Source: Cyclobacteriaceae bacterium (GTDB lineage: Bacteria; Bacteroidota; Bacteroidia; Cytophagales; Cyclobacteriaceae). Taken from it: a stretch of DNA of 64,000 bases. Positions 1 to 64,000 of this stretch are shown here, one piece after another. The position numbers and the translations under genes are program-made. Positions within the stretch are counted from its first letter, which is position 1; each line of letters starts with the position of its first letter. The notes under the pieces were generated by a model. That model did no database searches. It saw only the letters and a program-made list of their open reading frames with translations, and had not been told where the DNA came from. The stretch spans positions 310,001 through 374,000 of the forward strand of contig JAHBTX010000005.1 in the NCBI GenBank assembly GCA_019638395.1. The letters run 5' to 3'.

Positions 1-321
1 TGGTGTATCGCTGTGGCGGTGATGATGGCGGTGATGCGCGGCCCACCACAAGGCACCTTTCTGTGCAGTGGTTTGCGACATAAATGCAATTACAAATTGA
101 AACCAACGCGAAGTGCTGTATGAACGATGAGCAAAGTAACGATGATAACCACCCGTTACCCAAAACATTCGAAACACGTAAAGGAAAATGCAAACCATCC
201 AATCAAAGAAGGTTGCACCGGTCCACAATGCGCCTAATGGCATTAAGTGAATTAATGCAAAGGCAATCTCTTGTTTTAGTACCGGCTTTCGTCTAACCTC
301 GGGAACAACTGCTTGTGCCAT
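1..321 (-). CDS. Acyl-CoA / fatty acid desaturase, N-terminal part (cut by window edge)
   Basis: Reading the minus strand from the ATG at 321 gives an open frame of 107 codons that runs off the window. It shows two hydrophobic stretches and then two histidine boxes typical of membrane di-iron desaturases: H-R-Y-F-A-H at about residues 63-68, and a dense H-H-R-H-H-H-R-H-S-D cluster near residue 100. This is the layout of stearoyl-CoA delta-9 desaturase-type enzymes, which use oxygen and an electron donor to introduce a cis double bond into a membrane acyl chain. The third histidine box lies outside the window, so exact regiospecificity is not visible. A plus-strand frame over the same bases is only a shadow. 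Confidence 0.88.
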   Translation of the reverse strand, partial: MAQAVVPEVRRKPVLKQEIAFALIHLMPLGALWTGATFFDWMVCIFLYVFRMFWVTGGYHRYFAHRSYSTSRWFQFVIAFMSQTTAQKGALWWAAHHRHHHRHSDTP

Positions 322-459
322 GGTATTTCTTAAGTGTAAAAGTGAGCTGCAAAGATAACGCGAATTGCAGGGAATAATTCCATTTGGTTTACACAATCGG
401 CAAAATGTTTACCGAACGAACGTTAAAAACATGATTTAAAGCAGAAATGAAAAACAAAA

Positions 460-1449
460 TCAATCTACCGCATAGCGAATTCCCGCCTTGGCCCGAATGA
501 CATCTAACGTTTGCATTAACAGCAATGTAAACTCATGCGTAAGTATAGAGCTTGCTGTCAGATTGTTTTGCAAACATTCATTTACATGACGAATCTCATA
601 TTCGTAACCGTTGCCTTTTGCTTGTTCAGTTGCAATCAGTTGGCGTGTATCTACTGCCCCGCTATAATATTCAAGTTGTGTAGTTGGCCCATGCATGCGA
701 TGCGTAAATCTAATGCGACCTTCCGTTCCGCCAATATCGCCACCCGATGCCAGATTGGAAGCAAGTGTGCAGAATAAGTTAGCGATTGCTCCATGCTTAT
801 ATTGAAACCGAACAACACATTGTTCATCAATACCGGTAGGTGCGGATGTCATAACCGCATCGATCACATCGGGCTTACCCAATAAATCAAGGGCCATAAA
901 AACCGGATATACTCCAATATCCAACAATGCACCACCACCCAAAGCGGGATCGAATAACCGGGGCGCCACGGGTTCAACAGGTTTAAAACCAAACTCGCCA
1001 TAGAAGTATTTTATCTCTCCTACCTTGCCATCGGCAATAAGTTGTTTTGCTTTTTCATAGTGCGGCAGAAAGCGTGTCCAGAATGCTTCCATTAGAAATG
1101 TTTGCTGCGCTTTCGCGAGATGAATCATTTCGCTGGCTTGCTTGTAATTAATTGCAAAAGCTTTTTCGCAAAGCACCGCCTTTTTATGCTGCAGGCATAA
1201 CAGCACGTGTTCGTGATGCATGGCGTGCGGTGTAGCCACATAAATAACGTCTACTTCCGGATTGTTTACCAAAGCCTGATAACTACCATGAACGTGTTTT
1301 GCCGGAAATTCTTTTGCAAATGCCTGAGCGGTTGCCAGCTCACGCGCACCTACAGCAATTAACTCTGCATCGTTAACCCATTTTAAATCAGAAGCAAACT
1401 TGCGGGCTATACGCCCAGAACCTAAAATTCCCCAGCGGATTTTTTTCAT
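460..1449 (-). CDS. Gfo/Idh/MocA family NAD(P)-dependent oxidoreductase
   Basis: The 329-residue protein starts with a Rossmann nucleotide-binding fold (WGILGSGRIARKFA, residues 6-19). This is followed by the family segment VIYVATPHAMHHEH and the signature CEKAFA near residue 95, where most relatives have EKP. The C-terminal half matches the GFO/IDH alpha/beta domain with a GGGALLDIGVYP stretch. Members oxidise or reduce sugars, inositols or dihydrodiols in the cytoplasm. The combination of an early WGILG motif and EKA resembles trans-1,2-dihydrobenzene-diol or glucose-fructose oxidoreductase-like members, but the substrate cannot be read from sequence. Length is normal for the family. It stands alone, 138 bp from the divergent-looking start of the desaturase. 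Confidence 0.9.
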   Translation of the reverse strand: MKKIRWGILGSGRIARKFASDLKWVNDAELIAVGARELATAQAFAKEFPAKHVHGSYQALVNNPEVDVIYVATPHAMHHEHVLLCLQHKKAVLCEKAFAINYKQASEMIHLAKAQQTFLMEAFWTRFLPHYEKAKQLIADGKVGEIKYFYGEFGFKPVEPVAPRLFDPALGGGALLDIGVYPVFMALDLLGKPDVIDAVMTSAPTGIDEQCVVRFQYKHGAIANLFCTLASNLASGGDIGGTEGRIRFTHRMHGPTTQLEYYSGAVDTRQLIATEQAKGNGYEYEIRHVNECLQNNLTASSILTHEFTLLLMQTLDVIRAKAGIRYAVD

Positions 1450-1606
1450 AGCATAAAGGTGCTGATTTTAATCAGATCTTTATTTACAGAATTTTATGGA
1501 TAATTAGCAAAAAAAATTAGCCTAAAATCAGAAAGATTCTTGAAAGCAAGATATTAAAAAGTCAGGTCAAGGAAATGACCCGATTACCCGTGAGTGTAAA
1601 TGCGTA

Positions 1607-2077
1607 TTATTTTTTCAAGATTAACCGCGCAGAGGTTACACCTTCTTTTAAACGATTGGCAATTAGTAATGCACGTTCAATTTTTTTATCTATTGATTTA
1701 GGCTGCCCGGCAAGGTACATCAAACTTCGCTTGCTTCCAGGTGTAAGTGTCTGAAAGACTTTATTGGCAAGCGGATCAGTCGCCAGAACTTCTTTTAGCT
1801 CTGGGGGCATTTTAAATTGATGGACGCTGGTGTCTTTGGAAAAGATTGCCTTTTTGATATCAACTCCTGCAGCAAGAATTTTTTTCTGATTTTCTTTTCC
1901 AATGTAGACAAAGTGCCCTATGTCTTTGCTGTATTGCAAGGCGCAATGGAGCGTAATCGTTCCAATTTTACAGGTTATTCTTTTTTCGTTATTAAATTTT
2001 TTGGCCGTGGAAAAGGGTACGGTTAAATAATACATACCCGTTCGGGGATGTTTTTGAAAGGGTTGAGTTGTTGGCAT
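1607..2077 (-). CDS. YdeI/OmpD-associated (DUF1905-type) protein
   Basis: The 156-residue protein has an N-terminal small beta-barrel segment (YLTVPFSTAKKFN, then RITCKIGTITLHCAL) resembling DUF1905. The helical C-terminal part (MPPELKEVLATDPLANKVFQTLTPGSKRSLMYLAGQPKSIDKKIERA) fits the YdeI/bacteriocin-protection family, where the motif A.F..L.P..R......I..AK....R..RI is typical. No signal peptide is visible, so it is probably cytosolic. The biochemical role of the family is unclear. It is a single gene, with no operon partner within 150 bp on either side. Confidence 0.75.
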   Translation of the reverse strand: MPTTQPFQKHPRTGMYYLTVPFSTAKKFNNEKRITCKIGTITLHCALQYSKDIGHFVYIGKENQKKILAAGVDIKKAIFSKDTSVHQFKMPPELKEVLATDPLANKVFQTLTPGSKRSLMYLAGQPKSIDKKIERALLIANRLKEGVTSARLILKK

Positions 2078-2297
2078 AAATGAGTAAACCCATACTTGGG
2101 GTAAAATGTTTTGGCGGCTAAAGTCGCTTATGAATAATCGCTGAGTTTTACAGGATTCATTTTAATGGATGAATTTGGTAATGCTCCCTTTCTTGATCCA
2201 GATCAAGCAGCGCATCCGTTTTTATTAACTTTTATCAACGTTTCACACCTCGGTTGCCCGGCATCTTTGTGCCATTCAAACCAAATTCATAACCGAC

Positions 2298-4691
2298 ATG
2301 AAAACAACACGCATTTTAACAGGCCTGCTGGGAATTTTATTAGCCAGTAATGTCTGGGCTCAAACCACACAAACTGTACGGGGTACCGTAGTAGACGAAG
2401 TGAGTAAAACTCCATTGGTAAGCGTAAACGTATCGCTGGTGGGCAGCGATCCTATATTAGGCAGCGCAACCGACCTGGATGGCAATTACCGAATTGAAAA
2501 AGTGCCCGTTGGGCGCCAAACGTTTAAGATTTCTTACATCGGCTATGAGGATCAATCCATTCCCAATGTGGTTGTTACCGCTGGCAAAGAAGTAATACTA
2601 AACATTAGCCTGATCGAAAGCATTCAGCAACTTAATGCCGTGGTAGTAGTTGCCAATACGCGCGAAGATAAAACTGCCACCAATAACGATCTGGCCATAG
2701 TAAGCGCACGCTCATTTAATTTGGATGATACTAAGCGTTATGCCGGTGCGCTGGGCGATCCTTCGCGCATGGCCGCTAACTTTGCCGGTGTGATCGGTGG
2801 CGATGATTCGCGTAATGACATTGTTGTGCGCGGAAATTCGCCCACCGGCATGCTGTGGCAATTAGAAGGGTTAAACATTCCAAACCCCAATCACTTTGGT
2901 TCACTTAACAGCACGGGCGGCCCGGTAAGCATGCTCAACAACAACAACCTCGATAAATCAGATTTTATGACAAGTGCATTTCCGGCTCAATATGGAAATG
3001 CAGTTGCCGGAGTATTTGATATTCGCTTACGCGATGGCAACAATCAAAAGTCAGAATTTGTAAGCCAGATAGGATTTAATGGATTTGAAGCAGGAGCCGA
3101 AGGACCACTTTCAAAAAATGGTAAAGGTTCTTACATCGCTAACTATCGTTATTCTACGCTGGGCGTGTTCAACGCATTGGGAATTGAATTCGGTACCGGA
3201 GCCAACATACCATTATATCAGGATTTAAATTTCAAGGTAACATTGCCAACAAAAGGTAATGGCAAATGGTCAGTGTTTGGTCTGGGAGGAATCAGTTCGA
3301 TTGATCTGCTGGGAAGCGAGGCCGATCTGGAAAGTTCTACCGACTTGTATGGGAGCGAAAATCAAGATGGATTTCCCCGTTACAAAACCGGAATTGCCGG
3401 AGTGAGCTTTGAAAAAAATCTAACAAAGAAAACATTCATGAAACTCACAGCGGGGATAAGTGCTACGGACGAGACATTTACCGGTGACTCGCTGGTTCGG
3501 GATGGAAGTGATGAGGTAGTAGCTCGCTACCGTCAATCGGAAGCCGCCTTTACTACAACAAAGGCTTCGCTCGTGGGCTTATTCCGAACTAAGTTCAATT
3601 CTAAGAATAGTATAAGCTATGGCTTTAATGCCGATGTCTTAAATTTTGATTTCTATAACCGCGATTTCTTTGCCAATAGCGGAACTGACTCGGTGCGTAT
3701 CAATGTAGAAGATGTTACTTCGCTGTACCAAGGTTTTGCCACGTGGCGTCATCGGTTTAATAACAAGCTATCTTTTAATGCCGGTGTACACACCCAATAT
3801 TATGCCTTGAACGAGCAAGCAGTTATTGAACCACGGCTTGGAATTCAATATATGATTTCAGGTGATCAATCTTTAAGTTTTGGTTATGGAATTCATAATC
3901 AGACTCAAAGTCCTTACACCTCGTATGTTCAAACCAAACTTTCTGACAATCAGTACACACTTACTAACACTGACTTAAAATTTACAACCAGCCAGCACAG
4001 TGTAATCACCTATGATTGGAACATCAGCGACAATCTTAGATTGAAGGCTGAAGGTTACTACCAGGTACTATCCAATGTTCCGGTTGAACAACGTGTGAGT
4101 TCATTCTCAGCCATCAACACTGGATCAAGTTTTATACCGGTAAATCAGGATAGCCTTGTAAACACCGGCACGGGAACTAACTACGGAATCGAAATTACGT
4201 TAGAGCGATTTTTTTCTAAAGGGTTTTACTTTCTAATCACCTCTTCGGTATTTCAATCAAGCTATGAAGGCAGTGATAAAATTGAGCGCAATACGGCTTA
4301 CAATACACAATACGTTGCCAATGGTCTATTTGGAAAAGAGTTTTCGTTGGGGTCTAAACAAAAGTATCTTTCCATTAATCTGAAGGTAACTACCATCGGA
4401 GGCAAATACCTTACTCCAATTGATTTTGAAGCGTCTCAACAAAACGGTCGCACTATCTATAAAGAGAATGAGGCGTATACCGAAAAACAAGATCCCTATT
4501 TCAGAACTGATTTAAGAATTGCTTACCGTAAAGAATACAAAAAGAGCACTTTAGAAATTGCACTTGATCTTCAAAATGTTACCAACAATCAAAATATCTT
4601 TTCGCAAAGTTACAATCCCAGAACCAACGCCATTGTTACTCAATATCAGCAAGGGTTCTTTCCTGTACCATTTGTTCGTTACACTTTCTAA
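2298..4691 (+). CDS. TonB-dependent outer-membrane receptor with carboxypeptidase-regulatory-like N-terminus
   Basis: The 797-residue protein has a signal peptide (MKTTRILTGLLGILLASNVWAQ) and a carboxypeptidase-D regulatory-like beta-sandwich at about 25-110 (VRGTVVDEVSKTPLVSVNVSL, then GSATDLDGNYRIEKVPVG). A plug domain (NDIVVRGNSPTGMLWQLEGLNIPNPNHFG) and a long barrel ending in aromatic residues (PFVRYTF) follow. Such receptors import large or scarce ligands across the outer membrane using TonB/ExbBD energy. There is no SusD-like partner next door, so this is not a classical glycan pair. The plug contains the G.SP.G..W.LEG.N.PNPNHF signature seen in a Bacteroidota subgroup of unknown ligand. 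It ends at a strong terminator. Confidence 0.93.
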   Translation: MKTTRILTGLLGILLASNVWAQTTQTVRGTVVDEVSKTPLVSVNVSLVGSDPILGSATDLDGNYRIEKVPVGRQTFKISYIGYEDQSIPNVVVTAGKEVILNISLIESIQQLNAVVVVANTREDKTATNNDLAIVSARSFNLDDTKRYAGALGDPSRMAANFAGVIGGDDSRNDIVVRGNSPTGMLWQLEGLNIPNPNHFGSLNSTGGPVSMLNNNNLDKSDFMTSAFPAQYGNAVAGVFDIRLRDGNNQKSEFVSQIGFNGFEAGAEGPLSKNGKGSYIANYRYSTLGVFNALGIEFGTGANIPLYQDLNFKVTLPTKGNGKWSVFGLGGISSIDLLGSEADLESSTDLYGSENQDGFPRYKTGIAGVSFEKNLTKKTFMKLTAGISATDETFTGDSLVRDGSDEVVARYRQSEAAFTTTKASLVGLFRTKFNSKNSISYGFNADVLNFDFYNRDFFANSGTDSVRINVEDVTSLYQGFATWRHRFNNKLSFNAGVHTQYYALNEQAVIEPRLGIQYMISGDQSLSFGYGIHNQTQSPYTSYVQTKLSDNQYTLTNTDLKFTTSQHSVITYDWNISDNLRLKAEGYYQVLSNVPVEQRVSSFSAINTGSSFIPVNQDSLVNTGTGTNYGIEITLERFFSKGFYFLITSSVFQSSYEGSDKIERNTAYNTQYVANGLFGKEFSLGSKQKYLSINLKVTTIGGKYLTPIDFEASQQNGRTIYKENEAYTEKQDPYFRTDLRIAYRKEYKKSTLEIALDLQNVTNNQNIFSQSYNPRTNAIVTQYQQGFFPVPFVRYTF

Positions 4692-4701
4692 CCTATTTAA
4701 T

Positions 4702-4739
4702 GCCCCATCTCTTCAACAAAAAAGAGGTGGGGCTCTTTT
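4702..4739 (+). terminator. Rho-independent terminator of the TonB receptor gene
   Basis: A 12-bp stem with one G-T pair (GCCCCATCTCTT at 4702-4713 with AAGAGGTGGGGC at 4722-4733) encloses an 8-base loop. It is followed by TCTTTTC, directly after the receptor stop codon. Confidence 0.88.
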
Positions 4740-4799
4740 CAATTTTGGTTAAGGTATTTTATGTTTAAAAACCTCTGGCGGTATTTTGTATCTTTCAGG

Positions 4800-5381
4800 A
4801 TGGACGAATTTACATCCCTCCGGAATTATGTATCGCGCTTCATTACGTTTACGGAAGAGGAATGGCGAGTGCATCAATCTATACTGGCGCGCAGGTTCTT
4901 AAAAAAAGGCGAGTTTGTGTTACGGGCTGGTGAGATTTGTAATCACGTTACATTTCTCAACAAAGGATTTGTGCGCGTATATAACATTGTAAACGATGAA
5001 GAACTTACTGCCAACTTTGGGTTTGAAGGAAATTACGTAACCGATTATACCAGCTTTGTATCGCGCCAACCCAGTCTTGATTACATTGTAGCCATGGAAG
5101 ACCTTGAAATTCTGCAATTAAATTATGTGGATATGCAACTGGCCTATGAAAAGTACCCCGTTTGGCAAAAGTTTGGAAGATTGATAGCTGAATATATTCT
5201 GATTTTTGCCACCGAACGCAGCCGGAGTTTGTTATTTCTCTCACCAGAAGAACGTTACCTTAAATTAATGAAAGACAGACCTAAGGTTATTGCCAACGTA
5301 CCCTTAAAATATATAGCTTCTTACTTGGGCATTACCCCCGAAGCATTAAGTCGCATCCGCAAACGATTAACCGAAGGTTAA
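4800..5381 (+). CDS. Crp/Fnr family transcriptional regulator
   Basis: From the ATG at 4800 the protein has 193 residues. An N-terminal cyclic-nucleotide-binding-like jelly roll (KKGEFVLRAGEICNHVTFLNKGFVRVYN) is followed by a dimerisation helix and a C-terminal winged helix (VPLKYIASYLGITPEALSRIRKRL). The segment FGFEGNYVTDYTSFVSRQPSLDYIVAMEDLE is typical of the Bacteroidota Crp subfamily, which usually lacks the cAMP-contacting arginine. An upstream in-frame ATG at 4761 would add 13 residues (MFKNLWRYFVSFR) unlike the family start, so I prefer 4800. The ligand is unknown. It is the only gene between the upstream terminator and the convergent purine nucleoside phosphorylase. Confidence 0.9.
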   Translation: MDEFTSLRNYVSRFITFTEEEWRVHQSILARRFLKKGEFVLRAGEICNHVTFLNKGFVRVYNIVNDEELTANFGFEGNYVTDYTSFVSRQPSLDYIVAMEDLEILQLNYVDMQLAYEKYPVWQKFGRLIAEYILIFATERSRSLLFLSPEERYLKLMKDRPKVIANVPLKYIASYLGITPEALSRIRKRLTEG

Positions 5382-5401
5382 TATCTCCAACCTGTACAAT
5401 T

Positions 5402-6217
5402 TTACAACTTCTCAATCAACTCTACATATAGTTCCGTAAGCCGGGGCTCTGCTTTCCCTGCAACTGCTACAATCTCACTCAGCAAAGCCGGCTTTAAATT
5501 ATCCGGATCGCAATCATCGGTAAGAACCGAAATAGCACAACACGGTAAGCCCATGTGGTTAGCCACTAATACTTCAGGTACCGTGCTCATACCCACCGCA
5601 TCGGCACCAATACGATTTAAAAATCGATACTCGGCCCGCGTTTCCAGGTTAGGGCCCATTACGGCTACATAAACACCTTTGTTCAGTTTAATTTTTTTTG
5701 CCTTCGCTATTTTTATTAGCAAGTCATTCAGTTTTTTTGAATAGGGGGCACTCATATCCGGAAAGCGTGGCCCAAACACTTCAACGTTTGGTCCGCGCAA
5801 CGGATTATCGGGTTGCAGGTTGATATGGTCATCTATCAACATCATTTCACCTTTTTTCCATTTCAGATTTAAGTTGCCGGCTGCATTAGAGATCAGCAAA
5901 TATTTAATGCCCAATAATTTCATAACGCGTACCGGCAATGTTATTTGTTGCATGGCGTAACCTTCGTAATAATGAAAGCGACCTTGCATGGCCAGCACCT
6001 GCTTCCCCTTAATGGTACCATAAATCAATTTACCTTTATGATGCTCAACCGTTGAAATAGGAAAATGCGGTATGGAGTTATAATTGATTACTACTGGGTT
6101 TTTAATTTGCTCTACAAACTTATTACCAAGCCCGGTTCCGAGAATAACCCCAATTTCAGGGGCTGTTATTCCATTCTTTTTAAGATAAGTTGTTGCTTCT
6201 TTAATGTGATCGATCAT
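5402..6217 (-). CDS. punA: Purine-nucleoside phosphorylase (trimeric PNP type)
   Basis: The 271-residue cytosolic enzyme cleaves inosine, guanosine or their deoxy forms with phosphate to free base and (deoxy)ribose-1-phosphate. Visible family landmarks are IGVILGTGLGNKF (phosphate-binding loop, residues 22-34), STVEHHKGKLIYG, MQGRFHYYEGY (59-97 region), LLISNAAGNLN, and the signature VAVMGPNLETRAEYRFLNRIGADAVGMSTVPEV. The last carries the Met-Ser/Thr base-site segment. The arginine in LETRAEYR replaces the usual proline or valine. Length matches trimeric PNPs. It is the last gene of a minus-strand run, separated from the creatininase-family gene by a 116-bp spacer with a repetitive hairpin, so it may have its own promoter. 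Confidence 0.93.
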   Translation of the reverse strand: MIDHIKEATTYLKKNGITAPEIGVILGTGLGNKFVEQIKNPVVINYNSIPHFPISTVEHHKGKLIYGTIKGKQVLAMQGRFHYYEGYAMQQITLPVRVMKLLGIKYLLISNAAGNLNLKWKKGEMMLIDDHINLQPDNPLRGPNVEVFGPRFPDMSAPYSKKLNDLLIKIAKAKKIKLNKGVYVAVMGPNLETRAEYRFLNRIGADAVGMSTVPEVLVANHMGLPCCAISVLTDDCDPDNLKPALLSEIVAVAGKAEPRLTELYVELIEKL

Positions 6218-6245
6218 TATTTAAATTATTGGGTGTGGTGTCATT

Positions 6246-6316
6246 AACCGCAAAGGCGTAAAGTTTTTTCTATTTAATGTTGAACCGGTTTTCTCAGCGT
6301 CATTGTCTTAGCGGTT
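6246..6316. repeat. Phrase-like spacer with inverted AACCGC ends
   Basis: The spacer between the PNP and creatininase-family genes contains AACCGCAAAGGCGTAAAG at its left and a partly mirrored segment ending CTTAGCGGTT at its right, so the two ends can pair. This style of semi-palindromic, word-like spacer recurs at other sites in this window. Confidence 0.5.
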
Positions 6317-6333
6317 CAATCAAGTAATAGAAT

Positions 6334-7098
6334 TTAAACGTAAAAATCTTCTTTTTTGGTTTTGGCAACCTCCACAAAAAACTGTGCTACTTTTTGAGTT
6401 ACAACTTTAAAGTATTTTTCACCTTTTTCGGCTGAGGCCTCGCGCGGATCACCTACTCCGGTATCATTTGTTACTTGCATCCATTTGCGCTCGGCCCAAG
6501 CCCAACCTTCCTGCACAGCCTTAAACCGAAATTTTTTTGCACTGCCAGCACCCGCTTCTGATAGCGGACGAACTAATTGTGGACGCAAATACAACATCAA
6601 ACTGGTTTCCATTTCACCCGCATGATCATCCTTATTAAGAAAAAATTCTTTTTGATCAACACTTTTAAACCAATCGCACGAGCATAAAAACATGTTCGGA
6701 AATTTTAAACCCAACTCGCGTATCATGGTTTTAAAATCGTTACCACCATGACTGTTGAGAATAATCAGTTTGTAAATTCTTTGTCTGTTTAAGGTATCAA
6801 TTACATCGTGTAGCACAGCAAACTGTGTGGATGGATTCATATTCATATCCAACAACACATCATACTGGCCGGTATTCACTCCAAATGGAATAGCCGGAAG
6901 CACAATAAGTTTGGCGCCTTGCTCCCACGCTATGTGCGCACTTGCTGCGGCTATCTCTTCCGCTTCAAATATATCGGTGCCATAGGGCAAATGGTAGTTA
7001 TGCGCTTCACATGCGCCCCAGGGTAAAACCGCTACTTCAAACGAAGCATCTTTTATTGTTTTCCAGTTGTTATCGGCAAGTATATAAGGGCGCATCAT
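6334..7098 (-). CDS. Creatininase-family amidohydrolase
   Basis: The 254-residue protein carries the metal-site motifs of the creatininase fold: LPWGACEAHNYHLPYGTDIFEAE (Glu, His and Asp ligands, residues 25-47), ILNSHGGND near residue 115, and DDHAGEMETSLML near 158-170. Family members hydrolyse cyclic amides such as creatinine, or take part in cofactor pathways (for example MftE and the FAPy deformylase of riboflavin biosynthesis). The exact substrate cannot be inferred. The start codon at 7098 follows the transglycosylase stop by 3 bp, so the two are cotranscribed with the LOG-family gene upstream. No signal peptide is seen. Confidence 0.88.
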   Translation of the reverse strand: MMRPYILADNNWKTIKDASFEVAVLPWGACEAHNYHLPYGTDIFEAEEIAAASAHIAWEQGAKLIVLPAIPFGVNTGQYDVLLDMNMNPSTQFAVLHDVIDTLNRQRIYKLIILNSHGGNDFKTMIRELGLKFPNMFLCSCDWFKSVDQKEFFLNKDDHAGEMETSLMLYLRPQLVRPLSEAGAGSAKKFRFKAVQEGWAWAERKWMQVTNDTGVGDPREASAEKGEKYFKVVTQKVAQFFVEVAKTKKEDFYV

Positions 7099-7101
7099 TT
7101 T

Positions 7102-8031
7102 TTAAACAGGTAGTAAGATGTGGTACGTCTTTCCCTTCTTTACTGTTAATTTAGGTTGGCGCAACCACGGATTGTGTCTTTTAAGGTTTTTGTAATTGCT
7201 GCCGTTGCTCTTTGCAAAGGTTACCAGGTTAGGAATGGTTTCGTTTACCTCAATTATTTTTAATTCTTCCGGTTGGTAAAGATGTTCGGGCTTTAGCTTA
7301 AAGCCATATTTTTCCGGATGCTCAAAAATTTCTTTTATGGCAAGAATGCGAAATACATAGCGCGAAGTTTCATCGTTCAGGTGTGCATCGTAATAACTAT
7401 CCACCTGGTTATCTTCCATATCGCGGCGAATACCTGCTACACCGCGATTATAAGCAGCTGCCACCAATGTCCAATTATTAAATTTGGAATAAGCATTTTT
7501 TAAATACTTGCAGGCAGCAATGGTAGATTTTATTGGATCGTACCGTTCATCTACTTCGTTTGAAATTTCCATACCCAATTCTTTACCGGCTGCTTCGCGT
7601 ATTTGCCAATAGCCTACTGCCTCTTTTGGCGATACCCCGTTTACCAAACCACTTTCAATTAAGGGCAGATATTTGAAGTCGTCCGGAATATTGTGCTCCT
7701 TTAGAATTTCGGTGATGCGCGGCAACCAGCGGTTTGCACGTTTTAATAAAAATAAAGTGCTGCTTTGCAGGTAAATATTTACCTGTAGTTCGCGATCTAA
7801 TCGTTCGCGCACATCCGGAAGTTGCAAAGGCACGGCTTCTCCGGCAAATGAAATGCTGGTGGGCAAATCGTATGATACTGCAACAAAAGGTTGAAATGAT
7901 TCTGACACCGGAATAGGCTCCAATGCAGGTGTAGTTGTAACTTCAGGCGTGCGGGCCGACTGATCGTACAATACATATACGAGCAAAAGCCCAATTGAGA
8001 GCGGAGCTAAAATGTTTACAACGCGTTGCAT
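7102..8031 (-). CDS. Membrane-anchored lytic murein transglycosylase (SLT domain, MltD-like)
   Basis: The 309-residue protein begins with a membrane anchor or signal (ILAPLSIGLLLVYVLY). The SLT fold is clear: YLPLIESGLVNG with the catalytic Glu126, then VGYWQIREAAGKELGM, and the segment TLVAAAYNRGVAGI near residue 215. The C-terminal 50 residues (IPNLVTFAKSNGSNYKNLKRHNPWLRQPKLTVKKGKTYHILLP) resemble a LysM peptidoglycan-binding unit. It would cleave glycan strands in the periplasm to 1,6-anhydromuropeptides during wall remodelling. It sits in a minus-strand operon, 2 bp after the LOG-family gene and 3 bp before the creatininase-family gene. Confidence 0.92.
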   Translation of the reverse strand: MQRVVNILAPLSIGLLLVYVLYDQSARTPEVTTTPALEPIPVSESFQPFVAVSYDLPTSISFAGEAVPLQLPDVRERLDRELQVNIYLQSSTLFLLKRANRWLPRITEILKEHNIPDDFKYLPLIESGLVNGVSPKEAVGYWQIREAAGKELGMEISNEVDERYDPIKSTIAACKYLKNAYSKFNNWTLVAAAYNRGVAGIRRDMEDNQVDSYYDAHLNDETSRYVFRILAIKEIFEHPEKYGFKLKPEHLYQPEELKIIEVNETIPNLVTFAKSNGSNYKNLKRHNPWLRQPKLTVKKGKTYHILLPV

Positions 8032-8033
8032 AC

Positions 8034-8789
8034 TTAAAAATTTGGCGAGAGTAAATAGCGTGCGTAAAACTCATCAATCACTTTTACGGCTTCCTGTGGT
8101 GTATCCACCAGGTTAAATAAATCCATGTCTTCGGGGCTAATCATCTTTTCATCTAACAACACGGTTTCAACCCACTTCATCCAACCTGCCCAAAATTTTT
8201 TACCTACCAGCACAATCGGAAAGCGACCAATTTTTTTTGTTTGGATCAGCGTAAGGGCTTCGGTTAGTTCGTCTAATGTTCCAAAACCGCCCGGCATAAT
8301 AATAAATCCCTGCGAGTATTTTACAAACATAACCTTGCGTACAAAAAAGTAATCGAACGTAATCAACTTATCTGAGTCGATGTAGGGATTCCCTTTCTGC
8401 TCGAACGGTAAAAAAATATTCAAGCCCACCGATTTACCCCCGGCTCGTTTTGCCCCCTTGTTGCCAGCTTCCATAATACCCGGACCACCACCGGTAATAA
8501 CACCATAGCCATGATGCACCAACTCGGCCGCAATATCTTCGGCTATCTTATAATATTTATGATCAGACTTGGTTCGGGCCGAACCAAAAATGGTAACACA
8601 CGGACCAATCTTGGCAAGTTTTTCAAAGCCCTCAACAAACTCGCTCATCACTTTAAAAATCATCCACGAGTCGGAGCTTTTTATTTCAGCCCAGTCCTTA
8701 TCTTTAAACGCCTCGCGAATGCGGTGCTCGTCTTCCAATACCTGATCTATACCGGCATTTGTTTTTTTCTTTTTTGCTTGTGATGCCAT
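8034..8789 (-). CDS. LOG family (TIGR00730) nucleotide 5'-monophosphate nucleosidase-like protein
   Basis: The 251-residue protein shows the Rossmann-like LOG fold with GSARTKSDHKYYKIAEDIAAEL, VITGGGPGIMEAGNKGA and the hallmark PGGFGTLDELTEALTLIQTKKIGRFPIVLVG. This matches the PGGxGTxxE motif of cytokinin-activating or ribonucleotide 5'-monophosphate phosphoribohydrolases. The longer N-terminal arm rich in lysine is common in Bacteroidota members. An upstream TTG at 8798 is possible, but the ATG at 8789 with the preceding GAAAGG is the better start. It heads the tight operon with the transglycosylase and creatininase-family genes. The substrate in bacteria of this group is not established. 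Confidence 0.9.
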   Translation of the reverse strand: MASQAKKKKTNAGIDQVLEDEHRIREAFKDKDWAEIKSSDSWMIFKVMSEFVEGFEKLAKIGPCVTIFGSARTKSDHKYYKIAEDIAAELVHHGYGVITGGGPGIMEAGNKGAKRAGGKSVGLNIFLPFEQKGNPYIDSDKLITFDYFFVRKVMFVKYSQGFIIMPGGFGTLDELTEALTLIQTKKIGRFPIVLVGKKFWAGWMKWVETVLLDEKMISPEDMDLFNLVDTPQEAVKVIDEFYARYLLSPNF

Positions 8790-8824
8790 ACCTTTCAACC
8801 ATTAATTTTTTTTCAAGTTAGTAA

Positions 8825-9940
8825 ATGAATTGTAATTCTATGGAACGCGTAAACCGGAGTTGGCTGTATGCATTGATGCTTGCAGTACTAACTGCATGTA
8901 ACACACCAGAACATCGTAATGCATTTAAGAACGACAGTACATGGGCTATGCTTCCGTTTCAAAAGGTAAACCATGCAAACCCTATTCTGAAAGCCGATAC
9001 CGGAATTTTTACTTGCCCGATTCTGCAACAAAGGGTTCGATGGGAGGAGAAAGATGTATTCAACCCGGCTGCAGTAGTACGCAATGGGGCCATCTATCTT
9101 TTTTACCGGGCTGAAGATACCATTGGAAAACACAACGGCACTTCGCGAATTGGGTTGGCCATTAGTACAAACGGCATCCATTTTAACCGGATGCGCGAAC
9201 CTGTGCTTTATCCCAATGAAGATTTTATGAAAAGGTTTGAATGGGAAGGTGGTATGGAAGATCCGCGCATTATTGAAAATGAAATGGGCACTTATATTAT
9301 GACTTATACCGCTTACGATGGAAACATTGCGCGCTTGTGCGTGGCTTCTTCTGTAGATTTAGTAAACTGGACGAAGCATGGTTTGGTTTTGAATGGTAAG
9401 TATGAAGATACATGGGGAAAATCCGGTGCGATAGTTGGCCGGCAAAAAGGCAACCAGGTTATAGCCGAAAAAATAAATGGCAAATACTGGATGTACTTTG
9501 GCGATACCGATTTGTTTATGGCTATGTCCGATGATCTGATTCAATGGGAACCCGTGCTGGATGAAACCGGAAAATTCAAATCGGTATTAAAACCCAGGCC
9601 CGGAATGTTTGATAGCCGGTTGGTTGAAAGCGGCCCCTACGCATTACTAACTGAACATGGTATTGTATTATTATATAATGGTATGAATCTGGATGCCGGT
9701 GGGGATTCTGATTTGCCGAAAGGTGCTTATTGTTCCGGACAAGCTTTGTTTGATCTGAATGATCCAACCCTGTTGATTGATCGCATGAATGAATACTTCC
9801 TGCGGCCCGACCAGCCCTATGAAATTGAAGGCCAGGTAAACCAGGTTTGCTTTATTGAGGGGATGGTTCCCTTTAACGGTAAATGGTATTTGTATTATGG
9901 CACAGCCGACTCGAAGATTGGTGTAGCGGTAAAGGAGTAA
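8825..9940 (+). CDS. GH130-like glycosidase/phosphorylase lipoprotein
   Basis: The 371-residue protein has a lipoprotein signal (LYALMLAVLTAC, lipobox LTAC at about residue 24). It then shows a five-bladed propeller with family 130/43-like blades: VFNPAAVVRNGAIYLFYRAED, TSRIGLAISTNGIHF, WEGGMEDPRIIENEMGTYIMTYTAYD, GMFDSRLVESGPYALLTEHGIVLLYNGMN and KWYLYYGTADSKIGVA. The MEDPRI segment corresponds to the conserved Glu-Asp-Pro-Arg of GH130 enzymes, which act on beta-mannosides by phosphorolysis or hydrolysis. A surface or periplasmic lipoprotein form suggests hydrolysis rather than phosphorolysis, but that is inference. ATG 8825 and ATG 8840 are both possible starts. It is convergent with the TIGR01777 gene. 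Confidence 0.88.
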   Translation: MNCNSMERVNRSWLYALMLAVLTACNTPEHRNAFKNDSTWAMLPFQKVNHANPILKADTGIFTCPILQQRVRWEEKDVFNPAAVVRNGAIYLFYRAEDTIGKHNGTSRIGLAISTNGIHFNRMREPVLYPNEDFMKRFEWEGGMEDPRIIENEMGTYIMTYTAYDGNIARLCVASSVDLVNWTKHGLVLNGKYEDTWGKSGAIVGRQKGNQVIAEKINGKYWMYFGDTDLFMAMSDDLIQWEPVLDETGKFKSVLKPRPGMFDSRLVESGPYALLTEHGIVLLYNGMNLDAGGDSDLPKGAYCSGQALFDLNDPTLLIDRMNEYFLRPDQPYEIEGQVNQVCFIEGMVPFNGKWYLYYGTADSKIGVAVKE

Positions 9941-9958
9941 AGTGAAATTTAAAGTTCA

Positions 9959-10864
9959 TTATAACTTCAGGCTGCTTAGTGCTTCTTCCAGTTTTGTGTA
10001 TCTGAATTGAAACCCGGTTTGTTTTATTTTGCCGGCACTTACTTTGCTGCCCAACAAAACAAGATTAGCCATTTCTCCCAATAACAATTTTAACATAAAG
10101 CCCGGCACGGGTGGTAGCCATATTGGTTTACTTAATACTTTGCCAATTGCCCTTATTAGCTCTGCGTTTGTAACCCAATTGCCACATACGGCATTGTAGG
10201 CTCCTTCCAGGTTTTTATCTTCAACTGCTCTCAAAAACAGGGCGCATAAATCATCCATGTGAATCCACGATAGGTATTGTTTACCGGTTCCTAATGGCGC
10301 ACCCACCAACATGCGCACCGGTTTTGCCATTTCGGTAACAGCACCACCTTTATCGCTCAATACAATTCCAATACGCAACTTTACTACCCGAATAGAAAGC
10401 GCCTGAATTTTATCGATTGCTGCTTCCCATTGTGTTGTAACATTGGCAAGAAAATCAGAACCAGGCTCTGCTGCCTCCGTAAACACTTCATCACCAAATC
10501 CAAAACCATAATAACCGATTGCCGATGCCGAAACAAAAGTTGTTACCCGGTGCGATGTTGTGCTCAGCACTTTATTCAACAAGGCTACTGACTTTGTCCG
10601 GCTCTCCAGAATTTCACGCTTGCGCGATGCGCTCCAGCGTTTATCGGCAATACCAGCACCAGCCAGGTTAATTATTGTATCAACTCCTTCCAATGCCTGT
10701 GCATCAATAGTACCTGCATGCACATCCCAAACAAAGCTGGGAATCTTTCCGGCACGTTTTGTGCGCCCGACATGAACAACCTGATAGCCTTGTTGCAGCA
10801 GCATACCGGTAAGGTGCGAACCAACCAGGCCAGAGGCTCCGGTTATTAAAATTTTTTTACTCAT
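9959..10864 (-). CDS. TIGR01777 family NAD(P)-dependent epimerase-like protein (YfcH-like)
   Basis: The 301-residue short-chain dehydrogenase-like protein starts KKILITGASGLVGSHLTGMLLQQG (glycine-rich dinucleotide loop). It carries the family signatures DTIINLAGAGIADKRWSASRKREILESR, FVSASAIGYYG (Ser and Tyr of the active-site region), LRIGIVLSDKGGA and QYLSWIHMDDL. The C-terminal DUF1731 part (LPPVPGFMLKLLLGEMANLVLLGSKV) is present. Members are nucleotide-sugar epimerase relatives of uncertain function, sometimes linked to cell division. Length is normal. It is divergent from the exported coiled-coil protein, with a 32-bp gap. Confidence 0.92.
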   Translation of the reverse strand: MSKKILITGASGLVGSHLTGMLLQQGYQVVHVGRTKRAGKIPSFVWDVHAGTIDAQALEGVDTIINLAGAGIADKRWSASRKREILESRTKSVALLNKVLSTTSHRVTTFVSASAIGYYGFGFGDEVFTEAAEPGSDFLANVTTQWEAAIDKIQALSIRVVKLRIGIVLSDKGGAVTEMAKPVRMLVGAPLGTGKQYLSWIHMDDLCALFLRAVEDKNLEGAYNAVCGNWVTNAELIRAIGKVLSKPIWLPPVPGFMLKLLLGEMANLVLLGSKVSAGKIKQTGFQFRYTKLEEALSSLKL

Positions 10865-10870
10865 TATTAG

Positions 10871-10878
10871 TAGCTTTG
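10871..10878 (+). promoter_or_regulatory. Bacteroidota-type -7 promoter element of the coiled-coil protein gene
   Basis: TAGCTTTG fits the TAnnTTTG -7 consensus and lies 18 bp before the ATG at 10897. A TTG start at 10876 would fall inside the promoter, which supports the ATG. No clear -33 TTG is seen. Confidence 0.55.
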
Positions 10879-10896
10879 AACTTTAACACAGAAAGT

Positions 10897-11589
10897 ATGA
10901 ATAAGTTTATTGGTGTATTAGGATTATGCCTGCCGCTGGTGGTTGCACAAGCCCAGATTGTAACTGTAAATAAACAAAACGAAAAGATAAAGAACGAAAC
11001 TATTGAAGTGTTTGCCACTACGCTGGAGGGTCGCAAAGAAGAAATACAACAAGCCTTTACGCGCTACCAGAAAGATATGGGTAAGGTGAAGCTACTCAGT
11101 TCACCCGCAGTAATTACTGAACCCATCATTAGCGGTACTCCCTTTAGTAAAGGCATTGTATATGCCGGCAGCCAAGGAAGCGATAAAACCACTACGGTGT
11201 GGATGGGTATTAATCCCACCGAGTGGAACGAGAAAGATGTTACATACGCTACCCGCGAGTTACAGAAAATGGTTTATCAGTTTGGTATAAAATTTTATCG
11301 CGATCAGGTACAAAAACAAATTGATGAAACCCAGCAGGCACTGGATGCAGTTGAAAAACAACAGCAACGCATGCTCAATCAGAGCAAAGATTTAACTATC
11401 AAATTAAGCAACAACGAACAGGAAAAAGTTCAGCTTGAAAAATCGTTGGAGAACAATAAGCTTGAAAATGCAGCTTTGAAAATCAGAATGGAGAACAACA
11501 AAAAGGCGCAAGACTCTTTAGTGAATGCCTCTATTCAGATTAAAAAGGTAATGGAAACTTATAAAGAAAAGCAGCTTAAGATTAATTAG
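10897..11589 (+). CDS. Exported coiled-coil protein of unknown function
   Basis: From the ATG at 10897 there are 230 residues with a signal peptide (MNKFIGVLGLCLPLVVAQAQ). A globular N-terminal part follows that includes LLSSPAVITEPIISGTPFSKGIVYAG and WMGINPTEW. From about residue 140 to the end there is a long glutamine-, lysine- and glutamate-rich coiled coil (QKQIDETQQALDAVEKQQQ and onward). I do not recognise the family. It is probably periplasmic or attached to the outer membrane. The 3' end overlaps the convergent lipoprotein gene by 8 bp. Confidence 0.72.
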   Translation: MNKFIGVLGLCLPLVVAQAQIVTVNKQNEKIKNETIEVFATTLEGRKEEIQQAFTRYQKDMGKVKLLSSPAVITEPIISGTPFSKGIVYAGSQGSDKTTTVWMGINPTEWNEKDVTYATRELQKMVYQFGIKFYRDQVQKQIDETQQALDAVEKQQQRMLNQSKDLTIKLSNNEQEKVQLEKSLENNKLENAALKIRMENNKKAQDSLVNASIQIKKVMETYKEKQLKIN

Positions 11590-12175
11590 TGTTGTTACTT
11601 TCAACAATATCTTCTATTGTCCCAAACTGTTTCGATTTCCATTTACGTTCCTGCTTATCGTAATACACATTAGCATCAGGAAACTCTATGTATTCAATTC
11701 CACCAGAATTTACCGTTAAGTACTTATCTAACGACTCTCCCTTTACCATCTTATCAAACAATTTATAGCTCCTGACCTTTAACGTATCTGGCATCATTTT
11801 CCAGGTACGGAAAATTTCTTCGTATTCAATCAGGCTATCAACCTTATCAAACTTAAACCTGCCACCTGTGGCTACATATTTTTCAAACAAACTTGGGGCT
11901 CTGCGGCTTACCAGAAAGAAAGAATCACCGGTTCTATTTTCGAAATATAACTCGAGTTTGTGTAGGCCAATCTGTTCCTGGTAGTGTTCATCAAATTGTG
12001 CCGAGAATTTTGTTGAGTCGGTTGCCTTTTCGGGTTTCCTGCCTACATACCGAATTATTTTCGACATTACTTTATCATACTGTTGCGGAGTTAATTGATC
12101 TTGTGCATTATATGAGACGGTAGGTTGACAGGCTACAAGGCCAAGTACCAACAACAGCATATATTTCAATTTCAT
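11582..12175 (-). CDS. Putative lipoprotein of unknown function
   Basis: The 197-residue protein has a lipoprotein signal with lipobox LVAC (MKLKYMLLLVLGLVAC). A mixed alpha/beta mature part carries charged segments such as YDKVMSKIIRYVGRKPEKATD and ends IVESNNTN. No family recognised. It lies just beyond the terminator of the beta-helix lipoprotein gene on the same strand, so it needs its own promoter. Confidence 0.7.
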   Translation of the reverse strand: MKLKYMLLLVLGLVACQPTVSYNAQDQLTPQQYDKVMSKIIRYVGRKPEKATDSTKFSAQFDEHYQEQIGLHKLELYFENRTGDSFFLVSRRAPSLFEKYVATGGRFKFDKVDSLIEYEEIFRTWKMMPDTLKVRSYKLFDKMVKGESLDKYLTVNSGGIEYIEFPDANVYYDKQERKWKSKQFGTIEDIVESNNTN

Positions 12176-12188
12176 ATTATTACAAAAC

Positions 12189-12219
12189 TAAAAAAGAAAG
12201 ACCTGCCTCGCAGCAGGTC
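12189..12219 (-). terminator. Rho-independent terminator of the beta-helix lipoprotein gene
   Basis: On the minus strand, GACCTGC (12219-12213) pairs with GCAGGTC (12206-12200) around a six-base loop and is followed by TTTCTTTTTT. It lies 24 bp beyond the stop codon at 12243. Confidence 0.85.
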
Positions 12220-12242
12220 CTTCTACCCTAAGAAATTATTTA

Positions 12243-13970
12243 TTAATAAACTTTTGTTATCGGGCGGAATTCAGCCCAACCGTTTGTCCAATCAGTTGTT
12301 CCAAAAGCACCTCTATAAGCAACGTTTTCAAAGAAACCTGTTCTTCCTGCTTCACTAAACTTAGCATTTGTAAAGCTTGCTCCGGTTGCAATAGTTGCTG
12401 TACCACTCGAAATGGTGAAATCAGGATCGGATGGATATGTACTGGCGCCCCCCGTATATCTGGCAAAGAAATTATCGATTCGTAGGCCAAGAGTTGTATA
12501 AAACGAAGTTTGGTTATCGTCATTTGCAGGAATTGCGAGGGAAGTATTAGCCGCATCCCAGTAAGTTTGTAGATCGGTGGCCGTAAAGGTAACGCCACTT
12601 CCTATAGCAAAGCGAGTTGCAGCGGGTGCTATCAAAATATTATTTGCCAGAACACCATTAGGCGTAGCGGCCGTATATTGAGAATAGACTGAATTTTGGT
12701 TCATCCGTAAGCCGGTTGGGAAACCACCAATAACTGAATTGAAGATTGATGTGGCATTTCTTCTTCTCAAATCTATGCTATGCACGTTGTTGGCTGAGTT
12801 TGCGCGACCAGTTCTGTCGATTGGTCCATAAACTGTTACGTTGGAGAAGGTTCCAGTTGTATAAGTACCGGCACCGGTATCGTTATCATTTGGGCCATTA
12901 TCATTTTCGAAAGCGTTGGATTGTGATTGGTCAGCCGAGAATGGGTTTCTAACCACCAGCGCAAACTGCACATTACCACTCCAACCATAATCGCAATCAA
13001 AATCGTCATCCCATGTTGAAAGAGAGATCAAATGTTTAGCGTTTACTGTTCCTCCAAACCACTCAAAACCATCATCGCCACCAAATGACACCTGAACGTG
13101 GTGAAATTCAGTACCACTGCCAACTGAACCCAATGTTATACTGTTAGTTTCGTTATTTGGTGTTAATTCAATACCTGCATATTCAACCCGTAGGTACTTA
13201 TACACACCAGAATTGTCATTGTCATTTGTACGATTATCAGCACCAAAATTAACCGCAGGAGAAATACCCTCTACAGCCGGATTCGGTTGGTTTGTATATG
13301 CTTTACCAAGAATTACTAATCCACCCCAATCACCTTTATCTCGCTCGTTAACACCTTGATTCGATGTCATCACTACTGGGCTTGTCGCTGTACCATTACA
13401 AAGTAGCTTTCCGCCACGCTCTACTATCAAAGTTCCTTTGGTTGATTTTTCGCCAAATAAAACGGTACCGGCTGGAATTGTTACTGTTATACCATCCTTT
13501 ATAAAGGTTTGACCGCGTATCAGATATTTTTTAGAGGCATCCAGTGTTTGAGTTGTAAGGTTACCGCTTAATACGATAGTTGGATCTTGTACTGTAATTG
13601 TAAATGTTGCTGGAATAGAAACTAAACCACCGTTGTCTTTAACCGTTAAAACTACATTTATCGTAGAACCTACAACAGCACTGGCCGGTACCTGCAAACC
13701 AACCTCCTGAGTAAGTGCTGTGCCGGAAAGACTAATAGGGCTTGCCGGAGTTGACGTAACACCAGCAACAATTAACTCACTAGCGCCACCCGATGCCGCA
13801 ATTGTAGCTGTAACTGTTACAGTTGATCCTGGATTTCCCTGGCCGGTTGTACTGCTTAATGAGATTGTTGGAATTGTTGCCGGTTTCGGATCGTCACCAT
13901 CGCAACTTTGCATCACCACCATAGCCGAAATAGCTACGAGAAAGAACAAAAGTGAAAGCGTTTTTTTCAT
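12243..13970 (-). CDS. Surface lipoprotein with right-handed beta-helix
   Basis: The 575-residue protein has a lipoprotein signal (lipobox MQSC at about residue 23, then the acidic DGDDPKP). It continues with an Ig-like domain of about 100 residues (TISLSSTTGQGNPGSTVTVTATI to FTITVQDP). A parallel beta-helix region begins KYLIRGQTFIKDGITVTIPAGTVLFG and includes GDWGGLVILGKAYTN, FHHVQVSFGGDDGFEWFGGTVNAKHL and NNVHSIDLRRRNATSIFNSVIGG. The acidic lipoprotein tail after Cys suggests surface export. It follows the large TonB receptor on the same strand, but a terminator and a new promoter separate them. The pairing still suggests that the two act on the same ligand. The function is unknown. Confidence 0.8.
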   Translation of the reverse strand: MKKTLSLLFFLVAISAMVVMQSCDGDDPKPATIPTISLSSTTGQGNPGSTVTVTATIAASGGASELIVAGVTSTPASPISLSGTALTQEVGLQVPASAVVGSTINVVLTVKDNGGLVSIPATFTITVQDPTIVLSGNLTTQTLDASKKYLIRGQTFIKDGITVTIPAGTVLFGEKSTKGTLIVERGGKLLCNGTATSPVVMTSNQGVNERDKGDWGGLVILGKAYTNQPNPAVEGISPAVNFGADNRTNDNDNSGVYKYLRVEYAGIELTPNNETNSITLGSVGSGTEFHHVQVSFGGDDGFEWFGGTVNAKHLISLSTWDDDFDCDYGWSGNVQFALVVRNPFSADQSQSNAFENDNGPNDNDTGAGTYTTGTFSNVTVYGPIDRTGRANSANNVHSIDLRRRNATSIFNSVIGGFPTGLRMNQNSVYSQYTAATPNGVLANNILIAPAATRFAIGSGVTFTATDLQTYWDAANTSLAIPANDDNQTSFYTTLGLRIDNFFARYTGGASTYPSDPDFTISSGTATIATGASFTNAKFSEAGRTGFFENVAYRGAFGTTDWTNGWAEFRPITKVY

Positions 13971-14005
13971 GAGTTTAATTTTTATGAGACATTATTTTTC
14001 CGCCT

Positions 14006-14035
14006 CAAAATTAGATAGCCACTCATGCCGGGCAA
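14006..14035 (-). promoter_or_regulatory. Bacteroidota-type promoter of the beta-helix lipoprotein gene
   Basis: On the minus strand TTG (14035-14033) is followed, after 19 bp, by TAATTTTG (14013-14006), a full match to the TTG-N19-TAnnTTTG consensus. It lies 36 bp before the start codon, downstream of the receptor gene's terminator. Confidence 0.75.
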
Positions 14036-14093
14036 TTACAGGGGAGTTATCAATTCGTTACCGGAAGGTTATGGATTTCATGTTTTCTTAACA

Positions 14094-14123
14094 ATAAAAA
14101 AGCCGCATGCTTGGATGCGGCTT
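14094..14123 (-). terminator. Rho-independent terminator of the large TonB receptor gene
   Basis: The perfect 9-bp stem AAGCCGCAT/ATGCGGCTT (14100-14108 and 14115-14123) with a 6-base loop is followed on the minus strand by TTTTTTATT. It lies 23 bp beyond the receptor stop codon. Confidence 0.9.
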
Positions 14124-14145
14124 CAATAACATTGGTTTGTTTTTT

Positions 14146-16962
14146 TTAGCGGCTTATTTTATACCCTAGACTTATACTGATTTGCTGACCAACCGTGTAA
14201 GCCAGAATGGAGGCATCACGCCCACCCTGGGTATCAATTTTATTGTTCACGTCTGTGTCCTGATAAAATCGATACTTAGCATTCACCAGATTTTGGATAT
14301 TCAACTTCGTTTCGAGTTTACCAAATTGTTTAGAAAGTTGAAGGTCTAAGGAGTGTCTGGGTAACTCATAAATTGAAGGAAAGTTTACATCGCCAACAGC
14401 AAAAATACGGGGGCCGAAAATGTTATACGCCACCGAAACTGCAAACTTCTTTACATCATCATTATAATAAGCTCCTGCGTTGATTAAATAGGGTGATTGG
14501 CCTTGTAATTGACGGACTTGTTGTTGAGCTGTTGCCTGCGCACCTAAATCAACCTCAGAGAATATAAAAGAGGCATTCATGTTGATCGATGTATTCCGTA
14601 AGAAACGCGAAACCCCAAGACTAGAAAGTGATTTTTTAAATTCTAATTCAACACCGTAAGCATTAGCCATGTCTGCATTTCCATAGGTTGATTGAGGTGC
14701 TTCCGTAGTTAAGAGCAAAATTGATTCAATTGGATCATTGAAAGACTTGTAAAACATGCCCAAGCTTATGGCTTCACCTGGGTTAGGATATATTTCCCAC
14801 CGTAAGTCAATATTATCAATTGTAGCTGTTCTAAGGTTCGGATTCCCTTGAACACCTTGTTCTAACTCAAAATCATAATATAAAAATGGAGCCAGTTCCC
14901 GGAATTCCGGACGATTTACTGTACGAGAGTAGGCCAGTCGAAAAAGAGAACGATCAGTTAGATTATATGCCATGTTCAAAGAAGGTAGTACTGATAAAAT
15001 CGGGTTATTTACCTCCACAGGACCATCCACACTAATAGTATTCAATTTCTGTACATTGTTTTCTAAGCGAACCCCTGCTGTTAGATCAAACTTGCCAGCA
15101 GGCAATGTTCCCATTACGTAACCGGCTGTTAAGAAATTGGACCCTGTATATGTATCCGAAGGTCTGGTTCCTTCTTCCAACACAAAACCATCTGAAGACT
15201 TTATGTTGCCCGGAGCAAACACTTCGTTAAGCGGGAGACGAATAAGGCGTTGCCCCTCCTCTTGATTAAAGAATCCAGGATATAAGTACGATACATAGCG
15301 CGCATTAAAATCACGCTCCTTAGATTCTATGTAATAACCAGCCTTTACGGATGCTGTTCGCTTATTGTTAACATCGCCAAACTTCTTCTCGATATTAACA
15401 CCATTTGAAAAACCTTTGTCTTGAAGGTCTGAATAAAACCGTCCTGTTTCAAACAAGTTTGCACTTGGAGGTAATTGCATCTGATATGTTTCTTCTCCAC
15501 TTGAAAGGAGGCGGAAAGTCCGGAATCTTCTAAAATCAGGTTCATCTCTATTCACATAGTTGTAACCTCCAACCCAATCAATAATAACAGAATTATCTGC
15601 CAGTTTATGTGTGCCTTGTAATTGCCCTGTGTAAATAAAGCGGCTTTGATAGTGATAAGAATAATTGCGGTAAAAGCGATCGGTATTAAGAAATAAGTCC
15701 TGACCATCGCGCAAAATGGTTTGGTTTTCACCAAGTAAATTAATCAGATTTTTAAATTCAAATCTGGATTTCCCAATCGTGGCCAACCAATTACTAATTC
15801 CGCTAATACGTACGTCATTTTCAGAATAAGTATCATTGTAGTTGAAACGATCTTCTATACTTTGATTATCGAACAGGTAACGCTTAAAGTTAACCACCTT
15901 ATTCTGATAAGAATTGGAGTAGGCTACATTTGTGAGTGTACCTAATTTTAGTCTGCCGAGATTAAAACCATGTGATAATTCAAATCCAAAACCAAAGTCA
16001 ACCGGAGCACTGACGGTGCTGTAGTCGAAATTATTTGTTAAAGACCGACCAGCATTTTGACGCAACTCAGAAGTTCGAGATGATTGTATCATTGCATTGG
16101 TTGAAGGGAAGGTTGCGGGTAATGAGCGAAAGCCATTATCGTATCCTAGCCAATCGGTTGAGCTACCTTGACTTTTGTTGAAATCGTTAAACGTGGTACC
16201 AGCACGCATGCCTAACGAAGTGCTAACCTTAAAGTAATTTTCGTCATTGAATTGACGTGTTACTACCTGAATCACACCTCCGGCAAAATCGCCCGGTATA
16301 TCGGCACTGCCCGATTTATAGATTAATATCTGATCTATCGCACCGCTGGGTATCAGATCAAATGAGAAAGAGCGCTTATCTACCTCAGTGCTAGGGCCAA
16401 TTACTTTATTAATCATTACCTGATTATATCGTTCACTCACGCCTCTTATCATTACAAAACGATTATCAACTATACTTATTCCTGGTACTCGTTGCATAAT
16501 TTGCGCTGCATCACGATCGGGCACACGTGCAATTTGTTCCGCTGAAATTCCACTTACGACTAGCTTGCTTTCTTTTATTGCTGCCACAAGGCTATAGTCT
16601 GTATTTACCTGCCGGGTTCCTGTTACTATCACTTCCTCCAACTCGGTTGCATCCTCATTTAACTCAACCGCTATTGAAATAATTTTACCTGATTCCACTG
16701 TTACATCAGGTATAACATGCGTTTTGTATGTAACAAAAGAAACAGCCACAGTATAAGTGCCTGGCTTTAAGTTCGCAATGGTAAAATTGCCATCCAGGTC
16801 GGTAGAACTACCAACAGTAGTACCCTGTATTACTGCATTAGCACCAATTACAGGTTCTTTATTTCCAGCATCTATTACCTTACCAGTAATACTACCGTTT
16901 TGAGCAATTGCTAATGTTGTAAAATTGATTAGAACAAACAGGAGATAAAGACGCTTCAACAT
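14146..16962 (-). CDS. Large TonB-dependent outer-membrane receptor
   Basis: The 938-residue protein has a signal peptide (MLKRLYLLFVLINFTTLAIAQ) and a carboxypeptidase-regulatory-like domain at about 22-110 (GSITGKVIDAGNKEPVIGANAV, then GSSTDLDGNFTIANLKPGTY). The linker ELEEVIVTGTRQ resembles a TonB box, and the plug at 130-250 shows DRDAAQIMQRVPGISIVDNRFVMIRG and SGSADIPGDFAGGVIQV. A long barrel ends in the typical GYKISR strand. Similar receptors with NRFVMIRGVSERYN plugs transport unidentified ligands. The gene order receptor then beta-helix lipoprotein suggests a pair. It is followed by a strong terminator. Confidence 0.93.
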   Translation of the reverse strand: MLKRLYLLFVLINFTTLAIAQNGSITGKVIDAGNKEPVIGANAVIQGTTVGSSTDLDGNFTIANLKPGTYTVAVSFVTYKTHVIPDVTVESGKIISIAVELNEDATELEEVIVTGTRQVNTDYSLVAAIKESKLVVSGISAEQIARVPDRDAAQIMQRVPGISIVDNRFVMIRGVSERYNQVMINKVIGPSTEVDKRSFSFDLIPSGAIDQILIYKSGSADIPGDFAGGVIQVVTRQFNDENYFKVSTSLGMRAGTTFNDFNKSQGSSTDWLGYDNGFRSLPATFPSTNAMIQSSRTSELRQNAGRSLTNNFDYSTVSAPVDFGFGFELSHGFNLGRLKLGTLTNVAYSNSYQNKVVNFKRYLFDNQSIEDRFNYNDTYSENDVRISGISNWLATIGKSRFEFKNLINLLGENQTILRDGQDLFLNTDRFYRNYSYHYQSRFIYTGQLQGTHKLADNSVIIDWVGGYNYVNRDEPDFRRFRTFRLLSSGEETYQMQLPPSANLFETGRFYSDLQDKGFSNGVNIEKKFGDVNNKRTASVKAGYYIESKERDFNARYVSYLYPGFFNQEEGQRLIRLPLNEVFAPGNIKSSDGFVLEEGTRPSDTYTGSNFLTAGYVMGTLPAGKFDLTAGVRLENNVQKLNTISVDGPVEVNNPILSVLPSLNMAYNLTDRSLFRLAYSRTVNRPEFRELAPFLYYDFELEQGVQGNPNLRTATIDNIDLRWEIYPNPGEAISLGMFYKSFNDPIESILLLTTEAPQSTYGNADMANAYGVELEFKKSLSSLGVSRFLRNTSINMNASFIFSEVDLGAQATAQQQVRQLQGQSPYLINAGAYYNDDVKKFAVSVAYNIFGPRIFAVGDVNFPSIYELPRHSLDLQLSKQFGKLETKLNIQNLVNAKYRFYQDTDVNNKIDTQGGRDASILAYTVGQQISISLGYKISR

Positions 16963-17088
16963 TGGGGTAAATTATTTTCCCGCAAAGGTGCTGTTACAAT
17001 ATTAACCCGTTAAGGCGGCTATGTTACGTAATTGTTAAAGGCCTGTCTTTTTATAGCCTTGAAACTTACTATAAGATCGCCCTTTGCA

Positions 17089-17104
17089 ATCGTATTATTA
17101 CGAT
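17089..17104. promoter_or_regulatory. Distal copy of the palindromic operator
   Basis: ATCGTATTATTACGAT matches the core of the downstream palindrome (ATCGTAATATTACGAT) at 15 of 16 positions. It is 123 bp further upstream in the 285-bp gap between the TonB receptor and the phosphatase gene. The rest of the gap shows nothing else I can support. Confidence 0.55.
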
Positions 17105-17211
17105 AATACAGATGAAATTGAGCGAGTTAACTCCGGTAACCCAAATAACATTACGGTAAAGAGCCGGTAATGCAAGTAAGATTCTGATAACATACGTTAG
17201 CCTGCATTCTC

Positions 17212-17231
17212 ATATCGTAATATTACGATAT
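17212..17231. promoter_or_regulatory. Perfect 20-bp palindromic operator
   Basis: ATATCGTAATATTACGATAT is its own reverse complement. It lies immediately upstream of the -7 element of the phosphatase gene, in the spacer where RNA polymerase binds, so a bound protein would block transcription. The AT-rich TCGTAATATTACGA shape is plausible for an ArsR/SmtB-type repressor, but no repressor gene is nearby. Confidence 0.7.
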
Positions 17232-17235
17232 GCTT

Positions 17236-17243
17236 TATATTTG
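17236..17243 (+). promoter_or_regulatory. -7 promoter element of the phosphatase gene
   Basis: TATATTTG is a full TAnnTTTG match and ends 4 bp before the ATG at 17248. An upstream in-frame ATG at 17230 lies inside the operator/promoter, which argues for 17248. Confidence 0.68.
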
Positions 17244-17247
17244 CCGC

Positions 17248-17868
17248 ATGAATCTATTATTTCCGCCCCTGTCAAATCTGGTAAAGTTGTTTGAAGGCCA
17301 GTATGCCCAAATTGCTGCCGACCGTAAAGCCATTTTAGAGCAACTTGCTGCTTATGTTCGCCAGAAAACAATCGAACAAAAACCAGCATTGCTCAATTTT
17401 ATCTGTACCCATAACTCGCGCAGAAGCCACCTCTCGCAACTATGGGCTCAGGCCGCAGCCTTTCATTATGATGTTAAAAATGTACAATGCTATTCAGGAG
17501 GTACGGAAGCTACAGCCTTTAACCCACGCGCTGTAAAAGCCATGCGAGAAGTTGGATTTCAGCTAACTGATGCCGATGCATCTGCCAACCCCAAATACGA
17601 AGTTCGGTTTGCTGAAGCAGCACTCGCTGTTATTGCATTCTCCAAAACCTATGGTGATAGCTTTAATCCCAGTGCAGGCTTTGCCGCTATTATGACATGT
17701 TCGCATGCAGATGAAAACTGCCCGATTGTGATTGGTGCTGAAAAAAGGATTTCGTTACCGTTCGATGACCCCAAAGATTTTGACGACACCGATCTGGAAT
17801 CAGCTAAATACCATGAACGCGTGTTAGAAATAGGTAAAGAAATCTGCTTTGCTTTTTCGCTTCTATAA
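17248..17868 (+). CDS. Arsenate reductase-like low-molecular-weight protein tyrosine phosphatase
   Basis: From the ATG at 17248 the protein has 206 residues. The core shows the CX5R phosphate loop in NFICTHNSRRSHLSQLWAQ, with Cys53 as nucleophile, then YSGGTEATAFNPRAVKAMREVGFQL. Two further segments typical of thioredoxin-coupled arsenate reductases are present (AFSKTYGDSFNP and MTCSHADENCPIVIGAEKRISLPFDDPKDFDDT). An N-terminal helical extension of about 45 residues precedes the fold. It would reduce arsenate or dephosphorylate a tyrosine-phosphorylated protein in the cytosol. It has a promoter with a palindromic operator, but no arsR or arsenite efflux gene is beside it. Confidence 0.85.
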   Translation: MNLLFPPLSNLVKLFEGQYAQIAADRKAILEQLAAYVRQKTIEQKPALLNFICTHNSRRSHLSQLWAQAAAFHYDVKNVQCYSGGTEATAFNPRAVKAMREVGFQLTDADASANPKYEVRFAEAALAVIAFSKTYGDSFNPSAGFAAIMTCSHADENCPIVIGAEKRISLPFDDPKDFDDTDLESAKYHERVLEIGKEICFAFSLL

Positions 17869-17935
17869 AGAGAAGCCACGAATACACGAATCTTTATTCT
17901 ACTTTGAATTTATAGAAAGAATTAATCACAATACA

Positions 17936-18925
17936 TTACTTCGTAATCGGCACCTTGGTAAGCAACGCTTTAATAATGTCTTTGGTGCGCACGTTATCGG
18001 CTTCGGCTTCGTAGTTTAGAATAATGCGGTGGTTCATTACATCCAGTGCTACTTCTTTAATGTCTTCCGGTAACACATACTCGCGGCCATCCATAAAGGC
18101 TACAGCTTTGGCAGCCAAGTTCATGTTAATGCTGGCACGGGGCGAAGCTCCAAACTGAATGTATTGGGCTTCGTTATCTAACTTGTATTCTTTGGGTTTG
18201 CGGGTAGCCGTTACTAACTCAATAATATATCGCTCCAACGATTCGGACATTTTCACTTTATTCACCGCTTCGCGAATGGAGAAAATATCTTCTTTGGTAA
18301 GTATAGGATTTACTTCGTAGCTAAACTGCATGTTAGAAATTCTGCGCATAATTTCCAGCTCGTGTTCTTTGGTAGGATAATCTACAAACACTTTCATCAT
18401 AAACCTGTCTATCTGCGCTTCGGGCAGTGGATACGTGCCTTCGTTTTCTACAGGGTTTTGGGTGGCCATTACCAGAAAAGGTTTATCTAACTTAAAGGTT
18501 GTTTCACCAATAGTTACTTGCTTCTCCTGCATCGCTTCCAGCAAGGCAGACTGTACTTTGGCGGGTGAGCGGTTAATCTCATCGGCTAATACAATGTTGG
18601 CGAAAATAGGGCCTTTCTTTACTTCGAATTTTCCTTCCTTTTGATTGTAGATCATCGTGCCCACCAAATCAGCGGGAAGCAAATCGGGCGTAAACTGAAT
18701 GCGCGAAAAATACAGATGCAACACCCGCGCTACTGTACTTATGGTAAGCGTTTTAGCCAGGCCGGGTACACCTTCCAACAAAATGTGGCCGTTGGTAAAC
18801 AAGCCCACCAGCAGGCGGTTTACCATATACTCCTGCCCCACTACCACTTTTGCTACTTCAGCGTAAACCTGTTTTACCTTTTGTGCGTGCTCTTGTTGAA
18901 TTTCTGTTGCTCCTGCAAATGACAT
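17936..18925 (-). CDS. MoxR family AAA+ ATPase
   Basis: From the ATG at 18925 the protein has 329 residues. The AAA_3 core has Walker A GVPGLAKT, Walker B VLADEINRSPAKVQSALLEAMQEKQVTIG, sensor 1 ATQNPVENEGTYPLPEAQIDRFMMKV and the C-terminal AAA lid. MoxR ATPases act as chaperones with von Willebrand factor A-domain partners, commonly encoded next to a DUF58 protein. No such partner follows here on the minus strand: the next gene is the convergent phosphatase. An upstream TTG at 18958 would add 11 residues and is less likely. Confidence 0.93.
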   Translation of the reverse strand: MSFAGATEIQQEHAQKVKQVYAEVAKVVVGQEYMVNRLLVGLFTNGHILLEGVPGLAKTLTISTVARVLHLYFSRIQFTPDLLPADLVGTMIYNQKEGKFEVKKGPIFANIVLADEINRSPAKVQSALLEAMQEKQVTIGETTFKLDKPFLVMATQNPVENEGTYPLPEAQIDRFMMKVFVDYPTKEHELEIMRRISNMQFSYEVNPILTKEDIFSIREAVNKVKMSESLERYIIELVTATRKPKEYKLDNEAQYIQFGASPRASINMNLAAKAVAFMDGREYVLPEDIKEVALDVMNHRIILNYEAEADNVRTKDIIKALLTKVPITK

Positions 18926-19031
18926 ATCCGATCTGTTCTTTAGAGAAATGAAACGCAATTATAACCAATTGGTACTAAAATTTTTGTGGAAAGTTGCCAA
19001 TTGGCGAGGATCAATTGGCTCGCGGTTTCCT

Positions 19032-19057
19032 GTTGCCGGAAACCCGTAGCCGGCAAC
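19032..19057. repeat. Hairpin within a repetitive spacer
   Basis: GTTGCCGG (19032-19039) and CCGGCAAC (19050-19057) can form an 8-bp stem between the SemiSWEET and MoxR genes. The preceding bases hold the near-repeats CCAATTGGCGAGG and TCAATTGGCTCGC and the mirrored words GGTTTCC and GGAAACC. No long T run follows on either strand, so I call it a spacer hairpin rather than a terminator. Confidence 0.5.
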
Positions 19058-19066
19058 CAAAAACAG

Positions 19067-19324
19067 TTACTGTTTAAACGTAAGTTTAAAATAAACCAGT
19101 ATCAAACTAAGGGTAAATACAATTCCATTTGCAACAATTACAGGCCATAGCAACAGAGCAAAACCATACACCAACCAAACAATGGTGCTCAATACCACAA
19201 TTAACATCATAGCCAGACTTAAGTCGCCCGCCTTTTTTGTTTGCCAGGTTTTATATACCTGCGGCATAAAAGTAATGCAGGTTAAAAAACTACCGAAATA
19301 CCCAAAGAGGTCAATGTAATTCAT
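19067..19324 (-). CDS. SemiSWEET-type sugar transporter
   Basis: The 85-residue membrane protein has three predicted membrane segments (GYFGSFLTCITFMPQVYKTW, LAMMLIVVLSTIVWLVYGFALL and PVIVANGIVFTLSLILVYF). The PQ motif lies in the first segment, with the family words SFLTCITFMPQ and NGIVFTLSLILVYFKL. SemiSWEETs form dimers that move sugars down their gradient across the inner membrane. It is followed on the same strand by the MoxR gene after a 141-bp spacer, and lies 24 bp downstream of the exonuclease/GIY-YIG gene, so those two may be cotranscribed. Confidence 0.9.
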   Translation of the reverse strand: MNYIDLFGYFGSFLTCITFMPQVYKTWQTKKAGDLSLAMMLIVVLSTIVWLVYGFALLLWPVIVANGIVFTLSLILVYFKLTFKQ

Positions 19325-19348
19325 ACTACAAAGCTAAACAGCCTGAAC

Positions 19349-20722
19349 TCAATTAAACAACACCAACTCCACTCCCTTCGGATTGGTGAGGTACGAGTTT
19401 ACAATATTTTGTACCACGCGGTTATCTTTAGATGGTTTTATAAAATTACGCGCTGCTTCCAGGCTGGAAATGTTTTCGGTATTATCAAAAAAACCAAAGC
19501 CGAGGTAATTGCCATTCTCCACTAACACTACCGATTTTTCATCGGGCCTGCGCCCCTGGCCCACCAGGGCCACCGTTTCCCCGGCTTCAAAAAACGAATC
19601 GATAGCTTGTTGCGCTCGCCTGTTATACTTTTTTACTTTTTCAACACCCTGGCATGCGCCTTTGCATGTGCCCGATTGATGGCTGAAGCATAGACCTTTA
19701 GCAACCTGCAAGCCACTGAGCTTAGGACATAAGTCGTTTGCTTTTACTTTCTCCCACATAAAATTCCACGCATCGCCCTTCGATGAAAATGTAATGAGCG
19801 GCCGTGCACCTTTGCTTACAACGTTTATTCCAAATCGCAAATACCCATTGCGATCTTCATAATCATACACGCCCCACTCTTCTACTTTATATTTCTGCGC
19901 CAGGTTATACTTAGGCCACAATTTTCTGATCTCTTGTGATTCCAGAATCAAAGCAATCAACTCATTGCCGGTAAGCTCGTAACTGATGTGATGTATTTCG
20001 TTGCGAATGTTAGAGCGGTTCCACTCGCGGGCCTCGCCTGTAAAATGGCCGGCAATTCTTTTTTTAATATTAATGGCTTTGCCAACATAAATAACCGTAC
20101 CCCGCGCATCGTGAAAATAATACACACCCGCCTTGGCCGGAAGTTTATCAAATGCTGCCTTGGGTAAATTAGGTGGCAGAATGGTTTCGCCTGAGTTTCG
20201 CTTTAATGTTTTCGCGATTACACCCTCGTTATCGCGCTTCATCAGCAAATCAAAAATTTTTGCTGTAGCCAGAGCATCGCCACCTGCACGGTGCCGGTCC
20301 GGTATTTTTATGCCCAGGCTTTCGGCTAACCGACCCAGGCTGTAGGAACTTAAACCCGGAATTATCTTGCGACTAAGCCTTACGGTGCAAAGTTTTTTTG
20401 TACTCCAGTTTATGCCGGTTTCTTCAAACTCTTTCTTTAAAAAACTATAATCAAAATGGGCATTGTGTGCTACAAATACCCGGTCTTTCAGCCAACTGAA
20501 AAGTTCGGAGGCAATATCTTCAAAAGCCGGAGCTTCTTGCACCATTTGCGAAGTAATACCCGTTAGCCCGGTAATAAAGCCTGGTATTTTTCGGCCGGGG
20601 TTAATGAGCGTATGAAACTGATCGGTGATCTGCACTCCATCGTAGTGATAAATGGCCACTTCCGTTACACGATGGTTCTCGGCATAACCGCCTGTGGTTT
20701 CAATATCAACAATGGCGTACAT
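19349..20722 (-). CDS. DEDDh exonuclease fused to GIY-YIG nuclease domain (Cho/PolC-epsilon-like)
   Basis: The 457-residue protein joins two nucleases. Residues 1-165 are a DnaQ-like 3'-5' exonuclease with Asp6 and Glu8 in VDIETTG, FVAHNAHFDYSFL, and HRAGGDA carrying the last His and Asp of DEDDh. Residues 190-275 are a GIY-YIG domain resembling UvrC (KAGVYYFHDARGTVIYVGKAINIKKRIAGHF). The C-terminal part (about 280-457) contains CFSHQSGTCKGACQG, a cysteine cluster like the one in UvrC N-terminal modules. Such fusions are common in Bacteroidota and Actinobacteria and probably act in DNA repair. Partner proteins are not visible here. Confidence 0.9.
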   Translation of the reverse strand: MYAIVDIETTGGYAENHRVTEVAIYHYDGVQITDQFHTLINPGRKIPGFITGLTGITSQMVQEAPAFEDIASELFSWLKDRVFVAHNAHFDYSFLKKEFEETGINWSTKKLCTVRLSRKIIPGLSSYSLGRLAESLGIKIPDRHRAGGDALATAKIFDLLMKRDNEGVIAKTLKRNSGETILPPNLPKAAFDKLPAKAGVYYFHDARGTVIYVGKAINIKKRIAGHFTGEAREWNRSNIRNEIHHISYELTGNELIALILESQEIRKLWPKYNLAQKYKVEEWGVYDYEDRNGYLRFGINVVSKGARPLITFSSKGDAWNFMWEKVKANDLCPKLSGLQVAKGLCFSHQSGTCKGACQGVEKVKKYNRRAQQAIDSFFEAGETVALVGQGRRPDEKSVVLVENGNYLGFGFFDNTENISSLEAARNFIKPSKDNRVVQNIVNSYLTNPKGVELVLFN

Positions 20723-20784
20723 AAGGGGACGAAAGGTAAAAATATTCGGGGTTTTAAATTAGAAATTTCATTTCCGAAGAGTCT

Positions 20785-20792
20785 TATCTTTG
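20785..20792 (+). promoter_or_regulatory. -7 promoter element of the holin-4-like gene
   Basis: TATCTTTG fits TAnnTTTG exactly and lies 19 bp before the ATG at 20812. No clear -33 TTG is seen at the right distance. Confidence 0.6.
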
Positions 20793-20811
20793 TTTAAAAT
20801 AGAACTAATCT

Positions 20812-21165
20812 ATGAACGGACTGGTGCGCTTTCTACTTAACGGCCTTGCCGTATTGCTTACCGGCTACCTGCTACAAAGCGGGGTGCATGTAGAAAATTA
20901 TGGGTATGCGTTGCTGGTGGTAGTAGTACTGGCTATTGCCAATGTTATTGTAAAACCCATTTTGATTTTGTTTACGATACCGATAACCGTTGTTACGCTG
21001 GGTCTTTTTCTGTTGGTAATTAATGCCTTGATTATTCTTTTAGTCGATTACTTTATTACCGGCTTTGCTGTTGATGGATTTTGGTGGGCACTGGGTTTTA
21101 GCCTGATTCTTTCTGTCTTCAACAGTATAGTTACCGATCTTACCAAAGAAAAAAAGCAGCACTAA
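20812..21165 (+). CDS. Phage holin family 4 / YvlD-like small membrane protein
   Basis: The 117-residue protein has four hydrophobic segments (FLLNGLAVLLTGYLL, YALLVVVVLAIANVIVKPILILFTIPITVVTLGLFLLVINALIILLVDYF, and FWWALGFSLILSVFNSIV). The NVIVKPIL..FT.PIT..TLGLF..VINA motif identifies the family often named mycobacterial 4TM phage holin. In bacterial chromosomes it is not a phage gene, and its role is unknown, probably in envelope homeostasis. It has a clear promoter and is convergent with the MscS gene, with 5 bp between. Confidence 0.85.
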   Translation: MNGLVRFLLNGLAVLLTGYLLQSGVHVENYGYALLVVVVLAIANVIVKPILILFTIPITVVTLGLFLLVINALIILLVDYFITGFAVDGFWWALGFSLILSVFNSIVTDLTKEKKQH

Positions 21166-21170
21166 TCGCT

Positions 21171-22217
21171 TTACTTTTCTACAATAATGGTTTGTGTGGG
21201 GTAAGCAAACTCAATTCCTTCCTGCGCAAAGGTTTTGAAAATTTTAAGATTAATGCCCTCCTGAATATTCATGTATTGAACGTACTCGGAAGATTCAACA
21301 AAGTACACCACTTCAAAATCCAGGCTGTAGGCACCAAACTTTGCAAAATGTGCCCGATCAAAAGTAGCTCTTTCATGATCTACAATAATGGTACGCAGTA
21401 AAGCCGGAATTTTTTCTAGTTTTTCGGGGGGTGTATTATAAACAACTCCTATCGTAAAGATGATTCGCCTGCGATTCATCCGTTTAAAATTATGAATGCG
21501 CGATTTAGTTAGATCGCTGTTGGCAAAGGCAAGTTGTTCGCCACTTACACTTAGTAACCGGGTTGTTTTAATACCAATGTGTTCCACCGTACCCCGTTTA
21601 TCGTCAACCGTAATAAAATCGCCTACTTCAAACGGGCGATCAAAGAAAATGACAAAGTAATTGAATAAATCGCCCAGAATATTTTGTGCCGCTAAGGCAA
21701 TAGCAATACCGCCTATACCTAAACCGGCAACTACGGCTGTAATGTCATAGCCGAGGTTATCAAACAAAAACAACAAGCCCACCGCCCAGATCACGGCATT
21801 TACTAACAGCATAATGCCATTCAATTGCTTTACTTTTTCTTGGCCGCCTTCCTGTTTGCTTATAAAAGATTCTAATAACAATCGTACGAAAGCCGAAAAC
21901 ATACGAATGATGTAGAATGTAATAACCACACCCAGCGTATTGTTGATAATTTTGGTAATCTTCTCGGAAAAGGTGAGGTAGTGAAGTGCTGAGTACAGCA
22001 CTAAAATATTCAGCACGGGTAATCCGAATTTTTCAATACCTTTTACAATGTAATCGTCAAGCTTGGTTTCTGTTTTTTCGCTCCACTTTTTCAGTAACAT
22101 CAAAATCCGATTCCGGATAAGACGTACTATAATAATCCCACCGATAATAATGGCTACGGTAATCAGGTAATGTTCTACCGTATTGCCATAAAATTCGCGC
22201 GATAAAAACTCTTTCAT
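21171..22217 (-). CDS. MscS family mechanosensitive ion channel
   Basis: The 348-residue inner-membrane protein has N-terminal membrane helices (YLITVAIIIGGIIIVRLI, FGLPVLNILVLYSALHYL, VVITFYIIRMFSAFVRLLL and LLVNAVIWAVGLLFLF). They are followed by the pore-lining helix and beta domain in GLGIGGIAIALAAQNILGDLFNYFVIFFDRPFEVGDFITVDDKRGTVEHIGIKTTRL. The C-terminal alpha/beta domain is complete. Such channels open on membrane tension during osmotic downshock. Length and topology are like YnaI/YbdG-type small channels. No partner gene. Confidence 0.93.
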   Translation of the reverse strand: MKEFLSREFYGNTVEHYLITVAIIIGGIIIVRLIRNRILMLLKKWSEKTETKLDDYIVKGIEKFGLPVLNILVLYSALHYLTFSEKITKIINNTLGVVITFYIIRMFSAFVRLLLESFISKQEGGQEKVKQLNGIMLLVNAVIWAVGLLFLFDNLGYDITAVVAGLGIGGIAIALAAQNILGDLFNYFVIFFDRPFEVGDFITVDDKRGTVEHIGIKTTRLLSVSGEQLAFANSDLTKSRIHNFKRMNRRRIIFTIGVVYNTPPEKLEKIPALLRTIIVDHERATFDRAHFAKFGAYSLDFEVVYFVESSEYVQYMNIQEGINLKIFKTFAQEGIEFAYPTQTIIVEK

Positions 22218-22329
22218 GCGGCAAAGTTAAAGTAGAAATAGTAATTCTTAGTCCATTTTTACCACTAATACAATTTTCGGCTTTAGCCAAAAAAGCTTTT
22301 AATACTTTTCGGCTACAATACGATACGTT

Positions 22330-24687
22330 ATGAAAAAAATTATTCTCCTATTACTTATAAGCCAGGCTGCCTGGGCTCAAACACTGGCCCCGCTTACCGT
22401 TGAAAAAATTATGCGCGACCCTAAATGGATGGGGGTGGCTCCTTCTAACCTCAACTGGTCGGACGACAGTAAACAACTTTACTTTAGCTGGAACCCCGAT
22501 AAAAATCCGGGCGATTCGATATATACCATTACCATCACAAACCGAACACCCCAAAAAGTACCAGCCTCCACCCGCAGAGCACTGCCATCCTTCTCAGGCT
22601 CATTTAATAAAACATTAACAAAGAAGGTGTATGAAAAAAATGGCGACTTGTTTTTGTTAGATGTAGTAAGCGGTAAAGTTATTCAGATTACCAATACCGT
22701 TGATCGCGAATCCGGAGCCGGTTTTTCGATAGACGAACGGAAAATTATTTTTACCGCCAACAATAATTTATTCAGTTGGGAAGTTGCCACCGGTACCTTT
22801 GCACAACTAACTGACTTTAAACGCGGCACCAAACGGCCCGATGCAAAACTTTCTGAACAGGAAAAATGGCTGAAGGCCGATCAACTTGCTTACTTCGAAG
22901 TACTAAAGCAACGCAGCGATAACCGTGCAGCATCTGCTAAAAACCGTAAAGCCGATGCACCTACCCGACCTAAAGAAATTTATTATGGCGATAATAACAT
23001 CAGCGCTGTTCAATTAAGCCCCGATGGAAACTTTGTTACCTACCAACTTATTAAAAGCAGCAGCGCCAAAAACACCATTGTACCCAATTACGTAACTGAA
23101 TCGGGCTTTACTGAAGATATTCCGGCCCGTTCAAAAGTAGGTGGTGTACAAAGTAACAGCGAGTTGTTTATATATGATATTAAGCGCGATACTGTTATTC
23201 AAGTTAAAACCGATGAACTGCCAGGCATTTTTGATTCCCCTGAATTTAAAAAAGCCTATGCCACAAAACCTGCTAAAGACGCAAAAGAAAAAAAGCCAGA
23301 AGCTAGAGCTGTTTCTTATTCAGGTTTGGTTTGGTCGGCCGATGGTAAAAACAATGCTTTGTCGTTACGGTCGCAAGACAATAAAGATCGTTGGATTGTA
23401 TCGTTAGATGTAGCTACTGCCAAACTAAAGTTGATTGATCGGCAACACGATGAAGCCTGGATTGGCGGCCCCGGCACCGGTGGTGGTTTTTTTGGTGGTG
23501 CCAACATGGGCTGGCTGGCCGATAACAAAACGGTGTGGTTTCAATCGGAAGAAACCGGCTACTCACATTTATATACAGTAGATGTAACTTCTGCTAAAAA
23601 ACAAGCCCTTACAAACGGCAAGTACGAGGTACAATCCGTATCGCTTTCGCGCGATAAAAAATTCTTTTACATCATTACCAACGAAGTGCACCCGGGCGAA
23701 AAACATTTTTATAAACTACCGGTTGGCGGTGGCAAAGCTGAAAAGTTAACCACCATGACCGGAGCACACGAAGTAGAACTATCGCCCGATGAAAAGTGGA
23801 TTGCCTTTCGCTACTCGTATAGCAACAAACCCTGGGAGTTGTACCTGCAGGAAAACAAAGCCGGTGCGAAACCACAACAAATTACCAATTCAATTAGCAC
23901 TGAATTTAAATCGTACAACTGGCGCGAACCCGAAGTTACCACCTTTAAAGCCCGCGATGGTGCCGATGTTTATACCCGCATCTATAAGCCCGAAAAACCC
24001 AATGGCGCAGCGGTAATTTTTGTGCATGGTGCCGGGTACTTGCAAAACGCCCACAAGTGGTGGAGCAGCTACTTCCGTGAATACATGTTTCATAATTTAT
24101 TAGTGGATAAAGGCTATACGGTATTAGACCTGGACTACCGGGCAAGTGCCGGCTACGGCCGCGATTGGCGCACCGGCATTTATCGCTTTATGGGTGGTAA
24201 AGATTTAACCGACCATGTGGATGGCGCCAAGTGGCTTACCGAAAAACATGGTGTTGATCCAAAGCGCATTGGCATCTATGGTGGCTCGTATGGTGGTTTT
24301 ATTACGTTAATGGGTATGTTTACTACACCCGATGTGTTTGCTGCCGGAGCAGCCTTGCGCCCTGTTACCGATTGGGCTCAATATAATCACGGTTATACTG
24401 CCAACATTTTAAATACACCCGTTGCTGATAGCATTGCTTACGCGAAAAGCTCACCTTATTATCATGCAGCGGGATTAAAAGGACATTTACTTATCTGCCA
24501 CGGCATGGTAGATGTAAACGTTCACTTTCAGGATGCCGTAAAACTTACACAGCGGCTGATTGAGTTAGGTAAAGACAACTGGGAACTTGCCGTTTATCCT
24601 ATGGAAGATCATGGATTTGTGGAACCCAGCAGTTGGACGGATGAGTACAAACGTATTTTGAAATTGTTTGAGGATAACCTGAAGTAG
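22330..24687 (+). CDS. S9 family (prolyl oligopeptidase / DPP IV-like) exported peptidase
   Basis: The 785-residue protein has a signal peptide (MKKIILLLLISQAAWAQ) and a beta-propeller covering roughly 40-510. The C-terminal alpha/beta hydrolase domain has the nucleophile elbow GIYGGSYGGF (Ser653), then CHGMVDVNVHFQDAV (Asp728) and MEDHGF (His761). The order Ser-Asp-His is as in dipeptidyl peptidase IV. It would act in the periplasm on peptides, removing dipeptides or cleaving after proline. Spacing from its neighbours suggests a single transcriptional unit ending at a strong hairpin terminator. Confidence 0.94.
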   Translation: MKKIILLLLISQAAWAQTLAPLTVEKIMRDPKWMGVAPSNLNWSDDSKQLYFSWNPDKNPGDSIYTITITNRTPQKVPASTRRALPSFSGSFNKTLTKKVYEKNGDLFLLDVVSGKVIQITNTVDRESGAGFSIDERKIIFTANNNLFSWEVATGTFAQLTDFKRGTKRPDAKLSEQEKWLKADQLAYFEVLKQRSDNRAASAKNRKADAPTRPKEIYYGDNNISAVQLSPDGNFVTYQLIKSSSAKNTIVPNYVTESGFTEDIPARSKVGGVQSNSELFIYDIKRDTVIQVKTDELPGIFDSPEFKKAYATKPAKDAKEKKPEARAVSYSGLVWSADGKNNALSLRSQDNKDRWIVSLDVATAKLKLIDRQHDEAWIGGPGTGGGFFGGANMGWLADNKTVWFQSEETGYSHLYTVDVTSAKKQALTNGKYEVQSVSLSRDKKFFYIITNEVHPGEKHFYKLPVGGGKAEKLTTMTGAHEVELSPDEKWIAFRYSYSNKPWELYLQENKAGAKPQQITNSISTEFKSYNWREPEVTTFKARDGADVYTRIYKPEKPNGAAVIFVHGAGYLQNAHKWWSSYFREYMFHNLLVDKGYTVLDLDYRASAGYGRDWRTGIYRFMGGKDLTDHVDGAKWLTEKHGVDPKRIGIYGGSYGGFITLMGMFTTPDVFAAGAALRPVTDWAQYNHGYTANILNTPVADSIAYAKSSPYYHAAGLKGHLLICHGMVDVNVHFQDAVKLTQRLIELGKDNWELAVYPMEDHGFVEPSSWTDEYKRILKLFEDNLK

Positions 24688-24701
24688 CATTTCTTACTAT
24701 G

Positions 24702-24739
24702 AGGTATGGCGGTTATTTACATAGCCGCCATACCTTTTT
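24702..24739 (+). terminator. Rho-independent terminator of the S9 peptidase gene
   Basis: The perfect 11-bp stem AGGTATGGCGG (24702-24712) and CCGCCATACCT (24725-24735) is followed by TTTTTATC. It lies 14 bp past the stop codon. Confidence 0.93.
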
Positions 24740-24759
24740 ATCACTAAAGGAAAAAACAA

Positions 24760-25878
24760 CTACTTCACTGGTACCAATCGGTTTACTGTTCCAGGGTTTT
24801 CTGTTGTAACATAAATGTACCCATCGGGACTTTGCGCCACGGCCCGCACCCGCCCAATCTTTTCAAGCATTCTTTCTTCTGCTACAAATTTTCCATCAGC
24901 AACTTCTACACGCGCTATTAATTGATAGGCCAATGCACCCACTAAAAAATTCCCTTTCCAGTTTGGATACTTGTCGCTGGTAACCATAGTTAATCCGCAG
25001 GGCGCAATTGATGGCACCCAATAGCGCACGGGTTGCTCCATACCAGGCTTTTCAGAAATATCAGAAATAGGTTGGCCATTGTAATCAATGCCATAAGTAA
25101 TAACCGGCCAGCCGTAGTTCTTGCCTTTCTCTACTTTGTTCAGTTCATCGCCACCCTTAGGGCCATGTTCGTGATTCCACAACGTGTTGGTTTGTTTATC
25201 GTAATACACCCCTTGCGGATTGCGATGGCCATACGACCAGATTTCAGGTTTTGCATTGGGTGTATTTACAAATGGGTTATCGGTTGGCACGCGACCGTCT
25301 TCATGCAAGCGCAAAATTTTACCCAAGTGGTTCGATAAATCCTGCGCGTTTTCTTTCTTACCGCGTTCACCAGATGAAAAGTAGATATATCCTTTACCAT
25401 CAAATACAATGCGCGAACCAAAATGCACACCCGATGAAGTGGTAGGTTGGGCTTTAAAAATTTCTTCCAGATTTACCAACGCATTGCCTTGCAGTTTTGC
25501 GCGTGCTATTACTGTACCTCCATTGCTGCCGTCTGGTTTGGAATACGTTAAATAAATCCAACCATTTTGTGCATAGTTAGGATGAAGCTGAATATCCATC
25601 AGTCCGCCTTGGCCCTTATCATATACTTTCGGTACACCTGTAATCTTTTCGGGCAACAGCTTGCCATCTTTAATAACGCGTATCTCGCCACTTTTTTCGG
25701 TAACCAGAATCCGACCATCCGGTAAAAACGCTATTCCCCACACACTTTGCAGATCGGAGGTAATAGTTTCGAGCACAAATTTTTGCTTTTGGGTGGTGAT
25801 GGTTTCACCGGACTTAGGTTGGGCCTGAACGTGCAAATTCAAAATGATAAGGAGCGCAAAGGCGAAAAGTTTTTTCAT
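24760..25878 (-). CDS. PQQ-dependent soluble glucose dehydrogenase-like sugar dehydrogenase
   Basis: From the ATG at 25878 the protein has 372 residues with a signal peptide (MKKLFAFALLIILNLHVQAQ). The six-bladed propeller carries the family words LQSVWGIAFLPDGRILVTEKSGEIRVI, KGQGGLMDIQLHPNYAQNGWIYLTYS, GVHFGSRIVFDGKGYIYFSSGERG and WSYGHRNPQGVYYD. The segment EHGPKGGDELNKVEKGKNYGWPVITYG is the typical PQQ/calcium-site region. It would oxidise aldoses in the periplasm using PQQ. An upstream TTG at 25899 is less likely as start. It is convergent with the S9 peptidase. Confidence 0.93.
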   Translation of the reverse strand: MKKLFAFALLIILNLHVQAQPKSGETITTQKQKFVLETITSDLQSVWGIAFLPDGRILVTEKSGEIRVIKDGKLLPEKITGVPKVYDKGQGGLMDIQLHPNYAQNGWIYLTYSKPDGSNGGTVIARAKLQGNALVNLEEIFKAQPTTSSGVHFGSRIVFDGKGYIYFSSGERGKKENAQDLSNHLGKILRLHEDGRVPTDNPFVNTPNAKPEIWSYGHRNPQGVYYDKQTNTLWNHEHGPKGGDELNKVEKGKNYGWPVITYGIDYNGQPISDISEKPGMEQPVRYWVPSIAPCGLTMVTSDKYPNWKGNFLVGALAYQLIARVEVADGKFVAEERMLEKIGRVRAVAQSPDGYIYVTTENPGTVNRLVPVK

Positions 25879-25923
25879 GATTGTTGGTTGAGTTTGCAAG
25901 ATAGAAGATTGGCGCTAAAAAGT

Positions 25924-26001
25924 TTCTGGTTTCTCGTTTCTGGCTGCTGGTTAGTTTAGCCTTTATATTTTAGCGAGGAGCAAGAAATCAGAAACCAGTA
26001 A
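25924..26001. repeat. Phrase-like inverted spacer between the dehydrogenase and the next gene
   Basis: CTGGTTTCTCGTTTCT and, further right, AGAAATCAGAAACCAG are near-mirror copies (14 of 16 positions). They can pair in the 159-bp divergent gap, just upstream of the -7 element at 26012. Confidence 0.5.
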
Positions 26002-26011
26002 CAGTATTCAT

Positions 26012-26019
26012 TACCTTTG
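26012..26019 (+). promoter_or_regulatory. -7 promoter element of the 26038 gene
   Basis: TACCTTTG fits TAnnTTTG and lies 18 bp before the ATG at 26038. The alternative TTG start at 26017 is inside it. Confidence 0.58.
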
Positions 26020-26037
26020 TACGATATCACACCAAAC

Positions 26038-26514
26038 ATGACTGCAGCTTCATTGGCCGACATCCGGAAAGAATTACAACACACCAATGCCGATACACTG
26101 CAGGCACTTTGCCTTCGGTTGGCCCGCTATAAAAAAGAAAACAAAGAACTCCTCGCTTATCTTTTGTTCGAAGCCCACGATGAGGCTGGTTATATTCAGC
26201 AGGTTAAAACTGAAATAGATGCTTTGTTTACTGAAATAGCCGGGCATAACCTATACCTCACCAAAAAGATTTTACGAAAAGTACTGCGATACACCAACAG
26301 ACAAATTAAATACTCGGGCTTGCCCAAAACCGAGTTGGAACTTAGAATTTACTTTTGCGAAAAAATTATGGCGGAACGAATTCCGCTGAGTACCGGAACG
26401 GTTCTATTTAATCTGTATCAGCAACAGCTCAAAAAAATCGATAGCGTGTTGCATAAGTTACCAGAAGATTTTCAGGAAGATTACAGTCAATCCCTAACCC
26501 TCATCCGCAAATGA
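26038..26514 (+). CDS. Helical protein of unknown function, coupled to the VF530-like gene
   Basis: The 158-residue protein is rich in charged helices ([46 protein letters not shown], then [20 protein letters not shown]). It has no signal peptide, so it is likely cytosolic. I recognise no family. Its stop overlaps the start of the next gene (ATGA at 26511-26514), implying translational coupling. ATG 26038 is preferred over the TTG at 26017. Confidence 0.72.
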
Positions 26515-26732
26515 GCGAACAAAAGAACAACCCTTTGCATGGCAAAACTCTTGAAGCCATTTTAAATTTTCTGGTGGAAAAATATGGGTGGGAAGAATTG
26601 GGCGAGCGAATTCCCGTGAATTGCTTCCGGCACGACCCCAGCATTAAATCAAGTCTTACTTTCTTTAGAAAAACACCGTGGGCGCGAAAGAAAGTAGAAG
26701 ACCTTTATCTGGATTCGCTTGATGGAAATTGA
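26511..26732 (+). CDS. VF530 (DUF2132) family DNA-binding-like protein
   Basis: The 73-residue protein contains the DUF2132 signature [61 protein letters not shown] almost without gaps. The family has a solved fold and has been called DNA-binding, but its role in the cell is not established. It overlaps the upstream gene by 4 bp and probably shares its transcript. Confidence 0.88.
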
Positions 26733-26797
26733 ACGGCTGGTGAAACAACAGGAACCACAATCTTTTTGCACTTTTGTAGTCTGATTTAATTTACCAC

Positions 26798-27967
26798 GTG
26801 AGCAACGATCGCTATAACCAACGCGGGGTTTCCGCCAGCAAAGAAGATGTACACCAGGCCATCAAAACTTTAGATAAGGGTTTGTTCCCGAAAGCCTTTT
26901 GCAAAATTGTTCCCGATACATTAGCTGGCGATCCAGAGTTTTGCACCATTATGCATGCCGATGGAGCCGGCACTAAGTCATCTTTGGCCTATCTCTATTG
27001 GAAAGAAACAGGCGATCTTTCCGTGTGGAAAGGCATTGCACAAGATGCCATCATCATGAACATCGATGATCTATTGTGTGTAGGCGCCACTGGGCCAATC
27101 TTGCTCTCATCCACTATTGGTCGTAACAAAAATCTGATTCCCGGTGAAGTGATCTCAACCATCATCAACGGCACCGAAGAAGTGTTGACTATGCTGCGCC
27201 AACACGGCATGGAAATTTACAGCACCGGTGGTGAAACTGCTGATGTGGGCGATCTGGTGCGAACGATTATTGTAGATAGCACCGTAACTGCTCGCATGAA
27301 GCGCACTCATGTAATCGATAATGCCAACATTCAGGCGGGTGATGTAATTGTGGGCTTAGCCTCATCCGGAAAAGCAACCTACGAAAGCGAATACAACGGT
27401 GGCATGGGTAGTAACGGACTTACCTCTGCGCGACACGATGTGTTTGAACACAGTTACGCAACCAAATATCCGGAGACGTTTGACAAAGCTGTACCAGACG
27501 ATCTGGTTTATTCAGGGAAATACAAAGTAACGGATGAAGTGCCGGGTGTAGAAGTGAATGTTGGCAAACTGGTTTTATCACCCACGCGCACGTATGCCCC
27601 GGTAATGCTGAAAGTGTTAAACGAATTACGCACAAACATTCACGGTATTGTACACTGCAGTGGTGGCGCACAAACCAAAGTATTGCACTTTGTGGATGAT
27701 GTTCATGTAATCAAAGACAATCTGTTTGAAATTCCACCGCTGTTTAAACTGATACACGAATGCTCTGGCACCGACTGGAAAGAAATGTATAGGGTTTTTA
27801 ACATGGGGCATCGCATGGAGATTTACCTGCCCCAGCAATTTGCACAGCAGGTGATTGCTATTTCAGAAGCTTTTGGTGTTGACGCGAAGATTATTGGCTA
27901 TGTAGAAAAAGCTGCTACCAAAAAAGTTACGTTGAAGACGGAGAATGGCGTGTTTGAGTATCATTAA
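26798..27967 (+). CDS. purM: Phosphoribosylformylglycinamidine cyclo-ligase (AIR synthetase)
   Basis: The 389-residue enzyme converts FGAM and ATP to AIR in purine synthesis. Visible landmarks are RYNQRGVSASKEDVHQAIK, the core MHADGAGTKSSLAYLYWKETGD, DAIIMNIDDLLCVGATGP, STGGETADVGDLVRTIIVDSTVTARMKR, and VIVGLASSGKATYESEYNGGMGSNGLTSARHDVF. The long inserted form is typical of Bacteroidota, compared with about 345 residues in Escherichia coli. The start is GTG at 26798, because the only upstream ATG in the region is followed by stops in frame. Its neighbours are unrelated to purines. Confidence 0.95.
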   Translation: MSNDRYNQRGVSASKEDVHQAIKTLDKGLFPKAFCKIVPDTLAGDPEFCTIMHADGAGTKSSLAYLYWKETGDLSVWKGIAQDAIIMNIDDLLCVGATGPILLSSTIGRNKNLIPGEVISTIINGTEEVLTMLRQHGMEIYSTGGETADVGDLVRTIIVDSTVTARMKRTHVIDNANIQAGDVIVGLASSGKATYESEYNGGMGSNGLTSARHDVFEHSYATKYPETFDKAVPDDLVYSGKYKVTDEVPGVEVNVGKLVLSPTRTYAPVMLKVLNELRTNIHGIVHCSGGAQTKVLHFVDDVHVIKDNLFEIPPLFKLIHECSGTDWKEMYRVFNMGHRMEIYLPQQFAQQVIAISEAFGVDAKIIGYVEKAATKKVTLKTENGVFEYH

Positions 27968-28022
27968 TTGAATGATAAGTATTATTAACTGACTAATTAC
28001 GTATTGACCGTATTTCACAATT

Positions 28023-28496
28023 ATGGGGCTATATAATCTTCCTGGAACAATTGAGCACGTAACTCATGAAGAAATTCAAAGAGGAACTTGCCCGATTTGT
28101 AAACAACCAAATATCGAACCTTTAATTTGTGATGGTTCGATGGACTCCTTTGACTACAGATGTAACTTTTGTAAAAAAGTAATTTCCATAAGTGGAGTTG
28201 TATTGGGTAGTGATGATTATTGGGCCGAGTACTCTAAAAATAGTTGGGCTCAGACGGAGTTGATTGCAGAAGTTCAGAACTATCCTGAGAAGGTTTATCC
28301 ATTATATAGTGAGACAATGTCTTTTTTCCTAGGCAAACTCTATGATCAAGATTCAACAACATATAGATATGAGGACTGGAAAAATGGCCTGATTGCTGGT
28401 GACCCTCAAAAGTATAAGTCTATATCAAGAGAAGAATTAATTAAAATAAATCTAGAGCAAAAAAAATCCTTGAAGAGTCTGTGGAAATTCTTTTGA
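28023..28496 (+). CDS. Zinc-ribbon protein of unknown function (AT-rich island)
   Basis: The 157-residue protein has a treble-cysteine zinc-ribbon-like pattern, CPICKQ at 24-29 and CNFCKK at about 48-53. An acidic and aromatic C-terminal half follows (YWAEYSKNSWAQTELIAEVQNYP and onward). No family recognised. Codon use is clearly more A/T rich than the flanking genes (many AAA, ATA, AGA and TTA codons), which suggests acquisition by transfer. It overlaps the next gene by 16 bp. Confidence 0.72.
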   Translation: MGLYNLPGTIEHVTHEEIQRGTCPICKQPNIEPLICDGSMDSFDYRCNFCKKVISISGVVLGSDDYWAEYSKNSWAQTELIAEVQNYPEKVYPLYSETMSFFLGKLYDQDSTTYRYEDWKNGLIAGDPQKYKSISREELIKINLEQKKSLKSLWKFF

Positions 28497-29140
28497 AGGA
28501 TAAGATTAGGGAATACCATAAAGCAAAAATAGAATCAATTAATCCAAATAAATTTCTGGAATTTGAAATTGAGACTTTTGAGAAATTATTTAGTGTTACA
28601 CCTCCACAAAATGCCAGAAAAGTTGACCTTGGAAACCTGATCCTAGATGTTGTAAGTCTAACTAAGATACAAAAGTATTACAGACAAGCGGTGGGCGGGC
28701 GAACATCTTTCAACTTAGTTTTAAGTCCAAAACAAAAATTACGAATAGGTACTCAAAGAGATGAGATGAAACATCTTTTTGACTCTCTTATGTATTCTAA
28801 GTACTTAGACTTTCTTAAGAGCGAAAAGCAGGGTGAAGAATTGAATAACAAGTCAAGTGAGTCTTCAGATTACTATAACACTGAAGAGCTAAAAGAAATA
28901 AAAGTAAAAATTGATGAAGTATTACTGAACCTCGATAAGCTTGGACATGGGCAGGAAATTATACATGACGAAATAGAGTCACTAAAATCAAGTTCCAAGA
29001 AAAATTCTAAGAAGGACTTTAAAGACCTAGTTCTTGGAAAATTAGTCGATCTTGGTTTAAATCAAGCTTTAGATAGTGAAACAGCAAAGAGCATTTTTCA
29101 AAAATTATTTGGAGATGACTTTCCTAAACTTCTTAAATAA
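28481..29140 (+). CDS. Lysine-rich helical protein of unknown function (AT-rich island)
   Basis: The 219-residue protein starts at GTG 28481 (an internal TTG at 28493 is also possible) inside the end of the zinc-ribbon gene. It has a globular N-terminal half (FLEFEIETFEKLFSVTPPQNARKVDLGNLILDVVSLTKIQKYYRQAVGGRTSFNLVLS). A charged linker and a coiled coil around 140-175 follow, then a C-terminal helical segment. I do not recognise it. Its base composition matches the upstream gene, so the two probably arrived together and act as a pair. Confidence 0.68.
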   Translation: MEILLKDKIREYHKAKIESINPNKFLEFEIETFEKLFSVTPPQNARKVDLGNLILDVVSLTKIQKYYRQAVGGRTSFNLVLSPKQKLRIGTQRDEMKHLFDSLMYSKYLDFLKSEKQGEELNNKSSESSDYYNTEELKEIKVKIDEVLLNLDKLGHGQEIIHDEIESLKSSSKKNSKKDFKDLVLGKLVDLGLNQALDSETAKSIFQKLFGDDFPKLLK

Positions 29141-29164
29141 AAGTAACCTTAGCAACCATACTAC

Positions 29165-29608
29165 CTACTCCTCTTTCTTCCGACCCATTAAATCCTTCAA
29201 CGGATCCCATAACTTCACATCATCGGCAATATCGCTTAGCTGAATAGAAAGTGCGCGTGTTGAAATCTGAATTTCGCGCAGCGACATTACCAATGAAAGT
29301 AACAAGGAAAGTAAAGAAGTACCAAAAATATACTTCGCCAGCAACTCCTCACCACTGAATAAGAAGAACATACACAACACGCTCAGAAACAAAGAGAATA
29401 TGCTCAGCATTTGCATGTCACGAATTAAGCGTAACCGCACCTTAAGGTTGCGAATCTGATCGGCTACTTTTTTGTCTTCCTTGGTTTGATAATCGCTGGC
29501 CAGCTTTCGGATAAGTGCAGCCACCGCCAGAAACCGATTGGTATAGGCAAGCAGTATCAATGAAACAGTTGGGAACAAGAGTGCGGGGGTTGTTAAAGTT
29601 AATTCCAT
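29165..29608 (-). CDS. DUF2721 family membrane protein
   Basis: The 147-residue protein has an N-terminal hydrophobic segment (TPALLFPTVSLILLAYTNRFLAVAALIR), a basic amphipathic middle, and two further membrane segments (MLSIFSLFLSVLCMFFLFSG and IFGTSLLSLLLSLVMSL). It ends with REIQISTRALSIQLSDIAD. This pattern and the closing motif are those of DUF2721, a small family of unknown function in the inner membrane. Single gene. Confidence 0.85.
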   Translation of the reverse strand: MELTLTTPALLFPTVSLILLAYTNRFLAVAALIRKLASDYQTKEDKKVADQIRNLKVRLRLIRDMQMLSIFSLFLSVLCMFFLFSGEELLAKYIFGTSLLSLLLSLVMSLREIQISTRALSIQLSDIADDVKLWDPLKDLMGRKKEE

Positions 29609-29698
29609 TTTACAAAGGTAGTCTGACTAATTGCCATTAATCAAAAAAGTACGCGAATCAATTACTTGATGCTTACATTCGTTATCAAATCCCATTTT

Positions 29699-32524
29699 AT
29701 GTTACTCCGAATTCTTGTATTGCTGCTGGTTACAAGCACATGGGCCCTCGCCCAGAAAAAGACAACCGTTCAACCCGTAACTAAAAAACCGCTCGACCCT
29801 TCGGTTTATGATGGCTGGAAAGACATTACCTACAAAGCCCTAACGCCCGATGGTAACTATGCTGCCTTTACCGTAAATCCACAGGAAGGCGATGGCAAAG
29901 TTGTCTTTCATCATGTTAAAACCAGCATACAAGATTCCGTAAAGCGCGCTGCTGAAATTGTGCTTACGTTCGATAGCAAATACGCGCTGTTCAAAATTAA
30001 ACCACAATACCAGCTGGTGAAAGATCTGCGCAGACAGAAAAAGAAAAAAGAAGATATGCCAAAGGATTCATTGGGCATCTACACATTTACTACCCGCAAG
30101 ACAGAAAAGATTGCCAACGTAAAATCATTTAAGGCTCCAGAAAAAGCTGGTCAGTGGGCTGCTTGGCAAGTCGAAGCTTTGAAGGAAGAGAAAACAAAAG
30201 TAAAACCTGATACTGCAAAAAAAGCTGAGGCAGCAAAACCCAAAAAAGTAAAAAAGAATACCGATGATAATGGCTACACGCTCGTGCTGCGCAATCTCAA
30301 TACCAACCAAAATGTGCAGTTTGGATTTGTAAAGGAGTATGCGTTTGCCAAATTCGGGCAAGGACTTTTGTTTCACAGCACCGGAAATGATTCTACATTG
30401 AAAGCCGGCATGTATTGGTACGACCTTCAGAAAGCAGAATTAAAGCAACTACATGAAGGTAAATCCAAATACAAGTATAAGGGATTAGCCATAAGCGAAG
30501 ATGGCTCACAAGCTTCTTTCCTGTTGGATAGCGATACCACAAAAGCACCAAACCATTTTTATTCACTTTATTATTGGAAAACGGGTGAGGCAACAGCCGC
30601 TGCACTGGTGCACGATAAAACAGAACAAGTGCCTGCCAATTGGTTTGTAAGTGAACATGCCACTCCAAACTTTTCAAAAGATGGAAGCAAACTGTTTTTC
30701 GGATTGGCGCCTAAGCCGTTGGTGCAAGACACTACACGACTGGAAGAAGAAATTATTAAAGTAGAAGTATGGAATTGGAAGGACAGCGTGTTGCAAACCC
30801 AACAAAACAGTCGGTTGGAGGCTGACAAAAAACGTTCGTATCAAACCGCTATTAACCTTACCTATAAATCAATTGCACTGCTGGGCGGTACAACCGTTCC
30901 TCAAATTGTGCTGGCCGATGAAGGTAACGCTGCCATTGCATTAGGTCTATCCGATTTACCCTACCGATGGAGTAATTTTTATGATGTTAATACGGCAGAA
31001 GATGCCTACATCATTGATGTAAAAACCGGAAACAAAAATAAGGTTGCCGAAAAAGTAAAAGGAAACATATCCATTTCGCCCAAAGCAAAATTTGTGTTCT
31101 GGTTTAGTTTGCCTGACACCGCCTGGTTTACTTATGATGTCACTTCAAAAAAAACACAATCGCTTACCAAAACGTTGCCGGTAGCTTTTGCCGATGAAGA
31201 AGATGATCATCCGGACTATCCATCATCGTATGGCTTTGCCGGTTGGTTAGAGAACGATGCGCGGTTTCTGGTGTACGATCGCTACGATATCTGGTCGATC
31301 GATCCGCAAGGAAAAACACCGGCTGTAAACCTTACTAAAGTAGGTCGCACGCAGAAAACAACCTTCCGCAATGTGTGGCTCAACCGCGAAGAAAAATTTA
31401 TTAAGCCAGACGCTACACTTCTTCTCAGTGCATTTGACGAACAAACTAAAACAGTTAATTATTACAGTCATTCGTTAAAAACGGGCGAACTGAAAAAACT
31501 TACTACTGGCAACTACCGCTATGCCGGAGTAACCAAAGCATTGAACAGCGATAATATTCTTTTCACCCGCGAAAGCTATCAGGAGTTTCCGGATGTGTGG
31601 GCCAGTAATTTATCGTTTACTACACCTAAAAAAATAAGCACTGCTAATCCACAACAGAAAAATTATTTGTGGGGAACCGTTGAGTTGGTGAATTACACTT
31701 CGCTGGATAATGTTGCGCTACAAGGTTTATTATACAAACCCGAAAACTTCGATCCCAAAAAGAAATACCCGATGCTGGTGTATTTCTACGAAAAAAGTAG
31801 TGATGGTTTGCATTCCTATTTCAAACCACAACCAGCCTGGTCCATCATTCAGCGGGTAATGTGTGCCAGCAATGGCTACCTCGTTTTTGTGCCCGACATT
31901 GTTTATAAAAATGGATTGCCTGGCGAGAGTGCTTACAATTGCATTATGCCCGGTGTAAATCAATTGATCAATACGGGTTTTGTCGATGAAAAAAATATTG
32001 GCATACAAGGGCAAAGCTGGGGCGGCTATCAAACCGCTTATATTATTACACGTACCAACTTATTTAAAGCGGCCGGTGCGGGAGCAGCCGTTGTAAACAT
32101 GACCAGTGCCTATGGGGGCATTCGTTGGGGCAGTGGTATGAGCCGCATGTTTCAGTATGAAAAAAGTCAGAGCCGCATTGGAGGAACCTTGTGGGAGAAG
32201 CCACTCTATTACATCGAGAACTCGCCTTTGTTTTATGCTGATAAAATTCAAACCCCGGTGTTGATTATGCAAAATGATAAAGACGATGCCGTGCCGTGGT
32301 ATCAAGGTATTGAGTTTTACATGGCGTTGCGCAGATTACAAAAACCCGTGTGGATGTTGGTGTATAACGATGAAGTACACAACCTGCAAAAGCGACAAAA
32401 CCGTAAGGACTACGACATTCGCCTGATGCAGTTTTTTGATTACTACCTGAAGGGCGCACCAGAACCGGAGTGGATGAAGAAGGGTATTCCGGCATTAGAG
32501 AAAGGGATAACGAAGGGGTATTAA
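29699..32524 (+). CDS. Large exported S9 (prolyl oligopeptidase) family protein
   Basis: From the ATG at 29699 there are 941 residues. The signal peptide is MLLRILVLLLVTSTWALAQ. A long propeller-like region follows, including a lysine-rich low-complexity stretch (KPDTAKKAEAAKPKKVKK) and, at about 680-760, the start of the hydrolase domain. The nucleophile elbow is GIQGQSWGGYQ with Ser773. The later segments NDKDDAVPWYQG and NDEVHNLQKRQNRKDY fit the Asp and His positions. A further in-frame start at 29666 is less likely. It is a second S9 protein in the window, only distantly similar to the first. Confidence 0.92.
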   Translation: MLLRILVLLLVTSTWALAQKKTTVQPVTKKPLDPSVYDGWKDITYKALTPDGNYAAFTVNPQEGDGKVVFHHVKTSIQDSVKRAAEIVLTFDSKYALFKIKPQYQLVKDLRRQKKKKEDMPKDSLGIYTFTTRKTEKIANVKSFKAPEKAGQWAAWQVEALKEEKTKVKPDTAKKAEAAKPKKVKKNTDDNGYTLVLRNLNTNQNVQFGFVKEYAFAKFGQGLLFHSTGNDSTLKAGMYWYDLQKAELKQLHEGKSKYKYKGLAISEDGSQASFLLDSDTTKAPNHFYSLYYWKTGEATAAALVHDKTEQVPANWFVSEHATPNFSKDGSKLFFGLAPKPLVQDTTRLEEEIIKVEVWNWKDSVLQTQQNSRLEADKKRSYQTAINLTYKSIALLGGTTVPQIVLADEGNAAIALGLSDLPYRWSNFYDVNTAEDAYIIDVKTGNKNKVAEKVKGNISISPKAKFVFWFSLPDTAWFTYDVTSKKTQSLTKTLPVAFADEEDDHPDYPSSYGFAGWLENDARFLVYDRYDIWSIDPQGKTPAVNLTKVGRTQKTTFRNVWLNREEKFIKPDATLLLSAFDEQTKTVNYYSHSLKTGELKKLTTGNYRYAGVTKALNSDNILFTRESYQEFPDVWASNLSFTTPKKISTANPQQKNYLWGTVELVNYTSLDNVALQGLLYKPENFDPKKKYPMLVYFYEKSSDGLHSYFKPQPAWSIIQRVMCASNGYLVFVPDIVYKNGLPGESAYNCIMPGVNQLINTGFVDEKNIGIQGQSWGGYQTAYIITRTNLFKAAGAGAAVVNMTSAYGGIRWGSGMSRMFQYEKSQSRIGGTLWEKPLYYIENSPLFYADKIQTPVLIMQNDKDDAVPWYQGIEFYMALRRLQKPVWMLVYNDEVHNLQKRQNRKDYDIRLMQFFDYYLKGAPEPEWMKKGIPALEKGITKGY

Positions 32525-32587
32525 AATCAATAGCCAAAGTGCAATTGGCAATGTGATGTTACATTGCTTCTTGCCTTCAAATATTAA

Positions 32588-33577
32588 TTAGAGCCTAAAC
32601 TGTATTGGTAATCTAACTTCCTGAGGAAAGGGTACACCCCTTCGTGTACCGGGCTTCCACTTGGGCGAAGTTGATACCACCCTTACCGCTTCCTCATCAC
32701 AACCACCCCCTATACCTTGCAAAACTTGAATGTCTTTTATGCTTCCATCGGAGTCAACAATAAATTTAAGCATGACCCGCCCCTCAATTTTCCCTTTTCT
32801 TGCCTCTTTAGGATACTTAAGATTCCGTGCAATGTGTCCATAAAAGGCTGTCATTCCTCCCTTAGGTTCGGCAGTCAGTTCCATTGGTACTGCTGGATTT
32901 GGTGAGTTATGTAATGATCGCATTACCAGAAACACAAAATGTTGATCAACGAATACTTCTGACTGGAAAGCTGGTTGCCATTTGCCCAACATAGTAAATC
33001 CATTCCTTATGACTTCTGATTCTGGATTCGTTAATATATCTTTTACAAATCCTTCTCTTGATACCGAGAACCGAACTTCAATGGGAAATTTTTGCGTTAG
33101 TAAAATTGAGTCGTTTTTTAATTGTTCGGCCAATTCATTGTAAAATTTAGTCCAGCCTCCTGTATAACTTGCAGATTGTCCATAATCTGTATTTAGATTG
33201 ACCTTATTCAAAACTGAGTCTTCTTCCAAGGCTTTATCAAATGCAAGATTGAGCGCACTAATAAGTATAAATCGCTTATTCATCAATACCCTCAAGTTCC
33301 CTTGCGCAGAAGGATGAATTGATAATGTTTCGTACCCAATTGAGGAAATCACCAGTTCATCTTTGTTGCTTACCTCTATTTCAGCGTAACCCAAGTAGTT
33401 CGAAACAACACTTCTATCCCGTGTTGAAATTATTTTTGCCCCTTCAACAGGTCTCTTAGATTCACCATCTACTAACTGAATAATGATTCTTCTATCCTGA
33501 GTAAACCCACTCGTCCAAACAACAAGCAATAACAATAATATACTTCGCATAACCATAGTATTATTAGCTAAAATCAT
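32588..33577 (-). CDS. Exported TonB C-terminal domain protein with carboxypeptidase-regulatory-like N-terminus
   Basis: The 329-residue protein (ATG choice 33577, 33556 or 33550) has an N-terminal hydrophobic signal (MRSILLLLLVVWTSGFTQ). Next come a carboxypeptidase-like regulatory segment (IIQLVDGESKRPVEGAKIISTRDRSVVSNYLGYAEIEV), a linker, and a TonB C-terminal domain (FYGHIARNLKYPKEARKGKIEGRVMLKFIVDSDGSIKDIQVLQGIGGGCDEEAVRVV). It lacks the cytoplasmic start and proline-rich rod of a classical TonB. After signal cleavage it would float in the periplasm, so it is more likely an accessory than the main energy transducer. Confidence 0.82.
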   Translation of the reverse strand: MILANNTMVMRSILLLLLVVWTSGFTQDRRIIIQLVDGESKRPVEGAKIISTRDRSVVSNYLGYAEIEVSNKDELVISSIGYETLSIHPSAQGNLRVLMNKRFILISALNLAFDKALEEDSVLNKVNLNTDYGQSASYTGGWTKFYNELAEQLKNDSILLTQKFPIEVRFSVSREGFVKDILTNPESEVIRNGFTMLGKWQPAFQSEVFVDQHFVFLVMRSLHNSPNPAVPMELTAEPKGGMTAFYGHIARNLKYPKEARKGKIEGRVMLKFIVDSDGSIKDIQVLQGIGGGCDEEAVRVVSTSPKWKPGTRRGVPFPQEVRLPIQFRL

Positions 33578-33639
33578 AAACTAATGCGTAAAATACAATT
33601 GTAAATTATAACTCATTATATTCTCAAAAATGCATTGTC

Positions 33640-33666
33640 TTGACACGCAACCTTTTGATATGTTTG
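33640..33666 (+). promoter_or_regulatory. Promoter of the TPR protein gene
   Basis: TTG at 33640-33642 and TATGTTTG at 33659-33666 fit the TTG/TAnnTTTG pair with a slightly short 16-bp spacer (an alternative TTG at 33635 gives 21). It lies 21 bp before the ATG at 33688. A TTG start at 33640 would fall inside it. Confidence 0.6.
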
Positions 33667-33687
33667 TTTGTCTTAAAAAGAAAACTC

Positions 33688-34632
33688 ATGCGTACCCTGC
33701 TAATCATCCTCTTTGCAACCGTTTCGGTTTTTGGCCAATCCGTAACTACCGGCAAACAACTGTGGGAACAGAAAAAATATGCGGAAGCCCGCAAACAATT
33801 GCTGGCCATTAAAAAAGACAGTAAAGACTATGCGGCTGCGCAGTATTATTTAGGCCGCGTAGCCTTCGATGAAAAAAAGTACGATGAGGCCGAAGATTTT
33901 TTCGAGACCGCCATTGATACCAACAATAAAGTTGCTGACTACCACACGTGGTATGGCAACACCTTAGGCACCATTGCTGCCGATGCCAATTTATTTAAGC
34001 AAGCTTCGCTCGGCCCTAAAATGAAAAGTGCATGGGAGAAAGCCGTTCAACTTGATCCAGAAACAGTGGACGCACGTGAGTCTTTAATTCAATATTACTT
34101 ACAAGCTCCAGCCATTGCTGGTGGCAGTGTGGACAAAGCCATCGAGATGGCAAACGAAATCAAAAAAATCAAACCGGCTGAAGGACATCGGCAACTGGGC
34201 AATATCTACTACCGTGAAAAAAAATATGCCGAAGCAGAAAAAGAGTTTATTGCGATGACAAAAGTAGATGCAGCTCTTACTCCCGGTCTTGCTAATTTTT
34301 ATGTGCTGCAAAAACAATATGATAAAGCGTTTGCTATCTCCGATGAAGCACTGAAACAAAATCCGGATGATATGGCTGCCACCTATCAGATCGGAAAATT
34401 AAGTGCGATATCTGGTTTGCAATTAGATCGCGGTGAAGCCTGCCTGAAGAAATACCTCTCCTATCAACCACAGAAAAATGAACCAAGCCATGCCGGAGCC
34501 AACATGCGGCTTGCGCAGATTATGGAAAAGCGCGGAAAAAAAACTGAAGCAAAATCACTTTATCAATTAGCCTTAAAAGGCGATGCTACATTGAAAGAAG
34601 CTAAAGAAGGCCTGGCACGCGTGTCGAAGTAG
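33688..34632 (+). CDS. Exported tetratricopeptide repeat protein
   Basis: From the ATG at 33688 the protein has 314 residues with a signal peptide (MRTLLIILFATVSVFGQ). TPR-like helical repeats cover most of the rest. Examples are KQLWEQKKYAEARKQLLAIKKDSKDYAAAQYYLGRVAFDEKKYDEAEDFFETAI and, later, GHRQLGNIYYREKKYAEAEKEFIAMTKVD. Such proteins scaffold protein-protein contacts in the periplasm. No specific partner is shown by its neighbours. Confidence 0.88.
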   Translation: MRTLLIILFATVSVFGQSVTTGKQLWEQKKYAEARKQLLAIKKDSKDYAAAQYYLGRVAFDEKKYDEAEDFFETAIDTNNKVADYHTWYGNTLGTIAADANLFKQASLGPKMKSAWEKAVQLDPETVDARESLIQYYLQAPAIAGGSVDKAIEMANEIKKIKPAEGHRQLGNIYYREKKYAEAEKEFIAMTKVDAALTPGLANFYVLQKQYDKAFAISDEALKQNPDDMAATYQIGKLSAISGLQLDRGEACLKKYLSYQPQKNEPSHAGANMRLAQIMEKRGKKTEAKSLYQLALKGDATLKEAKEGLARVSK

Positions 34633-34670
34633 AGTCCACCTGGTATCTGTTAATCTGATCATTTTTTTAA

Positions 34671-34699
34671 TTGCTGTAACTATTTTATACAGACCTTTG
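34671..34699 (+). promoter_or_regulatory. Possible promoter of the DinB gene
   Basis: TTG at 34671-34673 and, 18 bp on, GACCTTTG (34692-34699) match the consensus with one mismatch in the -7 element. It lies 27 bp before the ATG at 34727. Confidence 0.45.
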
Positions 34700-34726
34700 T
34701 AAATTCGCTGCTCATTTAGTTTATGT

Positions 34727-35200
34727 ATGAAGCAGTTCTTTTTGAAATGGTATAGTTACAACGCCTGGGCTAACCGCAGTATAATTTCATGTCTCGAGAA
34801 ACAAGCGGTTAACGATGAAAAAATTCTTACCATTCTTGGTCACCTGGTAAGTGCCAATTTTATCTGGCTTAATCGTATTAAGGGGTTACCCAAAAGTGAA
34901 TACAAACTTTGGGGCGAGTACACGTTGCCACAGCTTAAAATCATGATTGAAGAAGCTGACAAACTTTGGATGGAGTTTATTGAAGCCACCGATGACTTTA
35001 ACTGGGTACTCAAATACAATAATTACGTGGGTAACTATTTTGAGAACAATGTTGAACAAATCATGATTCATCTGGTTAATCATGGAAGTTATCACCGCGG
35101 ACAAGTGGCTATGCTGCTGCGGCAGAAAGGATTTGAACCGGTTAACACAGATTATATTACATACGACCGGGTGTTGTCTGGTCAATTAAAGAACACCTAA
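34727..35200 (+). CDS. DinB family protein
   Basis: The 157-residue protein shows the four-helix DinB/YfiT-like fold: LKWYSYNAWANRSIISCL, ILGHLVSANFIWLNRIKG with the first metal His, and QIMIHLVNHGSYHRGQVAMLLRQKG with the other two His ligands. Members bind a divalent metal, and some act as thiol-dependent S-transferases (for example with bacillithiol). The function here is undetermined. The dienelactone hydrolase starts 19 bp downstream, so the two may be cotranscribed. Confidence 0.92.
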   Translation: MKQFFLKWYSYNAWANRSIISCLEKQAVNDEKILTILGHLVSANFIWLNRIKGLPKSEYKLWGEYTLPQLKIMIEEADKLWMEFIEATDDFNWVLKYNNYVGNYFENNVEQIMIHLVNHGSYHRGQVAMLLRQKGFEPVNTDYITYDRVLSGQLKNT

Positions 35201-35219
35201 CTTATTAAACCTATTCGCT

Positions 35220-36077
35220 ATGAAGAAAGGAAAATTAATTTTACTCATGATGGTTGCCGCATTTGCGTTGCGCGCACAAGAGCTAACCCTTAACGATGGG
35301 ATTACCATTTGTCACACTTCCGTAACCGAAAAATTTGCTTTGTTTGCGCAAGACGAAGACTTTAACATGTCGCATCCTGATCCACTACCTTACATCCACG
35401 TAAGTGAAACCGGCAAAATGGTTACGTTTAAAACCCCCGATGGTAAAGATGCCAGCGGTTATGTACTGATGGCTAAATCAAAAACCAACAATTGGATTTT
35501 TGTATTTCAGGAATGGTGGGGGTTGAACGATCATATTAAACGCGAAGCTGAAAAACTTTATAATGATCTGGGGAATGTTAATGTAATAGCGTTAGATATG
35601 TACGATGGTAAAGTTGCCACTGCACGCGAAGATGCCGGTAAGTACATGGGCGAGTTTAAACAAGATCGTGGTAACGCTATTGTGAAAGGAGCATTGGAGT
35701 TTGCAGGCAAAAATGCGAAAGTGGGAACCATCGGTTGGTGCTTTGGTGGTGGCCAATCCATGCAGGCCACATTAACAGCAGGCAAACAAGCTGCGGGTTG
35801 TGTAATTTATTACGGTATGCCCGAATCGGATGTGGAAAAGTTAAAGACCTTAAATGCCGATGTGTTGAACATCTGGCCCATGCAAGATCAATGGATCAAC
35901 AAAGATATGATGGATAAGTTTGAGGCCAACATGAAAGCTGCCGGCAAAAAATTAACAACCAAGGCTTACGATGCCGATCATGCATTTGCTAATCCAAGTA
36001 ACCCTAAGTTCAATCAGGAGTTTACAGCCGATGCCTACAAACACACACTTGAATTTTTCAAAGCCCGGCTAAAGTGA
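35220..36077 (+). CDS. Exported dienelactone hydrolase family protein
   Basis: The 285-residue protein has a signal peptide (MKKGKLILLMMVAAFALRAQ). The fold begins at about 55 (ASGYVLMAKSKTNNWIFVFQEWWGLNDHIKREAEKL), with the conserved QEWWGL glutamate. The nucleophile is Cys174 in IGWCFGGGQS, and DADHAFANPSN carries the His and the usual AF-N motif. The family hydrolyses dienelactones or other small esters. Export to the periplasm is less common and suggests a different substrate. It probably shares a transcript with the DinB gene. Confidence 0.92.
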   Translation: MKKGKLILLMMVAAFALRAQELTLNDGITICHTSVTEKFALFAQDEDFNMSHPDPLPYIHVSETGKMVTFKTPDGKDASGYVLMAKSKTNNWIFVFQEWWGLNDHIKREAEKLYNDLGNVNVIALDMYDGKVATAREDAGKYMGEFKQDRGNAIVKGALEFAGKNAKVGTIGWCFGGGQSMQATLTAGKQAAGCVIYYGMPESDVEKLKTLNADVLNIWPMQDQWINKDMMDKFEANMKAAGKKLTTKAYDADHAFANPSNPKFNQEFTADAYKHTLEFFKARLK

Positions 36078-36092
36078 GTTTGAAAATGAGTT

Positions 36093-36144
36093 GATTAGAA
36101 GATTTGAAGATGGGTTAATGATACTATTTTCAAATCTTCTAATC
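36093..36144. repeat. Long inverted repeat between convergent genes
   Basis: GATTAGAAGATTTGAA (36093-36108) and TTCAAATCTTCTAATC (36129-36144) are perfect 16-bp complements with a 20-base loop. They lie between the dienelactone hydrolase and the acyl-CoA synthetase gene. With no U-rich tail it could still act as a weak bidirectional terminator. It belongs to the class of phrase-like spacers seen elsewhere here. Confidence 0.7.
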
Positions 36145-36240
36145 TGTATTATGATTCCTATACGAATACACTAATTTCGGTATCTTCTTTTTCATCTGCT
36201 ACCGGTAACACCAGTAACTCTATTGTGGGTTATATTTCTA

Positions 36241-37893
36241 TTACTCCCAAACAACAACCCCCGGCTGCGTATGGTACCAGGTGGAATACTTAGGTAAATG
36301 TATTTTCTCCACTTCGTTTCGCTTAACTTTTAATGTGGGCGTAAGCAACCCATTCTCTACCGTCCAATCTGTTTTCATCACTACAATTTTCTCAAGCCTT
36401 TCATACGTCTCCAATTCTGGATTTATTAAGGCAATAGAATTTTCCAACCCCTGAATCAGTTCTGCTTTTTGTTTTGCTTTTCCTGCTGGAGAAAGTACCA
36501 CCAACGCAATAGGCTGCGGAATACCCATTCCCACAACGCAAACCTGATCGATATCCGAGTTCGCCAATAATTTCATTTCTATTGGAGTAGGTGCAATGTA
36601 TTTTCCTTTATCGGTTTTAAACTGATCCTTCACCCTGCCGGTTATCTTCAAAAATCCATCGGCCGAAATTTCTCCCTGGTCGCCTGTTTTTAAATACCCA
36701 TCTTCATCAAACAACTCTTTGGTAAGCTCTGGTTCTTTGTAATACCCCAATGTAAGCCCAGGGCACTTTACACGTATCTCTCCACCCTCCGCAATTTTTA
36801 CAAGCAAACCTTTAAAGGGTTTCCCTACCGTACCATGCCGGTTTGCTTCGTTGCGATTAAAGTGTGCATACACACAGTCCTCCGTCATGCCGTAGGCTTG
36901 CAAAATCTTCACGCCTAATTTTTCATACCATTGTAACAAGTCAACAGAAATAGGTGCAGCACCACTAAAAATTTGTTTCGCCCGCGAAAGCCCTATCCCC
37001 TTTTTTATTTTGTTTTTGATTAACGAACTAACCACAGGAATTTTTAGCAGCGTGTCCAATTTTTTCTGCGGAAGTTTTTCCAGAATTTTTTCTTGAAACT
37101 TAGCCCAGATACGAGGCACAGCAAAGAAGTGTGTGGGTTGTGTATCGGCCAGATTTTTAGGGAAGGATTCCAATGTTTCCGGAAACGAAAATGTGCCCCC
37201 TTGGTAAACGCCCATCAATTCAATGCCCATGCGCTCGGCAATATGGCTCATCGGTAAGTACGAAAACAAAATCGGGTGCATTTGTATGCCTAATTCTTTT
37301 GTGCCCTGTTGAATAGTACTATCAAACGCAGCTACTGAATGCATTACCCCTTTTGGTTTACCGGTTGTGCCCGATGTGTACATAATGGTTAACAGATCGT
37401 CTTGCTTCCAGGCATGTGGCTCTTGTACGGGCTCATATTTCGTTAACCAACTTTCCCACGTTTGGTCTGTATGTGTTCCATAGCTGGAAACACCCAGCGT
37501 AATTACGTTGGCAGGGATTCCGCTTTTCTGTTCTTCAAAATTATCGAGCTTGCCAGCAATGACCAGTTTTGATTCACTGTGATCCAGTATTTGTTTAATA
37601 GATGAAGCGGTGAGTGTTGCATAAAGTGGTACCGAAACATGGCCCGCCATCATAATCGCTAAATCGGCCATTACCCAATGCGCACAGTTTTTAGAGATTA
37701 GCGCAATAGTACTGCCTTGTGGAAAACCAAGGGATTTTAATCCTGTGGCTATCCGCCTGATTTCATTACTGGCTTGCTGGTAAGTCCATGTTTTCCATTG
37801 ACCGTTAAAGGGCTGGCGTAAAAAAGGCTGCGTTGGGATTTCTTTTTCCCACTTTAGAAACTGCAGCAGAGGAGTGCTTGCATTCATAAACAT
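36241..37893 (-). CDS. Long-chain acyl-CoA synthetase (AMP-dependent ligase)
   Basis: The 550-residue ANL-superfamily enzyme activates fatty acids to acyl-CoA through an acyl-adenylate. The P-loop-like motif is LLTIMYTSGTTGKPKGVMHS (about 168-187), followed by SYLPMSHIAERMG, GAAPISVDLLQWYEKLGVKILQAYGMTEDC, and the C-terminal hinge YLKTGDQGEISADGFLKITGRVKDQFKTDKGKYIAPTPIE. It is slightly shorter than typical 590-residue Bacteroidota FadD-like proteins but complete. An alternative ATG lies two codons on. No operon partner. Confidence 0.93.
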   Translation of the reverse strand: MFMNASTPLLQFLKWEKEIPTQPFLRQPFNGQWKTWTYQQASNEIRRIATGLKSLGFPQGSTIALISKNCAHWVMADLAIMMAGHVSVPLYATLTASSIKQILDHSESKLVIAGKLDNFEEQKSGIPANVITLGVSSYGTHTDQTWESWLTKYEPVQEPHAWKQDDLLTIMYTSGTTGKPKGVMHSVAAFDSTIQQGTKELGIQMHPILFSYLPMSHIAERMGIELMGVYQGGTFSFPETLESFPKNLADTQPTHFFAVPRIWAKFQEKILEKLPQKKLDTLLKIPVVSSLIKNKIKKGIGLSRAKQIFSGAAPISVDLLQWYEKLGVKILQAYGMTEDCVYAHFNRNEANRHGTVGKPFKGLLVKIAEGGEIRVKCPGLTLGYYKEPELTKELFDEDGYLKTGDQGEISADGFLKITGRVKDQFKTDKGKYIAPTPIEMKLLANSDIDQVCVVGMGIPQPIALVVLSPAGKAKQKAELIQGLENSIALINPELETYERLEKIVVMKTDWTVENGLLTPTLKVKRNEVEKIHLPKYSTWYHTQPGVVVWE

Positions 37894-38024
37894 TAGGTTT
37901 GGTATGTCTATTTAGCAATATATATCCACAATGAAAAACAAATTCATTATTTACGAACAGGTGGTTGCCTTTGGAGTTTGGGAGGTTTTGTTTAACAACA
38001 ATGTCGTATCAGGATTCTGTTTGT

Positions 38025-39128
38025 AGTTGATTTTGTGAAAGCTTGTTACAATGGCCCGCAACGGTGTCGGAAAACTGAATGCAGCCCTTGTAAATAGGAT
38101 TAACCTGATTTATCTCGATTAACATGCTCCAGCGGAGCATCCTGTTTGTAAAAACTTAGTAAGCATCAAGAGCATGTCGCCTGCGCACGTAATTGAAATG
38201 CAACCCGTTCAGCGACATAACGCACGAGTTGATTTTGTGAAAATCTATCTTGTCGCAAATCCTAACTAATGGACTTCTAAAAATTCCTGATCGTATTTAA
38301 ATCATGAAATTGAAGAAATCCCAACCGCACTCCCACCGTAACTTCATGCGTTGTAAACTGTGTGCCTACCGATTTTCCCGTAGGCAACTCAAACACATAC
38401 GCAAACCGCAGGTTATCGCCCAGGTTAATTTGTGCAAAGGCCCCATAGGTAGTAAGGTTTCGTGTAAACAACCCCAGCGAGTAACTATCATCTACTTTGA
38501 GCGATGCCGCATAATCCATTGATACAGGGGCCCCACTTACCAGGCGCGCCATTACCCACGGCTTTACTTTTATGCGATACGAAAGTTGAAACACATAGGC
38601 CGCCAGGGCATACGCATGTTGGTTATACAAACTGGTGCTGTATGCTTCAACGGTGGTGGTGGCCTTTAGCAGTTTAGGAACCGAAAGACCAACCATAAAT
38701 TTTTCGCTGCGCAAAATTAAGCCCGTACCCAAATTGGGCTTCCATTCGCTTTGGTTCGCAAACTTCCCATCGGCCGGGTCGAACAGTACCTGGGCGTAAT
38801 CGGTTTGGTAGTTAATTATACCCCCCTGCAAACCAAATGAAAGTTTAACATCGGTACTCAGTGGCAAATGATAGCCATAGGTAAATATGGCTTCGGTGGT
38901 TTTGTCGGCCCCCACTCTATCTTGCAACACAATTAAACCGGCACCCATTCTATTGTTGTTAAGTGCCAGGTGTGCGTTGGCATTCATGGTTACAGGGCTG
39001 CCTTCAAAACCAGCCCACTGTTTCCGATACACAACGGAAGCCGAAAAATCTGTTGTGCTACCCGAATAGGCCGGATTAATCAACAACGGATTATTTATGT
39101 ATTGAGAATAAAGTGGGTCTTGTTGGGC
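38025..39128. repeat. Long near-identical duplicate tract, copy A
   Basis: This 1,104-bp tract matches 46086-47189 at a constant offset of 8,061 bp. By eye I found one difference (C at 38206, T at 46267). It covers a noncoding repeat and all of the PorP/SprF gene except the signal-peptide codons. The bases just upstream (37894-38024) hold nothing I can support. Confidence 0.92.
38088..38242. repeat. 155-bp intergenic repeat unit, copy A
   Basis: The unit runs from TTGTAAATAGG to GATTTTGTGAAA and contains the 17-bp hairpin ATGCTCC-AGC-GGAGCAT (38124-38140) followed by CCTGTTTGTA. Two more copies are at 45946 and 46149. It has no coding potential and resembles REP-type intergenic elements. Confidence 0.88.
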
Positions 39129-39179
39129 TAATGCACTCCAATTTGTAAGAAGTAAAAGGACATATATTAGCTTCTTCAT
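38277..39179 (-). CDS. PorP/SprF family T9SS-associated outer-membrane protein, copy A
   Basis: The 300-residue protein has a signal peptide (MKKLIYVLLLLTNWSALAQ) and begins QDPLYSQYINNPLLINPAYSGSTTDFSASVVYRKQWAGFEGSP, the hallmark of PorP/SprF proteins. A beta-barrel-like remainder follows. In the family, SprF is needed to export and attach type-B T9SS cargo such as the SprB adhesin. It is the last gene of a minus-strand operon, 5 bp after the type-B cargo gene, which fits a cargo-partner pair. The mature protein is identical to copy B at 46338, while the signal peptides differ. Confidence 0.95.
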   Translation of the reverse strand: MKKLIYVLLLLTNWSALAQQDPLYSQYINNPLLINPAYSGSTTDFSASVVYRKQWAGFEGSPVTMNANAHLALNNNRMGAGLIVLQDRVGADKTTEAIFTYGYHLPLSTDVKLSFGLQGGIINYQTDYAQVLFDPADGKFANQSEWKPNLGTGLILRSEKFMVGLSVPKLLKATTTVEAYSTSLYNQHAYALAAYVFQLSYRIKVKPWVMARLVSGAPVSMDYAASLKVDDSYSLGLFTRNLTTYGAFAQINLGDNLRFAYVFELPTGKSVGTQFTTHEVTVGVRLGFLQFHDLNTIRNF

Positions 39180-39184
39180 GGTGC

Positions 39185-41956
39185 TTAACGTTTTAAAGCA
39201 ATAAATCCATTGACTGATTTACCCTGCGGAAAATCTAATTTATAGAAATAGGTTCCGGATGGCAGCTCTTTACCTGCGCTTGTTTGACCAGCAAATACGC
39301 CTGATACATTATCATAGTTGGTTCGCTCGTAAACCACATCGCCCCAACGATTCAGAATGGTGATTTTATTGTTGGTTGCTCCTTCAATTACATCCAAATA
39401 TTTGATGTATAAAAAATCATTGATGCCATCGCCATCGGGCGTAATGCCATTAAACACTTTCACAACACCCACCACATCAATATCCAGCACTTGTTGTGCA
39501 CACGCTGCGGCAAGGTCGCACACTTCAAGTGTTATGCGATCAATTCCCGTAAAGGGATTGCCCGCATAATCAATTAGTAGATTTAACGCTGCATCAACCA
39601 ATGCAGGCTGCCCGCGCGCTGTTTGGTTATTCACTACCCGGAGTGAATTAAAATTGATGTTACCATCTGCATCCGAAACAAGAGGTGTTAAGTCAAACCT
39701 AAGTTCACCTTCTATTTGAGCCGCCAAGGCAACAACTTCTATTTGAGGTGGCCGATTAATACCACCACCTGTACATTCCAAACCTGTTGCTGTTACTGTA
39801 ATAACATCAGATACCGGTGAAAGACAATTAGCCGCATTACCTACTACCAACGAATGGGTACCCGCTGTCGATACTGAAATACCTTGCTTGGATTGGCCAC
39901 CCGACCATGCGTAAATGGTAAACCCTGATGGCCCCAATAACCCCACTGAATTATTTCCACACAATTGTGTGCTTCCAAAAACATCAACTACCGGTTTAGC
40001 TGGTGTAGTAAATGTTCGCACGGTTATAACATTGGAAGGCGCGCTAAAACAGTTACTTCCATCTGCCACAATTACAGAATAATCTCCGGCCGCGTTTATC
40101 GAAATAGTTTGGGTTGTAGCTCCGTTGGACCATTGATAGGTAAAACCGGTTGGTGCCGATAACGTTACGAAAGCACCATCACATAAATCGGTGGCACCAG
40201 CGGCTGTAATTGCAGGAACTGCCGGTCGGGCTGAAACAATAATGATTGCCGGTGCCGAAGGTTGGCTGGTACAAGTACCATCGCCAACCACTACAGTATA
40301 ATTACCCGAAACTGTTACAACAATTTCTCGTGTGGCTTCACCATTCGACCAGAGGTAGGATGAAAAACCAATCGGAGCACTTAGTCTGATGGAATTACCT
40401 TCGCAGATAGTAGCACTATTGATATTTAACAGCGGTGGTGTGGTGTTGATTACTGTTGCTACAACTGTGGTGCGATTGCTCTCACAAAGAGTTACCGGAT
40501 CAAACACACTTACAAAAAAATTGGTGGTAGTGGTAACGGAGGGAGTTGTAAATACAGATCCTGTAAACAAAACGGTTGTTGACGTAGCATCTGCATACCA
40601 GCGATAAACCTGCGAACCAATTGCGCCTGAAGTAGCGGTTAATACCAGCGTTCCGTTATTACATCGGCTTGCACCCGTGGCTACCGGTTGCAATGGAGGC
40701 GTACATGCAAGTACCGTAAAAGGTTTTGTTTCGATTGGGCTCCAGATTCCGTCTGCATCTTGCACCCGAATGCTAAGTGAGCGCGTTCCTGATGATACAC
40801 CACTTAAAATAATTGAAAAATTTTCATTTATGACTGGGCCCGGTGTAACCACTAATGGAGCACCATTTCCCTCACCAGGATCAGTACCATCATAAAAATA
40901 TTCGGCTGCCACAATATCGCCCATGGTGGGATTGGCCGGTGTAACATAAAAGCCTCGCATTTCAAACAAACCCCACATACCCGCTGCGTCTTTCGTGCGA
41001 ATTGTAAGAAAATGAAAACCGGGAGTAAGTGCAGTTGTTGGAACATCTAGTGTAAAATTTGAAATCGCACCAGCAGGAATTGAAAGTGCTGTTCCATTTC
41101 CAATACCTGGATCGGAATCAAAAAAATATTCAGCGGTAATAAGATTGGCAGCATCGGTAGCGGAAGAAGAAATGTAAAACCCACGCGCTTCAAAAATTCC
41201 CCACTTACCATTAGTACCTTTTGTACGAATACCCAGAAAATGAAACCCGGGTGTAAGACTTGCAGTTGGAATGCTGGCCGTAAAGTTTACCGTGCTTCCG
41301 GATGCAACAGGCAATGCAATTCCATTGCCGTTACCGGGATCGGTATCAACAAAATATTCGGCCGCAGCAATATCAGGCGAATTGGTTGTTGATGCCGTAA
41401 TGTAAAAACCACGGGCTTCAAACAATCCCCATTTGCCACTTGCATCTTTTACTCTGATAACCAGAAAGTGAAAGCCTGCTGCAAGGCTTCCGGTTGGAAT
41501 TGGAATGGTGAAAGTAGCATTAGCTCCTGGTGTTATTGAAATGGGGGTGCCGTTTCCAATTCCGGGATCAGTATCCAGAAAGTATTCAGCAGCTGCAAGG
41601 TTTGCCGCATTGCTGGTAGAAGTTGTTATATAAAACCCACGCGGTTCAAACTGACTCCAGCCCAGGTTTGTTTCACTTACCCGTAGCCCTAACATGTGAA
41701 AGCCTTGCGGCAATGCACCGGTTGGAATAGCGGTGGTGAACGTAACATTAGCACCGGGTGTAATCGTAATAGGTGTTCCGTTGCCCGGCCCGGGATCTGA
41801 GTTAAAAAAATATTCAGCCCGCGAAATGGTTTGAGCGGAGATGGATGATGAGATGAGCAGCAGAATTAGAAATTGCCGATAGTCAATAGTCAATAGTGAA
41901 TGTAAAAGACTATCGACTATGAACTGAAGACTAAGAACTATGTGCTTCGACTTCAT
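39185..41956 (-). CDS. Repeat-rich T9SS type-B cargo protein, copy A
   Basis: About 923 residues. After a hydrophobic segment (LILLLISSSISAQ) come five tandem repeats of roughly 75 residues, each with AEYFFDSDPGxGNG followed by a beta strand and FHFLxIRxKDAxGxWGxFExRGFYI. Next are an Ig-like domain (CTPPLQPVATGASRCNNGTLVLTA) and three SxPxGFxxYxWSxGxxxxxI modules. A cadherin-like part leads into the type-B sorting domain (FNGITPDGDGINDFLYIKYLDVIEGATNNKITILNRWGDVVYE to GFIALKR). This C-terminus directs export by T9SS and surface attachment. The N-terminus is odd: the first 28 codons come from a low-complexity tract, so the true start may be later. Confidence 0.92.
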   Translation of the reverse strand: MKSKHIVLSLQFIVDSLLHSLLTIDYRQFLILLLISSSISAQTISRAEYFFNSDPGPGNGTPITITPGANVTFTTAIPTGALPQGFHMLGLRVSETNLGWSQFEPRGFYITTSTSNAANLAAAEYFLDTDPGIGNGTPISITPGANATFTIPIPTGSLAAGFHFLVIRVKDASGKWGLFEARGFYITASTTNSPDIAAAEYFVDTDPGNGNGIALPVASGSTVNFTASIPTASLTPGFHFLGIRTKGTNGKWGIFEARGFYISSSATDAANLITAEYFFDSDPGIGNGTALSIPAGAISNFTLDVPTTALTPGFHFLTIRTKDAAGMWGLFEMRGFYVTPANPTMGDIVAAEYFYDGTDPGEGNGAPLVVTPGPVINENFSIILSGVSSGTRSLSIRVQDADGIWSPIETKPFTVLACTPPLQPVATGASRCNNGTLVLTATSGAIGSQVYRWYADATSTTVLFTGSVFTTPSVTTTTNFFVSVFDPVTLCESNRTTVVATVINTTPPLLNINSATICEGNSIRLSAPIGFSSYLWSNGEATREIVVTVSGNYTVVVGDGTCTSQPSAPAIIIVSARPAVPAITAAGATDLCDGAFVTLSAPTGFTYQWSNGATTQTISINAAGDYSVIVADGSNCFSAPSNVITVRTFTTPAKPVVDVFGSTQLCGNNSVGLLGPSGFTIYAWSGGQSKQGISVSTAGTHSLVVGNAANCLSPVSDVITVTATGLECTGGGINRPPQIEVVALAAQIEGELRFDLTPLVSDADGNINFNSLRVVNNQTARGQPALVDAALNLLIDYAGNPFTGIDRITLEVCDLAAACAQQVLDIDVVGVVKVFNGITPDGDGINDFLYIKYLDVIEGATNNKITILNRWGDVVYERTNYDNVSGVFAGQTSAGKELPSGTYFYKLDFPQGKSVNGFIALKR
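41877..41942. repeat. Low-complexity ATAGTC/GACTAT word tract at the 5' end of cargo gene A
   Basis: The plus strand reads ATAGTCAATAGTCAATAGTGAA, then AGACTATCGACTATGAACTG, so the words AGTC and GACTA recur and can pair. This is the style of noncoding spacers seen between genes here, yet it falls within the coding frame upstream of the signal-peptide core. Confidence 0.6.
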
Positions 41957-41964
41957 CAACCTAA

Positions 41965-43086
41965 TTAATTACTCTTCCGTGCTTCAACCGTTACACTTAG
42001 GTTGCCACCGGGTGTTACCGTAGGTGTAGTTATATTCATACTAAAGATGCGCGGCAACCGACTGTTGCGACTATTAGTCCAGTTTAAACTGCCCACCGCA
42101 TCAAACAACAAGCCCAGGTCTTTGCCATCGCTACCCGAATTATTGGCCGGGCCACTCGCAATGGTAAAGTTGAGTAACGGGCTACCGTTATTTCCGTTAA
42201 TAATGGCTTGATCGGCCATGGCAGGACTTGTATTAGCAATGTTTCCACCGCCATCTACGTTACTATTGACAGCCCACGGTGTAGCATTTGATATAGCATT
42301 GGCGGAGTTTAATGTGATGTTGTTGGTTATGTTATTGGAAAATGTACTGAAGCTAAGGTTAAGCCCGGCATTAACCTGATTAAAGATATTATTGGTTAGT
42401 GTAAGGAATCGACAATTGGAAGAAAACAATGCTATTGTACTACCACCACTGTTATTGTTGCTGTAAAAAAGGTTATGGTCGAATCGAACATTTACACTAT
42501 TGGTAAGCGAGTTCACCATAAAGGAAACAGCACCAGTATTAAAAAAGAACATATTATTCTGAAAAAGAAAATTCTGATAGGTGCTGGATGAAAAATTCAG
42601 GTAGTGATAGAAGAGACAACCCTCAAAAAGAAATCCGGATGCTGCAAGTTGAAATTCAATGTTAAGATTAAACTGGCACCGGATAATCCGGATGTTGTTA
42701 ACACCAAAATCACCAGTTACTGCATTTCGCGAAAGAGTTGCCGTGCTTACAAATATAAGGCCGTGCAATTCCGAGCCATCGGGGCTGCCACCCGCTGGCG
42801 AATTTCTAATGTTTACTCCGTTAACGATTGCTGATAAGGGCAGGTTTTTATCAGGTGCCCAACCGGGGCCAATTACGGTTATCCTTTTATCTACTATATC
42901 AAATCCCGCATAAACGTTAGGGCTTCCATATACATATACCGTGTCGCTATCTGCACTGGCATCAATAGCCGCCTGAATGGTACTGAACTGACCAATTGTG
43001 CTGGGGTTACTGCTTACTGTGCGCACAGTTGCTTGTGAATAACTCGCAACAATGATTGCAAAGAGGAATAAATAGTATTTTTTCAT
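41965..43086 (-). CDS. Exported parallel beta-helix protein, copy A
   Basis: From the ATG at 43086 the protein has 373 residues with a signal peptide (MKKYYLFLFAIIVASYSQA). The mature start TVRTVSSNPSTIGQFSTIQAAIDASADSDTVYVYGSP is a pectate-lyase-like opening. Asparagine-rich beta-helix rungs follow (FLFQNNMFFFN, VRFDHNLFYSNNNSG and LTLTNNIFNQVNAG). It ends in a short Ig-like strand (PTVTPGGNLSVTVEARKSN) and has no recognisable sorting domain. It heads the minus-strand operon, 8 bp before the cargo gene. The homologue in module B is at 49541. Confidence 0.86.
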   Translation of the reverse strand: MKKYYLFLFAIIVASYSQATVRTVSSNPSTIGQFSTIQAAIDASADSDTVYVYGSPNVYAGFDIVDKRITVIGPGWAPDKNLPLSAIVNGVNIRNSPAGGSPDGSELHGLIFVSTATLSRNAVTGDFGVNNIRIIRCQFNLNIEFQLAASGFLFEGCLFYHYLNFSSSTYQNFLFQNNMFFFNTGAVSFMVNSLTNSVNVRFDHNLFYSNNNSGGSTIALFSSNCRFLTLTNNIFNQVNAGLNLSFSTFSNNITNNITLNSANAISNATPWAVNSNVDGGGNIANTSPAMADQAIINGNNGSPLLNFTIASGPANNSGSDGKDLGLLFDAVGSLNWTNSRNSRLPRIFSMNITTPTVTPGGNLSVTVEARKSN

Positions 43087-43151
43087 AAACAAGAAGCTTT
43101 CAAAGTATGGCTACCAACCAGTTAAAAATAGAATCGCGGTGCATATCACTC

Positions 43152-43197
43152 AATACCTGAAAGTGATGAATTATACCTGCGAAAAAATACCTGAAAG
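43152..43197. promoter_or_regulatory. Two direct repeats in the divergent control region of module A
   Basis: AATACCTGAAAG occurs at 43152-43163 and again at 43186-43197, with a partial ATACCTG at 43173. They lie in the 185-bp gap between the divergent beta-helix and kinase genes, a natural site for the response regulator. I do not see the motif in the corresponding gap of module B. Confidence 0.5.
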
Positions 43198-43271
43198 CAG
43201 GTAGAACCTGATACGATTTTGATACCTTATATTTAAGAAAAAGTGTGCCTATTCGGTTTAAATAATAGGTT

Positions 43272-45215
43272 ATGTTAAGATTAGCGGTTGGGTTAATCAT
43301 GGTTTGGTTGTGCTGCCCCCCGGCACAAAGCCAGGAAAAAACAGACAGTTTATTAGTTCAATTAGCATCCGCTGAAAGTGATAGCACCCGCTCTGATTTA
43401 TTGTTTCAGATTGGAAGAGAGCATTGGTTTAAACGCAATTTTCCGGAAGCTACCCACTATCTAAGGCAAGCTTTGCATATCGGGATTAAAAGTGGCTATA
43501 AACTCAATCAGGCCGATGCGTACAATTTGCTGGCAAACGTGTATTTGAAACAACAGGTGTATGACTCTGCTTTTGAGTATTTAGAAAGAGCCCTTCATAC
43601 GCAAGATGAAAAGTTTGTTCCTCATATACATGAAACCTATAGTAAGCTTTACTATCAATTAGGAGATTATCAAACTTCCCTCAAATACGCATTAGAATCA
43701 GCCGATGGGTTTGAGAAAATGAGGGATGCAAAATTTAATGTTCAACTGGTATTTGCATACATTGTAATTGGCGACATCTTAAATGCAATGGGGAAGGTCG
43801 ATGATGCTTTTAACTATTATCAAAAAGCATACATTCGAGCTAAGCAAGAGTCTAAAAACTGGTATGTAAAAACACCTTTGCTTCGAATCGCGGCATATTA
43901 CCTTACTTTAGGCAACTATGATAAAGCACAGCTTTTATACGACACTATCATCACTATCGATAAAAATGCTATTAGTCTGGAGCCAACCATGTTTAGTTAT
44001 GAAGGGTTAGGAGATATTGCCATACAAAAGAAGAATTACAGGCAGGCAATACTTCATTATCGCGAAGCATTACGCTATGCCTTAGAAAAAGGCTTTTCAG
44101 CTAGCATTAGTAACTTCTATTTTAAGCTTGGCTCTGCATTTATAGCCAAAGGACAACAAGATTCGGCACAGTATTACCTTACTTTAGCAGTTAAAAAATC
44201 CGAGACTGGAAAAAATTATACGACACTTCAAGCTTCCTATGCTGCGTTAGCAACACTTTATAAACAACAAGGGCATTTTAAAAATGCACTGCGGGCATTC
44301 GAACTCCATAAAGCCTACTCCGATAGTGTGCTGAATGTCGAGCGTCTTCATTCCGTTACCAAACTCGAAGCTTTATACCGCACCCGGCAAAAAGAAAATG
44401 AAATTATCCGGCTGCAACAGGAAAGTGCCTTTCAAATCAGAAAAAGAAACATCTATGTTGGTATCGGAATCGGGTTAATAATGGTGCTGTGTATCATTTT
44501 TATTTTAGCAAGACGCAACTACCGTAACATAGAGCGCTTACAGGAACAAAGGGTAGAGCATTTGGAACAGCAGCAACAGGTTATTTCACTACAAGCCATG
44601 GTTAACGGCCAGGAAACCGAACGCAACCGGATAGCCAAAGACCTGCACGATGGCCTGGGCGGGCTATTCTCTACCATTAAAATGTACTTCAGCTCGTTAC
44701 AGCACCAAAAAAAAGACTTAAGAGAAGATGAGTTATTTCAAAAAAGTTATGCGTTGATCGATTCGGCCGCAGAAGAGATACGAAAAGTTGCACACAGCAT
44801 GATGCCTGAAGTGCTCATGAAGCTTGGATTAATAAATGCTATTAGGGATTTATGCGATAGTATTACTGCCGGAAAGTTAATTCGAGTCTCCTTAGAAGTA
44901 CATGGCATACATAACAGGCTTAATTCCAGCACCGAAATCATGCTTTATCGTATTATTCAGGAGCTGATCAATAATATATTAAAGCATGCCCAGGCAACCG
45001 AAGTAATTATACAATTCATTCGGGATGCCGAAAGATTAAGTGTTATAGTAGAAGATAACGGGAAGGGATTCAATACGCTTCATGTTAACATCGGTAACGG
45101 AAGTGGTTTGGAAGCAGTAAAAAGCCGGGTAAACTATTTAAATGGCCGTATGAGTATCGACTCTGCAAAAGGTGTAGGCACCACAGTTATGATGGACTTT
45201 TTAATTAATGAATAA
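43272..45215 (+). CDS. TPR sensor histidine kinase, module A
   Basis: The 647-residue protein has a signal/anchor (MLRLAVGLIMVWLCCPPAQS) and about ten TPR-like helical pairs in residues 30-370. A membrane segment follows near 398-416 (GIGIGLIMVLCIIFILA), then a coiled coil. The HisKA_3 dimerisation domain has RIAKDLHDGLGGLFSTIKMYF with phospho-acceptor His459. The HATPase_c domain shows the N box QELINNILKHAQA and the G boxes VEDNGKGFN and GNGSGLEAVKSRVNYLNG. This is the NarL-type kinase layout. The 3' end overlaps the regulator gene by 8 bp. Confidence 0.93.
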   Translation: MLRLAVGLIMVWLCCPPAQSQEKTDSLLVQLASAESDSTRSDLLFQIGREHWFKRNFPEATHYLRQALHIGIKSGYKLNQADAYNLLANVYLKQQVYDSAFEYLERALHTQDEKFVPHIHETYSKLYYQLGDYQTSLKYALESADGFEKMRDAKFNVQLVFAYIVIGDILNAMGKVDDAFNYYQKAYIRAKQESKNWYVKTPLLRIAAYYLTLGNYDKAQLLYDTIITIDKNAISLEPTMFSYEGLGDIAIQKKNYRQAILHYREALRYALEKGFSASISNFYFKLGSAFIAKGQQDSAQYYLTLAVKKSETGKNYTTLQASYAALATLYKQQGHFKNALRAFELHKAYSDSVLNVERLHSVTKLEALYRTRQKENEIIRLQQESAFQIRKRNIYVGIGIGLIMVLCIIFILARRNYRNIERLQEQRVEHLEQQQQVISLQAMVNGQETERNRIAKDLHDGLGGLFSTIKMYFSSLQHQKKDLREDELFQKSYALIDSAAEEIRKVAHSMMPEVLMKLGLINAIRDLCDSITAGKLIRVSLEVHGIHNRLNSSTEIMLYRIIQELINNILKHAQATEVIIQFIRDAERLSVIVEDNGKGFNTLHVNIGNGSGLEAVKSRVNYLNGRMSIDSAKGVGTTVMMDFLINE

Positions 45216-45842
45216 AATCACCTCCATACTTATAATTGATGATCACCCGTTGGTAGCAGATGGCATCCGTGCTATGTTGCGCGAGGCACCTGACTTACAA
45301 ATTACAGGAGTTTGCAAAACCGCACAGGATTCTTTTGAGTTTTTAAAAGTGCATAGCCCGGACATTATACTTTTAGATATAAGCCTGCCTGATATGGATG
45401 GATTGCAGGTGTGCACATCTATCCGTGCCAAAAATCAGGATTCAAAAATAATTGGACTTACATCAACTAACGAAGCCGGAATTATTACCGGACTATTGCA
45501 ACGCGGAGGTAATGGCTATTTGCTTAAAAACATGGAACGCAATGATTTATTAGATGCAATTAGCACAGTAAAGGCCGGAAAAATCTATTTGAGTAAGGCT
45601 GCTAATGAAAAAGTGTTAGAGCAATTTCAACGAAGCGAAACCAATAACCAACCTTTGTTAACGAGGCGCGAAAAAGAGATACTTGCTTTATTAGCAGAAG
45701 GATTAAACGGACCTGAAATAGCCAAAAACTTTTCCTTAGCCCCCTTACAGTAGAAACTCATCGAAAAAACCTATTACGAAAATTTAATGTACACAGCGTT
45801 CAATCATTGCTTAAAACAGCGCGCGATTTTGGTTTGCTTTAA
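45208..45842 (+). pseudogene. LuxR-type response regulator of module A, frameshifted in its DNA-binding domain
   Basis: The frame starts at ATG 45208 and encodes a receiver domain with Asp11, Asp12 and phospho-acceptor Asp57 (DIILLDISLPDMDG). It then runs into a LuxR helix-turn-helix (LTRREKEILALLAEGLNGPEIAKNF) but stops at 45753 after 181 residues. From about 45731 another frame continues SPLTVETHRKNLLRKFNVHSVQSLLKTARDFGLL, the missing recognition helix and C-terminus, ending at 45842. One added base in the T run at 45730-45733 would restore a 211-residue protein. So one base is missing, through mutation or a sequencing error. The truncated product could still be phosphorylated but would probably not bind DNA. 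Confidence 0.9.
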
Positions 45843-45945
45843 CCGCTTGTGTTTGCTTGTTTTTGAGATTAATCCATGCATTTCAATTCTCTCGACCCAC
45901 AAATTTAAATTCAATTCCACAAACAGGTAGCTCCATCGGAGCCCT

Positions 45946-46101
45946 TTGTAAATAGGATTAATCTGATTTATCTCGATTAACATGCTCCAGCGGAGCATCC
46001 TGTTTGTAAAAAACTTAGTAAGCATCAAAAGCATGTCGCCTGCACGTGTAATTGAAATGCAACCCGTTCAGCGACATAACGCACGAGTTGATTTTGTGAA
46101 A
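45946..46101. repeat. Intergenic repeat unit, copy B1
   Basis: A 156-bp copy of the unit at 38088, with a handful of differences. It is preceded by a shorter hairpin, GCTCC-ATC-GGAGC (45930-45942), carrying ACAAACAGG on its left in mirror orientation to the CCTGTTTGT of the main hairpin (45982-45998). Confidence 0.85.
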
Positions 46102-47189
46102 GCTTGTTACAATGGCCCGCAACGGTGTCGGAAAACTGAATGCAGCCCTTGTAAATAGGATTAACCTGATTTATCTCGATTAACATGCTCCAGCGGAGCA
46201 TCCTGTTTGTAAAAACTTAGTAAGCATCAAGAGCATGTCGCCTGCGCACGTAATTGAAATGCAACCTGTTCAGCGACATAACGCACGAGTTGATTTTGTG
46301 AAAATCTATCTTGTCGCAAATCCTAACTAATGGACTTCTAAAAATTCCTGATCGTATTTAAATCATGAAATTGAAGAAATCCCAACCGCACTCCCACCGT
46401 AACTTCATGCGTTGTAAACTGTGTGCCTACCGATTTTCCCGTAGGCAACTCAAACACATACGCAAACCGCAGGTTATCGCCCAGGTTAATTTGTGCAAAG
46501 GCCCCATAGGTAGTAAGGTTTCGTGTAAACAACCCCAGCGAGTAACTATCATCTACTTTGAGCGATGCCGCATAATCCATTGATACAGGGGCCCCACTTA
46601 CCAGGCGCGCCATTACCCACGGCTTTACTTTTATGCGATACGAAAGTTGAAACACATAGGCCGCCAGGGCATACGCATGTTGGTTATACAAACTGGTGCT
46701 GTATGCTTCAACGGTGGTGGTGGCCTTTAGCAGTTTAGGAACCGAAAGACCAACCATAAATTTTTCGCTGCGCAAAATTAAGCCCGTACCCAAATTGGGC
46801 TTCCATTCGCTTTGGTTCGCAAACTTCCCATCGGCCGGGTCGAACAGTACCTGGGCGTAATCGGTTTGGTAGTTAATTATACCCCCCTGCAAACCAAATG
46901 AAAGTTTAACATCGGTACTCAGTGGCAAATGATAGCCATAGGTAAATATGGCTTCGGTGGTTTTGTCGGCCCCCACTCTATCTTGCAACACAATTAAACC
47001 GGCACCCATTCTATTGTTGTTAAGTGCCAGGTGTGCGTTGGCATTCATGGTTACAGGGCTGCCTTCAAAACCAGCCCACTGTTTCCGATACACAACGGAA
47101 GCCGAAAAATCTGTTGTGCTACCCGAATAGGCCGGATTAATCAACAACGGATTATTTATGTATTGAGAATAAAGTGGGTCTTGTTGGGC
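46086..47189. repeat. Long near-identical duplicate tract, copy B
   Basis: Partner of 38025-39128. Its right edge lies at the codons for the signal-peptide end of PorP/SprF, its left edge in the noncoding repeat. Confidence 0.92.
46149..46303. repeat. Intergenic repeat unit, copy B2
   Basis: The 155-bp unit follows copy B1 at a period of about 203 bp and matches the copy at 38088 except for one base. Its hairpin is at 46185-46201. The 495-bp gap between the regulator pseudogene and PorP/SprF copy B is essentially filled by these two units. Confidence 0.88.
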
Positions 47190-47240
47190 CATCGCGGTAA
47201 GTGATACAAACACTAACAGCGCAGTTAAAAATCTTTTCAT
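46338..47240 (-). CDS. PorP/SprF family T9SS-associated outer-membrane protein, copy B
   Basis: The 300-residue protein has its own signal peptide (MKRFLTALLVFVSLTAMA) but the same mature sequence as copy A from QQDPLYSQYINN to the C-terminus. It would sit in the outer membrane and help export and hold the type-B cargo encoded 4 bp upstream. Because the two cargos differ while the two PorP/SprF proteins do not, one PorP/SprF type must serve both cargos. Confidence 0.95.
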   Translation of the reverse strand: MKRFLTALLVFVSLTAMAQQDPLYSQYINNPLLINPAYSGSTTDFSASVVYRKQWAGFEGSPVTMNANAHLALNNNRMGAGLIVLQDRVGADKTTEAIFTYGYHLPLSTDVKLSFGLQGGIINYQTDYAQVLFDPADGKFANQSEWKPNLGTGLILRSEKFMVGLSVPKLLKATTTVEAYSTSLYNQHAYALAAYVFQLSYRIKVKPWVMARLVSGAPVSMDYAASLKVDDSYSLGLFTRNLTTYGAFAQINLGDNLRFAYVFELPTGKSVGTQFTTHEVTVGVRLGFLQFHDLNTIRNF

Positions 47241-47244
47241 AACA

Positions 47245-49518
47245 TCAACGCTTTAGTGTAATAAAACCCGTTTTTGTTTGTCCTTGTAAGAATTCTATTT
47301 TATAGTAATAGGTGCCAGAAGGAAGCTCCTTTCCAGAATTAGTTTGTCCTGTAAATACCCGCGATACATTATTATAGTTTTCTGTTTCAAAAACCAAATC
47401 GCCCCAACGGTTGTAGATAAATACTTTGTTTTGCGCAGCACCTTCCACTACATCAATGTATTTGATAAAAAAAGAATCGTTAATGCCATTACCATCAGGT
47501 GTAATACCATTAAACACCACTACCTCACCCACCACATTTATATCAATAACCTGTTGGGTGCACGCCCCAGCTAAATCACAAACCTGCAAGGTAATTCTAT
47601 CAACCCCGGTAAAAGCATTACCCGAATAATCTACTTGCAGAAAATAAGCGGCATCAATAAATGCCGACACCCCGCGTGCAGTTTGGTTGTTGATAACGGT
47701 AAGAGAATTAAAATCGATGTTGTTATCCGCATCGGTTACCAGTTGTGTAAGATCAATTTGCAACACTCCTTCGATTTGCGAGGCAAGCGGTGCTGGGTTG
47801 ATAACGGGAGGTTGATTATTGGGGATCGTACCACAAGGTGGTGTTAGTACAGTTACTACTACCGGATCGGAAGGAAAACTCGGACAACTTGCACCAGCAG
47901 TTTTTACAACCAAAAAGAAAACCCCGGTTTGGCTAACTGTTATTGCTTGCGTAGTTGCTCCGTTCGACCATTGGTATTGAAAGCCCGTTGGTCCGGATAA
48001 CTCGACAGAGCCGGTTCCGCATATCGTTGTGTTACCCGTAACGGTGATAACCGGTTTTACCGGAGCATCAATAACACTTACTTCAACTGCATCCGACATT
48101 TCACTCAAGCAGGTTCCGTTTCCTGTTTGAACCGAGTACGATCCATCTGCTGTTACCAGAATCTGTTGGGTAGTTTCACCACTTGACCATAAGTATGTAT
48201 TGAATCCGGCCGGTGCCGAAAGAAAAACAAAACTGCCCTCGCAAAAACTAATGTTACCCGATGGGTTAATTGTTGGTTTGGAAATAGTAGTTACAGTTGC
48301 CGTTACTGTAACACGGGCACTTTCGCAGGAAGTTGAAGCATCAAAAATACTTACAAAATAATTACGGGAAGCCGTAAGTGTGGGCGTTACAAACGATGCT
48401 CCTGTAAATACCAGATCATTTAAAACCGGATCGCTATACCAACGGTAAACCTGCGACCCTGTTGCTCCACTGGCTGTAAGCGTTAATGTTCCCGCATTGC
48501 ATCGTGATTGATTAGCTGCTGTTGGCGATGGCGGAGGTGTACAATTGGAAACAGTAAACAATGAAGTAGCTATATCGCTCCAATAACCTTTATTATCTTT
48601 TACACGAACACTCAATACATGATTACCGGAAGTAACACCGGTAAGATCAATTGCTATTGGCTGATCAACCACAGCGGCCGGAGTAAAACTTACTGTTGAT
48701 GCTGCTCCATAACCCGGATCGGCATCAATAAAATATTCGATGCGGGTTATGTTTTGCGCCTGAAGTGCAAGTGTTGGTAAAATATAAAACTGCCCCTGGT
48801 AGCCGTGACTCCATGCGGCTGGAATCGAGTTGCTTTTATACCTGATCTTTATCGTATGAAATCCTGCTGGTAATCCTATAAGCGGAATAGCAAATGAATT
48901 TACCTGGCTACCACCTGCTGTAATTGGAATTACAGTTCCATTTCCTTGTCCGGGATCAGTATCAAAAAAATACTCAGCCCGTGTTAATTCAACGGCACCT
49001 GGTAATGCTACTGGCGGAACGATATAAAAAGTTTGTACCTGCACAATCGACCAGCGCCCGGTATTATCGCGCATTCTTACGTGCAGGGTATGAAACCCAG
49101 CCGTTAATGAACCTAATGGCACTGTAAATGATTGCGCGATAGATCCTGCTGGTGTTATCGGAATGTTTATTCCATTTCCGTTACCGGGATCGGTATCAAA
49201 AAAGTACTCGGCTCGTGTTAGCGTTGTGGCTGATGTCGTAGTAATAGGAGGAACAATATAAAATGCCTGGTACATGGCATGGCTCCAGAAACCAGTGCTG
49301 GTAGATCGCGATCGAACCCCCAGCACATGAAAGCCTGATGTTAGCGAAGTGGTAGGGATTGTAAAATTTAAATTTACCGATGCCGCTGGAGCAGTAACCG
49401 TTATGGCGGTACCATTTCCCGGGCCGGGGTCAACATCAATAAAATATTCAGCCCGGTTTATTACCTGGGCATTTGCCGCTATGGTTACCACAACAAACAA
49501 AATGAAGGTTGCTCGCAT
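47245..49518 (-). CDS. Repeat-rich T9SS type-B cargo protein, copy B
   Basis: From the ATG at 49518 there are about 757 residues. The signal peptide (MRATFILFVVVTIAANA) is clean. Four repeats follow, each with AEYFxDxDPGxGNG and FHxLxVRxR (the last is IEYFIDADPGYGAAS). Then come an Ig-like domain (CTPPPSPTAANQSRCNAGTLTLTA), two PKD-like modules (FNTYLWSSGETTQQI and FQYQWSNGATTQAI), a cadherin-like stretch, and the type-B sorting domain ending FNGITPDGNGINDSFFIKYIDVVEGAAQNK to GFITLKR. It is homologous to copy A but clearly diverged and one repeat and one module shorter. Confidence 0.93.
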   Translation of the reverse strand: MRATFILFVVVTIAANAQVINRAEYFIDVDPGPGNGTAITVTAPAASVNLNFTIPTTSLTSGFHVLGVRSRSTSTGFWSHAMYQAFYIVPPITTTSATTLTRAEYFFDTDPGNGNGINIPITPAGSIAQSFTVPLGSLTAGFHTLHVRMRDNTGRWSIVQVQTFYIVPPVALPGAVELTRAEYFFDTDPGQGNGTVIPITAGGSQVNSFAIPLIGLPAGFHTIKIRYKSNSIPAAWSHGYQGQFYILPTLALQAQNITRIEYFIDADPGYGAASTVSFTPAAVVDQPIAIDLTGVTSGNHVLSVRVKDNKGYWSDIATSLFTVSNCTPPPSPTAANQSRCNAGTLTLTASGATGSQVYRWYSDPVLNDLVFTGASFVTPTLTASRNYFVSIFDASTSCESARVTVTATVTTISKPTINPSGNISFCEGSFVFLSAPAGFNTYLWSSGETTQQILVTADGSYSVQTGNGTCLSEMSDAVEVSVIDAPVKPVITVTGNTTICGTGSVELSGPTGFQYQWSNGATTQAITVSQTGVFFLVVKTAGASCPSFPSDPVVVTVLTPPCGTIPNNQPPVINPAPLASQIEGVLQIDLTQLVTDADNNIDFNSLTVINNQTARGVSAFIDAAYFLQVDYSGNAFTGVDRITLQVCDLAGACTQQVIDINVVGEVVVFNGITPDGNGINDSFFIKYIDVVEGAAQNKVFIYNRWGDLVFETENYNNVSRVFTGQTNSGKELPSGTYYYKIEFLQGQTKTGFITLKR

Positions 49519-49540
49519 AACCACCAATCGTTGTTAAGAA

Positions 49541-50677
49541 TTAATTGTTTACGGTTGCTTTCACATTTACATTCAGCGTTCCGTTAACGGGTACGGTTGC
49601 ATTTTGAATGTTAAGTTCGGTAACCTGTGGAATGGGAGGCATGGGGCTTGTATCGTAACCCGACCCAACTGCACCTCCACTCGGAAATGGATAAGAGCCA
49701 CCATATATTCCTATATCTGTTCCATCAGTAGCTGCATTTTTTCCTACGGAACCCGCCTGAAGTCGATAGTTGGCGGTGGCTACGTAGCCATTAAAATTTG
49801 ATACCGCAGCGTACAGGGGATCGACACCAACAAAATTACCCGCACCAAAGTTACTACCACCACCGGTGCCCGTAAATGTGTTAATAAAACTATTGGCCGG
49901 AGTATAGGATGAAGGATCTGCTATTGTGCTTTGATTGGAGATGTTATTATTAAAGGTACACAGTACCGGACCGGTGCCACCACCATAAAAAACGGTACCC
50001 GTAGTGCGGGTAAAAATGTTATTGGTAATAATTATGTTATAAATCTGAAAAAGATTATTAGCACCTAGAAACAGGTTATGATCAACAATTATTGAATTAC
50101 TATTGAACCCATAGAGGTAGGTGTTTGTGTTTGAAAAAATATTGTTGGCTATTATAATATTAGTTGCCGATTGTGAAGTTCGGGAGTTCGCACCACCATA
50201 TATATATGAGTCAAAAATGTTATTGTAAAATGTCCAACCATCGGCATAGGCCGTAGGCGATCCTCCGGCCATGTTTATATAGCTTGTAAACCGACAACGG
50301 AAAACACGAATGTTGTTGCTCATTAATCCGGTAATATCCAACCGGCTGGTTAGAATTCCGGTTAGAACACTACCGGTTGCATTATTTACGCCTGTATCGC
50401 GAAACAAATCAATGTTGGCAATATTGGTAGGTTGCCCGAATTGATTATTCGGATTATACCCCGCACCAATAATTACCAATCGTTTATTAATGGAAATGGC
50501 AGGGTATTGAAAAGGGGAGCCATATATATAGATCGTATCACCATTTACCGATGCGGATTGAGCCGCTGCAAAAGTGGTAAACTGTGCCGGCCGGGTAGGG
50601 TTGTTACTTACAGTACGCACCGTAGCAAATGTGGTAGTGCATGCGAATAAAGTTGCTATTACAAGTATCTTACGCAT
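49541..50677 (-). CDS. Exported parallel beta-helix protein, copy B
   Basis: The 378-residue protein has a signal peptide (MRKILVIATLFACTTTFA) and the same mature start as copy A (TVRTVSNNPTRPAQFTTFAAAQSASVNGDTIYIYGSP). Asparagine-rich rungs follow (NIIIANNIFSNTN, IIVDHNLFLGANN and NIIITNNIFTRTTG), and a C-terminal strand segment LNIQNATVPVNGTLNVNVKATVNN. It lies 12 bp after a lipoprotein gene and 22 bp before cargo copy B, so all four are one operon. Role unknown, presumably on the cell surface or in the periplasm with the cargo. Confidence 0.86.
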   Translation of the reverse strand: MRKILVIATLFACTTTFATVRTVSNNPTRPAQFTTFAAAQSASVNGDTIYIYGSPFQYPAISINKRLVIIGAGYNPNNQFGQPTNIANIDLFRDTGVNNATGSVLTGILTSRLDITGLMSNNIRVFRCRFTSYINMAGGSPTAYADGWTFYNNIFDSYIYGGANSRTSQSATNIIIANNIFSNTNTYLYGFNSNSIIVDHNLFLGANNLFQIYNIIITNNIFTRTTGTVFYGGGTGPVLCTFNNNISNQSTIADPSSYTPANSFINTFTGTGGGSNFGAGNFVGVDPLYAAVSNFNGYVATANYRLQAGSVGKNAATDGTDIGIYGGSYPFPSGGAVGSGYDTSPMPPIPQVTELNIQNATVPVNGTLNVNVKATVNN

Positions 50678-50689
50678 ATTCCTGTTGTT

Positions 50690-51202
50690 TTATTCTTTTA
50701 CTTTAAAACTCATTTCTGTAACAATTTCTGAGTCGCTGTTTTTATCAAACACGCGCACTTTGCACAAATAAGAATTACCTGCTTGCATAGGGTTGCCTAC
50801 CGTTATGGAACCCCGCAAAACCGATGCGGCTTCCGGGTCAAAACCTTCGGTGTAAGAACTGAAAAGATCGGCTTCATTTAATATAAAAGCCCCGCTTGCA
50901 TCCGTAACTTCAATGGAAAGACCCGGAAAGGCTTTGCCTTCCTTCAAAGTATAATTTTCAATTCCTTCATATACAATCGAGAATTTGCTTTCGAGCGAAA
51001 GCTCGTTATCACGCAGCTGATTGTCTTCTGCGTCAACTACGTAAACATTTTCCACGGCAAAACCAGAGTAGGCTGTTTTGGCTCCGGTAGAAAGATCGGC
51101 CTTTACGCCTTTGGAAAACCCAACGCTAAAACCCGAACCACCAGAGTTGGAGCAGGCGGCTGCAAACACAAGTATAATCGCGAGGGTAGAAATTGATTTC
51201 AT
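50690..51202 (-). CDS. Lipoprotein of unknown function heading module B
   Basis: From the ATG at 51202 the protein has 170 residues with the signal MKSISTLAIILVFAAAC and a lipobox at AAAC, followed by a serine- and glycine-rich linker. The mature domain is beta-rich (VENVYVVDAEDNQLRDNELSLESKFSIVYEGIENYTLKEGKAFPGLSIEVTDASGAF). No family recognised. There is no counterpart in module A. Confidence 0.75.
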   Translation of the reverse strand: MKSISTLAIILVFAAACSNSGGSGFSVGFSKGVKADLSTGAKTAYSGFAVENVYVVDAEDNQLRDNELSLESKFSIVYEGIENYTLKEGKAFPGLSIEVTDASGAFILNEADLFSSYTEGFDPEAASVLRGSITVGNPMQAGNSYLCKVRVFDKNSDSEIVTEMSFKVKE

Positions 51203-51426
51203 TTTGAGAATGCTTAAAGTATTTCGAAAAGGGCAATGCTTACGCTGAGCCAAAGTAAGTGTAGCCGGTGAAGTTATCCTTCCCCTTAAAAGGGGATTTT
51301 AGTTAGTTTTAGTTATTGGGTTTTACTTTTAAACCTGGCAAGGCATCACCAAAAAAGGGGATTTTTAATTATTTATAAACTAATCACCACTAACAGGCGA
51401 TGTGATTAATGTAATTTCGCTTTGCA

Positions 51427-53421
51427 ATGCTTTTACGATTTTTCGTTTTCATAATTCTATTCGCGCTGGTTACCACTTCTGGCTATAGCCAGGCCGGGCA
51501 GCAAACTTACCTGGATAGTTTATTAACCCTAACCAGAAAAAAGAACCCCGATAGTACTTTGGTTGCAGCGCTTGAAGAAGTGCAACGATTTTATTTTAAC
51601 CGGGGTGTGTATGATTCAACACTCAAGTATGCCTGGCGTGCATTGCCACTTGCCAAAAAGCTGAAGCTCAAAAGAAAGGCAGCAAAAATTAACTTCATCA
51701 TTGGGTTATCTTATACCAACAAAACCCAATACGATAGTGCCGAACTTTACTTACAAGAAGCTTTACTATATGTACCGGTTATCCAGGATACCATTTTAGA
51801 AGTTAACACCTACAATGCGCTATCTAAACTTTACGCATTTCAAACAGATTATACCACGGCCATGGAGTATCTGATGTTAGCTACAACCCGGATTGATCAG
51901 GCTTCATCTCCAAAGGTTAAAGATTTTTTACCCATGACTTATGGTAACATTGGCAACACCCTGATTGCCGAAGGCCAATTGCAAAAAGGAAATGACTATT
52001 TACAGAAGGCCTTGCTTTTACGGGGCTACCCCGATGAGCATCGATTTAGATTATTTATTTATCTGGATGTTTTTAGTGTTTATATGAAACAAAATAATAT
52101 ACCATTAGCTAAAGTACAATTAGATTCTGCTGTTGCACTTAGTCTTAAAATAAACAACGTAGTGGCCAACTCTATAGTGGCCAACAACGAGGGCTTCTAC
52201 TATCAAACTATTAACGATACAAAAAATGCCCTAAAAGCTTATATGAAGTCTTACCAGCTGAGCGATAGCACCGGTAACGATTATCAAAAATCGGAGGTTG
52301 GGGTAAACATTGGCTACCTGTATTTGCAGCAAAAAAAATATCCGCAAGCTGAACAGCTTGCTCAAGAGGCAATGGTATTGGGGAAAAGGTTCAAAAATTT
52401 AAAAGTGGTAGCCGATGCATATGAAATTTTAAAAGATATTGAAACTAACACCGGAAACCTTAGCCGTGCTTTACACTATGCCGAATTAAATAAGATATAT
52501 TCAGACAGTGCTACCAACTCAGAAACACAAAAACTCATTCTCTCGCTGGAGTCGAGGTATCAACATCAGAAAAAGGAGAGTGAGATTGCCAATCTTACTA
52601 ACCTGGCCACACAAAGAGAGTTAGAGGTAGTAAAACGAAACCGGCTGCTGGTTGGGGGTGGGATTTTTAGTTGTGCCGCATTATTGATCTTAGGATTGTT
52701 ATACAAGAATAGTCGCCAACGCCAGTTGCTGGCTGAACACAAGCAATCTTTACAACGCGAGCGCATAAAATTTTTAGAAGGTCAGCAGCAGGTAGCCACC
52801 TTACAAGGCATATTAAAAGGCCAGGATGAAGAGCGGGGCCGGTTAGCGAAAGATCTGCACGATGGCCTGGGGGGGTTATTGTCCGGTGTAAAATTTTCAC
52901 TTACCAATATGAAATCGAACGTTGTATTAGATGCCGAAAGCGCTTTAGTGTTTGAGCGATCGTTGGATATGCTTGACAATTCCATTTCCGAACTCAGGCG
53001 CGTAGCCCATAACATGATGCCGGAAGTACTGGTAAAGTTTGGGTTACAGGAAGCTCTCAAAAGTTATTGCGACTCCATACAACAATCAGGAATATTTAAA
53101 ATCGAATTTCAATCGCTTGGTAACGAAATTCGTGTGGCCTCCAATACCGAAATAATTTTATACCGGATTGTGCAGGAACTACTCAACAATGTATCTAAAT
53201 ATGCCAAAGCTTCTACCGTTTTGGTGCAGTTGGCTTTTCATGAAAATGAAATCAGCATTACGGTAGAAGACAATGGCGTTGGGTTTGATGTTAACAAAAC
53301 ACAACAATCTACAGGAGCCGGCTGGAATAACATTCGCTCGCGTGTGGAGTACTTGCGTGGTACGGTAGATGTAACTTCTGGAGCAACCGGAACTTCTGTT
53401 CATCTTCATATCCCTGTTTAA
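51427..53421 (+). CDS. TPR sensor histidine kinase, module B
   Basis: The 664-residue protein has a signal/anchor (MLLRFFVFIILFALVTTSGYS), TPR-like repeats in 30-390 and a membrane segment near 410-428 (GGGIFSCAALLILGLLY). A coiled coil follows, then HisKA_3 with RLAKDLHDGLGGLLSGVKFSL (phospho-acceptor His478). HATPase_c has QELLNNVSKYAKAS and VEDNGVGFDV. It is homologous to the kinase of module A with the same layout. The regulator gene begins 2 bp later. The upstream gap carries two AAAAGGGGATTTT repeats (51288 and 51353). Confidence 0.93.
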   Translation: MLLRFFVFIILFALVTTSGYSQAGQQTYLDSLLTLTRKKNPDSTLVAALEEVQRFYFNRGVYDSTLKYAWRALPLAKKLKLKRKAAKINFIIGLSYTNKTQYDSAELYLQEALLYVPVIQDTILEVNTYNALSKLYAFQTDYTTAMEYLMLATTRIDQASSPKVKDFLPMTYGNIGNTLIAEGQLQKGNDYLQKALLLRGYPDEHRFRLFIYLDVFSVYMKQNNIPLAKVQLDSAVALSLKINNVVANSIVANNEGFYYQTINDTKNALKAYMKSYQLSDSTGNDYQKSEVGVNIGYLYLQQKKYPQAEQLAQEAMVLGKRFKNLKVVADAYEILKDIETNTGNLSRALHYAELNKIYSDSATNSETQKLILSLESRYQHQKKESEIANLTNLATQRELEVVKRNRLLVGGGIFSCAALLILGLLYKNSRQRQLLAEHKQSLQRERIKFLEGQQQVATLQGILKGQDEERGRLAKDLHDGLGGLLSGVKFSLTNMKSNVVLDAESALVFERSLDMLDNSISELRRVAHNMMPEVLVKFGLQEALKSYCDSIQQSGIFKIEFQSLGNEIRVASNTEIILYRIVQELLNNVSKYAKASTVLVQLAFHENEISITVEDNGVGFDVNKTQQSTGAGWNNIRSRVEYLRGTVDVTSGATGTSVHLHIPV

Positions 53422-53423
53422 AA

Positions 53424-54038
53424 ATGACACCCCGCATCTTTATAGTGGACGATCACCCGATGGTAGTAGAAGGTATGCGCAGCATGTTGCAACAACTACC
53501 TAGTGTAGAAGTTTGTGGCCATGCTACCAACGCCCGCTCCTGCATGGGTTATTTCGTTAACAACACAGCTGATATCGTGCTGCTGGACATTAACCTGCCC
53601 GATGAGAGTGGTATTGATGTATGCAAACTTTTGTTACAGCAAAAACCGGGGCTTAAGATAATCGCACTCACCAACTTCGATCAACTCACGTACATCCAAC
53701 GCATGAAGGATGCAGGAGCCAAAGGATATTTATTAAAAAATTCCACGCTCGATGAAATTGAGCAGGCAATTGTTGCCATCATGAACGGGCAAGAGTATTG
53801 GTTAGGCCGCGATAACCTGCGCGATTCGTTAAAAGATAATAATCAGCTTTTGCTAACCCGAAGAGAAGTGGAAGTGTTGAAACTGATTGCCGAAGGACTA
53901 ACCAACCCGGAAATTGCCGATAAACTATTTGTTAGTGCCAGTACAATCGATTCGCATCGTAAAAGTTTAATCTCAAAGTTGCAGGTAAAAAATACCGCTG
54001 CTTTAATCCGAACAGCCCTTGAAAATAAAATCATCTAA
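53424..54038 (+). CDS. LuxR-type response regulator, module B
   Basis: The 204-residue protein has a receiver domain with Asp9, Asp10 and phospho-acceptor Asp55 (DIVLLDINLPDESG) and Lys in YLLKNS. An intact LuxR helix-turn-helix follows (LTRREVEVLKLIAEGLTNPEIADKLFVSASTIDSHRKSLISKLQVKNTAALIRTALENKII). It is the cognate partner of the kinase 2 bp upstream, and the next gene starts 3 bp later, giving a three-gene operon. It is probably the only regulator of its kind left intact in the two modules. Confidence 0.94.
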   Translation: MTPRIFIVDDHPMVVEGMRSMLQQLPSVEVCGHATNARSCMGYFVNNTADIVLLDINLPDESGIDVCKLLLQQKPGLKIIALTNFDQLTYIQRMKDAGAKGYLLKNSTLDEIEQAIVAIMNGQEYWLGRDNLRDSLKDNNQLLLTRREVEVLKLIAEGLTNPEIADKLFVSASTIDSHRKSLISKLQVKNTAALIRTALENKII

Positions 54039-54041
54039 GCA

Positions 54042-55421
54042 ATGAAAAAGCTCTTCACCATTCTTGTCGGATTAATAACTATAAGCGCCACAGCCCAACT
54101 AGCCACCTTCGATATTGCCACCTACACAGTACCTGCAGGGTGGACAGCGGAGATAAAGGACTTTGCGGCTTCGTATGTGAAAACAAATAACAAAACAAAA
54201 AGCTGGTGCCGTGTAACCATTTATAAAAGCATTCAAAGCAGCGGCCAGGCACTTACAGATTTTAACAACGAATGGAATGTATTGATTGTTAAAAACAACT
54301 GGGGCACTGCCACACCACCACAGCCCGAAACCGAAACAGAAGACGGCTGGACATCGCACTCGGCTGCGAGCACATTTACATTTGAGGGCAAACCGGCTTA
54401 TTCATTACTGAGCACCCTAACCGGATACGGGGTTGAGTTAAGTGTAGTGGTGCTAATGAACAATACCGAATACATGAAAGAAATCGAGCAATTGTTGTTT
54501 TCACTCGATTTGAAAAAGCCAGCTCAACCCGTTGTAGAGAATCAGCAAAGTCAACCCGTAACACAACTAACCTCACAAATTGGATTTACAGTTACAGCTG
54601 CGCCTGGTAATCATGGTATTTTTACTGCTACCACCAACTTTGATGATGGCTGGGTAGCACAGCCGTTTGCTGATTATGTGCGCGTAACTAAAAATCCGTT
54701 TACGGTTTTACTTCATTATGGAATTGAAATTACAGATGAGTTACGTTCAACTAACCAATTGGAAGCAGTGCTTTTTGACCGGCTGATTTTACCGCGTTAC
54801 AATGTGAGCAACATCCGCAAGTTCGATAACGGAGGCCCATGCTATTTCTGTATTCATTTCTTTGAAGCCGATGCCGTAGAAAAATCCACCGGTAACCGCT
54901 ATCATCTTGGCTTGCGGATAATCACCAACAATGGTATCTCGAAATGTATTGAGATCCTATCGCCCTCACAGGCTGCATTTCAACAAGAATTTACCACACC
55001 CGAAAAAGTTGAGGCACTCTTAAATTATAACAAGTTTGCCGTTACAGTAAATGATTTGACAGGCGATTGGGATTCTTCTTCAGGTGCGTACGCACAAATG
55101 TACAGTACAACTACAGGGCAATATGCCGGTATGAATGCGTCCACCTCAGCCGATGCTTTTACATTCAATAGCGATGGCACCTATAAGAGCAATCATAAAG
55201 GAGCCTATGGCATGGTGGGCAGCATGAAGTTTTATGATCAGAAATACAACGGAGAGTTTTCGGCATCACCGTGGGAGATTGTCATGACAAAACGCTTTGA
55301 TGGAAAGACCAGTACGTTCTGGGCACAATACGAGGCTGTGCGTGGTGGGCGTGTACTGCATTTAACCGACAAACAATATTCCGGCTCGCAATTTCATTTA
55401 GTGCGGAAGAATCAGAAATAA
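54042..55421 (+). CDS. Exported protein of unknown function in the module B regulatory operon
   Basis: The 459-residue protein has a signal peptide (MKKLFTILVGLITISATAQ). Two copies of a domain of roughly 150 residues appear to follow, of which the first is FDIATYTVPAGWTAEIKDFAASYVKTNNKTKSWCRVTIYKS and the second starts IGFTVTAAPGNHGIFTATTNFDDGW. The C-terminal beta-rich part (LTGDWDSSSGAYAQMYSTTTGQYAGMNASTSADAFTFNSDGTYKSNHKGAYG) is lipocalin-like. I do not recognise the family. It sits 3 bp after the regulator and is absent from module A. Confidence 0.75.
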   Translation: MKKLFTILVGLITISATAQLATFDIATYTVPAGWTAEIKDFAASYVKTNNKTKSWCRVTIYKSIQSSGQALTDFNNEWNVLIVKNNWGTATPPQPETETEDGWTSHSAASTFTFEGKPAYSLLSTLTGYGVELSVVVLMNNTEYMKEIEQLLFSLDLKKPAQPVVENQQSQPVTQLTSQIGFTVTAAPGNHGIFTATTNFDDGWVAQPFADYVRVTKNPFTVLLHYGIEITDELRSTNQLEAVLFDRLILPRYNVSNIRKFDNGGPCYFCIHFFEADAVEKSTGNRYHLGLRIITNNGISKCIEILSPSQAAFQQEFTTPEKVEALLNYNKFAVTVNDLTGDWDSSSGAYAQMYSTTTGQYAGMNASTSADAFTFNSDGTYKSNHKGAYGMVGSMKFYDQKYNGEFSASPWEIVMTKRFDGKTSTFWAQYEAVRGGRVLHLTDKQYSGSQFHLVRKNQK

Positions 55422-55948
55422 AATGAACCACCTAATAAGTTCGATTTCAATTCTCCCTTACAGTTAAAAAATTCCTCGTACTTATTATTTCTTAATTCAA
55501 AACCTATCGCTTGCTTTTCAGCAGGATCAACCACCCAGTATTCTTTTACCCCAAATTTTTCGTAAAGTACTTTCTTGGTAATAAGGTCATGCTTTTTGTT
55601 ACCCGGAGAAAGTACTTCAATAATTAAATCCGGAACACCATGAATGGTACTGGTCTCATCAATAATATGTTTATTAGCATTCAATACAACCAGCAAGTCG
55701 GGCTGAACTGCGTTTGAGTCTGCATCCAGAAAAACATCGAAAGGAGCAGTAAAAATTTCCCCAGAATTGAGTTTCTCTAAAAATCCACCAATTTGAATTA
55801 TAAGTTTTGAAATAATTCGTTGGTGATTTGTTACGGGTGTTGGTGACATATAAAGCGTTTTATCAATCACCTCGGCCAAAGTGCCTTCCGGAAGCATTTT
55901 AAAAACTTCCATAATTGTGCGTGGTGGATAAACTATTGTTTCCTGCAT
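55412..55948 (-). CDS. Uma2 family (DUF820) endonuclease-like protein
   Basis: The 178-residue protein has the restriction-endonuclease-like fold: MSPTPVTNHQRIISKLIIQIGGFLE, then the acid residue in AVQPDLLVVL, VPDLIIEVLSPGNKKHDLITKKVLYEKFGVKEYWVVDP, the E-x-L/S-P motif, and the closing lysine. The family is spread widely among cyanobacteria and Bacteroidota with unclear targets. It is convergent with the preceding gene and overlaps it by 10 bp. Confidence 0.88.
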   Translation of the reverse strand: MQETIVYPPRTIMEVFKMLPEGTLAEVIDKTLYMSPTPVTNHQRIISKLIIQIGGFLEKLNSGEIFTAPFDVFLDADSNAVQPDLLVVLNANKHIIDETSTIHGVPDLIIEVLSPGNKKHDLITKKVLYEKFGVKEYWVVDPAEKQAIGFELRNNKYEEFFNCKGELKSNLLGGSFYF

Positions 55949-55995
55949 GATTTAAAATTACACATTTTTGTAAAACCATTAAAGAGTTCACTCAA

Positions 55996-58713
55996 ATGCC
56001 CGAATCTTCCAAAAAACTTTTCTTACTCGATGCCTACGCACTTATTTACCGTGCCCATTTTGCGTTCACGAAAAACCCACGCATCAACTCGAAAGGACAC
56101 AATACTTCGGTTGCATTTGGTTTTACCAATACCTTGCTGGAAGTAATTCAAAAACAAAAACCTACGCATATTGCCGTAGCATTCGATACTTCTGCCAAAA
56201 CTTTTCGCGATGAAATTTTTGCCGAGTATAAAGCTACCCGCCAGGAAACTCCAGAAGACATTCGCAGTGGGTTACCCATCGTCAAAGAAATTTTAAAAGG
56301 GTTTAACATTCCCATACTTGCATTGGATGGATACGAAGCGGATGACATAATCGGCACCTTAGCCAAACGGGCCGAGCAAGAAGGTTTTGATGTATTTATG
56401 ATGACACCCGATAAAGACTTTGGGCAATTAGTTACAGAAAAAATAAAGCTATATAAACCAGCCTACATGGGTAACTCGGTTGATATTATGGGGCCCAAAG
56501 AAGTTTGCGAAAAATGGGACATTGAAGATGTAAGCCAGGTGATTGATATCCTCGGCTTACAAGGCGATGCATCGGATAACATTCCGGGCATACCCGGTGT
56601 TGGGCCTAAAACCGCTGCCGATCTTTTAAAGAAATATAAAACTGTAGAAGGTGTTGTTGCAAATGCAGCCGAACTAAAAGGCAAGCAAAAAGAACGCGTA
56701 GAGCAATTTGGTGAACAAGCCATCCTTTCAAAAAAACTTGCTACCATTATAACCGATGTTCCTGTTGAGTGGAACGAACAAGACCTTGCTTATACCGGAC
56801 CGGATGTAGAAAAACTAAAGCCCATACTGGAAGAGTTGGAATTTAAAACCATGATGCCCCGTATTTTTGGCTTACAAACCGGAACCGCTTCTGAAGTTGT
56901 TAGTGCGTTACCAAAAGCCGCACAGTTATCCATGTTTGGTGGCGAGGAATTGTTAGCGGCACCTGCAACCGATAAAAAAGTATTTCACGCTGAAAATGTT
57001 TTATACAAAACACTCGACACACATGAAGACCGGGTAAATCTTGGAGAGAAACTAAAAGTACAACGCGAGTTTGCTCTGGAAGTTATAACCGATGATTCCG
57101 AAAATTTTAACTTTAAAATTACACACTTGGTTATAGCTGCAAATCCAGGCGAAGCTTATTTTATTCCGGTAATATCCGAAAAAGTTGTAACTGATTTTAA
57201 AATCGTATTAGAAGACGAAGGCATACGCAAAGTAGGGCATAATATTAAGGCCTCGATATTGGCTTTAAAAAAATATCAGGTTGAGGTGCAGGGTCCACTC
57301 TATGACACAATGCTTGCTCACTACCTGATTGAACCCGAAGCTTCGCACGATCTTGGCATTTTGTGCGGGCAATATCTGCACTATCAATTAAGTGAAAACA
57401 CCGGGGCCGAAGCACACTGCGAACGCATTGACCAGACGTTGCAGCTAAAAGAAAAATTACAACAAGAATTGGAACACCGGGGCCAGTGGCGTTTGCTGCA
57501 CGATGTGGAGATGCCGCTTGCCCGCGTACTGGCCGATATGGAATTTGAAGGCGTAAGCATTGATGAAGAAACGCTGAAGTGGATGAGCGATGCCCTGAAA
57601 ACCGACAGCCAGAAAGTACAGCAAGAAATTTTTGAAATTGCCGGTACCGAGTTCAACATTGCATCGCCCAAGCAGCTTGGCGAAATTCTGTTCGATAAAA
57701 TGAAGCTGCTCGATAAAGCCAAGAAAACAAAAACCGGCCAATACGCTACAGGCGAAGAAGTATTGGTGAAACTGGCCGATGAGCATGAAATTGCGCGCAA
57801 GATTTTAGATTTCCGCGAGTATGAAAAGCTGCGTTCTACTTACGTAGATGCATTGCCTAAAATGGTAAGCAAATTTGATCAGCGCATTCATACCGACTAT
57901 CGGCAAGCTGTGGCTGCAACCGGGCGTTTAAGTTCCAATAATCCTAACTTACAAAACATCCCGATTCGTACCGAAAAAGGACGACAAATTCGCGGTGCGT
58001 TTGTGCCTCGCAGCAAGGAGTTTTTCTTTATGTCGGCCGACTATTCACAAATTGAATTGCGCATTGCGGCTGCGTTTGCCAAAGATGCAACCATGATTGA
58101 AGCGTTTCGCAACAAGCGCGACATTCATGCCACAACTGCAGCCAAAGTATTTAAAGTTGATCTTGCCAAAGTTACACCCGATATGAGGCGCAAAGCCAAA
58201 GAAGTAAACTTTGGTATTTTGTATGGAAGTACCGCCTTTGGCCTTTCGCAGAATCTCGGGATCTCTAAGACAGAAGCAACTGAAATTATTGATTCATACT
58301 TCAAAGAGTTTTCGGCCATTAAGCGGTACATGGATGATTCCATCAACTTTGCCCGCGAGAAAGAATATGTGGAAACCATATTAGGCAGAAGACGCTATCT
58401 GCGCGATATCAACTCGCGCAATATTACCACGCGTGGGTTTGCTGAACGTAACGCCATCAACGCACCCATTCAAGGTAGTGCAGCTGACATTATTAAGATC
58501 GCCATGATCTTAATTCATAAATGGCTGAAGCGCGAAAACCTGAAAACCAAAATGACCATGCAGGTACACGATGAATTGGTATTTGATCTTCATAAGGATG
58601 AACAAGACATTGTAAAACCAAAGGTTATCGAGTTAATGAAATCGGCTGTTATTCTGGATGTGCCAATGGAAGTTGAGGTGGGTATTGGCAAAAATTGGTT
58701 GGAGGCGCACTGA
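55996..58713 (+). CDS. polA: DNA polymerase I with degenerate proofreading domain
   Basis: The 905-residue protein has a 5'-nuclease domain (LFLLDAYALIYRAHFAF, YEADDIIGTLAKRAEQ, MTPDKDFGQLVT and GDASDNIPGIPGVGPKTA). An exonuclease-like middle and a complete polymerase domain follow: DYSQIELRIAAAF with Asp682, KAKEVNFGILYGST in the O helix, and MQVHDELVFD with Asp859. In the middle domain, the first acidic motif reads FALEV (Asp replaced by Ala360), the second NIKASI (Asp replaced by Ser420), and the YxxxD motif cannot be found. Proofreading is therefore probably lost, as in several bacterial Pol I enzymes. Confidence 0.96.
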   Translation: MPESSKKLFLLDAYALIYRAHFAFTKNPRINSKGHNTSVAFGFTNTLLEVIQKQKPTHIAVAFDTSAKTFRDEIFAEYKATRQETPEDIRSGLPIVKEILKGFNIPILALDGYEADDIIGTLAKRAEQEGFDVFMMTPDKDFGQLVTEKIKLYKPAYMGNSVDIMGPKEVCEKWDIEDVSQVIDILGLQGDASDNIPGIPGVGPKTAADLLKKYKTVEGVVANAAELKGKQKERVEQFGEQAILSKKLATIITDVPVEWNEQDLAYTGPDVEKLKPILEELEFKTMMPRIFGLQTGTASEVVSALPKAAQLSMFGGEELLAAPATDKKVFHAENVLYKTLDTHEDRVNLGEKLKVQREFALEVITDDSENFNFKITHLVIAANPGEAYFIPVISEKVVTDFKIVLEDEGIRKVGHNIKASILALKKYQVEVQGPLYDTMLAHYLIEPEASHDLGILCGQYLHYQLSENTGAEAHCERIDQTLQLKEKLQQELEHRGQWRLLHDVEMPLARVLADMEFEGVSIDEETLKWMSDALKTDSQKVQQEIFEIAGTEFNIASPKQLGEILFDKMKLLDKAKKTKTGQYATGEEVLVKLADEHEIARKILDFREYEKLRSTYVDALPKMVSKFDQRIHTDYRQAVAATGRLSSNNPNLQNIPIRTEKGRQIRGAFVPRSKEFFFMSADYSQIELRIAAAFAKDATMIEAFRNKRDIHATTAAKVFKVDLAKVTPDMRRKAKEVNFGILYGSTAFGLSQNLGISKTEATEIIDSYFKEFSAIKRYMDDSINFAREKEYVETILGRRRYLRDINSRNITTRGFAERNAINAPIQGSAADIIKIAMILIHKWLKRENLKTKMTMQVHDELVFDLHKDEQDIVKPKVIELMKSAVILDVPMEVEVGIGKNWLEAH

Positions 58714-58724
58714 TAATCAGTGAT

Positions 58725-58769
58725 TTGCAGATTAATATTGTTGTTTTATATTTGTGTATCATAAATATA
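58725..58769 (+). promoter_or_regulatory. Promoter and autoregulatory operator of the toxin-antitoxin operon
   Basis: TTG (58725-58727), a 19-bp spacer and TATATTTG (58747-58754) match the Bacteroidota promoter exactly. A 23-bp inverted repeat from TATATTTGTG to CATAAATATA (58747-58769) overlaps the -7 element and start site, which is where a ribbon-helix-helix antitoxin would bind to repress its own operon. A second perfect palindrome, CACTGAT-A-ATCAGTG, lies just upstream at 58708-58722. Confidence 0.72.
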
Positions 58770-58771
58770 AA

Positions 58772-59005
58772 ATGGCAACATTTACAAACACCCTTCCTGA
58801 TAACTTGCTTGAAAAGCTCTCTGAAAAGGCTAAAGCATTGTCGCTTCCTAAAAATAAGCTAATCGAAACGGCAGTACGGCTTTACCTGGAACATCTTGAC
58901 AAAGCAGAGTATATAAAATCATACAGCCAGGCTGCCGATGACAAAGACATTTTAACTATTGCCGAAGAAGGCATGGCAGATTATTTCCGTCAATTAGAAA
59001 AATGA
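58772..59005 (+). CDS. Ribbon-helix-helix antitoxin
   Basis: From the ATG at 58772 the protein has 77 residues. The N-terminal strand ATFTNTLPDNLLEKLSEKAKALSLPKNKLIETAVRLYLEHLDK forms the CopG-like DNA-binding part, and a C-terminal acidic tail probably wraps the toxin. A GTG at 58754 would lie inside the promoter and is rejected. The stop codon overlaps the toxin start by 4 bp. Confidence 0.88.
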   Translation: MATFTNTLPDNLLEKLSEKAKALSLPKNKLIETAVRLYLEHLDKAEYIKSYSQAADDKDILTIAEEGMADYFRQLEK

Positions 59006-59334
59006 AGCAGGCTGAAATCTGGTATGCCGATTTAAATCCAGTAAAGGGAAGTGAGCAATCGGGCATGCGCCCCGTAGTGATTGTGAGTGGCAATATGTTA
59101 AATCAAGTGCTCCCGGTGTGCATTGTAATTCCACTTACAACAAAGATCAAACGCTATAAGGGTAATCCAATTATTACACCAACCAAGATAAACGGCTTGC
59201 AAGCAGAGTCAGAGTTGCTTGTTTTCCATGTTCACTCCGTTTCAAAAGACAGGTTGGTGCGTAAAGTAGGTAGTATTCAAAGCGATGAACTCGAACGAGC
59301 TCTGTCCACCCTGAATGATCTTTTAAGATATTAA
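59002..59334 (+). CDS. MazF/PemK family mRNA interferase toxin
   Basis: The 110-residue protein has the MazF fold: MKQAEIWYADLNPVKGSEQSGMRPVVIVSGNMLN with the catalytic arginine in MRPVVIV, VIPLTTKIKRYKGNPII, and a HVHSVSKDRLVRKVGSIQSDELERALSTL tail. It cleaves specific RNA sites when free of the antitoxin. Coupled ATGA overlap with the antitoxin gene is typical. Confidence 0.92.
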   Translation: MKQAEIWYADLNPVKGSEQSGMRPVVIVSGNMLNQVLPVCIVIPLTTKIKRYKGNPIITPTKINGLQAESELLVFHVHSVSKDRLVRKVGSIQSDELERALSTLNDLLRY

Positions 59335-59422
59335 AGCACTTGAGACTATTTCTCCTGAATGTTAAGTCTTTATCATTCACGTAAAATTAAATTAATAATA
59401 TTGCGCCAATCCTATTAAAACC

Positions 59423-60616
59423 ATGAAATTCTCAGGTTTAACACTGGCTGCATTACTTGTTTTAAGTGTTCAGCTTGTACCCGCTCAAACCATCACGCCT
59501 TCGCCTTACTTTAGTTTTGGAAAAGGACTGGGCATAATTTCACCCGATAGTTTATACCTGCTCAACATCCGGTTTCGCATGCAAAACCGGGCAGCATTTC
59601 GCACGGAAAGTGCCAGCAACTTATCCATCGATCAGGTAGAAGCACGTGTAAGACGTTTACGCTTGCGCTTCGATGGCTACATCTACAATCCAAAATTTTA
59701 CTACCTTATTCAATTATCTTTTTCCCGTTCGGATATGGATTTTGATGATACGGGTTTTCCCAATGTTATTCGCGATGCCATGATTATCTACTCTGTGAAT
59801 GAACACTTTTCCGTTGGGTTGGGGCAAACCAAACTTCCGGGCAACCGCCAGCGGGTAACTTCATCGGGCGATTTGCAATTAGCCGATCGGTCTCTTGTAA
59901 ATTCTATCTTTAACATCGATCGGGATTTTGGAGTGCAGCTCTACTACAATAACCATGCAGGCAAACTTTATTATGTATTACGGGCAGCTATCTCATCCGG
60001 AGAAGGAAGAAACATTACAGCATCCGATCGGGGGTTGAGCTATACAGGGCGTGTGGAGTTGCTACCGTTAGGTGCTTTTACCAATGGTGGCGATTATTTT
60101 GAAGGCGACATTTTACGCGAGCCCAAACCAAAACTTTCGATCGGGCTTACTGCATCGCAAAACAATAATACAACCCGCACGGGTGGTCAATTAGGTAAAT
60201 TCCTGTATGCACCCCGCGATATGAATACCCTAATGGCCGATTTACTTTTCAAATTTAAAGGGTGGGCATTGGCATGCGAATGGCTGGAACGCTCAGCAAA
60301 CAATGCGGTAACTACCAATGCCGATGGTGATGTTCGGTTTATCTACACCGGCTTTGGACAAAACTACCAGGGCAGTTATTACTTCGCCAACCACTATGAA
60401 ATTGTGGGTCGCTATTCGCGGGTAGCACCGTTTAAGCAAATTCAACTACTCGATGATCAAACCCAACAGTTTACAATGGGTCTTAACAAATACATTCGCG
60501 GGCATCGTGTAAAACTGCAGGGCGATATTACATTCGAACAAAACAAGTGGTTACAACAAACCAACCCGAGCAGCAACAACTGGCAAGTGCGTTTTCAGAT
60601 TGAAGCCGGGATTTGA
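59423..60616 (+). CDS. Phosphate-selective porin OprO/OprP-like outer-membrane protein
   Basis: The 397-residue protein has a signal peptide (MKFSGLTLAALLVLSVQLVPAQ) and the family region SLYLLNIRFRMQNRAAFRT, QVEARVRRLRLRFDGYIYNPKFYYLIQLSFSR and FSVGLGQTKLPGNRQRVTSSGDLQLADRS. Beta strands extend to the C-terminus (WQVRFQIEAGI). It lacks the N-terminal coiled coil of pseudomonad OprP. Such porins admit phosphate or polyphosphate, but in Bacteroidota the substrate is often untested. No Pho genes are visible. Confidence 0.88.
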   Translation: MKFSGLTLAALLVLSVQLVPAQTITPSPYFSFGKGLGIISPDSLYLLNIRFRMQNRAAFRTESASNLSIDQVEARVRRLRLRFDGYIYNPKFYYLIQLSFSRSDMDFDDTGFPNVIRDAMIIYSVNEHFSVGLGQTKLPGNRQRVTSSGDLQLADRSLVNSIFNIDRDFGVQLYYNNHAGKLYYVLRAAISSGEGRNITASDRGLSYTGRVELLPLGAFTNGGDYFEGDILREPKPKLSIGLTASQNNNTTRTGGQLGKFLYAPRDMNTLMADLLFKFKGWALACEWLERSANNAVTTNADGDVRFIYTGFGQNYQGSYYFANHYEIVGRYSRVAPFKQIQLLDDQTQQFTMGLNKYIRGHRVKLQGDITFEQNKWLQQTNPSSNNWQVRFQIEAGI

Positions 60617-60617
60617 T

Positions 60618-61301
60618 TTATAGTGCGATACCCACTGCAATTCCAAACTTGGGCATAATGCCTTGGTAACCCGGTGACGCAATACCTTGATATGAGGTAA
60701 CGTAATACTCTTCAGGCCTCGATAGGTCATAGTTCCGATCAATCTTCGACAGTTGAGCACCACCGCCAACGTAGGCATCGAAGAATAAAACTTTCCAGAA
60801 CGTTCTATGATAGCCGATTGTAAATCCGGCACCATAGTTTAGAATATAGTCTTCCAGATAATAGGCTGTACTGGTAATTTGACCCGTGTTAAAATTGCGC
60901 TGGTGGGTGGTAAACTCGCCTTTGTTCGAAAATGTTCCGCCCGTTACATAGCCACCAATATAAACTCCTTGCACATATTCCCGATCTCGTCTAGTTTTCC
61001 AAGGTGTAAATCCATTTAAGTACTTGCGGTACTGAAACTCCGCTCCCACGCCTTGATAAAAGTCATCATCGTAATAAAATACAGGAGAGCCATTGTTGCC
61101 ATCTAACCGACCGCTTACATATAGACTATAGCTTTTAGTCCGCGACTCGTTAAAAACTTCAACGCCTACCTTAAGGGTTTTGATCATAAAACTCTGCGGC
61201 ACTGTTTTAAATAGCGCGCGTGGAGCGGATAAAGCTTCATCGTCCTGACAGATTGCAGGAACTGAAACAATACAAAGCAAAATGAAAAGTGAGGTTTTCA
61301 T
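60618..61301 (-). CDS. Exported beta-barrel-like protein of unknown function
   Basis: From the ATG at 61301 the protein has 227 residues with a signal peptide (MKTSLFILLCIVSVPAICQ). Alternating strands follow (TLKVGVEVFNES, YSLYVSGRLDG, YQGVGAEFQYRKYL, GVYIGGYVTGGTF and GAGFTIGYHRTFWKVLFFDAYVGGGAQLS), ending in KFGIAVGIAL. This fits a small outer-membrane barrel. No named family. It is convergent with the porin gene, with 1 bp between. Confidence 0.72.
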   Translation of the reverse strand: MKTSLFILLCIVSVPAICQDDEALSAPRALFKTVPQSFMIKTLKVGVEVFNESRTKSYSLYVSGRLDGNNGSPVFYYDDDFYQGVGAEFQYRKYLNGFTPWKTRRDREYVQGVYIGGYVTGGTFSNKGEFTTHQRNFNTGQITSTAYYLEDYILNYGAGFTIGYHRTFWKVLFFDAYVGGGAQLSKIDRNYDLSRPEEYYVTSYQGIASPGYQGIMPKFGIAVGIAL

Positions 61302-61438
61302 AGGATTGCGGTTAAGTAAATGCACAACGAGCCTATCCAAAACTTAGTATTACAAGTACCACATTTCCTTATCAACCCGTACTTAGGTAGCAGCCGGGAT
61401 TAAGCCAATTTTTAATGGAATATTTTTTTTAACATATT

Positions 61439-61462
61439 TAACCACATAGGAGGCACATCGAT
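61439..61462. repeat. Phrase-like spacer word
   Basis: TAACCACATAGGAGGCACAT lies in the gap after the CsgG/FlgO-like gene. It resembles the repetitive semi-palindromic words common in Bacteroidota spacers. Confidence 0.35.
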
Positions 61463-61487
61463 CACCTGGAATTTAAACTACGTAGTT

Positions 61488-63527
61488 TCAATTACCAATT
61501 GCCTGCAGTGCCGCTTCCGCAGCATAGCGCACATCCGTATTACGCGTAATGGTTAAAATCCGTTGAATGGATTTCTCAGCGGATGCTGCTTCTTTCCCAA
61601 TCTTACCCAGAATGGTTATTAGCTGAAATTGTAAGCCACCCTCCTGATCGGTGGTTTTATCCAACCGGGTTGTTATAGTTTTAACTGCCGGCTTCCCAAT
61701 TTTTACCAACGCTTCTTTTGCTGCCTCGGTATCATTACTATAATGCGGCAACACAGCCAGCATATATTCAATAGCTTTGGGGTTAGTTGTTCTCAGATTT
61801 CCCAACACGCTTATGGCTAATGTCTGGATGTTATTCATCGTGGCTTTGTCTTCCAGGCTTTTTTTATTAAGCAGATTTACCAACGTGCTCTCCAATTTTA
61901 CCGGTGGGGTTTCAGATATTGCCAGCAACTTCATCACACGCAGTTGCTCGGCCAAATTATTACCTTTTAAAATCGCATCCGCTTCTTCTTGTGTGGGAAT
62001 TACCCCAGGAATAGGAACGTTATACTTTACACAAAAATTAATCCGATCTTCTTTCTGGCTGGGGTAGGGTGTAAGCAAGGCATAGTTCGAAAACTTATCG
62101 CGGCAACGCTGCACCAGAATTTTTAAGTCAGCCTCCGGATAGTTTCTGCGGATTTCTGCATTAGTGGTTTCGTAGTAAGTCATCTTAAAATGCCAGGCAA
62201 ACTCATACAGTTGCTCGTGCGCTTTGGCATATTCGTTGGCATTTACAAAAGCAGCTAACCAGCCAATTAATTCTGTTTTACGTTGCGGATTGGGTTCTTC
62301 CTTGTACATGGAACTGAGTTCGCTGAACAACGTGGCTTTCAATTTTTCATCAGGCGAAAGCCGGGCCGAGTAGGTTTCATATACAAATTGCCGCAGCGGT
62401 TGATTTTTAGAAAGGCCTTCCATCATCTCCACATAGGCTACTTCAAAAGTTAGCGCACGCGGCAACCCCAGTTTATGCTGGGCTGCCAAATCGAAGTATT
62501 GTTTAATTCTGTTTTTCTGTTCGGGCTCAGGTGTATCGGCCTTACCAATTAATTGAGTTACATAATTGGAGAGGTAGTAATTACCAACTTTACCCATTGC
62601 TGCAAAACCCGATTTCCATTCGCGGCTATCTACCGCATTATCGGTAGCGAGGTAGCGAACAATTTCATAAGCCCGGTCATCACCTGCAGGATAGGCTATG
62701 GTATCTAATGTGCCGAGCAGAAAATTTTTGTATGGCTCTGGGTCAAGTTTAAATCGTGTAAACGCATACATCACATCATAATGTAATTTGCCACATGCAT
62801 TTTCAAAGGGCGTTTTAATGGCTTCGGCTACTACTGCCGAAATTTTTTCAGGTGTGGATAAATCATTTAAATGTGGCCGAAAGGCGTCTGCTTTTTCCTT
62901 ACAGATTTCGGCTTGTGTTTTGGAGGGGGCATTCGTACTTCCATTAAATGTAATCTGCACCGTGTTGTTATTGGTTTTGCTCTTATCAACAGGCTCAGCC
63001 ACAACATTGGTTTGCGTAAATAAGGTGGCCATGTTTTTATTCATTTTTATGCGGCCCACATAACTCATGGTAATCTCACCACTGGTCACATCAATCATAC
63101 GCGCACTCACTTCTATGTACGATTTCAGTTTGGTGTATGTGCCCGAAAGTATTGCATCGATGGGCGCCAGTTGGCCAATTTTTAATGCCGCAGCCGGTTT
63201 CATTAAGTCGGTAAGAATAAATTCATGCTCTTTCAGAATTGCATCCATGCGCGTGCGTTCAAACAACTTCAGTTTATCGGGTTGGCCGGATATCGAACCA
63301 ATAATGGTTTCGGTTAAGTATTCGCCAAAGGCTTTGCTTTGTTGCGAAGAAGGTGTGGCCGTAAACGGAACCACCGCCAGGCTATGGGGAGTTTTGGAAG
63401 CTGGGGCAGCCATAATTTTTGCAGCCAGCTCTTGCGTTACCGCGGGGTAGCTTTTTGGTTTTTGGGCTTGCGCCTGAAATATGAGCAACGCTATTCCTGC
63501 AATCAGTATGGGTTTTATCCAATTCAT
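61488..63527 (-). CDS. Exported CsgG/FlgO-like protein with HEAT-type repeats
   Basis: The 679-residue protein has a signal peptide (MNWIKPILIAGIALLIFQAQA). A CsgG/FlgO-like domain covers 45-175 (HSLAVVPFTATPSSQQSKAFGEYLTETIIGSI, ELFERTRMDAILKEHEF-like region, and IDAILSGTYTKLKSYIEVSARMIDVTSGEI). A long alpha-helical middle follows. C-terminal HEAT repeats occupy about 545-679 (LAISVLGNLRTTNPKAIEYML, EALVKIGKPAVKTI and LITILGKIGKEAASAEKSIQRILTITRNTDVRYAAEAALQAIG). It probably scaffolds a periplasmic or outer-membrane assembly. The exact role is unknown. Confidence 0.82.
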   Translation of the reverse strand: MNWIKPILIAGIALLIFQAQAQKPKSYPAVTQELAAKIMAAPASKTPHSLAVVPFTATPSSQQSKAFGEYLTETIIGSISGQPDKLKLFERTRMDAILKEHEFILTDLMKPAAALKIGQLAPIDAILSGTYTKLKSYIEVSARMIDVTSGEITMSYVGRIKMNKNMATLFTQTNVVAEPVDKSKTNNNTVQITFNGSTNAPSKTQAEICKEKADAFRPHLNDLSTPEKISAVVAEAIKTPFENACGKLHYDVMYAFTRFKLDPEPYKNFLLGTLDTIAYPAGDDRAYEIVRYLATDNAVDSREWKSGFAAMGKVGNYYLSNYVTQLIGKADTPEPEQKNRIKQYFDLAAQHKLGLPRALTFEVAYVEMMEGLSKNQPLRQFVYETYSARLSPDEKLKATLFSELSSMYKEEPNPQRKTELIGWLAAFVNANEYAKAHEQLYEFAWHFKMTYYETTNAEIRRNYPEADLKILVQRCRDKFSNYALLTPYPSQKEDRINFCVKYNVPIPGVIPTQEEADAILKGNNLAEQLRVMKLLAISETPPVKLESTLVNLLNKKSLEDKATMNNIQTLAISVLGNLRTTNPKAIEYMLAVLPHYSNDTEAAKEALVKIGKPAVKTITTRLDKTTDQEGGLQFQLITILGKIGKEAASAEKSIQRILTITRNTDVRYAAEAALQAIGN

Positions 63528-63812
63528 AACTTAAACCGGGATTATGCATTAAAGATATCTTATCAGAACTGTTCAATCTGCGTATATCCTGATTTTTTAA
63601 TGATTTATATGATTCCCCAGATTTATTTACCATTTCTTTTCCAGCATAAACTAAGCGCAACAACACTTCAAATCTTTTTAGTACATAAACAAGGTTAAAG
63701 ATAATCGGAAAACAGAAAGCGTAATGCCTGTAAGTTTAAGTAACCAGCCAGGCTTTAGCGTGGGCAGCTCTAAAACTTATACGGGCGTGCCCCTGCTTGC
63801 GCACAAACCTGC

Positions 63813-63896
63813 GCGGGGTCGGGCTATTCGCTGCTACTCCTCGTGCCACCGCATTTCCCTACGCTACTGCGGGGTATCCGCTTCTATCCCTCACGC
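63813..63896. repeat. GC-rich imperfect direct repeat
   Basis: GGGCTATTCGCTGCTACTCC (63821) recurs as GGGGTATCCGCTTCTATCCC (63871), exactly 50 bp later, with 18 of 25 bases matching over the whole copy. The stretch is far richer in G+C than its surroundings. The 62-codon frame across it does not look like a protein gene. The element resembles a spacer repeat I associate with many Bacteroidota genomes, from memory only. Confidence 0.65.
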
Positions 63897-63918
63897 GGGT
63901 GATGTGACTTAAACGCAA

Positions 63919-64000
63919 ATGCACAGTAATTCAGAATTCTTTGATCCAAGTTATTGGCCAGTAAAACAACTTAAACACGATGACTGGATCCTGAAGTTGA
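63919..64000 (+). CDS. Start of a possible protein gene (cut by window edge)
   Basis: From ATG 63919 a frame stays open to the last base: MHSNSEFFDPSYWPVKQLKHDDWILKL. It begins after the GC-rich repeat and has ordinary codon use. Only 27 codons are visible, so the family cannot be named. Confidence 0.45.
   Translation, partial: MHSNSEFFDPSYWPVKQLKHDDWILKL

Follow-up and report, generated by a model that had tools for sequence, protein, structure and literature searches.

How do two T9SS modules come to share the same mature PorP/SprF shuttle when their cargo, companion, kinase and regulator genes have diverged strongly, and why does the shared DNA stop close to the point at which the shuttle signal peptide would be cut? 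We addressed these questions in a 64,000-nucleotide stretch of a Cyclobacteriaceae genome (hereafter the window). The genes of the two modules and their parts are as follows.

36241..37893, minus strand: acyl-CoA ligase acs, the left border
38277..39179, minus strand: PorP/SprF shuttle 1 (PorP1), 300 aa (PF11751, 216.3 bits against a cut-off of 22.3, 7.6e-64)
39126..39179, minus strand: signal peptide 1, MKKLIYVLLLLTNWSALA, codons 1-18 of PorP1, with codons 1-17 outside the tract described below
39185..41959, minus strand: cargo 1, with a C-terminal type-B T9SS sorting domain (PF13585, PF19081, TIGR04131)
39188-39457, minus strand: sorting domain of cargo 1, last 90 aa
41965..43092, minus strand: companion of module 1, bh1 ("beta-helix" being an earlier reader's label), without a Pfam or NCBIfam match
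43272..45215, plus strand: TPR sensor histidine kinase of module 1, hk1 (HisKA_3, HATPase_c, TPR)
45208..45753, plus strand: response regulator of module 1, rr1, 181 aa, ending within a LuxR-type HTH (212 aa in the sister species G058)
46338..47240, minus strand: PorP/SprF shuttle 2 (PorP2), 300 aa, mature part the same as in shuttle 1
47187..47240, minus strand: signal peptide 2, MKRFLTALLVFVSLTAMA, codons 1-18 of PorP2, with codons 1-17 outside the tract
47245..49527, minus strand: cargo 2, with a type-B T9SS sorting domain (PF13585, PF19081, PF17963, TIGR04131)
47248-47517, minus strand: sorting domain of cargo 2, last 90 aa
49541..50677, minus strand: companion of module 2, bh2, without a Pfam or NCBIfam match
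50690..51253, minus strand: small protein x2 of module 2, without a Pfam or NCBIfam match
51427..53421, plus strand: TPR sensor histidine kinase of module 2, hk2 (HisKA_3, HATPase_c, TPR)
53424..54038, plus strand: response regulator of module 2, rr2, assigned by its 38.6% identity to rr1 alone

PorP1 also matched TIGR03519 (229 bits against a cut-off of 90.55, 8e-68); the family models were scanned with PorP1, and PorP2 is covered through its equal mature part. Both genes directly upstream of the PorPs carry TIGR04131 and PF13585 at their C-terminal ends. A search of the window genome with PorP1 gave 12 matches at E 0.001, including PorP1 and PorP2, and the other ten were at most 47% identical. 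Between modules 1 and 2, amino acid identity was 51% for the cargo, about 30-35% for the companion, 31% for the kinase and 39% for the regulator, with synonymous sites saturated or nearly so in all four pairs, which bears out the strong divergence reported in a preliminary description of this DNA. The acs gene adjoins the locus in 8 of the 19 relatives whose loci were fetched (some on short contigs). A scan of the whole 64-kb window found no tRNA, and nothing in it reached the gathering score of an Rfam family.

The preliminary description had reported a 1,104-bp match with one difference, and a base-by-base comparison confirmed it: the two copies were equal at 1,103 of 1,104 bp at an offset of 8,061.

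38025..39128, minus strand: very probably converted tract, copy 1, comprising 252 bp downstream and PorP1 from its stop back to codon 18
46086..47189, minus strand: very probably converted tract, copy 2, the counterpart of 38025..39128
38206 (C) against partner 46267 (T), no strand: sole mismatch of the tract, intergenic, downstream of the PorP stop

From codon 18 to the stop, PorP1 and PorP2 were equal at 852/852 bp, including every one of the 137 fourfold-degenerate sites counted, and the region 3' of the stops was equal at 251/252 bp within the tract. In the 1.6 kb compared to the left and to the right of it, 50-bp bins were only 14-46% identical. Such a match rules out chance similarity as its source. 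The synonymous comparison that had been proposed gave a dS of 0 for the PorP pair against the saturated or nearly saturated sites of its neighbours. Position 39128 is the first base of PorP1 codon 18, the Ala preceding QQDP, and cleavage after A18 is predicted from the A-x-A|Q pattern alone. The mature proteins were therefore identical while the signals differed (50% nucleotide and 33% amino acid identity), as had been described. The claim that the tract ends exactly where the signal begins held for signal codons 1-17, which lie outside, and failed for codon 18, which lies inside; nor is the tract confined to the gene, as had been implied, since it also covers 252 bp past the stop with a REP-like repeat.

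A search of 62 genomes of the genus with the module-1 companion gave matches in 27, the window's own included. Among them was G058 (MAG ACE_BAC5, JAHBTY010000002.1), a sister species with the same gene order as the window: acs-PorP1-cargo1-bh1-hk1-rr1-PorP2-cargo2-bh2-x2-hk2-rr2-d1. Within G058, PorP1 and PorP2 were 98.2% identical, with 15 differences over the 855 bp that begin at codon 18 and end 3 nt beyond the stop. Twelve of these fell in the 3' part, and this clustering suggests conversion events of different age. Between the window and G058, PorP identity was only 78%. PorP dS was 0 (window) and 0.068 (G058) within genomes, compared with 1.28 and 1.36 between the species; for the 14 other locus genes, window against G058, dS ranged from 0.40 to 2.80 (median 0.90; bh1 taken over 275 codons because G058 bh1 is split). 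The interspecies values for PorP (dN 0.10, dS 1.3) indicated purifying selection.

The signals paired in the opposite way. Signal peptide 1 of the window was 70% identical in nucleotides to signal peptide 1 of G058 and 50% to its signal peptide 2, and signal peptide 2 was 69% identical to its G058 counterpart and 48% to the other. Site patterns across the two genomes gave 11 module-type and 2 genome-type sites in signal codons 2-17, against 0 module-type and 176 genome-type sites from codon 18 to the stop. Module pairing within the signal peptide was contradicted by those 2 genome-type sites and by 5 of the 21 one-sided sites (p 0.027 per copy). The 25 nt upstream of PorP matched at 22/25 and 23/25 within a module and at 7-8/25 across modules. 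The 3' flanks matched within a module only at E 0.05, over 211 bp at 77% for locus 2 (E 1.8e-42; largely rr1 coding) and over 39 bp at 77% for locus 1 (E 8e-6). Trees joining the window PorPs with one G058 copy were rejected (p-AU 2.5e-134 and 6.6e-89).

Because signals, upstream spacers and 3' flanks are orthologous by module, both PorP loci are older than the split between the window species and G058. A dS of about 1.3 between species against 0 to 0.07 within them implies that neither copy retained the older state. On these sequence comparisons, the mature PorP was overwritten after the split in at least one line and, most simply, in each. The look into related genomes that had been suggested thus revealed a tract homogenised independently in G058, and the view of the signals as older remnants beside a conversion tract was upheld, with like signals pairing across species and mature parts pairing by genome.

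A wider search at family level took 390 genomes from a larger group, and 41 of them matched, genus matches included; companion loci were opened in 28 of the 41, and the following counts rest on those. ACE_BAC7 (G195, JAHBUD010000002.1, L118), a MAG of another genus, carries one module of the cargo1 type and one of the cargo2 type, and a PorP follows each of them. Its two PorPs differed by 3 mismatches over 918 bp (99.7% identical), with the second copy cut by the contig end. Both grouped with PorP2 of G139 (support 97/99). G139, of the same genus as ACE_BAC7, has both module types, its PorPs lie 24 kb apart with 74% amino acid identity, and they share no near-identical patch apart from the last five codons. 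Homogenisation is thus not obligatory. Of the four genomes in which each of the two modules has a PorP, three were homogenised. Both cargo types with a single PorP between or after them were seen in G017 and G265, and in G008, G019 and G066 a single module type was detected. G058 and ACE_BAC7 are MAGs, and the window genome and G139 are drafts.

Among 25 distinct PorP pairs lying within one fetched stretch, three reached at least 0.99 amino acid identity (window, G058 and ACE_BAC7), followed by 0.74, 0.61, 0.56 and lower values. Fourteen pairs 8.8-9.8 kb apart were just 0.32-0.37 alike and are probably too diverged for recombination. The matches listed in the 62-genome search, judged by eye from bit scores and not as a census, held no clear candidate for a further homogenised pair.

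Where the tract ends also varied. The homogenised stretch begins at codon 18 in the window and in G058, and in ACE_BAC7 it begins within the signal, at ORF base 18. The preliminary description had taken the coincidence with the cleavage point as telling; the border in ACE_BAC7 contradicts this, and we no longer connect the tract border with signal cleavage. Because the diverged signals lack homology to each other, the coincidence calls for no special cause, and the simplest reading of the sequences is that conversion extends to where homology ends. Signals may keep just their general properties and drift fast, hence remaining outside the tract. A palindrome in the ACE_BAC7 signal codons had 2 matches in that genome (at most 3 mismatches), both in the PorPs, and was thus no genome-wide repeat. 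Conversion into the cargo sorting domain was likewise considered and rejected: the last 90 codons showed no tract, at 70% (window) and 77% (G058) nucleotide identity. At the cargo end in ACE_BAC7, one 50-bp bin reached 44/50 between copies.

Repeats near the tract bear on the direction of copying.

38085..38242, no strand: REP-like palindromic repeat b in tract copy 1
46146..46303, no strand: REP-like repeat b in tract copy 2
45943..46101, no strand: REP-like repeat a, at locus 2 only, its last 16 bp (46086-46101) forming the left tract end

The additional copy at locus 2 (45943-46101) adjoins the tract and is about 96% identical. The low-copy REP-like core occurs 7 times in the 4.78-Mb genome (at most 3 mismatches): three copies belong to the present loci, and the other four form a tandem cluster in another place. 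Because repeat a is complete only at locus 2 and locus 1 resembles a truncated copy, the repeat layout, the only basis for a direction, suggests that the last event in the window probably copied from module 2 to module 1. The PorP tree in the window's genus follows the apparent species order, so outgroups give no direction.

We consider it very likely that repeated gene conversion, i.e. concerted evolution, homogenises the mature PorPs of two old module loci within each genome. Paralogues were closer within a genome than to their orthologues under conserved synteny, synonymous sites were identical up to abrupt borders, and the pattern recurred clearly in the window and G058 and probably in ACE_BAC7, with G139 negative. 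In the proposed mechanism, the two PorP/SprF genes would be the shuttles of two adhesin-like T9SS modules at two old loci, and non-reciprocal homologous recombination between copies about 8 kb apart would even out the mature coding sequence in each genome. Judging from the borders, conversion would pass through the conserved mature part and halt where diverged signal codons cease to pair, so that the signal, the ribosome-binding region and the 3' flank would stay specific to each module. The newest event in the window is very recent (1 of 1,104 bp differs), and it appears to have brought a REP-like repeat that follows PorP2 into the region after PorP1. A recent gene conversion had been proposed from the start; the conversion stands, while the single event does not, since G058 shows conversion independently and ACE_BAC7 probably does.

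Four other explanations were weighed. An independent fresh duplication or insertion of PorP in each lineage, with no old second copy overwritten, would fit the single module type in G008, G019 and G066. It would also fit the differing PorP positions: PorP1 of G139 is found upstream of the companion gene, another place than in ACE_BAC7, so that a moved or fresh duplicate in place of conversion is possible in ACE_BAC7. For the window and G058, the module-wise orthology of signals, upstream spacer and 3' flank places the loci before the split, and we regard this explanation as improbable overall.

An assembly or polishing artefact that placed one PorP at both loci is slightly less probable still. 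The window genome is a 27-contig draft with a repeat longer than short reads, the ACE_BAC7 contig ends inside the repeat, and indel errors may explain why rr1 in the window and bh1 in G058 are out of frame. Both window copies nevertheless lie within one 491-kb contig, with unlike flanks and one distinguishing base, and the G058 copies differ at 15 sites yet group by genome. We give the same low credence to excision and re-integration, in which the PorP direct repeats would release and restore module 1 as a circle and thereby homogenise the repeats. The crossover would leave acs-PorP-cargo2-bh2-x2-hk2-rr2-d1, the order found in G008, but plain module loss accounts for G008 equally well, nothing in the sequences points directly to a circle, and more steps are needed than for conversion.

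Selection at the protein level alone, keeping old PorP paralogues alike because both cargos need the same shuttle (the preliminary alternative), is hardly credible despite the purifying selection on PorP, since identity at all fourfold sites and in the non-coding bases downstream requires copying of DNA and refutes protein constraint as a sufficient cause unless the assembly is wrong. Under repeated conversion, selection for one PorP type may still help to retain converted copies.

What this would mean for cargo handling can be read against work on F. johnsoniae. There, type-B cargos require PorP/SprF shuttles for secretion and surface anchoring, apparently in stoichiometric amount; the single shuttle Fjoh_1677 is used by three orphan cargos, and secretion of one cargo succeeded with the shuttle paired to a sorting domain (CTD) sharing 68% identity with its own and failed with the shuttles of CTDs sharing 43% and 26% (PMC12618676). 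Cargos are thought to remain bound to the shuttle, which would act as the anchor (PMC9143113; PMC12635249). In our set, identity over the last 90 aa of the cargo pair was 68% in the window, 76% in G058, 76% in ACE_BAC7, 80% in G139 and 84% in G017, and N-terminal identity in these genomes was 43-49% (43-46% in the three homogenised ones). With CTDs 68-84% alike and the published crosstalk, a common shuttle is plausible, and one shuttle type likely serves both cargos. Each module would supply its own shuttle as the same protein, and by analogy with F. johnsoniae the two copies could be interchangeable in removing each cargo from the translocon and anchoring it.

SprF has a Cys-x-Cys in its periplasmic C-tail that ties it to the gliding track (PMC12635249), whereas window PorP1 lacks any cysteine and hence this motif; static anchoring of both cargos would be the more likely role. 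We suggest only tentatively, and with some doubt, that mature-only homogenisation keeps both CTDs in one recognition group, so that modules swap shuttles while adhesins, sensors and signals diversify. The unconverted G139 has CTDs at least as similar, which argues against conversion holding them together. PorP and CTD co-varied strongly over 79 pairs (Mantel r 0.84 against 0.14 for the largest of 999 permutations), a value that ignores shared ancestry and serves as context only. The input was 195 PorP ORFs, including between-locus duplicates, with identical ones counted once; an ORF was kept if QQDP lay within its first 80 aa, its mature part had at least 240 aa and a CTD cargo gene stood immediately upstream.

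The arrangement resembles the SprB-SprF-type pairs of F. johnsoniae, in which a type-B CTD cargo lies directly upstream of a PorP/SprF gene, and the 68% identity at which a shuttle there accepted another CTD equals the level of the window's cargos (PMC12618676). It differs in having one shuttle gene per module with the same mature product, in place of one gene for several cargos or crosstalk between different shuttles. Prokaryotic concerted evolution as documented for tuf, psbA, psbD and amo/hao likewise involves syntenic paralogues that are closer within species, at synonymous sites too (PMC6053082). PorP/SprF lies outside the 26 genes of that account, which does not itemise its 29 orders of tuf; identity there covers nearly the full gene, whereas the window PorPs spare the signal codons, and its five-species rule places the present case, with 2-3 species, below the threshold. 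The process itself is well known (PMC6053082), and what is new is the gene family and the signal-sparing tract. In the open-licence literature, covered mostly as titles and abstract openings, we found no report of gene conversion or concerted evolution of PorP/SprF or T9SS genes; the sole co-occurrence of T9SS and concerted evolution was a reference title on rRNA operons.

The two hmw transporters of H. influenzae are nearly identical. At the hmw1/hmw2 loci, too, the cargo of two adhesin systems has diverged and the transporter genes are interchangeable, hmw2BC being able to replace hmw1BC, although these loci belong to another secretion system and conversion there is reported to swap adhesin binding domains (PMC8262952). 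In the window, it is the shuttle that is homogenised while the adhesins diverge.

These results carry two warnings: PorP trees in multi-module genomes can reflect the history of the genome and not that of the module, and gene-conversion borders can resemble domain borders such as signal cleavage sites. Specificity with some crosstalk is the published picture of type-B shuttle and cargo pairs. In these genomes, evolution seemingly ran the shuttle-swap experiment at least two times, and the cargo pairs presumably work with one shuttle, which makes these modules natural material for identifying the CTD residues that determine shuttle recognition.

The cargo genes of the relatives appear mosaic, with an N-terminal part of the module-1 type joined to other C-terminal parts (L092 in G052, L097 in G075, L062-L065, L090, L091 and L094). 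In G010, G011, G024, G044 and G047, the other C-terminal part was accompanied by a PorP only 37-46% identical, which suggests that the C-terminal sorting domain (CTD) and its shuttle behave as if they were a single exchangeable cassette. A further hint, that one shuttle may meet different cargos, comes from locus L124, whose PorP was 96 and 94% identical to those of L120 and L125, while the adjoining cargo CTDs were only 60 and 59% identical.

Mature PorP identity to the window at the protein level was lower in the sister species G058 (83%) than in G008 (86%) and G051 (89%), although G058 was nearer the window than either by the other genes compared. The G058 PorP pair (L086/L087) is possibly a foreign allele that spread to both copies.

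REP-like palindromes formed a low-copy family, with seven cores at two places in the window's genome (G000):
38085-38242, REP-like palindrome copy in the window
45943-46101, REP-like palindrome copy in the window
46146-46303, REP-like palindrome copy in the window
C12, 596.9-597.8 kb, second genomic place
They were seemingly propagated via local tandem copying, plus gene conversion at the window loci. In ACE_BAC7, from another genus, the signal-coding part of the PorPs contained an in-frame palindrome (L118, 9917-10050 and 17775-17900) encoding a PSHKAD...GRPC stretch, with no match elsewhere in the ACE_BAC7 genome. PorP2 of G139 (L205) carried a similar stretch, PSHKAD.

Two module-1 genes appeared disrupted. 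The companion gene of G058 (L086, 13462-14590) was broken into two overlapping frames. The response regulator of the window (45208-45753) was 181 aa long and stopped within the LuxR helix-turn-helix, compared with 212 aa in G058, reflecting either a frameshift or an assembly indel. If the truncation is real, module 1 would be cut off from its own regulator.
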